From: a virus
DNA: 23,335 bases
Reading direction: 5' to 3' (one strand)
Virus record (IMG/VR): IMGVR_UViG_3300020411_001284
Coordinates: 1-23,335 of that record
A program made the position numbers and the translations under genes. This document shows, piece after piece, positions 1-23,335 of this stretch; positions within the stretch are counted from its first letter, which is position 1, and every line of letters begins with the position of its first letter. The notes beneath the pieces were generated by a model. The model did no database searches, was not told where the DNA came from, and worked only from the letters and a program-made list of their open reading frames with translations.

Positions 1-41
1 CCGTATGAAAATACTATATGTTTTTCTTGTTCGTCTGCCAT
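1..41 (-). CDS. start of an unidentified gene, cut by the window edge
   Basis: Only the first 13 codons are present (MADEQEKHIVFSY), read from an ATG four bases after the stop of the Cys-rich peptide gene. The upstream GGATAATTAA gives a weak ribosome site. The tight spacing fits the operon style of the rest of the window. Too little remains to suggest a function. Confidence 0.55.
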   Translation of the reverse strand, partial: MADEQEKHIVFSY

Positions 42-45
42 TTAA

Positions 46-96
46 TTATCCGCAACAAGTGCAAGAACAGCATTCACAACATTTACATTTACTCAT
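46..96 (-). CDS. 16-residue cysteine-rich micropeptide
   Basis: A 17-codon frame encodes MSKCKCCECCSCTCCG, with eight cysteines in sixteen residues. The ATG overlaps the TGA of the 392-residue gene upstream (ATGA), and a GAGGAG lies 6 bases before it, so a real, coupled start is well supported. The Cys-x-Cys and Cys-Cys pattern would suit thiolate metal binding, as in metallothioneins, but the peptide is far shorter than any metallothionein I know. No function can be assigned. The next gene starts four bases after its stop, so it is embedded in a contiguous translation unit and not in a spacer. Confidence 0.6.
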   Translation of the reverse strand: MSKCKCCECCSCTCCG

Positions 97-1271
97 GTCT
101 TTCTCCTCGCGTCGTTTTTATTAAAGTTAAGAGCACTAAACTCTTTCCTATCTACAAATTTAGAAGGTCTGCCATTTCGTATTGCTACAAAACCTTCTGG
201 TTTAACTTTTTGTCCGTCTACTTCATGTCCCCATTGTGATTTCTGAGACATTGTTTTAGTAAGGATATCCTTTGCTGCTTGAAGGTGTCTGTGCATGTGC
301 ATAGGTCCTTCAAAGTGTTCCTTATTCTTATTTATATGTCCTACGGTGTCATCATGTGTTTTTTGATGCCTAGCTTTTGCTGCTGGTGTAGATACTCCGT
401 CTATTTTCTTTTGTAGTCTGGTACTTACATGTTTAGCAAAACCTTCATGAGAATACTGTTCGCCTGTTCTAACCGTGTGGTTAATATATGTCTTCTTAGC
501 GTCTGCATGTTTTAGAACAGTATCGTGGTGCTCATCTGGTGTATTTTTAAAATGTGCTACTGCTTGTTTTAGATGATGATCTACCTTAGCCCTATCCTCT
601 AAAGAGTATCTATGAGTACTCATATCGTGATTGGCTGACATCATATGTACGTCTTTATGCTTTTTAAAGTTGTTATGATCTATAGCACCATGAGTTGCTT
701 TTAAAGTATCTATTGTCTTACCTTCGTACTTTGTATGTACTGCTAATCCTAATTGTGCATTAGCAGCTGCCTTGCCGTGTTCTGAATCATGTGGTGCGTG
801 ATATGTAATCAACTGTGGTGTAAACTCTACTCTATTACCTTTCTTTTTAACATCTCCAGGACCGTGCATAATGTCTGCTTGATATACACCATCAGGCTCT
901 ATTTTATGTGCGTGATCTAATGCTGCTTTTAATTTGGATACAAGTCCAGGAGCATGGCCATGATTAGCATCTATGTCTTCGTGTGTATGATTAATCTTAG
1001 GATTTTTATTAAATGCTGATTTTGATGCTACAAAAAACTTGCCATTCTCTGGGTGTTTCCCAAATACAACAGCAGGACTACCATCATATTTTATTGTGGT
1101 ATCTGTTTGTCCTTGTCCTTTACCTTGTAAATGATTATGAACATCATTTATAGTATGAAACGCATGTCCAAAACCTTCTTTACCAGCATGCAGAACATGA
1201 TCTTCCACATGCTCAAGATGTTTGAGCTTGTCTTCTTCTGCCTGTTCTCTTAAAAATTCTCTGAACTTCAT
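93..1271 (-). CDS. histidine-rich 392-aa protein with ligase/nucleotidyltransferase-like motifs (DUF6267-like)
   Basis: I believe this is a conserved protein of T4-like marine phages, usually annotated as hypothetical (DUF6267-like, from memory). Residues 61-64 are KYDG, the KxDG lysine motif of covalent nucleotidyltransferases (DNA/RNA ligases, capping enzymes). EG at 359-360 (EGFVAI) resembles motif IV, and K371 in SKFVD resembles motif V. Residues 128-136 (GVYQADIMH) and the following VEFTPQLI could correspond to motifs III and IIIa, although the usual acidic residue is not clear. The middle is very rich in His and Lys and makes the motif I to IV distance (about 300 residues) longer than usual. 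ATG is 5 nt after a TATAAATA. The gene ends in an ATGA overlap with the Cys-rich peptide. Ligase-like activity is inference. Confidence 0.75.
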   Translation of the reverse strand: MKFREFLREQAEEDKLKHLEHVEDHVLHAGKEGFGHAFHTINDVHNHLQGKGQGQTDTTIKYDGSPAVVFGKHPENGKFFVASKSAFNKNPKINHTHEDIDANHGHAPGLVSKLKAALDHAHKIEPDGVYQADIMHGPGDVKKKGNRVEFTPQLITYHAPHDSEHGKAAANAQLGLAVHTKYEGKTIDTLKATHGAIDHNNFKKHKDVHMMSANHDMSTHRYSLEDRAKVDHHLKQAVAHFKNTPDEHHDTVLKHADAKKTYINHTVRTGEQYSHEGFAKHVSTRLQKKIDGVSTPAAKARHQKTHDDTVGHINKNKEHFEGPMHMHRHLQAAKDILTKTMSQKSQWGHEVDGQKVKPEGFVAIRNGRPSKFVDRKEFSALNFNKNDARRKT

Positions 1272-1276
1272 ATCCG

Positions 1277-1284
1277 TATTTATA
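1277..1284 (-). promoter_or_regulatory. late-promoter-like TATAAATA, 5 nt before ATG
   Basis: The minus strand reads TATAAATA, then CGGAT, then the ATG of the 392-aa gene. TATAAATA is the T4 late promoter recognised by gp55 with the gp45 clamp. In T4 the start lies about 5-6 nt downstream, which here is the ATG itself. The octamer overlaps the stop codon of the glycosyltransferase gene. Confidence 0.5.
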
Positions 1285-2026
1285 ATAAACGGATAAACGG
1301 AAAGTCTAATTTTGTTTTCTTAGTTCCTGTTAACTTATCCATTTCCTCGTAGGTTAATGGAGTTATGTAAACATAATTTTTTAACTTTTCATCATATCCG
1401 ATATATTCCGTCCTCTCTAATCCTGGTATTACTCTACCATGTTTACCTTGTTCTGTGTTTTCAACTCTACAACCAGACTCTCTAACATTTGTTATAGCAT
1501 GTAATCTTTTTAAGAACTCTCGATCACCATAATGATATCCTGTAAAAGATTCATCGTAACCACCTGCTTCCCAGAAGGTTTCTTTATCTATTACAAAGCA
1601 GTTCATATGTCCAGTTGATTTCCCCTCGAACTGTTGATTATATCTTTGATAATTTTGAAAAGTATAAACTGAGCCTTTATTAAACTTTCTTCTCTTCAAT
1701 GCTGCTACATCAGGCGGATACATTAAAACATCAGAATCAAAAAATGCTATCCAATCTGTTGTAGCATATTTTGCTATAAGGTTTCTACAACCATGTGAAT
1801 TGAACCCTAAGTCTCTAGATACTTTCCATACCTGTATAGTAGGTCCATGCTCAGTTAAATTTAATTCTTGATTTATAATATCTATTGCAGGGTAATCAGG
1901 CGAACCATCATCTACTAAAAATATATCAACACCACTAGGCCATTTTTCCCAGAGACGACATAACTCTATAAGCCTAGCAGGCTCGTTATAGTAAGTATAA
2001 CCTGCAGTGAACCTAAGTTGTTTCAT
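1280..2026 (-). CDS. family 2-like glycosyltransferase
   Basis: Predicted GT-A glycosyltransferase that would move a sugar from a nucleotide-sugar donor to an unknown acceptor. Using the ATG at 2026 (248 aa), the N-terminus has a beta strand ending in VDDGS (38-42), as in GT2 enzymes. FFDSDV (96-100) supplies the DxD-like metal site, and GGYDES...GDREF resembles the later acceptor and catalytic region. An AAAGGTGG lies about 9 nt before this ATG; an alternative ATG at 2035 sits directly against that site and is less likely. There is no signal peptide or membrane segment, so it acts in the cytoplasm. Its neighbour two genes upstream is a cytidylyltransferase, which suggests a small sugar or polyol modification set. 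The acceptor could be virion glycoprotein, DNA or host envelope; the sequence does not say. Confidence 0.8.
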   Translation of the reverse strand: MKQLRFTAGYTYYNEPARLIELCRLWEKWPSGVDIFLVDDGSPDYPAIDIINQELNLTEHGPTIQVWKVSRDLGFNSHGCRNLIAKYATTDWIAFFDSDVLMYPPDVAALKRRKFNKGSVYTFQNYQRYNQQFEGKSTGHMNCFVIDKETFWEAGGYDESFTGYHYGDREFLKRLHAITNVRESGCRVENTEQGKHGRVIPGLERTEYIGYDEKLKNYVYITPLTYEEMDKLTGTKKTKLDFPFIRLL

Positions 2027-2366
2027 CCGAGACATCCACCTTTGTGAGGTCTACAGCAGGAAAGTCTATAGCTCCTCCAGTATTCAATTGAAACTGCTCG
2101 TTATGAGTTAAATTATCTTTAAAATAAACTTCATAACCAGTAAATATCTCAACAACATCTGAGGTGATTTGTCCTTCCAACATGTGCATAAACTCGTTCA
2201 CATGTTTGTTTATTTCCTGTAAGGTTAAACCACCCTCAGGGTCATCTATATGAGCTATTACATACTCATTACTAGGACCTGGTCTCCACATAGGGAATTC
2301 TTTATCAACCCCATGTGCTCTCCAGACTTTAGTGCACGCTACGATTTTTAATTTCTGCGACATCAT
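2013..2366 (-). CDS. unknown 117-aa protein
   Basis: I do not recognise a family. The protein is soluble, without signal or membrane segment. It begins with a short beta-like stretch (KLKIVACTKVWRAHG), has a proline-rich turn (PMWRPGPSNEY) and then an amphipathic region. It overlaps the 3' end of the preceding 64-aa gene and runs into the glycosyltransferase start, so it is translated in the same unit. Two consecutive ATG codons (2366 and 2363) are possible starts. Position in the sugar-enzyme cluster is the only hint to its role. Confidence 0.65.
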   Translation of the reverse strand: MMSQKLKIVACTKVWRAHGVDKEFPMWRPGPSNEYVIAHIDDPEGGLTLQEINKHVNEFMHMLEGQITSDVVEIFTGYEVYFKDNLTHNEQFQLNTGGAIDFPAVDLTKVDVSDETT

Positions 2367-2523
2367 ACATCTCTATATTGTTTCTTACATCATTTATATC
2401 TATATTGTTTTTTGTTGCAAGAGTATTGGCCGTCTGATGCCAATATGCCTTGAACTCTCCATGTAAGGCTCTTCGTTCTGCTTTAACACAATTAACTATC
2501 CTTTGGATTTCTTTGTTTTTCAT
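2329..2523 (-). CDS. unknown 64-aa protein
   Basis: Small, charged, largely helical protein with no family I recognise. The frame is open from a GTG at 2529, but the ATG at 2523 is preferred because GAGGAG lies 5 nt before it. The gene begins inside the end of the cytidylyltransferase gene (32 nt overlap) and its 3' end overlaps the 117-aa gene, so all three are tightly coupled. Confidence 0.6.
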   Translation of the reverse strand: MKNKEIQRIVNCVKAERRALHGEFKAYWHQTANTLATKNNIDINDVRNNIEMYDVAEIKNRSVH

Positions 2524-2956
2524 TTTCACTCCTCGCTGTGCGTTTTCTGAGATCAGTACTACTGAAAGAATGATCTCGTTTATTATAGATTATTTCAATC
2601 TTCCTTTTATAGCAAATTCTTTTTGCTGTAAATTCTATGTCCTTATATTCTTCACCCAATATCCTAACATTAATAGGTAAGGTTAAAAATATATCTTCTA
2701 ATTCTTTTTCTGTATTATAGACGACTATCTCATCTACATTTTTATTTGATGCTAATTGAATTTGTCGTTCAACGACACTTTGTACTGGAGGATTCTTTTC
2801 TTTTCTGTCTTGAGTTGGATCGACTTGCAGAGCTGCTATCAGGTAATCACAATGTCTTTTGGCCTCTTCTAGCATAACACAATGTCCTGCGTGAAGGAGG
2901 TCAAAAGTACTGCAGGTTATTCCAATGCGTCCGCAATTTTTGTAATCTAACCTCAT
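2492..2956 (-). CDS. cytidylyltransferase-like nucleotidyltransferase (TagD-like)
   Basis: A 154-aa nucleotidyltransferase of the HxGH superfamily. H22-A-G-H25 in TFDLLHAGHCVML is the nucleotide-binding signature, and SFSSTDLRKR near residue 130 matches the C-terminal S-S-T-x-x-R/K motif of glycerol-3-phosphate and related cytidylyltransferases. It should activate a phosphorylated polyol, sugar or choline-like substrate with CTP (or ATP), releasing pyrophosphate. Length fits the TagD type. GGAG precedes the ATG, which overlaps TGA of a short upstream frame (ATGA). Together with the glycosyltransferase downstream it suggests making and attaching a polyol or sugar group. Pantetheine-phosphate or heptose adenylyltransferases share the fold and cannot be excluded. 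Confidence 0.8.
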   Translation of the reverse strand: MRLDYKNCGRIGITCSTFDLLHAGHCVMLEEAKRHCDYLIAALQVDPTQDRKEKNPPVQSVVERQIQLASNKNVDEIVVYNTEKELEDIFLTLPINVRILGEEYKDIEFTAKRICYKRKIEIIYNKRDHSFSSTDLRKRTARSENEKQRNPKDS

Positions 2957-3091
2957 AACTCTATCTCCACTGCCTGTTCACCTTTTGACGATGTAGTTTT
3001 TGCTAATTTCAGATCTTCTTCTACTAAATAACATAACAGTAGCAATAAGAGATTGTAAACTAAATGTTGCCATTTCTTTCACATTACTCAT
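2953..3091 (-). CDS. small gene split over two frames (frameshift or recoding)
   Basis: An ATG at 3091 with GGAG upstream opens a 37-codon frame starting MSNVKEMATFSLQSLIATVM and ending at 2978 in an arginine-rich tail. In the +1 frame, open from about 3078 to 2953, the codons give a more protein-like ending (YLVEEDLKLAKTTSSKGEQ, then AVEIEL), whose TGA overlaps the next ATG as ATGA, the usual junction here. That frame has no ATG and no ribosome site of its own. I infer one protein of roughly 55-60 aa that crosses frames near the TTATTTAG around 3026-3033, by a sequencing or assembly indel, a real mutation, or programmed frameshifting. Function unknown; the first part could be a weak membrane or amphipathic helix. 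Confidence 0.5.
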
Positions 3092-3134
3092 TATATATCT
3101 CCGAAACACATAATCAACACAAAATCAACACAAT

Positions 3135-3638
3135 TTAGGTATTCAATAACTCTAATCCCCATTTCTGTATAACATCATGTACATAATCTGGGTAATCTCC
3201 TGGATTATCTCCATAAGATTCTAGTTTTTTCTTGAACCAAACACCTGTTTGCTCTTCTCCATTTAAATATTCTTCACTATAAACATATACACCTGCAAAG
3301 TTATAGTATTCATCTGTATAGGTCATCATTAGTTTAACACCAGGATCTATACGAATCAAATACTCTCCTAATCTTTCAAACCATTTATAGGGTGATGACC
3401 ATGAAGATGTGATTGTAACATTATCACCTTCAAAACCAGATATGTAAGCAACCTGAGGACCTATTTCTTCCTCCATGTATTCGTTGTCTATAATTTCTAC
3501 ATCAGATAAGAAATGTGAGAACTCTAATCCTCTTTCGTCATAGTCCTCTCTTATAGAATCAAATACTTCCTTAAAAGCTTCTCTAGCTTGAAAGTTTCCT
3601 TTTATAAGATTTACAGTGCTATAAACATTGTTTGCCAT
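3135..3638 (-). CDS. Api92-like (DUF1281-type) hypothetical protein
   Basis: The 167-aa product starts MANNVYSTVNLIKGN and carries a WSSPYKWFERLGEYL block followed by a strand-rich TYTDEYYNFAGVYVY block. This resembles the ferredoxin-like domain of Api92-type phage proteins, which typically begin MAN and have a W-x-x-P-x-x-W segment. Their role is unknown. The frame is open further up to 3710, but the ATG at 3638 is preferred because that upstream stretch overlaps a separate small gene and this ATG gives the family N-terminus; the GGGTGA before it is a modest ribosome site. Acidic and soluble. Confidence 0.7.
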   Translation of the reverse strand: MANNVYSTVNLIKGNFQAREAFKEVFDSIREDYDERGLEFSHFLSDVEIIDNEYMEEEIGPQVAYISGFEGDNVTITSSWSSPYKWFERLGEYLIRIDPGVKLMMTYTDEYYNFAGVYVYSEEYLNGEEQTGVWFKKKLESYGDNPGDYPDYVHDVIQKWGLELLNT

Positions 3639-3837
3639 TTCTATCACCCATTTGAAAAACGTAATCCTTAGCCGTCTGCATGGCAATTCTCCTGCCCTCA
3701 GACTGATCAATAATATGTTGTGTAAATACTGGTTTGCCTAATTTAAAAAAGGTTACCACAAATTGCTTGATAGGAACATCTTGTTGTTCTATCTTAGCGC
3801 TAAAAAAACTGTTTCCAAATGATGATATAAATCGCAT
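3619..3837 (-). CDS. unknown 72-aa protein
   Basis: Small protein beginning MRFISSFGNSFFSAKIEQQD, with no family I recognise. A GGAG lies 7 nt before the ATG. Its last 20 nt overlap the Api92-like gene and its start follows the 80-aa gene by three bases, so it sits in a tight operon. The C-terminal half (QSEGRRIAMQTAKDYVFQMG) looks helical. Confidence 0.6.
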   Translation of the reverse strand: MRFISSFGNSFFSAKIEQQDVPIKQFVVTFFKLGKPVFTQHIIDQSEGRRIAMQTAKDYVFQMGDRNGKQCL

Positions 3838-3840
3838 ATT

Positions 3841-4083
3841 TTACTCCACTGGGTATTTGGTTTGACTAAAGTTATATCTCCTGCTCAGCAATAATTCTAA
3901 CTTTTCGTGTGCTGAGGCTAATTTTTCTAATTCCATGTCTATTGCTTGTACCACGTCAGGGTGTTCACCTATACCCGCTGGATTTTCTAAATATACTCTG
4001 ACGTTTGCTTTAGCAGAGGCAATCTCGCCTCTATACCTTGTCTCGAGAGCTTCTAATAATTCTTTGCCTATTTCTGATACCAT
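3841..4083 (-). CDS. unknown 80-aa helical protein
   Basis: Predicted all-helical with a possible coiled-coil hairpin: an N-terminal helix (KELLEALETRYRGEIASAKAN), a Pro/Gly turn (ENPAGIGEHP) and a second helix rich in Leu and Glu. GAGGG lies 5 nt before the ATG. It is the first gene after a 177-nt untranslated leader with a late-promoter-like site at its far end, so it may be expressed late. No family recognised. Confidence 0.65.
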   Translation of the reverse strand: MVSEIGKELLEALETRYRGEIASAKANVRVYLENPAGIGEHPDVVQAIDMELEKLASAHEKLELLLSRRYNFSQTKYPVE

Positions 4084-4260
4084 CTTTTCCCTCTGTTAGT
4101 AAGGGGCAGTTTAACGTCGTTACCCCAGGACTCTCCTTTTGTTGTATTGGTTATTTGGCACTGACACCTAGGTAACCACCCCAAAAAGAGGTTCGTAATT
4201 TGTGGTTGTTTATTTGATTTCCGAAAGTGTTGAACAACCAAAACTCACTTATATTTATGC
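4084..4260 (-). other. 177-nt untranslated leader with possible RNA structure
   Basis: No frame with a plausible start is seen here, the longest gene-free stretch of the window. On the minus strand it contains several short self-complementary elements: GTTG-TT-CAAC, the palindrome GGTTACC with neighbours, and GGGG ... CCCC enclosing AACG-A-CGTT, close to the start of the 80-aa gene. It could be a structured 5' UTR or a small RNA. Folding is by eye only. Confidence 0.35.
4252..4259 (-). promoter_or_regulatory. late-promoter-like CATAAATA
   Basis: The minus strand reads CATAAATATAAGTG just after the TAG of the HTH gene. It differs by one base from the T4 late octamer and shares a 13-base run (ATAAATATAAGTG) with the site at 7558-7565. 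It would drive the untranslated leader and the 80-aa gene. Confidence 0.45.
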
Positions 4261-4521
4261 CTAGCTAAAAAGTGCTGAACCGTTTTGTGCAAATGCACTA
4301 GCGATCATCGCTCTGCTAGGTGTACCAAGACGATAAGTTGGGTTACCAGCTTTATTCGTATTGGTGTAAATAGCATATCCTTTAGATCTAAGAACATTAA
4401 TCTTAGCAGGAAGTCTATTTACTCTGAGCTTGTGTGTTGCCACAGCATTGCTCAGTGCTTTGCCAGTGTTCAAAAAGTTAAGAACTTTTTGCTCTTGACT
4501 CACCGTTTTACGAGTTGCCAT
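4261..4521 (-). CDS. small helix-turn-helix protein
   Basis: An 86-aa basic protein starting MATRKTVSQEQKVLNFLNTG. The order helix, helix, recognition-like helix (VNRLPAKINVLRSKGYAI) and beta wing (YTNTNKAGNPTYRLGTPSR) fits a winged helix-turn-helix domain, of a kind I recall in T4-like marine phages. Likely DNA-binding; its targets are unknown. The frame opens at 4551, but ATG 4521 is chosen because AAGGAGG lies 5 nt before it. It overlaps the end of the upstream gene by 14 nt. As part of an early-promoter block it could be a phage transcription regulator, which is inference. Confidence 0.75.
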   Translation of the reverse strand: MATRKTVSQEQKVLNFLNTGKALSNAVATHKLRVNRLPAKINVLRSKGYAIYTNTNKAGNPTYRLGTPSRAMIASAFAQNGSALFS

Positions 4522-4876
4522 AAGGGCCTCCTTCATTTGTGGCACCTTCATTTACAACCACCGTACTAGAAACACTAGGTGCTCCTGTATTCACGGTAGT
4601 TTTAGATTTAGGTACCGTTCTAAAAATGACCTTTTGAAGTGCATCTCTCACATCAGGAGTAAATTCAGAAATTTCTTTCTCCTTATCCTGATCTAACAAA
4701 AACTGAGAAGCAGCTTTTTTGGTCATAGCTTCCGGCAATTCTACAAACATTGTGTCTGTGTTAGATTTTGCCGTAAGTTTCTTAATGCGAGAAACCATAT
4801 CGTTCCCGAACCTAGCCTTAGTTTGGCCGTGTTCAGTAACAGAATAGCCTGCATATTTAAATAGTTGTTCAGTCAT
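4508..4876 (-). CDS. unknown 122-aa protein
   Basis: No recognised family, though I recall similar proteins in T4-like marine phages. The first 75 residues look like a compact alpha/beta domain (FKYAGYSVTEHG, then basic helix VSRIKKLTAKS). The C-terminal 40 residues are rich in Thr, Ser, Val and Gly and probably disordered. GGAG precedes the ATG, and a strong sigma70-like promoter lies about 30 nt upstream, indicating early expression together with the HTH gene. Confidence 0.7.
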   Translation of the reverse strand: MTEQLFKYAGYSVTEHGQTKARFGNDMVSRIKKLTAKSNTDTMFVELPEAMTKKAASQFLLDQDKEKEISEFTPDVRDALQKVIFRTVPKSKTTVNTGAPSVSSTVVVNEGATNEGGPYGNS

Positions 4877-4906
4877 AACATCTCCATTTAATTAACTATA
4901 CTACAC

Positions 4907-4935
4907 ATTATAGACTCTTGTAAACCAAGAGTCAA
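4907..4935 (-). promoter_or_regulatory. sigma70-like early promoter with spacer dyad
   Basis: On the minus strand TTGACT and TATAAT are separated by exactly 17 bp. The spacer holds CAAGAGTC which, with GACTCTTG beginning in the -35 box, forms an 8-bp inverted repeat around a 5-nt centre. It precedes the 122-aa gene. Confidence 0.8.
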
Positions 4936-4959
4936 CCTTTTTGTGGACCAAAAGAGCAA

Positions 4960-5334
4960 TTATCCTGCTAACCTCTTTAAGGTATGTTGCTTGTTATACT
5001 CGAAGCCTTTTTTGTAGCAGTAATAATCAAAATCACCATCTACATCTTCGGCATCCATATCCCAAGCAAGAGCTTGTCTAAAGTCTTTTGCTCCAATATT
5101 AACTAAATAAGAAAGTTCCTTATGAAAGTCTTTCCAATTGGAGGCCTTCATCTTCTGCTCTTCCTCATATTGAGCATTAGCAGTTTCAACAAGACTATCC
5201 AAAGTGGACCTAAGTTCTTCAACAGAAGAATTATTGAACAAACCTCTTGGCCTAAAGCCATAAACGTCTTTATAAGCGTCGCTTATATAAGTAAGTAATT
5301 GTTCTTTTTCTGTTAAATCTTCCCAAGCTGTCAT
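4960..5334 (-). CDS. unknown 124-aa acidic protein
   Basis: Acidic, soluble protein starting MTAWEDLTEKEQLLTYISDA. The segment SDAYKDVYGFRPRG is one I recall from many phage hypothetical proteins, but no function is known to me. Most of the chain looks helical. AAAGGA lies 6 nt before the ATG, and a sigma70-like promoter with 17-bp spacing lies just upstream, so it is likely an early, possibly host-directed product. Confidence 0.7.
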   Translation of the reverse strand: MTAWEDLTEKEQLLTYISDAYKDVYGFRPRGLFNNSSVEELRSTLDSLVETANAQYEEEQKMKASNWKDFHKELSYLVNIGAKDFRQALAWDMDAEDVDGDFDYYCYKKGFEYNKQHTLKRLAG

Positions 5335-5371
5335 CTAATTTCCTTTACTTTTTTATTTAATATACCGTTAT

Positions 5372-5400
5372 TATGCACTCTTACGGACCATAAGTCAAGC
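5372..5400 (-). promoter_or_regulatory. sigma70-like early promoter
   Basis: Minus strand TTGACT, 17 bp, CATAAT. The spacer includes GTCCGTAAGAGTG, close to those of the promoters before gp43 and the 122-aa gene. It precedes the 124-aa gene by about 40 nt. Confidence 0.7.
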
Positions 5401-5443
5401 ATTTTTTCAAAAGATTTTGTGTTGTATATCAATAACTTAGAAT

Positions 5444-6040
5444 TTATTTTTCTGATAAATCAAGAGATTCGTTGTTCATTTTGATGAATTTCCCTGGATT
5501 TCCGTACCAAAGCTCGCCAGGTGGGACAGATTCCCTTAATACTGTATTAGCACCAATAACTGAGCTTTCCCCTATATCTACCCCTGGCATTAGGGTTACA
5601 TTGATCCCTATAAGTACATTATCGCCTATTGTACCCCCAGGTTCTTTAATGTTGGTAGCGTACTTCTGTGGCCCTTTGTGGACCTTATTTGTCTGGAAAA
5701 AAGATGCTGACATTATTACATTATTACCTATAACTGCATCCTGTGTGATACCACATAAGGAACCTATAATACAATCATCACCTATTTTGGCTCGTTCTCT
5801 GACATCTCCACCAAACCCTGATATCTGTGTCCTTTGTCCTATAACTACATCTTCTCTGAGCCAAACATAATGTCCAATTTTAGACCCCCTGCCAATTTCC
5901 ACACCTCTGTCAATAACACAGAAAGGTCCGATTTCAACATCGACTCCTATATGAGTTTCTTTGTCTACCCAGGCTGTTGGGTGGATACCTTTTCCAGTAC
6001 GTCTTCGGTCTTTCCATCTGTGGAATTCATAGTCTTCCAT
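5444..6040 (-). CDS. left-handed beta-helix (hexapeptide) acyltransferase
   Basis: From about residue 18 to 175 the protein consists of hexapeptide repeats of the form [IV]-G-x-x-[AVSC]-x (for example IGVDVEIGPFCVIDRGVEIG and IGDNVLIGINVTLMPGVDIG), which build a left-handed beta helix. The end VPPGELWYGNPGKFIK is the usual closing of sugar O/N-acetyltransferases. These trimeric enzymes transfer acetyl or acyl groups from CoA or ACP to sugars or amino sugars. The 198-aa length is normal. A GAGGAG stands 10 nt before the ATG, which lies 76 nt inside the preceding gene. A role in acetylating a surface or virion glycan, alongside the window's glycosyltransferase and UDP-sugar dehydrogenase, is inference. 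Confidence 0.85.
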   Translation of the reverse strand: MEDYEFHRWKDRRRTGKGIHPTAWVDKETHIGVDVEIGPFCVIDRGVEIGRGSKIGHYVWLREDVVIGQRTQISGFGGDVRERAKIGDDCIIGSLCGITQDAVIGNNVIMSASFFQTNKVHKGPQKYATNIKEPGGTIGDNVLIGINVTLMPGVDIGESSVIGANTVLRESVPPGELWYGNPGKFIKMNNESLDLSEK

Positions 6041-6240
6041 TGTAACTTCACTCCTCGTCTTACAAGTTCGTTTAAAAATTTTGTACGGTGTTTTTTCTTT
6101 CCCTTATTAACCGCTTCTATAATTTCGTCTGTTGGTGTCATTTTAAGATAATAATGTTTCCACCTCCATCTGTTCGTCGGTCTACCCGTCTTTTCACTCT
6201 TAACATATTCTTTAACTGATGGTTTAAACTTTGGTGGCAT
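5965..6240 (-). CDS. small basic protein
   Basis: A 91-aa Lys/Arg-rich protein starting MPPKFKPSVKEYVKSEKTGR, which I recall as a small conserved protein of T4-like cyanophages without known role. RWRWKHYYLK is the most distinctive segment. GGAGAG lies 5 nt before the ATG. It overlaps the acyltransferase gene by 76 nt, which is long for this genome, but both have good ribosome sites. Nucleic-acid binding is possible from its charge only. Confidence 0.65.
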   Translation of the reverse strand: MPPKFKPSVKEYVKSEKTGRPTNRWRWKHYYLKMTPTDEIIEAVNKGKKKHRTKFLNELVRRGVKLQWKTMNSTDGKTEDVLEKVSTQQPG

Positions 6241-6254
6241 TTTATCTCTCCATT

Positions 6255-6773
6255 TTATTTATTAATAATTTTCTCCTTGCATTCATTAAAGGTAATATCA
6301 AACATACTAAATTTTAATAATACTCTTTCTTTTGAATGACTTGGCACTCCATGTCTTTTTTGTGTATCTATTAATGCACAATTATAATTTATAAGACCTA
6401 ATCCGTCAAATTCTATAGGACCATACTCATCAGATAAAACAATATTTACTGCTGATAATGTTCCTGTATCTGCGTGCATTGGAACAGATGTATTTGCTTC
6501 TTGTTTGTAATATCTAGGTCTAATATCTTGTGAGCCAAAAAGCTCTCTTAGTTGATCCTTTACTTTATCAACTTCCGATCCTTGTTCTACAACATGGCCT
6601 AATAACCATGTGGGTGGATTATGAAACCAATGACCCTCAGGTATTTTGCTGACACCTTGTTGTTCAGGACCTAGGTCATTAAATGGGTGGAAATTCACAG
6701 ACTCCATTTCACTAATTAATTTATCTTTGTCGTAAGTTAAATTAATATCATATAAACAATCACTTCTTTCCAT
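6255..6773 (-). CDS. 2-oxoglutarate/Fe(II)-dependent oxygenase-like protein
   Basis: A 172-aa protein with the double-stranded beta-helix metal triad: H100-x-D102 in PMHADTGTLSAVN, distal H141 in KRHGVPS, and R150, nine residues later, to bind the 2-oxoglutarate carboxylate. The pattern is that of 2OG-Fe(II) oxygenases, which hydroxylate or demethylate proteins, nucleobases or small molecules with O2. Such genes are common in marine T4-like phages, with mostly unknown substrates. The ribosome site is weak and the ATG overlaps the end of the upstream gene by 14 nt, so translation is probably coupled. It belongs to the late-promoter block that begins at the two-TM gene. Confidence 0.78.
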   Translation of the reverse strand: MERSDCLYDINLTYDKDKLISEMESVNFHPFNDLGPEQQGVSKIPEGHWFHNPPTWLLGHVVEQGSEVDKVKDQLRELFGSQDIRPRYYKQEANTSVPMHADTGTLSAVNIVLSDEYGPIEFDGLGLINYNCALIDTQKRHGVPSHSKERVLLKFSMFDITFNECKEKIINK

Positions 6774-7173
6774 TCTTTAGTTTTTCAATCTCATTACCAT
6801 TCTTTTCAATATTAGCATCTTGCATAGCATCAATTAATTTTTGTGCTCTTTCTTGATCTGTATCTTTATGTAAATCTGGATCAACAATTTTCTCTAGTTT
6901 TAAAAATTCTATCCTTGTATTTGGAACATACCTCCATGTATATCCATCATCTCCATATACTCCAAAAACTGTTTCTGATAAACCTATCTTAACTATTAAT
7001 GCTGGTTGTCCATCAAGTATAACTTTATCACCTTCCTGGAAGGCAGGATTAAATCTAAACTTTGCTCCTTTAACAAAAGAGCCAGCCCAATCTCTAATTG
7101 CAAGACCTGCCATTAGAGTGAGTAAAAACCCTATGAACTCTACATAGTATGCTGATAATTCTATCGTTGGCAT
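6760..7173 (-). CDS. mini-MscS-like membrane protein
   Basis: One N-terminal membrane helix (about 8-30, FIGFLLTLMAGLAIRDWAGS) is followed by a beta domain (about 36-96). There GDKVILDGQPALIVKIGL, a conserved turn, and YTWRYVPNTRI follow the G-D-x-V ... I-G-L ... V-P-N pattern of the MscS mechanosensitive-channel beta domain. The tail is charged and helical. MscS channels normally have three or more helices, so this is a single-helix version; it may assemble as an oligomer or act as a membrane scaffold. It follows the two-TM gene by three bases. Whether it gates ions, aids lysis or modulates host turgor is unknown. Confidence 0.65.
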   Translation of the reverse strand: MPTIELSAYYVEFIGFLLTLMAGLAIRDWAGSFVKGAKFRFNPAFQEGDKVILDGQPALIVKIGLSETVFGVYGDDGYTWRYVPNTRIEFLKLEKIVDPDLHKDTDQERAQKLIDAMQDANIEKNGNEIEKLKNGKK

Positions 7174-7176
7174 TTC

Positions 7177-7530
7177 TTACTCTTTCTTGTGATCTGTTGA
7201 TGTACTGTTTACATATAAACCAAACCAGGCTGCTCCGGCACCTACTATTACTGAAACAAGTCCTGCTTGTTCTGCATTTGGTGTAGGTAATTCCATAAAC
7301 CAAGTTACGACTTTAAATAACAAGTAGATATACATGCTAATAAATGCACGAGGGAATAATCTCCATCTACTAAAATATTCAGGGGCAACCCAAATCCAAC
7401 CTCTGTCATCAGGTGCATGCCACCAAGGTTTGCCGTCTCCTGCTGGAGCCTCTTCTTCTGCTGGTGCTGCTGCTGCTTTTAATGCTTCGTATTCTGCTAA
7501 ACTTAAATTAACATTGCTGTCTTCTGGCAT
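7177..7530 (-). CDS. two-TM phage membrane protein (holin-like candidate)
   Basis: A 117-aa protein with an Ala/Glu-rich N-terminus, a Trp-rich segment (KPWWHAPDDRGWIWVAPEYF), two membrane helices (about 60-80 and 88-108, the second VSVIVGAGAAWFGLYV) and a short charged tail. I recall homologues as conserved hypotheticals in cyanophages. Size, two helices and charged tail would fit a holin, but nothing seen proves it and no endolysin is adjacent. AGGAG precedes the ATG, and the best late-promoter match in the window lies 27 nt upstream, so late expression is likely. It could instead be a virion or membrane scaffold protein. Confidence 0.75.
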   Translation of the reverse strand: MPEDSNVNLSLAEYEALKAAAAPAEEEAPAGDGKPWWHAPDDRGWIWVAPEYFSRWRLFPRAFISMYIYLLFKVVTWFMELPTPNAEQAGLVSVIVGAGAAWFGLYVNSTSTDHKKE

Positions 7531-7557
7531 AATATTCTCCTATAATATAAGCACTTA

Positions 7558-7565
7558 TATTTATA
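7558..7565 (-). promoter_or_regulatory. T4-type late promoter TATAAATA
   Basis: Minus strand TATAAATATAAGTG lies between gp41 (upstream block ends at 7571) and the two-TM gene, leaving a leader of about 20 nt with an AGGAG site. The same extended sequence recurs at 4252-4259. It starts the membrane-protein and oxygenase block, consistent with a switch from early/middle to late genes. Confidence 0.65.
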
Positions 7566-7570
7566 TAGGA

Positions 7571-8947
7571 TTAGAACTTAAAATCAGAGAACTTGTCTTC
7601 TTCTTTTCCTCTGTCAAATACAGGAATATCTATGTTAGCATCTGTTAAATTTTGTTGTGCTGAGTCTTCTAAATCAAACAATTTCATTTTAGCTCTATCA
7701 ACACCTATCATAAATCTTTTGTTTCTTGTAGGATCTGAATATCTGTTTTTCAACTGTTTAATCATAAACTGACCTAATTGTTCTAATTCTTCTGTACTAA
7801 TAATAGCAAACATTAAGTCTGCTGTAGCAGGCAAACCAAAACTTTCTGAGGTGTCTGTTAAATCTATATCACTACTATTAAAACCACTCCTAGTTGTTTG
7901 TGTTGCACTAACAATAGGAACATCTTGTTCTACTGCTAACCCTCTAAGTTCTTCTGCAATACTCTTAATAACTGTATAAGAGTTAGCACTACTACCTGGC
8001 CTAAACCTAGAACTTGTACATATATTTAAATAATCTATGAATATAATATCTGGGAAGAAACTTCTTTTAAGTTTCAATTCATTTATTAATGCCTTAAAAT
8101 GTCCTGCATGTGCAGATGCTGTAGGATATTCTTTAACAATTAATCTACCTTCAATCTTATCATTAATTTTCTTTACCCTATCTTCAAACATAGGTTTAGA
8201 TAAGTCTTTTAAATCCATTATAGGAATATTCATTAGGTTAGCATCTACTCTCTCTGCTATTCTTTCTTCTGACATTTCTAGGGTAATATATAACACATTT
8301 TTACCCTTAGCGATGCAAGCAGACGCCATATGACACATAAACAGGGATTTACCTACACCAGTACCCGCTAATGCTATATTTAATGTTTTATTAGATAAAC
8401 CACCCTCTGTTATCTTATTAAACATATCCAAATCAAACTCTACTTTTTCTTCTAACCTATGATAGAAGTCATATCGTTTATCAGCATCTTCAATAAAATC
8501 ATGACCAACATTAGTATCAAATCCTACACTCAATGCCTCAGATAAAATACTAGGTAAAGCATCTGTAGACATATCTTTCTTTTTGCCATCTATAATTTGG
8601 ATACTTTCCATAACACCCAAATACAATGCTTTATCTTTACAGAACTTTTCTGTTTCGTCTACTAGCCAATTCTTATCTACTTCATCACCATTTAATGTAT
8701 TAATAACTTCCATACATTTAGCATGACTATCTTCATTTAAAGATTTGTCCTCATTAATTGCTAATAGGATTGCCTGTTTACTTGGAGGATTATTATATTT
8801 TTCTACAAAGTCATATATAACTTTAAAGACAGTCTTATCTTCAAAGGCCATAAAATAATCAGGCTTTAGGAAAGGAATTACTTTCCTAACATAGTCGTCA
8901 TCTTTAATCAGATTCTCTAATATTACTTGTTCTATTCTGTTCTTCAT
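7571..8947 (-). CDS. 41: replicative DNA helicase, T4 gp41 type
   Basis: A 458-aa DnaB/RecA-fold helicase that unwinds the lagging-strand template, moving 5'-3' with primase. The N-terminal 150 residues are the helical assembly domain. Walker A is AGTGVGKS (194-201), Walker B is IIFIDYLN (about 300), and SATQTTRSGF and the arginine region follow. Length and order match T4 gp41. The start overlaps the zinc-finger gene by 44 nt and has no clear ribosome site, so it is probably coupled. The C-terminal acidic tail (EEDKFSDFKF) resembles a protein-interaction tail. Upstream lie uvsX and the zinc-finger gene, so recombination and helicase genes are co-transcribed. The primase gene is not in the window. 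Confidence 0.95.
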   Translation of the reverse strand: MKNRIEQVILENLIKDDDYVRKVIPFLKPDYFMAFEDKTVFKVIYDFVEKYNNPPSKQAILLAINEDKSLNEDSHAKCMEVINTLNGDEVDKNWLVDETEKFCKDKALYLGVMESIQIIDGKKKDMSTDALPSILSEALSVGFDTNVGHDFIEDADKRYDFYHRLEEKVEFDLDMFNKITEGGLSNKTLNIALAGTGVGKSLFMCHMASACIAKGKNVLYITLEMSEERIAERVDANLMNIPIMDLKDLSKPMFEDRVKKINDKIEGRLIVKEYPTASAHAGHFKALINELKLKRSFFPDIIFIDYLNICTSSRFRPGSSANSYTVIKSIAEELRGLAVEQDVPIVSATQTTRSGFNSSDIDLTDTSESFGLPATADLMFAIISTEELEQLGQFMIKQLKNRYSDPTRNKRFMIGVDRAKMKLFDLEDSAQQNLTDANIDIPVFDRGKEEDKFSDFKF

Positions 8948-9098
8948 CTAAAAATTCTTTATAAACATCCTTGACACAGGACATACAAATATATACCTCC
9001 TGTTCTTCGCTGTGGAAACAATACGCTTTGTCTTTATCTAAGTTGAGAGACTTCTCACACCTATCACACTTTTTCGTATTCTTCTTGAATATCTTCAT
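8904..9098 (-). CDS. small zinc-finger protein
   Basis: A 64-aa protein with CDRC and CMSC pairs about 25 residues apart, which should bind one zinc, in the motif C-x2-C ... C-x2-C; a further Cys and His lie between (YCFHSEEQ). It is wedged between uvsX and gp41, overlapping both (35 and 44 nt). The frame opens with TTG at 9116, but ATG 9098 is preferred. Such small ribbons mediate protein or nucleic-acid contacts; a helper role in recombination or helicase loading is only suggested by position. Confidence 0.7.
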   Translation of the reverse strand: MKIFKKNTKKCDRCEKSLNLDKDKAYCFHSEEQEVYICMSCVKDVYKEFLDEEQNRTSNIRESD

Positions 9099-10140
9099 CG
9101 GATACTTCTTCTCCAACCATATCTACTGACCCTATAGTATATCTTTTCTGTATCCAGTCAGTAAATGATTTCTGTTGTAAAATAGGCAACCAAAAGTCTT
9201 TAGACTCTGTATCCTTTAATCTAACTTTAGGCTCAGGAAGTATCTCACCTGTTTCAGGATCTGCCTTCTGATACCAACCATTACTAGGTTTAATTACATG
9301 TCCAGACTCTAATGCCATTTCTAACAAACCAGACCATTTATGTATGCCTTTCTCCCAAGACACTTCAACAGGTATCTTAGACTTCTCTCTAACAAACCTA
9401 GACTTTTCTACATTAATTACAAATTCATAACCTGTAACTTCTGTTCCTGTCTTTTGTTGCCTTCTGCCAATAATATAAATGTTATCTGCAGAATAATAAA
9501 CACCTGTTCCACCACTAACAACATCTTTAGGAAACAATCCTATCTCTTTATATGTGTGGTTAACTACAACAGCAGGTATATCTTTAATTGTTAAGTGAGG
9601 AGTAATCATTCTAAACAAGGATTTCATTTGTTTAGCTCTTGTCATGTCTGCTACACTTTTACCATCAAGAGCATCTTCAACTTCTTTTTTACTTGCCAAG
9701 TTACCTACACTATCAACAATAATCATAACATGATCGCCTCTTTCAATACCATTTAACTGTTGCATGGAATCATGTTTTAATTGTTCAACATCTGTAATAG
9801 GTGTATGTACTACTCTATCAGTATCTATTTCAAATGTTTCAAAATAAGACTGAGGAGCACCAAACTCACTATCATAGAATAAAATAACACCATCATCATA
9901 CTTGTCTAAATAAGACTTTGCCAACAACATAGCAAACGCTGTCTTAAAGTGTTTACTAGGTCCTGCAAATACAGTAAGTCCTGGTGTAAGTCCACCATCT
10001 AATTTCCCACTCAGTGCAACATTAACTGCTGGTACTGAAGTTTGAATTAGATCTTTAGAATTAAAAAACTTAGATTCAGTTATAATATCTGTTTCTCTAA
10101 TCGTGGAATTTTTCTTAATCCTGTCTATTAGATTTGCCAT
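9064..10140 (-). CDS. uvsX: UvsX RecA-like recombinase
   Basis: Strand-exchange recombinase of T4-like phages, acting with UvsY and gp32 in recombination-dependent replication and repair. The 358-aa product has Walker A GPSKHFKT (60-67), very close to the GPSKSFKS I recall from T4, an acidic segment ILFYDSEFG, Walker B-like VMIIVDSVGNL, and the DNA-binding loops near KKEVEDALDGKSVADMTRAKQ. The ATG at 10140 follows AGGAGAAAAG, whereas the open frame extends to 10167 without support. The start lies 26 nt inside the UDP-sugar dehydrogenase gene, and a sigma70-like promoter lies inside that gene about 50 nt upstream. The acidic C-terminus (EEVSDEDIQEEYEKV) is typical. Confidence 0.95.
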   Translation of the reverse strand: MANLIDRIKKNSTIRETDIITESKFFNSKDLIQTSVPAVNVALSGKLDGGLTPGLTVFAGPSKHFKTAFAMLLAKSYLDKYDDGVILFYDSEFGAPQSYFETFEIDTDRVVHTPITDVEQLKHDSMQQLNGIERGDHVMIIVDSVGNLASKKEVEDALDGKSVADMTRAKQMKSLFRMITPHLTIKDIPAVVVNHTYKEIGLFPKDVVSGGTGVYYSADNIYIIGRRQQKTGTEVTGYEFVINVEKSRFVREKSKIPVEVSWEKGIHKWSGLLEMALESGHVIKPSNGWYQKADPETGEILPEPKVRLKDTESKDFWLPILQQKSFTDWIQKRYTIGSVDMVGEEVSDEDIQEEYEKV

Positions 10141-10915
10141 CTTTTCTCCTAATTTTATTAGCTGCAAGTGCAGCTTCCATAATGTTACTACTATAGCACA
10201 GACTTGAACTATGTGTCAAGTCTTTTGGTAAACAAGTTCCACCAAATCCATATTGTCCATCAGGACCTGGAACTTGCCAATGTGTACCTAATGTTTCATC
10301 TTCCATAAAGAACTCTCTAATGTCTGGATAATGTAAATCATATACATCACAAATTTCTTTAAACTCATTTGCCAAACCTACATTAACTGCTAGTGTAGCA
10401 TTTCTAAACATTTTAATTGCTGAGGCCTCTCCTGGATTAACAACCCATACTCTTTTATCAAATATGTTGGATAACCACATAACAAAATCATGATGATTAC
10501 CTGGTGTAGCACCAACAAGAATAGGAAGATTTGTGTCTAATACATCTTCTTCCCAATGTTTTTCTCTAAGAAACTCTGGCATAATAACTGCGCCATATTT
10601 TTTAGTTAACATTAATGCCTGATCAGGACCAACAGTACTTCTTATAACAGGTATAACAGTACTAGCACATGATCTTGTAGATAAATCGTTCAGGACTTTT
10701 TCAACAATACTTATGTCTAAAGTCTTCCACCCACCTAAGTCTGTAGGAACACAAACAAAAGCATATTGAATACCTGACCAATTTTCTATCTCATATCCTT
10801 TATCAGGATCATGGATTTGTATATCAGTTCCTTCGTAGAATGTATCTAATAAAAGCTCAGTAGCTTTACCTACGAATCCGTGTCCGATGATAGCAATTTG
10901 TTTATCTGTTCCCAT
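10115..10915 (-). CDS. short UDP-glucose/GDP-mannose dehydrogenase family protein
   Basis: NAD-dependent UDP-sugar dehydrogenase family. The N-terminal Rossmann motif is IIGHGFVGKA (GxGxxG, 11-16), followed by FVCVPT, PEFLRE and the catalytic cysteine motif GFGGTCLPKD with C228. Full-length enzymes have about 390-450 residues; this one ends at 266, soon after the catalytic loop, so the C-terminal UDP-binding domain is missing. The catalytic residues are kept, which argues against decay, and the gene simply ends where uvsX begins. Similar short forms may exist in marine phages. It may oxidise a nucleotide sugar to a uronic acid in a larger complex or have another substrate. Its ribosome site is weak. 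Confidence 0.82.
   Translation of the reverse strand: MGTDKQIAIIGHGFVGKATELLLDTFYEGTDIQIHDPDKGYEIENWSGIQYAFVCVPTDLGGWKTLDISIVEKVLNDLSTRSCASTVIPVIRSTVGPDQALMLTKKYGAVIMPEFLREKHWEEDVLDTNLPILVGATPGNHHDFVMWLSNIFDKRVWVVNPGEASAIKMFRNATLAVNVGLANEFKEICDVYDLHYPDIREFFMEDETLGTHWQVPGPDGQYGFGGTCLPKDLTHSSSLCYSSNIMEAALAANKIRRKDGKSNRQD
10190..10219 (-). promoter_or_regulatory. sigma70-like promoter for uvsX, with dyad
   Basis: Minus strand TTGACA, 18 bp, TATAGT (or CTATAG at 17 bp), inside the 3' end of the dehydrogenase gene and about 50 nt before the uvsX start. An 8-bp inverted repeat (AGACTTGA / TCAAGTCT) spans from the -35 box into the spacer. Confidence 0.6.
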
Positions 10916-11040
10916 TGTTCGTCAATTATTCTCTTTTGGTTCTTAATTTTTTTATCCTGAAACTTAACTCGATGCCCCTCTAATTCTGGATTCAAGTGTT
11001 TCGATTGCCTTTTCTTTCTTCTTTGTCCAGTTCTTTTCAC
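10870..11040 (-). CDS. possible overlapping gene with GTG start (56 aa)
   Basis: A frame starting GTG, four bases after AAGGAG, runs 56 codons through the 48-nt gap between the 66-aa gene and the dehydrogenase, overlapping both by 77 and 46 nt. The product is basic at first and then reads like an ordinary helical protein (NPELEGHRVKFQDKK ... KRIIDEQWEQINKLL). It fills a gap that is otherwise unusual in this compact region. The AAGGAG also encodes Lys-Glu in the other frame, so it may be coincidence. No family recognised. Confidence 0.35.
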   Translation of the reverse strand: MKRTGQRRKKRQSKHLNPELEGHRVKFQDKKIKNQKRIIDEQWEQINKLLSSDTDS

Positions 11041-11164
11041 TGCGCTCCTTGCCGTTTAGGACTTTCTTTGTGAATTTACTTTTAACAAGACGTTCTAAAG
11101 CTCTTTCACGTCTTGCCTTTCTGCCACCAGTGGCTGAATATGGTCTATTTTTCCCGTGTCTCAT
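10964..11164 (-). CDS. small basic protein, 66 aa
   Basis: Highly basic protein starting MRHGKNRPYSATGGRKARRE and ending in a helix IETLESRI. Small proteins of this style (a TGGRKARRE-type start and an IETL-SRI-type end) occur, as I recall, in T4-like cyanophages; function unknown. GGAGAG lies 3 nt before the ATG at 11164, so the longer frame to 11188 is not used. It overlaps the end of the 39-aa membrane peptide gene by 20 nt. Charge suggests RNA, DNA or ribosome contact. Confidence 0.65.
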   Translation of the reverse strand: MRHGKNRPYSATGGRKARRERALERLVKSKFTKKVLNGKERSEKNWTKKKEKAIETLESRIRGASS

Positions 11165-11264
11165 CTTCTCTCCAAAAATTATTTTCAAAACCTAAATCTA
11201 TTGCCCAAAAGACAACCCAATTTACTAAAATACATACTCCAAATATTACCCAACCTGTCATCAT
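11145..11264 (-). CDS. 39-aa single-pass membrane peptide
   Basis: Starts MMTGWVIFGVCILVNWVVFW: one membrane helix (about 4-22) followed by a charged tail with FENNFWREDETREK. AGGAG lies 6 nt before the ATG, which shares its A with the TAA of the SET-domain gene (TAATG). It ends 20 nt inside the next gene. The arrangement strongly supports a real gene. Function unknown; inner-membrane location likely. Confidence 0.65.
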   Translation of the reverse strand: MMTGWVIFGVCILVNWVVFWAIDLGFENNFWREDETREK

Positions 11265-11596
11265 TATTGTTCTCCTATAATGCCATCGTAACCTTTGAAT
11301 CTATAATAAACAGTAAGTTCTTCTCCTGCTTTTATAGGTTTAACTGCATATAATGTTCTATCACCTGCTTCTGTGGTAATAAAACAATTAGGATCATTAC
11401 TGTGATTAATGAATCCTCCTAAGGGCGTCCTTATCCATTCATGTCTATCTCTACTATGTACCAAGACATGTGTTTCTCCAAATACTGTTCCAGCATCAAA
11501 TGCTTGTGCTGCATGTAATCCTAATCCATCTATTTTACTAGACTTTATTGTTAGTCCATCTGGTAATGGTCTATATGTGTCCATATCCCACGTCAT
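11264..11596 (-). CDS. SET-domain protein (putative lysine methyltransferase)
   Basis: The 110-aa product has the SET-domain order: GLGLHAA (24-30, S-adenosylmethionine loop), AGTVFGE, then GFINHSNDPNC (61-71, the NHS/PN motif that forms the pseudoknot), and IKAGEELTVYY (88-98, with the conserved GEEL and catalytic Tyr). It would transfer methyl groups from SAM to a lysine of a protein. It is near the minimal SET size and lacks pre- or post-SET zinc modules. The ATG follows AGGA by 3 nt; a second ATG at 11584 is possible. It is flanked by tiny membrane-peptide genes just downstream of gp43. The target (phage or host protein) is unknown. Confidence 0.8.
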   Translation of the reverse strand: MTWDMDTYRPLPDGLTIKSSKIDGLGLHAAQAFDAGTVFGETHVLVHSRDRHEWIRTPLGGFINHSNDPNCFITTEAGDRTLYAVKPIKAGEELTVYYRFKGYDGIIGEQ

Positions 11597-11601
11597 CTAT
11601 C

Positions 11602-11751
11602 CTAAACTACTTCTTCGATTATACCAAGGAACTCTGCTAATATTAGTAAAATCCCTGCCCAATATATCTCTCCTAAAATTAATGCCATACCAGCAAAAAT
11701 TCTAAGAACACTTTTATACATACTGACTTTAAAATGTCCGTCTACTTTCAT
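11602..11751 (-). CDS. 49-aa membrane peptide
   Basis: Starts at an ATG that overlaps the TGA of the polymerase gene (ATGA), with GGAGG about 9 nt upstream. A single strong hydrophobic stretch (VLRIFAGMALILGEIYWAGILL and on) spans residues 15-43 and may form one long or two short helices; the end is acidic (IIEEVV). The larger open frame to 11844 lies inside the polymerase gene and is not used. Function unknown. Confidence 0.65.
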   Translation of the reverse strand: MKVDGHFKVSMYKSVLRIFAGMALILGEIYWAGILLILAEFLGIIEEVV

Positions 11752-14246
11752 CCGAATAAATCCTCCAATGTTGCTTGTGGTTCTGTATGCCAACCAATAG
11801 GTTTTAAAATATTGTCCAACGGATCTACAAATGCCTTCTGCCATATTGTATCATAGTCAACATACTTTTCTAATTCAAATTCCGTTGGTAACTTTCCTAC
11901 AAATGCAATAGTATTTTCTCCTATTACATTTGGCTCTTTCAAATAAACAAATTTAATCTTATCACCTTCTTGTATTTTCTCATACTTCATTTTAAGATTA
12001 AGTTTATCTACATAATAATTATATAACAAACCACCCCTAACATGGATAGGGCAACCTTTAGTGTAAATATCTGCTCCACTTTTATATTTAAACATATTAT
12101 TACACCCTCGAGGAAATGCTATTTCCTCTACTGCTTTGTCATTAAACTCTTTTCTAGTGTTCTCTATAAACGAATGTAAAGTGTCCTCATCACTTGTTAA
12201 TATTAATCTAACCGCCTCCTTTAGAGAGTCTCTAATAGGGCCAGGAGTACTACTTCTTACAATTTCTAAACCCATAACCTTTAGTTTAGGTTCTTTAAGT
12301 CTTAGTCCTTCGTCATCATGTACATTTAAGGCATATCGTTTTTTAGCAACAAACACACCTTTGTCTGCTATAATTTCTCGTTTAAAAACTAATTTATGAG
12401 CAAACGCATTTGTGTAATTGGCAAGTTTTGTCATTGCCTGTTCAATTGCTGGTTCTATCTTTTCTGTTGCAATCTTGTCAATTAGATCAATTGTTTTTTC
12501 CTTACCTTTGTCAGGGAAGAAGTTTTCAACCATATCCTTCAATGTAACATAACAAGAATCAGTATCAGAATAAAAAGAATAAATTTTATCTTCCGTGCCA
12601 CATACTTTGTTAACATAATTATCTAATGCCTTTGCTGTGTCTCGAATAACCAATTGCCCTGTCATTGTAATACCTTCAGCAATCCTATCATCATAGAATC
12701 TAAAGTACTGATTCGCTAGGGCACCATATAAACTGTTTAATTGAATCTTTCTTGCCATCTGGAAATTATTATATTTACTAATTTCATTCTGATAAACTTT
12801 AGCACCTGTTTCCTGGAACTTCCTTTGTGATTCCTGCATTAGTTTTTTGTATCTCAATCTATCATCAAAAAACTTCTGTACTATCTCAGGAAATAAACCT
12901 TGTTTCTCTCTTGTGTAGCAAGTGCCATTAGCTGCCATGGCATAGTTCTTTTCTTTTAACTTGTCTAACTTATACCTTTCTAACAAGTCGTCAACTTTAA
13001 CATCATAAGTATAACCACTTACAATAGTTTCAGGACTCATATTGTACTGCATAAGAATAGAAGGATACAGACTTGTAGCATCAAAACTAGCAACCCAGTC
13101 ATAACCACCAGGTTCAGGTTCTTGTACATATGCCCCTTCGATTTGTCTATCCTTTCTTCCACCACCTTGATGAATAACAATTTTCTTCTCCCATAGGTGA
13201 TTATATAATAAACTATCCCAGGTTCTAACTGCTGAGAATACATCATTATAATTACACTTAGCGTCGTATGTCATTGTAATAGCAAGTTCAATAAGTTTCA
13301 TTTTATCTTCTAACTCATCAACAAGAACTGTGTCAACAATGTTATACTCTACAAACCTATTCCAATCTTTCTCATAAAACTCTTTAAATGTTTCAAAACC
13401 AGATTCTAGTTTTTTATGACCTAGTTCTGTTTGTGCAATAAAGTCTAATTTATAACTCTCTCTTGTAACATAAGTAAACTTCTTATATAAGTCTAAATAA
13501 TCTAATTGTGCAACACCTACTATCTCATAGGCAGTCATTTCCCTTTGTTGGAATTTAACATTACGTCTTTGGACAATGCCAAATGGAGAATATTTTTTGT
13601 GTTCATTCTCTCCTAGGACTGCTTCTGTTCTTGCTAACAAATAGGGTATATCAAATAACTGACTGTTCCAACCTGTAATAATATCAGGAGTATTATCTCT
13701 CCACCAACCTAGGAAATTTGTAAGTAGTTCTTTCTCATCTTTACAATCAATATATTCTATATCTAAATGTTTTGTATCTTCACCTGGAGTAAACTCCCCG
13801 AGTCCGAAGGTTGTTATCTTTTTGGTGTTGTTATTTTGAAGTGTGATAACTAACATCTTCTCGCTCGGGGAGTCTACATTCGGAAAACCATGTTCCGAAG
13901 TCGTCTCTATATCAATAGAGTAAACCTGAATTTGTTTAGCATCCCATTGTATTTCACCGGGATAGTTTTCTGTTATGTATTGATAGCCATAATAGTTTTG
14001 GCCATATATTGGAAAATTGTCTACGTCTTTGTATCTATCAAAAAAGGCGGTTGCCTCTTTGTTTGTCTCGAATTGGATAGGCGACACAGAGTCACCATAA
14101 ATTGATTTATAGTCTGAGGGTTCATTTGATTTTACAAACAGGGTTGGGCGGAAATCACGTCTTGCGGTAAAACGATGTCCGTGTTTGTCAACTCCACGAA
14201 CCAAAATCTTGTCACCATAATGTCTTGCATAAGTATAAAAAGTCAT
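11748..14246 (-). CDS. 43: family B DNA polymerase, T4 gp43 type
   Basis: The replicative polymerase of the phage, with proofreading. The exonuclease domain holds SIDIET (110-115, Exo I), GWNSQLFDIPYL (192-203, Exo II) and YNIVDTVLVD (301-310, Exo III). Polymerase motif A is FDATSLYPSI (388-397), motif B ARKIQLNSLYG (498-508), and motif C FYSDTDSCY (558-566) carries the two metal-binding Asp. The C-terminus (LEDLFG) is a clamp-binding type peptide, which would contact gp45. At 832 aa it is slightly shorter than T4 gp43, similar to cyanophage forms. No intron or intein is seen. A separate sigma70-like promoter lies just upstream, and RegA, encoded upstream, may repress its translation as in T4. 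Confidence 0.97.
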   Translation of the reverse strand: MTFYTYARHYGDKILVRGVDKHGHRFTARRDFRPTLFVKSNEPSDYKSIYGDSVSPIQFETNKEATAFFDRYKDVDNFPIYGQNYYGYQYITENYPGEIQWDAKQIQVYSIDIETTSEHGFPNVDSPSEKMLVITLQNNNTKKITTFGLGEFTPGEDTKHLDIEYIDCKDEKELLTNFLGWWRDNTPDIITGWNSQLFDIPYLLARTEAVLGENEHKKYSPFGIVQRRNVKFQQREMTAYEIVGVAQLDYLDLYKKFTYVTRESYKLDFIAQTELGHKKLESGFETFKEFYEKDWNRFVEYNIVDTVLVDELEDKMKLIELAITMTYDAKCNYNDVFSAVRTWDSLLYNHLWEKKIVIHQGGGRKDRQIEGAYVQEPEPGGYDWVASFDATSLYPSILMQYNMSPETIVSGYTYDVKVDDLLERYKLDKLKEKNYAMAANGTCYTREKQGLFPEIVQKFFDDRLRYKKLMQESQRKFQETGAKVYQNEISKYNNFQMARKIQLNSLYGALANQYFRFYDDRIAEGITMTGQLVIRDTAKALDNYVNKVCGTEDKIYSFYSDTDSCYVTLKDMVENFFPDKGKEKTIDLIDKIATEKIEPAIEQAMTKLANYTNAFAHKLVFKREIIADKGVFVAKKRYALNVHDDEGLRLKEPKLKVMGLEIVRSSTPGPIRDSLKEAVRLILTSDEDTLHSFIENTRKEFNDKAVEEIAFPRGCNNMFKYKSGADIYTKGCPIHVRGGLLYNYYVDKLNLKMKYEKIQEGDKIKFVYLKEPNVIGENTIAFVGKLPTEFELEKYVDYDTIWQKAFVDPLDNILKPIGWHTEPQATLEDLFG

Positions 14247-14272
14247 AACAACACCAATTTATTCATACTGTA

Positions 14273-14301
14273 ATTATAGGCTCTTACGAACCTAGAGTCA
14301 A
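14273..14301 (-). promoter_or_regulatory. sigma70-like early promoter for gp43
   Basis: Minus strand TTGACT, 17 bp, TATAAT, placed between the nuclease stop codon and the polymerase gene. The spacer (CTAGGTTCGTAAGAGCC) resembles that of the other early promoters and has an imperfect dyad (GACTCT / AGAGCC). Confidence 0.8.
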
Positions 14302-14703
14302 TTATAATTCTTTAACTCTGGTCCTATTGCGCAAGTGGCCTTCTGCTATTTCTGCTTTACTTGCACCATGGTATGAAACTGCATGATGTTTTAATATCAT
14401 AAGTTCATTTATATTTGTTTTGTCATCTAGACTAAGAAATTCACCGAGGATTCTTCCGTATTTACCTTTTGAGTCAAGCCTCGTTTTGAGTATAGCTCCA
14501 TCTTTAAGTTGTTCTGTGATGAACGCCTTTGCCATAAGTCCATACTTCTTTTCTTCGAGGTCACGGGTTCTACTTTCCGGGGTGTCAATTCCGTATAACC
14601 TAATTCTTTGTTTCTTGAGCCATACACCGAAGCCCAGGTCGATATCCACATCTACTGTATCTCCGTCTATAATTTTGACTACATTAATTCTATATTCATA
14701 CAT
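14302..14703 (-). CDS. staphylococcal nuclease-like (thermonuclease) protein
   Basis: A 133-aa OB-fold nuclease. VVKIIDGDTVDVDID holds the metal-binding D20/D22 region, RIRLYGIDTPESR carries R35, D40 and E43, and KYGRILGEF carries R84. These match the catalytic set of staphylococcal nuclease (R35, D40, E43, R87), so it should be active with Ca2+. It has no signal peptide, unlike secreted forms, so it would act inside the host, possibly on host DNA or RNA for nucleotide scavenging. The ATG directly follows the TAA of the Sm-like gene, with AAGGA 6 nt upstream. Small nucleases of this type are known from marine phages. Confidence 0.88.
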   Translation of the reverse strand: MYEYRINVVKIIDGDTVDVDIDLGFGVWLKKQRIRLYGIDTPESRTRDLEEKKYGLMAKAFITEQLKDGAILKTRLDSKGKYGRILGEFLSLDDKTNINELMILKHHAVSYHGASKAEIAEGHLRNRTRVKEL

Positions 14704-15036
14704 TTACTTTCCTTCGTTTAATATTTTTTTATTTATAAGTTCAGGCTGTATGATACCTGAGCCATATCTTTTGTTATACTCGTTCTTCATTTGAACTTCT
14801 GGCTCGTATAACGAAACAACATGGGTAGGGAAAATAGGAACTTTATGTTCCTTTGCGAAGGGTGCATAAGGAGCAAGTCCCACGCCAAATTCTGTTTCAG
14901 AATCTCCCTTAGGTTGCATGAATATAATTGCAGGTTTTGTTAATATCAAAAACTGTTTATCTTCAATATCAGCCTCTGATACATCTGCTATTAATTCTTC
15001 TCCTGTGGTTAATTTTACTATCTGAACGTTTGACAT
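14704..15036 (-). CDS. Sm-like (LSm-type) phage protein
   Basis: A 110-aa beta-rich protein starting MSNVQIVKLTTGEELIADVS. The pattern (K-L-x-T-G-E-E-hydrophobic-I-A, then FLILTKPAIIFM, and YGSGIIQP near the end) is that of a conserved T4-like marine phage protein with an Sm-like beta barrel, from memory. Role unknown; RNA binding or a virion role are both possible. AAGGAG precedes the ATG. It lies between Hsp20 and the nuclease. Confidence 0.7.
   Translation of the reverse strand: MSNVQIVKLTTGEELIADVSEADIEDKQFLILTKPAIIFMQPKGDSETEFGVGLAPYAPFAKEHKVPIFPTHVVSLYEPEVQMKNEYNKRYGSGIIQPELINKKILNEGK
14730..14737 (-). promoter_or_regulatory. possible late promoter TATAAATA inside a coding end
   Basis: TATAAATA on the minus strand, 26 nt before the nuclease ATG but within the last codons of the Sm-like gene, in a Lys/Ile stretch where A/T runs are expected. 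It could be coincidental. Confidence 0.25.
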
Positions 15037-15054
15037 GCTCCTTATCTCCTATAA

Positions 15055-15510
15055 TTATTTAATTTCTATCACTTGTGGTTTCTGAGATTCTGGAATAACA
15101 TTTTCTAATGCTATTGATAGAATACCATCAACATATTCTGCAGATCTAATTTCAATAGTATCTGCAAGGTTCCAAGCTCTTTTAAAGTTTCTGCCACCTA
15201 TACCTTTGTGTATATAGTCTGCTTCTTCTTTTTCAGTTTGGATTCCTTCTACGAGTAGAAGCGAACCTTTTGTATCGGTTGATTCTTTTCGTATAGTTAT
15301 CTCATCTTTCTTAAAACCTGATACGGCAATTTCAATAAGATAATTTTCTTCGTCCACCTTTTTAACATTGTATGGAGGATAAGAACTTTGGACACCAGGA
15401 TTAGATGCTGTGATAGCATCAAACACTTTGTTAAATCCAATAAATTCTCTCTCTATTTGTGGAAATGTCGAGACAAAATTGTCCCAATTTGTAGTTTTTA
15501 CTCTAACCAT
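15055..15510 (-). CDS. Hsp20 family small heat-shock protein
   Basis: A 151-aa alpha-crystallin-domain chaperone that holds unfolding proteins in large oligomers. The domain runs from YPPYNVKKVDEENYLIEIAV (about 44-64) through FKKDEITI, then KGIGGRNFKRAWNLADTIEI and the closing AEYVDGILSIALENVIPE, the A-x-x-x-G-x-L motif. The IEIK end may replace the I-x-I tail. Hsp20 genes are a hallmark of marine T4-like phages. AAAGGAG precedes the ATG by 6 nt. A possible promoter lies in the 112-nt gap upstream. Confidence 0.93.
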   Translation of the reverse strand: MVRVKTTNWDNFVSTFPQIEREFIGFNKVFDAITASNPGVQSSYPPYNVKKVDEENYLIEIAVSGFKKDEITIRKESTDTKGSLLLVEGIQTEKEEADYIHKGIGGRNFKRAWNLADTIEIRSAEYVDGILSIALENVIPESQKPQVIEIK

Positions 15511-15564
15511 TTTTTTCTCCTTTATTAAGCGAGTTATTAAACTGCAGACCCATAATTGGCATCT

Positions 15565-15593
15565 GCTATAATATATATAATACTTTTATTCAA
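15565..15593 (-). promoter_or_regulatory. possible promoter upstream of hsp20
   Basis: Minus strand TTGAAT, 17 bp, TATAGC in an A/T-rich run, within the gap between the radical SAM gene and hsp20. The match is modest, so this is tentative; it lacks the conserved spacer of the other early promoters. Confidence 0.35.
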
Positions 15594-15622
15594 AATTACA
15601 AGTTCTTTTGGTATAATTTACC

Positions 15623-16882
15623 CTAAAATTTTACATCAAAGGTTTTGTTAAAATCTGTGCCTCTTCTTATATCATGTTCTTTTACAAAGTTCCAAAAATC
15701 TTTTCTATGTTTTTCTAGTTCTTCACCTTCGAATCTATTTGCCTTTATCCACTCTACAGACTTCTGAAATTTTACAACCTCTCCTTCTGTAAACTGAGGA
15801 TAGGTTTTCATTGATTTTAATCCTTCTTCCATAATACTTATATGAGTATCGTCGGCAATTTGTGCTGAGAGGTGTTTTGGATCTACCATATAAGGCATGT
15901 CTATTGTTAGATGAGGAAAGGTTTGTTTCATCTCTGCCATTTTAAAAATGAATTCTTGTATATTGAATATAGATAAGAAATTAAATGTACACATGATACC
16001 TACTTCTATTCCATTAGCTAATATTCTAAGTAGGTTTTCTTCAAATTGATCTACTTTTAATCCATGTCTAATATACTCTGCTTGTTTCCCCCATGAATCT
16101 ATACTGGCATATATTCTAGTATTAGGTATATCTTTTGCTTGGTTAATATATTTTTGTACTCTTTCTTTCGTAACCATAAGATTAGAATTACAATGGAATG
16201 TCAATCCTTCTCTAGGATTTGCCTTAACATATTTTAGAAGTTTATATGTATTCTTATCTAATAAAGGCTCTCCTCCTGTTACTCTAAGAACAAATAAATG
16301 TTCATATGCCTGTGGAAACCATTTCCAAAACTTATCTACATAGGGAGAGTTTTCTATTTGAGGATTATCTATAACATTATAGTCCTCAGATAGTTTATAA
16401 GGACCATGCTCTTGTATTTCTTTTTCCCATGAAGTACTAAACACAGGACCACAATAACTACATGACATTTGACATTTATTTGTGAAAGATATTTCTAAAT
16501 ATTTAGGATACACATAATCTAGTCCTGCGTCTGTTGCTTCTTTGACTATATGTCTATTATGTTTAAAAAATTGAGCTGCAAGTGTTTGCCTATCTGATAT
16601 CTCACCAAGATCCTCTACTTCCCAACAATAAGAGCACTCTGAAGGTCTGCTACCTTGCAACATCTCTGCTCTTTTTTCTATTTTTTGAGGTGTGTTATGT
16701 AAGTCAGAGTCTAAAGGAATTTTCTGTGTAGGACAATGATAACAGGAATGACTTTGCCCTGTTCCTAAGTGCATTTCTAAATGATACCATTTTAGTACAC
16801 AGAAACCAGGCCCTACTTTATCCTGTTCGTCTTTGATAAGTTGGAGGGCTTCTATTTGATTTTTATTTAGCTTTCTTTCCAA
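15623..16882 (-). CDS. radical SAM protein, twitch-type
   Basis: A 419-aa enzyme with the radical SAM cluster motif C137-x3-C141-x2-C144 (CQMSCSYC) and TGGEPLL (202-208). N-terminal C28, C47, C50, C83 and C86 (CYHC, CSYC) suggest a second iron-sulfur or metal site, as in the twitch/SPASM-related group. It would use SAM to start radical chemistry on a peptide, sugar or small molecule; the substrate is unknown. No precursor peptide is obvious next to it. The start is TTG inside the end of regA (20-nt overlap) with no clear ribosome site; translation may be coupled to regA, and the next ATG is far inside. It lies between regA and hsp20. Confidence 0.85.
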   Translation of the reverse strand: MERKLNKNQIEALQLIKDEQDKVGPGFCVLKWYHLEMHLGTGQSHSCYHCPTQKIPLDSDLHNTPQKIEKRAEMLQGSRPSECSYCWEVEDLGEISDRQTLAAQFFKHNRHIVKEATDAGLDYVYPKYLEISFTNKCQMSCSYCGPVFSTSWEKEIQEHGPYKLSEDYNVIDNPQIENSPYVDKFWKWFPQAYEHLFVLRVTGGEPLLDKNTYKLLKYVKANPREGLTFHCNSNLMVTKERVQKYINQAKDIPNTRIYASIDSWGKQAEYIRHGLKVDQFEENLLRILANGIEVGIMCTFNFLSIFNIQEFIFKMAEMKQTFPHLTIDMPYMVDPKHLSAQIADDTHISIMEEGLKSMKTYPQFTEGEVVKFQKSVEWIKANRFEGEELEKHRKDFWNFVKEHDIRRGTDFNKTFDVKF

Positions 16883-17285
16883 TATTGTACTTGGGGATTA
16901 ATTCCCATTCACCCTTCTCTTTAAACGATATAATTTTTATTTGGCTTAAAGGTGCGTAGTCTAGTTCTTGTTCTGTAACTATGTCTACAAGACCCCAATC
17001 GGATAATAGTTTGCCTATAGTATTTCTTCGTTCTAAATCATTGTCTTGGAAGTCAGCTTCCTTGCCATCTAAAGCAAAAAGTTCTTTGAAGTGTGTTATA
17101 AAGTATCTACCTTTCTTATGTAAGATGTGGCAGGACTGATAAAGCACTTTGTCCTTTTTTGAAGCTACTCCAATTCTTGACAATGTTTCACGAACTTTAA
17201 GAAAATCCTCTGGATCTTTTAGTGAAACTTCTAAGGGTGTGTACCCTGGATAGTCAATATTAAAGTAATTCTCTTGATCACTCAT
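16863..17285 (-). CDS. regA: RegA translational repressor
   Basis: Homologue of T4 RegA, which binds early mRNAs near their start codons and blocks translation. The core KDPEDFLKVRETLSRIG ... KDKVLYQSCHILHKKGRYFITHFKE is nearly identical in pattern to T4 RegA, and WGLVDIV and EWELIPKYNIG follow in the same places. At 140 aa it is longer than the about 122 aa of T4 because of an N-terminal extension before EVSLKDPEDF. Gene order 45-44-62-regA matches T4. The ribosome site is weak; a TATAAATA lies 47 nt upstream. In T4 it targets gp44, gp45, gp62 and itself, which are all in this window. Confidence 0.95.
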   Translation of the reverse strand: MSDQENYFNIDYPGYTPLEVSLKDPEDFLKVRETLSRIGVASKKDKVLYQSCHILHKKGRYFITHFKELFALDGKEADFQDNDLERRNTIGKLLSDWGLVDIVTEQELDYAPLSQIKIISFKEKGEWELIPKYNIGKKAK

Positions 17286-17331
17286 TTCAATACGTCTCGT
17301 TTATTCTATATAAATTTTGGTTATAATACCT

Positions 17332-17339
17332 TATTTATA
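17332..17339 (-). promoter_or_regulatory. late-promoter-like TATAAATA before regA
   Basis: TATAAATA on the minus strand overlaps the TAA of gp62, about 46 nt upstream of the regA ATG. It could let regA and the radical SAM protein be made late, independent of the clamp-loader transcript. Confidence 0.4.
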
Positions 17340-17796
17340 TTTTGCCACCTTTAGACGTACTCAAATGTAGCTTAATTAAGTCTATATCTGTCTGAGAAAG
17401 CAGATTTAATGCTTCTTTTGCCTTAAAAAAGCTATATCCGAAGAATTTTTGTATTGTTTCTATATTCTCTTCTTCAGACTTTAACCATTTGTTATATCGT
17501 TTGGCTTTTCTTACCACACTCTTAAGAAAGTCATATTGTAACTTTTTATCCAAGTGAGGTCTTGCATTCATTTCATTTCCTGCAATAATAGTGTCTTTTC
17601 CAAAACCCATTGCTCTATTAACGATGAAAGCATTGTATTCATTTTCTGTTCTTTCATCTACAATTAAGTTTTCTTTAGTATAATTGATGCTATTAGCAAA
17701 ATCGAAGGGAGATATCTTTTTCAGTTTTTCCTGAAACTCTTCCTCATTGATTTCTTCTACAGGATCGCCAAATCCTTCTAATATACTATCGCTCAT
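17335..17796 (-). CDS. 62: clamp loader small subunit, gp62
   Basis: Homologue of T4 gp62, which with four gp44 subunits loads the gp45 clamp. The 153-aa chain shows the family segments SPFDFANSINYTKENL, YNAFIVNRAMGFGKDTI, NEMN and YDFLKSVVRKAKRYNKWLK. It has no ATPase motif, as expected. It is shorter than T4 gp62 (about 187 aa) and has an acidic N-terminal tail. The ATG overlaps the TGA of a 25-aa membrane peptide (ATGA), and no ribosome site is seen, so translation is coupled. In T4 gp44 and gp62 are directly adjacent; here three microgenes separate them. Confidence 0.92.
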   Translation of the reverse strand: MSDSILEGFGDPVEEINEEEFQEKLKKISPFDFANSINYTKENLIVDERTENEYNAFIVNRAMGFGKDTIIAGNEMNARPHLDKKLQYDFLKSVVRKAKRYNKWLKSEEENIETIQKFFGYSFFKAKEALNLLSQTDIDLIKLHLSTSKGGKI

Positions 17797-17870
17797 ATTG
17801 AACTAATTATTAACATTATTATAATAAAAAATACTGCTACTATTTTTATGTCTAAATCGTTGTGGTCCAT
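17793..17870 (-). CDS. 25-aa membrane micropeptide
   Basis: MDHNDLDIKIVAVFFIIIML and then five further residues: an acidic N-terminus and one hydrophobic helix. Its ATG shares bases with the TAA of the preceding gene (TAATG), its stop overlaps gp62 (ATGA), and AAGG is upstream. It may serve mainly to couple ribosomes into gp62, or act in the membrane. Confidence 0.5.
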   Translation of the reverse strand: MDHNDLDIKIVAVFFIIIMLIISSI

Positions 17871-18034
17871 TAAAAATGCCTTAAAACACCTGCTATAATA
17901 AAAAAGCAGGTTATGAAATTTACACCTACGACTATTGTTCTAAGGATAGCCACCATATCAGCTTCCTTTGAATCATCGCTAGCTTTTTCTCCTAAAGATA
18001 AACACCACAATCTCCATAATTTACTTAAAGTCAA
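17870..18034 (-). CDS. 54-aa membrane protein with TTG start
   Basis: The frame starts TTG, 7-8 nt after AAGGA, and reads MTLSKLWRLWCLSLGEKASD, an acidic linker, then a membrane helix (VVGVNFITCFFIIAGVL) ending RHF. I have a vague memory of similar small proteins near the clamp-loader genes of marine T4-like phages, so I judge it real. It overlaps the ribbon-helix-helix gene by 14 nt and hands over to the 25-aa peptide by TAATG. Function unknown. Confidence 0.6.
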   Translation of the reverse strand: MTLSKLWRLWCLSLGEKASDDSKEADMVAILRTIVVGVNFITCFFIIAGVLRHF

Positions 18035-18185
18035 TGTATTGTCCTTCTTTTAAAATACTGTAACCTTTTAATAATAGTTCAGTTACAGTGGTTTCCCTTA
18101 TTTTTGCTTCTTCCTTGATTTCTTCCTTCAATGAGGAAGGTAGACGAATTATGATATTTGCGTCTTTTGACTCTTTCTGTGCCAT
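18021..18185 (-). CDS. small ribbon-helix-helix-like protein
   Basis: A 54-aa protein whose segment ANIIIRLPSSLKEEIKEEAK followed by TVTELLLKGYSILK fits the beta-helix-helix pattern of Arc/CopG-type DNA-binding dimers. The ATG directly follows the TAA of gp44. No strong ribosome site is seen, so translation is probably coupled to gp44. It could be a phage regulator; the dyads in the early promoters are conceivable targets, but that is only inference. Confidence 0.6.
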   Translation of the reverse strand: MAQKESKDANIIIRLPSSLKEEIKEEAKIRETTVTELLLKGYSILKEGQYIDFK

Positions 18186-19124
18186 TTACTTAAATTCCAC
18201 ATTCGCCATAATTTCTGTCAAACATGCCGTCAAGTTAATTTCCTGATCTGCAACGAATGCTGCTTTATACTGATAATCTGCAATTAACAAGACTAACTGA
18301 GGAATACTCTTAATTTCAGGAAGTAGAGTATCGTATATCTGTCTAAATATACCCTGAGGGTCAGTATCTACATTATTTACGACCCACTGTCTCATCTTTT
18401 TCCAATCCTTTTCCCTTAGACTCTCTATAAGGGCCTTAGCATTGATTTCCTGAAAGTTACTTAATATACCCTCATCAATATTATTCCCTGCACTGTAACG
18501 CTGCAGTTCATTTATAACCCTTCTATAATCGGGAAAATACTTGTTTAGGAGCTCCGCTAGTACCCTCTGGTTATACTCTACACCCTCGGTATCTAGTATG
18601 TACTCCATCCTTTTTAGGAACTTAGAGGCTAATGTAGGGCGATCTGAGGGTGCTAACTTAAAGTCTATAACAGTAGTCCTGCTATGTAGAGGGTCTATTA
18701 ACCTATTAGCATAGTTACATGTAAATATAAATCTACAGTTCTCAGAGAACGTCTCTATGAACCCTCTAAGGGCTGGTTGTACACTATCCCTATTCATATA
18801 GTCTGCCTCATCTAGGATAACAACCTTAGTCTTACCCTCAAAAGAAACAGCACTAGCAAAGTTTCGTATCTTAGTTCTGAGGGTATCTATTTGTCTACCT
18901 TCATCACTACCATTAATAATAATGTAATCACAACCTAGCTCATTACATAATGCGCGTGCAATAGTTGTCTTACCTGTTCCTGCACTACCACTTAATAATA
19001 GATTAGGAACCTCTCCCTTTAATATAAATTGCTTAAACTGTTCTTTTACCTCATCAGGTATAATACAGTCATCTATTGTTGTGGGTCTATATTTCTCGAC
19101 CCATAAGAATTGTCCAGGTTCCAT
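18186..19124 (-). CDS. 44: clamp loader large subunit, gp44
   Basis: AAA+ ATPase that, with gp62, opens and loads the gp45 clamp on primed DNA. The 312-aa protein starts with WVEKYRP, has Walker A GSAGTGKT (46-53), Walker B VVILDEAD (101-108), and a sensor 1-like FIFTCNY. The usual SRC arginine-finger motif appears as HSRT (C replaced by T, R retained). The C-terminal helical domain follows. GGAG lies 10 nt before the ATG. Length matches T4 gp44 (319 aa). Confidence 0.97.
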   Translation of the reverse strand: MEPGQFLWVEKYRPTTIDDCIIPDEVKEQFKQFILKGEVPNLLLSGSAGTGKTTIARALCNELGCDYIIINGSDEGRQIDTLRTKIRNFASAVSFEGKTKVVILDEADYMNRDSVQPALRGFIETFSENCRFIFTCNYANRLIDPLHSRTTVIDFKLAPSDRPTLASKFLKRMEYILDTEGVEYNQRVLAELLNKYFPDYRRVINELQRYSAGNNIDEGILSNFQEINAKALIESLREKDWKKMRQWVVNNVDTDPQGIFRQIYDTLLPEIKSIPQLVLLIADYQYKAAFVADQEINLTACLTEIMANVEFK

Positions 19125-19127
19125 AAT

Positions 19128-19190
19128 CTACATTCTCCAAACTAGCGAACTTTTTTTGCTCCAAAATTCTGGCCTTTTTTTCCTCGACAT
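19128..19190 (-). CDS. possible 20-aa basic micropeptide
   Basis: MSRKKRPEFWSKKSSLVWRM almost exactly fills the gap between the peroxiredoxin stop and gp44 start. It has no usable ribosome site, and the gp44 ribosome site overlaps its end, so it may be coincidental. Confidence 0.2.
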   Translation of the reverse strand: MSRKKRPEFWSKKSSLVWRM

Positions 19191-19197
19191 TTTTGAA

Positions 19198-19872
19198 TTA
19201 TCTGATTTTCTCCTTAACAGAAGTCGAATCTGAAAGTTCAAGATCTATATGCTTACCTTCTGCCTCAGCGATAGCATCGTCTAAGTCACCAAAGGTTTCA
19301 AGTTTATTACTAACAGGCTCATCATTAAGGCTAGTAGTAACAGCTGGCCAACCAAAGGCTTTAACATTGTCCAGAACATTTTCTGGTTTACTTTTTTCAT
19401 AAGGATCTCCTTCAATGTCGTCTCCAAATCCTTCTTCAACACCTGACCAGACAAGTTCTTTGTCATCATATATGCCAGCATATCTCCATGACCTTACACC
19501 AAAACCTAGGTTGTCTTTTCTAACATCCATACCTAATTTAATAGTAAAGTCTGCACTACCATCTGGTAATAGTTTAACATTAACAAGGTTCTGATCTATT
19601 GCCCACTCGTTCATAACGAATGTATCATTAACACTAACGCAATAAATATCATCTATTCCTGCTAGTCTAAACTCATGATATAAAGCTTCAAAACCTGGTA
19701 ACTGTTGACCAGAACATGTAGGGGTAAACGCTCCAGGCAATCCAAATACAACAATCCTTTTTCCTTCGAATAAATCTATAGAATTAAGATCAATCCACTT
19801 GCTTACGCCGTCAATTGTCTTAACATGTTTCTTAAAAATTGCTGGAGGTATTTGTGGGTTTAATTCACTCAT
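19198..19872 (-). CDS. peroxiredoxin (Prx5-like)
   Basis: Thiol peroxidase of the AhpC/TSA superfamily. The motif PGAFTPTCS (46-54) with peroxidatic C53 and the context FGLPGAFTPTCSGQQLPGFE is the Prx5 signature; no second resolving Cys is obvious in the core. It would reduce peroxides using a thiol donor, presumably host glutaredoxin or thioredoxin. At 224 aa it is about 60 residues longer than a simple Prx5; the extension is acidic (DDIEGDPYEKSKPENVLDN ...) and contains no glutaredoxin CxxC. The ATG at 19872 follows AGGAGG; the frame to 19896 is not used. It sits oddly inside the clamp and clamp-loader operon, between gp45 and gp44. Confidence 0.9.
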   Translation of the reverse strand: MSELNPQIPPAIFKKHVKTIDGVSKWIDLNSIDLFEGKRIVVFGLPGAFTPTCSGQQLPGFEALYHEFRLAGIDDIYCVSVNDTFVMNEWAIDQNLVNVKLLPDGSADFTIKLGMDVRKDNLGFGVRSWRYAGIYDDKELVWSGVEEGFGDDIEGDPYEKSKPENVLDNVKAFGWPAVTTSLNDEPVSNKLETFGDLDDAIAEAEGKHIDLELSDSTSVKEKIR

Positions 19873-20047
19873 CTGTTTCCTCCTGAGAAAATACATCTAA
19901 CTCACCCTTCATTACTTTTCTAACGAGTGAGATAGCTGGGTTAGGGCGAGTAAATATATACTCAACTGTCTCACCAAATTTGTTGAATTCAACAATCCAA
20001 CCGTTTGTCGCCTCTCTTAAAGAGACCTCTAACTTTTCTTCATCCAT
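19865..20047 (-). CDS. unknown 60-aa acidic protein
   Basis: Starts MDEEKLEVSLREATNGWIVE, with an alternating strand pattern and a helix (AISLVRKVMKGE). AAGGAG lies 5 nt before the ATG. It is directly downstream of gp45 and overlaps the peroxiredoxin start by 8 nt. No family recognised, though similar small proteins next to gp45 exist in marine T4-like phages as I recall. Confidence 0.65.
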   Translation of the reverse strand: MDEEKLEVSLREATNGWIVEFNKFGETVEYIFTRPNPAISLVRKVMKGELDVFSQEETDE

Positions 20048-20056
20048 TGTGTCTCC

Positions 20057-20713
20057 TTATATATCTGATGAACGCTCAAGCGCCAACCAGTATTTCAAAT
20101 CACCTTTACTGCTTTCTAAGAACATAAACTTCTTCTGAGAAAGAGTAACACTATAACTACCAGGGATAACCTTAAAGTTTTCCATTGCTAGTTTAGCATC
20201 AAAGGTTTTATCGGTATTACCTATTACTTGTCTAAAACTATTAGACTTAGGTGTGCTAGGGTCACCAACACTAACTACAACCTCTCCATTATCACCTACC
20301 ACACTTAACATAGGACCTGCTGTAATAGCAGCTGCCTTAAGTATCATGTCTACATCTTCTTTAGTTAAGTCAAACTGGAAGAAGTTGTCTACGTCAATAC
20401 TCTTGTCAGGTGCACTAACAATAATATTAGGATCTGCATAGAAATATTCGAATCTAGAATTGCCTTTTGTAACCACAAGAGACTCGTCACCAAACTCAAC
20501 GTCTGTGTCTTCCATTAATGTAAGTAATGAAAGCAAACTATTTAGATCATAGATTGCAAATTCTTTAGGGAAGGATTCTTTAACCTCAGCTTTGGCAAAT
20601 ATGTTTTTACCTGTGCTGATAGTTGAAAGAGTATTACCTTCTCGGACAAGAATGTTTGTATTGATTGTAGCAAAGTTCTTGAGGACTTCAAGAGTTTGTT
20701 TACTAATTTTCAT
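20057..20713 (-). CDS. 45: sliding clamp, gp45
   Basis: Trimeric DNA clamp that tethers gp43 and, in T4, also activates late transcription with gp33 and gp55. The 218-aa product starts MKISKQTLEVLKNFATINTN, typical of the family, and continues with the beta-alpha-beta repeat pattern (FPKEFAIYDLNSLLSLLTLM; FQFDLTKEDVDMILKAAAI). T4 gp45 has 228 aa. GGAG before the ATG at 20713 supports that start over the frame opening at 20743. A strong sigma70-like promoter lies just upstream. Confidence 0.96.
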   Translation of the reverse strand: MKISKQTLEVLKNFATINTNILVREGNTLSTISTGKNIFAKAEVKESFPKEFAIYDLNSLLSLLTLMEDTDVEFGDESLVVTKGNSRFEYFYADPNIIVSAPDKSIDVDNFFQFDLTKEDVDMILKAAAITAGPMLSVVGDNGEVVVSVGDPSTPKSNSFRQVIGNTDKTFDAKLAMENFKVIPGSYSVTLSQKKFMFLESSKGDLKYWLALERSSDI

Positions 20714-20743
20714 AATATACTCCAAATTTAAATCTATAAACAC

Positions 20744-20772
20744 ATTATAGATTCTTTCATACTAAAAGTCAA
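20744..20772 (-). promoter_or_regulatory. sigma70-like early promoter for gp45
   Basis: Minus strand TTGACT, 17 bp, TATAAT, about 30 nt before the gp45 ATG. The spacer (TTTAGTATGAAAGAATC) keeps the A/G-rich 3' part of the other early promoters but only a weak dyad. Confidence 0.8.
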
Positions 20773-20789
20773 TATAGTAGGGTACCGTT

Positions 20790-21164
20790 TTAGGTATTAT
20801 GTTCTACTAATGTTCCAGCGGAACCATCATCAATTGATTGGATGGTGTATGAGATACCATTAGCAGTGCAATAACTTTTAATTGAGTTTTGAACTGCTGT
20901 CCAATTAGAACTTTTCAATGCACTACCATTACCTGTAGAATCCTCTACCAATGCCTTGTGTGCATCCCAATCTGCCTTGGTGGGTGATGTTATCTCTGCT
21001 GTAAATGTCAATTCATCTTCTGAAAGATCATAACTTGCTACAATACCTCTATCAGTATAATCTGCTAATCTTTCAGTGTGCAAATCTGCATCATAATCAG
21101 ATATCTTAGGCCAAGCTACTCCTGTATTTGGTCTAGTATAAATTTGCCTTACGACGTATGCCAT
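20790..21164 (-). CDS. unknown 124-aa protein, probably late
   Basis: Starts MAYVVRQIYTRPNTGVAWPK; beta-rich, Thr/Ser-rich and acidic, without membrane segments. TFTAEITSPTKADWDAHKAL and SYTIQSIDDGSAG are its clearest blocks. GGAG lies 6 nt before the ATG at 21164; the frame to 21176 opens with TTG. A TATAAATA 28 nt upstream suggests late expression, so a virion or tail component is plausible, but I recognise no family. Confidence 0.65.
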   Translation of the reverse strand: MAYVVRQIYTRPNTGVAWPKISDYDADLHTERLADYTDRGIVASYDLSEDELTFTAEITSPTKADWDAHKALVEDSTGNGSALKSSNWTAVQNSIKSYCTANGISYTIQSIDDGSAGTLVEHNT

Positions 21165-21192
21165 TTTAGTCTCCAATAATTGTTTATACTCT

Positions 21193-21200
21193 TATTTATA
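21193..21200 (-). promoter_or_regulatory. T4-type late promoter inside a hairpin
   Basis: TATAAATA on the minus strand in the 56-nt gap before the 124-aa gene. It lies within ACTCTTA-TAAA-TAAGAGT, a 7-bp inverted repeat with a 4-nt loop. Confidence 0.6.
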
Positions 21201-21220
21201 AGAGTTTTAATGTTAATTTA

Positions 21221-22285
21221 TTATAAAAGGTAACTTTCCATGTCATCTGGTAAGTCCTCAAACTCTAATAATCCTAACCCTTCATATCCTGGTCTAACTT
21301 CATCAGTCAACAATCCTATTCTTTTAATATTAGGAATGACTCTTTTTAAGAGATGCTTTCTTACAATTTTATATTGCTTACCTATTTCGTCTTCTTCAAA
21401 TTGGCATGCGTAATCATGTGCATCCTGTGGATCAAATCCAAACTGTTTATAAAACCCTGGTCCAAAACCAATTCTATTAAGTAATGTTGTGCAACATTCT
21501 AAAGCATACCCTGCTCTATAATTTATCTCATCTTCAGTTAGAGTCTTGAGATAATCACCTAAATAATTAATACCAAAAGTTATATGCCTTGCTTCATCTT
21601 GTAATATGTAATCCATTATCTGTGCTAAGAGAGGGTCATTGGTATTGTTTCTACATATTTGAAATGTACTTACTGCTAATCCTTCCACCACTATCTGTAC
21701 AATAATAAACTTTAAATCCCACTCTTTAGATGATAATGCAATATCAAATATGTTTTTTACACCTTCTCCAATAGGGTAGACACAACCATATCTTTCTGCA
21801 ATATATCTGCTCATAGTTTCTGCATGTCTTGCTTCGTCAGCAGCTTGTTGTGCTGCAAATAATTTTGCTTGGTATGTTGGTGCACAGCTTACAAGTTGAC
21901 CACAACATATTGCACCCATTTGTTCTCCATGCAAGATAGATGATAACTGCCACAGGTTTTTATGTTTTTGAAATTCTCTCTTATCTTCATCAGAAAGCTC
22001 TCTATATGGTCTATAATTAAACCAAAAAGGATCGTCTCCCTCAGGCCATTGTCCTAATACAACAATGTCTCCTGGATGTTCTGTATCCCACTCAATATCC
22101 TTACTAGGATTCCAGGCTCTCTCCTTACCCAACTCATATATTTTTCTAATACGAGTATCCTCATTTCTATAATCCCAATTATAAAAAGAGTCCAAAGGTG
22201 TACTAAAAGATTCTGCTAAATCTGAATCGTTCTGAGATGGAAACTCCTGAAAACTATCAGGAGTATTGACTTGGGTTATTTTCAT
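21221..22285 (-). CDS. ferritin-like diiron oxygenase-type protein
   Basis: A 354-aa helical protein with a complete class I diiron carboxylate set: E121 (LHGEQMG), E151-x-x-H154 (DEARHAE), E201 (VVEGLAV) and E231-x-x-H234 (QDEARHITFG). The 30/50/30 spacing is that of a four-helix bundle like AurF-type N-oxygenases, R2 subunits and R2-like oxidases. An N-terminal segment (ELGKERAWNPSKDIEWD) resembles those of AurF-like ferritin-superfamily proteins. No R2 radical tyrosine context or R1 partner is apparent here. It probably activates O2 to oxidise or desaturate an unknown small molecule or protein. The ATG is 5 nt after TATAAATA and lacks a good ribosome site. Confidence 0.85.
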   Translation of the reverse strand: MKITQVNTPDSFQEFPSQNDSDLAESFSTPLDSFYNWDYRNEDTRIRKIYELGKERAWNPSKDIEWDTEHPGDIVVLGQWPEGDDPFWFNYRPYRELSDEDKREFQKHKNLWQLSSILHGEQMGAICCGQLVSCAPTYQAKLFAAQQAADEARHAETMSRYIAERYGCVYPIGEGVKNIFDIALSSKEWDLKFIIVQIVVEGLAVSTFQICRNNTNDPLLAQIMDYILQDEARHITFGINYLGDYLKTLTEDEINYRAGYALECCTTLLNRIGFGPGFYKQFGFDPQDAHDYACQFEEDEIGKQYKIVRKHLLKRVIPNIKRIGLLTDEVRPGYEGLGLLEFEDLPDDMESYLL

Positions 22286-22290
22286 ATCAC

Positions 22291-22298
22291 TATTTATA
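22291..22298 (-). promoter_or_regulatory. late-promoter-like TATAAATA, 5 nt before ATG
   Basis: The minus strand reads TATAAATA-GTGAT-ATG for the diiron gene. The geometry is the same as at 1277-1284 and would place a T4-style late start at the A of the ATG. Confidence 0.5.
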
Positions 22299-22300
22299 CA

Positions 22301-22621
22301 TCAATCATCTAAGTAGTGCTTAACTGCTTGCAAATCATGTTCATTGAGTGCAATTATAGCATAATGTAATACTTTCATTAGATCCCTTCTGTGGTCATCT
22401 AAGTTACCCTTTTTGCCATAGCGTTGTGCATACTTTAGAATATTACCTATGGCAAATCCAATTCCGTGTCCACAATCACTGATAAATTCCGTTGATTGGA
22501 ATTTGTTTTTACTGTAATGACCATTATAAGTTTCATCGATATACGATTGGAGCTCCCTTATGAGAGCTCCCTCGTTGAACTTATAGGGTACATCGCCTTT
22601 CTTATTCTGAGGCATCTTCAT
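22301..22621 (-). CDS. DUF3310-like protein
   Basis: A 106-aa helical protein. The segment FAIGNILKYAQRYGKKGNLDDHRRDLMKVLHYAI carries the KYxxRYG-K-x ... DL-K-xxHY pattern of DUF3310 (annotated SaV-like nucleotide kinase), found widely in phages, where it may bind nucleotides; its reaction is unproven. Preceding residues (YIDETYNGHYSKNKFQSTEF) match the family's N-terminal DNGHY-type region. AGGAG lies 5 nt before the ATG at 22621, and a second ATG follows at 22615. It overlaps the CobS-like gene by 20 nt. Confidence 0.75.
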   Translation of the reverse strand: MKMPQNKKGDVPYKFNEGALIRELQSYIDETYNGHYSKNKFQSTEFISDCGHGIGFAIGNILKYAQRYGKKGNLDDHRRDLMKVLHYAIIALNEHDLQAVKHYLDD

Positions 22622-23335
22622 GTATCTCCTGTTCTGTTTGACTTTCAAAATCTGCTTCAAGTTCTACTGTAGGATCTACCTTAGTGTACAGATCTATAAA
22701 AGCCTGTTTGGTGTCATCATCAAATCTGTTAACACAAAGTTGAACAGCCTTCTGCTTATCACCAAATACTGCAAACGCATTAACAATATGTTCCAACCTT
22801 CTAGTTGAAATCAACTCGTCAATTGCTCCATCGTAATAAGTTCTTCTTATTACATCACTCCAAGTTACCAAGTGAGTTGCAAACTCATCGTCTGAGATAT
22901 TAGCCTTAGCCATTTTCTTAACAACGATCTTTTTCTCGGTAGCCATTGTAGGATACTCCTGCTCCACGGTTATAGCAAACCTTTCTAGGAATGCCTCGTC
23001 GAGTATGTTGGCTGATATGAATTTGCCATCATCTGAACCTCGACCTTTTGTGTTGGCTGTTGCAACAATGTTAAAGCCGGGAGCAGGAGTTACGGTTTCG
23101 CCTGTCTTCTTGTTAAAATAGGGCTTGCCTTCTAATATTGCTTGTAAGCACATCAGCTTGTTTGAGCCTCTATCTATCTCATCAAGAACTAGGACTGCCC
23201 CGCGTTTCATCGCGGTGAGGACTGGGCCTTCCCTATAAACGACGTTACCGTCAACTAGAGTATTGCCACCGATTAAATCATCCTCATCAGTTTCAATACT
23301 AATATTCACTCTTATTGCCTCTCTTTTAAGATTAG
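22602..23335 (-). CDS. cobS: CobS-like AAA+ ATPase, 5' end missing
   Basis: The frame stays open to the window edge and contains RVNISIETDEDDLIGG, GPVLTAMKRGAVLVLDEIDRG (Walker B with DEID) and a sensor region NIVATANTKGRG, followed by the arginine-finger region EAFLERF. This is the CobS/MoxR-type AAA+ ATPase of marine T4-like phages. In bacteria CobS with CobT inserts cobalt in B12 synthesis, but the phage protein's role is unproven and its partner, often a von Willebrand-type protein, is not visible. Walker A lies outside the window. A GTG at 23309 is an internal codon, not the start. The product ends with an acidic tail. Confidence 0.88.
   Translation of the reverse strand, partial: NLKREAIRVNISIETDEDDLIGGNTLVDGNVVYREGPVLTAMKRGAVLVLDEIDRGSNKLMCLQAILEGKPYFNKKTGETVTPAPGFNIVATANTKGRGSDDGKFISANILDEAFLERFAITVEQEYPTMATEKKIVVKKMAKANISDDEFATHLVTWSDVIRRTYYDGAIDELISTRRLEHIVNAFAVFGDKQKAVQLCVNRFDDDTKQAFIDLYTKVDPTVELEADFESQTEQEIHEDASE

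Follow-up and report, generated by a model that had tools for sequence, protein, structure and literature searches.

A predicted N-terminal-twitch radical SAM enzyme in an exchangeable slot between regA and hsp20 of T4-like viruses

Introduction

What would a radical SAM enzyme do among the replication genes of a T4-like virus, and on what would it act? We examined this question in a virus record of 23,335 bp (the window), whose minus strand carries replication genes of the T4 type. Its DNA polymerase finds its best match in the phage collection in Synechococcus phage S-MbCM6, at 48.9% identity. A preliminary description of positions 15623-17285, a range that takes in both the radical SAM gene (rSAM) and regA, had drawn attention to this gene. 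The features referred to below are as follows.

15623..16882, minus strand: radical SAM enzyme with a predicted N-terminal twitch domain (rSAM; NF033640, N_Twi_rSAM), 419 aa; from NCBIfam, PF04055, AlphaFold2 model and alignment
16880..16882, minus strand: TTG at which rSAM starts, formed by bases two and three of a RegA Ile codon (ATT) and the first base of Gly
16625..16801, minus strand: predicted N-terminal twitch-like domain, C28 to C86; from cysteine tallies, Pfam SPASM on paralogues and the model
16451..16474, minus strand: radical SAM motif CxxxCxxC, C137-C144
16863..17285, minus strand: regA, translational repressor, upstream edge of the slot (PF01818, phrog_242; Pfam Translat_reg 2.1e-45)
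15511..15622, minus strand: rSAM-hsp20 spacer with the hsp20 ribosome site; a near-identical spacer follows the replacing gene in loci L138 and L139
15055..15510, minus strand: Hsp20, downstream edge of the slot; from profile matches
10115..10915, minus strand: short UDP-glucose/GDP-mannose dehydrogenase-like protein, with homologues directly before rSAM in distant viruses; it occurs without rSAM too

Results

Family, fold and the N-terminal cysteines

By its sequence, the protein is a true member of a known family that has no stated substrate. NF033640 (twitch domain-containing radical SAM protein) matched it with 301.8 bits against a cut-off of 170 (E 7.9e-90, profile positions 3-392 of 398), and the radical SAM superfamily profile PF04055 matched with 37.4 bits (cut-off 29.5). 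Its CxxxCxxC motif consists of C137, C141 and C144. The profile comparison confirms the preliminary assignment as a twitch-type radical SAM enzyme. The remark that no substrate is obvious was also correct, and in the searches made the protein proved orthologous to no known enzyme whose substrate is defined.

An AlphaFold2 model was built on an alignment of 56 sequences, all of which (56/56) match NF033640 at E 1e-5. The model has a mean pLDDT of 91.6 and a pTM of 0.86, and adopts the radical SAM barrel fold. Its matches among solved structures were SkfB, BlsE, DesII, anSME and MoaA (Z 14.6 to 13.3). The peptide maturase SkfB ranks first (Z 14.6, rmsd 3.6, 227 aligned residues) and is tied with the sugar enzymes BlsE (Z 14.0) and DesII (Z 13.8), so the structure search does not pick a substrate. 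A search of solved structures with the single rSAM sequence gave nothing useful. Full-length matches among predicted viral structures (TM 0.80), the best 18 rows of which are uncultured phages or unnamed entries, indicate that this architecture extends beyond the regA-linked virus group.

Five cysteines (C28, C47, C50, C83 and C86) lie ahead of the motif, as the preliminary description had pointed out. We aligned 95 family rows, full-length or nearly so, from which identical proteins had been dropped and among which many are closely related. C86 and the three motif cysteines are present in 95/95 rows, and C28 and C47 in every row with letters there. C83 is replaced by Asp in 6 of the 42 regA-linked rows and is Cys in all remaining rows. 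C50 is Cys in 39/41 regA-linked rows with letters and in 11/11 sister-group rows, and in 0/42 other paralogues, whereas C28, C47, C83 and C86 are all kept in 42/42 of the latter. The five extra cysteines are thus real but not unusual, since four of them occur in all 42 other paralogues aligned. Homologues without an extra cysteine, which had been named as possible counter-evidence, were found for C50 only, apart from the six Asp residues at C83. In the regA-linked rows, C50 is lost in two and C83 in six, never together, leaving four N-terminal cysteines in 41/41; C50 may stand in for C83. From these patterns and the family's name, C28, C47, C83 and C86 are candidate ligands that mark its predicted N-terminal twitch (auxiliary Fe-S) domain, and C50 is particular to the subclade.

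In the model, C28 is followed by a hairpin (34-38/43-45), C47, a helix (65-75) and the pair C83 and C86. Pfam SPASM (PF13186) matches the same N-terminal domain in 5 of 6 other family members tried (three viral, two bacterial), and gave no match in the window rSAM nor in L123:13561-14961. The twitch likeness is thus judged from cysteine order, secondary structure in the full-length model, and Pfam matches in paralogues. The extra cysteines, at 28-86, precede the motif at 137-144 and do not form a C-terminal auxiliary domain like that of SPASM/twitch enzymes of the BtrN, MoaA and SkfB type. Sequence and model together support an auxiliary twitch domain that would sit before the barrel, not behind it.

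A TTG start inside regA

The rSAM ORF overlaps the end of regA by 20 nt, regA stop included. TTG is the only ATG, GTG or TTG between the upstream in-frame stop and M37, which lies inside the conserved domain, and it is kept in 32/32 loci of the first viral search, with the frame open to a stop or contig end in all of them. These observations bear out the TTG start inside regA that had been proposed. The TTG is read out of ATT-GGA (Ile-Gly of RegA) and spans the third base of the Ile codon, so conservation of that base tests the start. We compared 68 regA loci of distinct sequence, two of which are on contigs that end too early to score. Among the matches listed, the Ile codon is ATT in 41/43 loci with rSAM compared with 9/23 without (12 ATA, 2 ATC). 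The Fisher p value of 9e-7 comes from rows that are related and not phylogenetically independent, and RegA identity is lower in most of the rows that lack rSAM (64-78% vs 83-100%). The two ATA exceptions with rSAM, L143 and L144, are loci in which rSAM and regA do not overlap and an in-frame TTG lies downstream. The codon is ATA in L138 and L139, which share 99% RegA identity with the window and have no rSAM in the slot. On this comparative evidence, TTG is well supported as the genuine start of rSAM.

The longest Shine-Dalgarno core ahead of rSAM is 3 nt. The gene therefore has no ribosome site of its own, as had been stated, but this is not special, since 8 of the 18 window gene starts tested (some of them mechanical), regA included, likewise have no core longer than 3 nt. 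Ribosomes finishing regA would probably re-start at the TTG within the last RegA codons.

An exchangeable slot between regA and hsp20

From a RegA search, the best 80 of at least 598 relatives were taken, and slots of distinct sequence that were complete from regA to hsp20 were counted. Among the matches listed there are 62 such slots: 34 contain rSAM plus a 2OG-Fe(II) oxygenase, nine rSAM alone, four the oxygenase alone and 15 neither. The oxygenase is thus missing in 9/43 rSAM slots, and the window belongs to this type, with rSAM alone. The 15 slots with neither gene comprise, among the same matches, seven with a fatty-acid desaturase (a family named by Pfam for 7/7), two with a 177-aa gene (L138 and L139) and six empty ones, which span at most 118 bp and have no ORF of 90 aa. 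Slot oxygenases were called by tblastn with the proteins of three relatives; Pfam confirmed 3/3 of those tried (L007, L195 and L197; PF13640), and that of L007 belongs to phrog_61.

A spacer nearly identical to the window's borders the replacement in L138 and L139. The 177-aa gene there resembles a 2OG-Fe oxygenase by eye only: PDB matches are at chance level, and neither Pfam nor PHROG matched the L138 copy. Adjacent replication genes are retained in relatives whose slot is empty or differently occupied, and such exchange at the regA-hsp20 junction makes rSAM a cassette rather than an obligate RegA partner. The junction is an exchangeable slot, and rSAM is not a fixed part of replication.

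After repeats of the same contig were removed, 80 rSAM loci remained, comprising 64 with regA directly upstream, 15 not adjoining regA and one on a contig that starts inside the gene. The idea that the gene always follows regA holds for these 64/80 loci in the virus group, but 15/80 are not beside regA and regA relatives without rSAM exist, including the two that are 99% identical in RegA. In a distant virus (L137), another CxxxCxxC protein (L137:4430-4705) follows regA with a short overlap and is cut by the contig end; it has no Pfam or PHROG match. The dehydrogenase-like gene lies between gp44 and gp62 in the same virus.

Viral and bacterial relatives

Among the 15 loci not beside regA, 12 show more than one family copy, several of them near-duplicates. 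Seven array-type records among 12 virus records each contain 5-7 matches above the cut-off (6-8 with weaker ones). The 170-kb record of L007 (G001) combines a regA-linked copy with an array of four copies above the cut-off and one below, at 12645-18826. This array is preceded by a desaturase and neighbours an acetyltransferase, a ferredoxin, a carbamoyltransferase, an Asp-hydroxylase-like protein just under its cut-off, and a protein that is methyltransferase-like by eye only, with no Pfam or PHROG match. The ferredoxin gene is small and of the 4Fe-4S type (L123:8579-8911), a possible electron donor. The array of another record, G007, has an NAD epimerase, a carbamoyltransferase and a second dehydrogenase-like gene as neighbours. 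A conserved 75-84-aa protein (KKYIHVN..HKIRAN) was observed inside one rSAM array (L081:7628-7855) and about 1.7 kb after a single rSAM (L080:8021-8275); none was seen by eye in the window ORF list.

A homologue of the window ORF 10115-10915 lies directly before rSAM in 12 of the 15 loci not beside regA, several being near-duplicates, and in the G001 array this dehydrogenase-like gene and its rSAM are both missing at the same place. It is found in 13/17 records with rSAM, and the other four (G029, G030, G034 and G035) end within about 5 kb after rSAM. As an obligate partner of rSAM it was rejected, being present in 8/13 rSAM-lacking records (84% and 73% in two, 46-50% in six), none of which has an NF033640 member above the cut-off.

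Phylogenetic analysis placed the 42 regA-linked rows together with 11 others (one single copy and the array copies that follow the dehydrogenase-like gene) in a 53-row clade (SH-aLRT 98). The same sister grouping was recovered in a smaller tree of chosen rows (support 97/96), which also separates an exclusively viral clade of 16 rows (100/100) from the 11 bacterial rows sampled; the deep joins of this tree are unsure owing to long branches. The sole phage-collection matches of rSAM were KVP40-type radical SAM proteins of 16 Vibrio phages (22.9-23.9%), which were treated as another group. Three array paralogues used as queries reached at most two Vibrio phages (K566 and K567; about 25%) and a marine virus record of single-cell origin (24%); one array paralogue gave no match. 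The cultured SAR11 phage HTVC008M has no match to the window rSAM at 1e-5. In stretches 1-49000 and 98000-147284, its annotation contains no radical SAM gene and lists carbamoyltransferases and UDP-glucose dehydrogenase.

The GTDB genome collection gave one match, L102 (PCBP01000083.1). This contig is assigned to a Flavobacteriales MAG but has the phage order gp44-gp62-regA-rSAM-hsp20, and is probably a mis-binned or host-associated phage contig. In the class of MAG G039, 15/395 genomes have an NF033640 match above the cut-off, one of them being G039 itself, the MAG with the phage contig. Nine bacterial neighbourhoods were fetched and eight listed. Surface-sugar genes occur in 5/8 of the latter (L241, L242, L243, L245 and L246), and L244, L247 and L248 show no glycan cluster by eye. 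Pfam named carbamoyltransferase, NAD epimerase, glycosyltransferase, UDP-glucose dehydrogenase and ABC-2 transporter among chosen neighbours, not all in each, as well as phytanoyl-CoA dioxygenase, sulfotransferase, capsule-synthesis and UbiA proteins.

Other genes of the window

Scattered over the minus strand of the window are glycosyltransferase family 2 (1280-2035), cytidylyltransferase-like (2492-2956), hexapeptide-repeat (5444-6040) and UDP-glucose dehydrogenase-like (10115-10915) genes, which possibly form a sugar pathway. Also on this strand, a 354-aa protein (21221-22285) matches AurF p-aminobenzoate N-oxygenase (Pfam 8.1e-12) and is a likely diiron oxygenase near the replication genes. 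A peroxiredoxin (19198-19896; phrog_2281) lies between the gp44 gene and the gp45-like gene, in the same place as in many relatives. By eye, a 172-aa ORF (6255-6773) resembles 2OG-Fe(II) oxygenases (HAD...H pattern) and a 110-aa ORF (11264-11596) is SET-domain-like. No RNA families were found in the window, L007 or L024, and no tRNAs in the window.

Discussion

The explanation that fits best overall, to which we give a probability of roughly 0.45, is that the gene encodes a swappable auxiliary N_Twi_rSAM enzyme between regA and hsp20, translated by re-start at TTG, with two clusters and a sugar substrate. It draws on the fact that the slot is filled by C-H-functionalising iron enzymes. A SAM-cleaving [4Fe-4S] cluster would be bound via C137, C141 and C144, and the twitch domain ahead of the barrel would hold one auxiliary cluster. 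The 5'-deoxyadenosyl radical would abstract a hydrogen from a small molecule, after which the auxiliary cluster would accept an electron, by analogy with what was proposed for BtrN. The substrate would most likely be a nucleotide sugar or a surface-glycan sugar, of the host or the virion. In most relatives, judging from gene neighbourhoods, the product may pass to the 2OG-Fe(II) oxygenase encoded next; that 9/43 rSAM slots lack this oxygenase counts against the explanation, as does the tie between peptide and sugar enzymes among the solved structures.

That rSAM tailors a sugar or glycan is in itself a tentative proposal, which we put somewhat below even odds. It is favoured because the arrays lie near sugar and redox genes, because surface-glycan genes surround five of the eight bacterial loci, because the regA-linked copies are sister to the array copy behind a UDP-glucose-dehydrogenase-like gene, and because the window itself has glycosyltransferase, cytidylyltransferase-like, hexapeptide and dehydrogenase-like genes. 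Against it, the window's clade groups with no bacterial row, and three of the eight bacterial loci lack a glycan cluster. Moreover, the dehydrogenase-like neighbour is about 5 kb away in the window, so that the regA-linked copy is not beside glycan genes, and it also occurs in rSAM-lacking records. Carbamoyltransferase is found in 1/12 regA-group records, G001 alone (10 with rSAM and 2 without; lengths 31-170 kb).

A wider version of the sugar proposal, which we regard as doubtful, is that marine T4-like viruses carry a multi-enzyme pathway building a radically tailored surface sugar, one step of which has moved into the regA-hsp20 slot. Such a pathway would hold N-terminal-twitch radical SAM enzymes, 2OG-Fe oxygenases, desaturase, sugar-nucleotide dehydrogenase and carbamoyltransferase. 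If this were true, slot swaps would alter the surfaces of infected cells or virions chemically, for instance to prevent superinfection or escape recognition.

The slot desaturases could instead belong to the same pathway as rSAM, which would then act on the host envelope by modifying one of its lipids, lipid carriers or fatty acids. The replacement by desaturases in 7/62 slots among the matches listed, the desaturase before the G001 array and UbiA prenyltransferases in two bacterial loci all point this way. The annotated bacterial loci, however, are richer in nucleotide-sugar and glycosyl genes than in lipid genes, and the tetraether lipid synthase Tes is only a weak cross-match (19.6 bits vs a cut-off of 450), so a lipid substrate appears unlikely.

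The preliminary description had suggested that a protein or small peptide is modified and that nearby microgenes encode candidate substrates. A maturase of the RiPP type, with the product of a viral microgene or a host protein as its target, would agree with the presence of peptide maturases among SPASM/twitch enzymes (as stated in part of PMC6231123), with SkfB as the top structural match, tied as it is with sugar enzymes, and with the small genes just upstream of gp62 (17793-18185). None of the three known microgenes tracks rSAM, however: the two larger ones are both absent in 7/51 intervals with rSAM and both present in 2/18 without, and the 25-aa one was found in 7/51 intervals with rSAM. 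The microgenes were thus rejected as obligate substrates, and that suggestion is not upheld. In addition, no Pfam or NCBIfam match to a peptide-binding domain was obtained in the window rSAM, the residues ahead of C28 form one helix in the model, and sugar and redox genes make up most of the annotated neighbours in the arrays and the bacterial loci. We therefore consider peptide or protein modification improbable.

A role in nucleotide metabolism or phage DNA modification would explain the place among replication genes, between regA and gp43. It is consistent with weak sequence cross-matches to MoaA, viperin and QueE-like nucleotide enzymes, and with a single rSAM copy in G006 (L080) that lies among nucleotide-metabolism-like genes by eye. 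It has little probability in our view, given that the slot is emptied or refilled where the neighbouring replication genes persist, and that none of the neighbourhoods read, in arrays or in bacteria, is a replication module. Finally, that rSAM is a passenger cassette without a lasting role and heading for loss is highly improbable: it would fit that two relatives sharing 99% RegA identity lack rSAM in the slot and that the window has no slot oxygenase, but catalytic and cluster residues persist in copies as little as about 54% identical, losses of C50 and C83 never coincide, and both the TTG and the open frame (to a stop or contig end) persist throughout the first-search loci.

If the glycan reading is true, the ocean's many viral radical SAM genes would be linked to envelope or virion chemistry. 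The virus set offers a compact natural experiment, in which almost identical viruses occur with and without rSAM and a single slot alternates between a radical SAM enzyme, 2OG-Fe oxygenases and a desaturase. The case also documents a predicted auxiliary-cluster domain ahead of the barrel, and a start codon inside an overlapping gene whose conservation is open to statistical testing.

Comparison with known systems

Radical SAM gene sets of marine T4-like viruses have already been published (parts of PMC5332604, PMC7029224 and PMC7150976). Radical SAM cassettes are described in pelagimyophages and in the T4-like TARA_ERS488813_N000010, which has 12 rSAM genes (parts of PMC7029224 and PMC5332604). 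These viruses resemble the present group in being marine and T4-like and have many radical SAM genes, placed partly in a host-recognition cluster according to the same portions of these papers. The accessible portions of the main text of PMC7029224 and PMC5332604, supplements aside, make no mention of the regA-linked copy, the slot or the family name. In the open-licence literature, no paper was found with the NF033640 short name, or with its description together with 'phage', and, supplements aside, no published account was found of the regA-hsp20 slot, the exchange of enzyme types or the TTG test. The family and the marine viral radical SAM gene sets are therefore known, and the slot, the exchange and the TTG test, which did not appear in the literature searched, are apparently new.

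In the available sections of PMC6231123 and PMC9012708, BtrN and MoaA have one auxiliary site in the order Cys, beta hairpin, Cys, helix, Cys pair, and the rSAM model has the same order; this twitch layout is described there for BtrN and SkfB as well. BtrN is a twitch radical SAM dehydrogenase of 2-deoxy-scyllo-inosamine. According to PMC9012708, SPASM and twitch domains extend the protein at its C-terminal end, and electron uptake by the auxiliary cluster of BtrN is discussed there. In BtrN, MoaA and SkfB the twitch domain lies behind the barrel, whereas in rSAM it is predicted to lie before it. To MoaA there is only a short, weak profile match among solved structures (E 2.9e-4). SkfB, BlsE and DesII have the radical SAM barrel in common with rSAM at 11-14% identity, and their three substrates differ. 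Relative to NF033640 itself, the window rSAM is by sequence a full-length member, to which the viral subclade adds C50 and the place after regA.

Follow-up and report, generated by a model that had tools for sequence, protein, structure and literature searches.

Which reaction would a diiron enzyme catalyse when it is encoded by a marine phage, and on which molecule would it act? The question is raised by an open reading frame in the window, i.e., the whole 23,335-nt stretch of viral DNA analysed here, in which a sequence-only reading had recognized a putative diiron oxygenase. NrdB and the PTOX of cyanophages are diiron enzymes already known from marine phages, but both belong to families other than that of the window protein.

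Metal site, family and predicted fold

21221..22285, minus strand: diiron oxygenase ORF, 354 amino acids, ATG start; ligands E121, E151, H154, E201, E231 and H234

The complete diiron site described previously, E121, E151xxH154, E201 and E231xxH234, was found at this numbering, and all of its metal ligands were kept in 81/81 rows of the homologue alignment. H119, Q122, Q147, D150, D190, D230 and R233 were likewise invariant in the 81 rows, and outside the core Y39, Y50, K54, W58, W66, R257 and P318 were conserved in the N- and C-terminal parts. AurF (PF11583) was the sole Pfam family above cut-off for the window protein (E = 8.1e-12, 45.3 bits as compared to a cut-off of 29.6, residues 44-294) and was matched by 77/77 members of alignment A3; such a match combined with invariant ligands lies far beyond chance. 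PHROGs yielded no match to the diiron protein, no characterised close homologue of it was found and, as anticipated, its substrate cannot be identified from family membership.

The AlphaFold2 model (pLDDT 83, pTM 0.84) is a four-helix bundle (helices 99-134, 138-165, 189-214 and 218-246) whose four helices bear the ligands. In a fold search of the PDB the best matches were diiron or Mn/Fe ferritin-like oxidases only, with R2lox first (E 3e-4) and R2, CmlI (rank 25), aldehyde deformylating oxygenase and phenylacetyl-CoA monooxygenase also present; the TM values were about 0.4-0.5 (by query length), and since these scores are modest, the fold assigns the protein to the superfamily level only. 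Aldehyde deformylating oxygenase shares the six-ligand site and gave weak profile and fold matches; however, the window protein scored far below the cut-off of that family (22.7 vs 222.65 bits), is longer and has conserved N- and C-terminal parts. Uncharacterised AurF-Pfam proteins of SAR86, Halieaceae and Alcanivorax show 41-48% identity to the window protein along almost their whole length, possess the same ligands and are its true family. They differ in being cellular, the SAR86 paralogues (mostly two) being located in housekeeping or CobS-CobT contexts, whereas the window clade is placed on a long branch.

Genomic context and transcription

The earlier view that the diiron gene is phage-encoded is borne out by the T4-like genes around it. 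The features next to it are:

22602..23333, minus strand: CobS-like AAA+ ATPase of the MoxR type, truncated where the window ends; gene conserved in Kyanoviridae, not a demonstrated partner
22301..22660, minus strand: DUF3310 protein (PF11753, phrog_480), directly upstream of the diiron gene with a 15-nt gap; alternative starts are 22660 and an in-frame ATG near 22621
22291..22298, minus strand: TATAAATA, element resembling a T4-type late promoter, 5 nt before the diiron ATG
20790..21176, minus strand: small protein of 128 amino acids, no family, downstream of the diiron gene; same place in L001-L003
20057..20743, minus strand: sliding clamp (gp45-like), recognized from its position and from the same gene order in HTVC008M, Mosig and Syn1
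19198-19896, minus strand: peroxiredoxin (phrog_2281), near the diiron gene; retained in relatives

The window DNA polymerase is nearest to those of cyanomyoviruses (49%), and the window phage is Kyanoviridae-like; the order of 'peptidase' (VWA), CobS, small genes, gp45 and gp44 is common to the pelagiphages HTVC008M and Mosig and the cyanophage Syn1. In the window as well as in L001 and L002, the diiron gene is found between DUF3310 and the clamp region, and it is probably co-transcribed with the DUF3310 gene. The window contains neither an R1 nor a biosynthetic partner, in agreement with the sequence-only reading, and no electron donor gene was found in its 23,335 nt. Elsewhere in the window, minus-strand genes code for a Twitch-domain radical SAM protein (15623-16882; NF033640, above cut-off) and for a short nucleotide-sugar dehydrogenase-like protein of 266 amino acids, in which part of the usual length is missing (10115-10915). 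In L002, which is closely related to the window phage, a gene at 874-2418 codes for a protein of 514 amino acids similar to BtuB, the TonB-dependent receptor for vitamin B12; there was no SAR86 match for this protein, and near it a protein is encoded that by eye resembles a B12-binding radical SAM protein (2430-3878).

The late-promoter-like element reported before the diiron gene is present and conserved in 4/4 window-clade phages, i.e., the window and its three nearest relatives. Seven copies of TATAAATA were counted in the window, all on the coding strand, as compared to 3.65 expected on both strands together; another one, at 21193-21200, precedes the gene of the 128-aa protein. Within 40 nt upstream, the element was found for 14/81 diiron gene copies (two lineages only) vs 31/834 other ORFs of the viral loci. 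An mRNA initiated from TATAAATA would have its 5' end at approximately the A of the diiron ATG, which makes a leaderless or read-through mRNA likely. Late transcription of the diiron gene, and with it the presumed late expression, is plausible, and read-through from DUF3310 is equally possible.

Occurrence in marine phages and in SAR86

A first IMG/VR scan detected three full-length near relatives (L001-L003, 82-94% identity) and two fragments, and a profile scan detected 150 viral stretches with relatives, of which 80 were kept, most with 38-44% identity. There was no match in 50,697 GenBank phage records, a collection that may omit records very near the window. About 80 IMG/VR contigs (80 of 150 kept) carry the diiron gene in roughly nine unrelated phage neighbourhoods, with genes for tail sheath, tail tube, terminase, UvsY/UvsW, gp46, PhoH or tail fibre nearby; it is a recurrent marine-phage gene and not an oddity of one phage. 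Arrangements outside the window clade include:

L092-L101: diiron gene after gp46
L130 type: diiron gene between a tail-tube-like gene and uvsY
L132 type: diiron gene adjoining tail sheath, tail tube and terminase genes
L116 type: diiron gene among tail fibres
L111 type: diiron gene before phoH
L161: diiron gene beside nrdA/nrdB
L154: diiron gene after an acyl desaturase

Tandem diiron copies (at 8001 and 9114) are present in L114, the second being very divergent and keeping HGEQ, DEARH, E and DETRH. A report of an AurF-like phage gene was not found in the literature, and the main text of a global-ocean auxiliary metabolic gene paper does not mention AurF, ferritin or diiron. The phage enzymes constitute a real and conserved family within a known superfamily, apparently one not reported before.

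In a maximum-likelihood tree of the homologues, the four rows of the window clade formed a group (support 100/100, stem 1.72) separate from a large phage clade of 24 rows (support 95/89), with gammaproteobacterial rows around both, and did not fall inside SAR86; a single phage clade, as would fit one phage acquisition instead of two, was not rejected (p-AU 0.33). The diiron gene is under purifying selection in the window clade (dN/dS 0.15-0.35), which supports the earlier claim that the enzyme is probably active.

SAR86 bacteria are among the commonest of the surface ocean and have genomes of about 1 Mb. A genome scan yielded 485 relatives of the diiron protein; among the best 80 of 485, which were kept, SAR86 ranked first (41-48%), followed by Halieaceae, Alcanivoracaceae, other gammaproteobacteria and Myxococcota, and Actinomycetota were present at 30-35%. 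The homologue is near-universal in SAR86 (38/40 SAR86-family genomes, mostly with two copies) and rare across its class (5/114 genomes of the class sample, one of the five being SAR86). Among the loci read, copy A is flanked by alr and pyrG, and copy B follows a CobS-CobT pair. Both members of the SAR86 pair next to copy B in L018 (3198-5943) scored below the CobS/CobT equivalog cut-offs.

In phage L111, an alternative oxidase (quinol oxidase) is encoded at 7323-7898, directly upstream of the diiron gene, and it is found at the same place in nine other contigs (L102, L107, L109, L110, L112, L113, L115, L118 and L142). This protein matches solved alternative oxidases at 1e-33, is 56-62% identical to the full-length SAR86 alternative oxidase and has a match in 34/40 SAR86 genomes, as compared to 3/113 other genomes of the class (53-57%); no paper on the SAR86 enzyme was found in the literature. 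Since the adjoining alternative oxidase is SAR86-typical and the diiron gene is near-universal in SAR86, these data suggest that L111-type phages may infect SAR86. More generally, the host may be SAR86 or another gammaproteobacterium.

Nature of the reaction

The sequence-only reading had proposed a comparison with AurF and CmlI and named amines among the possible targets, and an N-oxygenase acting on an amine, perhaps a host polyamine or amino acid, would be in line with AurF as the only Pfam family above cut-off and with distant Streptomyces and Burkholderia homologues (27-28%) whose neighbours include genes for acyl carrier proteins and AMP ligases, as is typical in natural-product clusters. 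The N-oxygenases AurF, CmlI, AzoC and Dob3 (PF11583) and the window protein, for which a homologous bundle is predicted, have six ligands in the same order. In AzoC, the reported ligands are E102, E137, H140, E198, H225, E229 and H232 (PMC6783550); six are common to all ferritin-like diiron oxygenases (FDOs), whereas it is the seventh, H225, that characterises the N-oxygenases among them, as described in work on Dob3, and the FDO family also has members that oxidise C-H bonds (PMC12154687). The published criterion (PMC12154687; PMC6783550) is a His as seventh ligand, placed four residues ahead of the fourth Glu; by this criterion the protein is not an AurF-type N-oxygenase, as the position is occupied by I in 51 and V in 30 of the 81 rows (I227 in the window). 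Moreover, the nearest solved structures are not AurF, CmlI being found only at rank 25, and no such substrate pathway was seen in phage or SAR86 neighbourhoods. Taken together, N-oxygenation is disfavoured and we regard it as unlikely.

Alternatively, the protein may handle oxygen or iron, as a ferroxidase or a scavenger of O2 or peroxide protecting the replicating phage, and not be a metabolic oxygenase. The peroxiredoxin gene 1.3 kb from the diiron gene would fit this, as would its position after an O2-consuming quinol oxidase in L111-type phages. However, the long four-helix core and the conserved N- and C-terminal residues are unlike ferritin or rubrerythrin, ferritin-type models were weak or absent, and the retention of two paralogues in SAR86 suggests separate substrates; the probability of such a role is accordingly put as low.

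In both phages and SAR86, CobS/CobT-type AAA+ and VWA proteins might serve as metal-insertion or activation chaperones of the diiron enzyme, given that SAR86 copy B follows a CobS-CobT pair and that, in L092-L101 as well as in the window clade, the diiron gene has a VWA-CobS pair within about 10 kb. Contrarily, CobS and the 'peptidase' (VWA) are conserved at the same place next to gp45 in Kyanoviridae without the diiron gene, so that their proximity in phages means little and a dedicated chaperone was rejected as a candidate. Furthermore, 12/19 contigs with the diiron gene had no CobS match (these contigs are incomplete) and SAR86 copy A is not adjacent to CobS/CobT, which renders this relationship quite improbable.

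If the gene were a neutral passenger taken from a host and functionless in the phage, this would agree with the long stem leading to the window clade (1.72 changes per column), but in view of the dN/dS of 0.15-0.35, the intact gene in about 80 contigs and the invariance of every ligand in the alignment it is very improbable.

Ribonucleotide reductase R2 and R2lox, the nearest solved structures by sequence profile and fold (7qbk and 6f6c as top matches for R2lox, which shares the six-ligand site), are highly unlikely identities as well. The Ribonuc_red_sm match is weak and occurred in 48/77 members, the AurF model scored above the R2 model for the window protein, and the NCBIfam R2lox models gave 27 vs 194 bits, below their cut-offs, in addition to the low TM. 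At the R2 radical Tyr position, which we take from E. coli R2 to be four residues after the His of the first ExxH, the 81 rows have F (70), Y (7) or M (4), with M in the window clade. The R2lox crosslink presumably joins a Val three residues after the first Glu and a Tyr five residues before the third, with residue numbers taken from the mutant names of solved structures in the fold search; A124 at the Val position is nearly invariant, and position 196, that of the Tyr, is M in 76 and V in 4. Radical and crosslink residues are thus missing, and phage L161 carries nrdA and nrdB beside the diiron gene, so the earlier judgement that the protein is not R2 holds.

With the six common ligands present, and both the seventh-ligand His and the R2 and R2lox residues missing, the window protein is predicted to be an FDO outside the characterised N-oxygenase group. 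A site with six ligands suggests that the probable chemistry is oxidation of a C-H bond or desaturation.

Proposed role during infection

The gene has a cellular (bacterial) metabolic homologue and lies inside a phage genome with T4-like genes around it, which is one of the features of auxiliary metabolic genes. We propose, at about even chances, that it encodes an auxiliary metabolic enzyme, namely an active six-ligand FDO for C-H oxidation, presumably in a dimer state and with Fe instead of Mn/Fe. Two Fe would be held by E121/E151/H154 and E201/E231/H234, the diiron centre would be reduced by a host donor of the ferredoxin or thioredoxin type, and the reduced centre would bind O2 and oxidise a C-H bond of a host metabolite, by hydroxylation or desaturation, during infection. 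Modification of virion proteins, suggested previously, found no support in this analysis. Tentatively, an acyl chain or other hydrophobic metabolite is named as the most likely class of substrate.

A lipid as the presumed substrate would be consistent with hints from several neighbourhoods. The diiron ORF of phage L154 is overlapped at its start by an acyl desaturase ORF, a Halieaceae-type locus (L034) has genes for a patatin and an AraC regulator divergent from the diiron gene, and an acyltransferase, an alkyl-DHAP-synthase-like protein or GlpD is encoded nearby in L029/L030. Each of these hints comes from one or few loci; they differ by lineage and share no common pathway. The L154 desaturase (7126-7926) is of the DesA type and had a close SAR86 match in 0/40 genomes. 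An ether-lipid partner was rejected as a candidate: the alkyl-DHAP-synthase-like gene lies near the L029/L030 copies but was matched in 0/40 SAR86 genomes, in a search without a positive control. Likewise, the diiron enzyme as the 'missing fatty-acid desaturase of SAR86' is ruled out as the sole route to unsaturated fatty acids, because FA_desaturase proteins were found in 40/40 SAR86 genomes and FabA in 37/40.

The enzyme is near-universal, usually with two copies, in SAR86, a very common ocean bacterium. A broader reading, which we regard as possible but doubtful, is that of an unnamed family of six-ligand AurF-fold oxygenases catalysing C-H oxidation, probably of acyl lipids, near-universal in SAR86 and present in many tailed phages of the sea, T4-like and others, with SAR86 as the host of at least some of them. 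According to a 2017 paper, SAR86 phages had been predicted from an iscU gene and none had been isolated by then (PMC5332604). If the broader reading is true, the diiron gene, together with the adjoining alternative oxidase in one phage group, would be a marker for candidate phages of a host that had no isolated virus as of that paper. Many different marine viruses carry the gene intact and its closest relatives are standard in SAR86, which suggests that these viruses use the diiron enzyme to alter some molecule in infected cells, perhaps a lipid. Unrelated phages have captured the gene repeatedly, which suggests that virus production is limited by this reaction. The identity of the substrate would reveal what such phages change in the cell.
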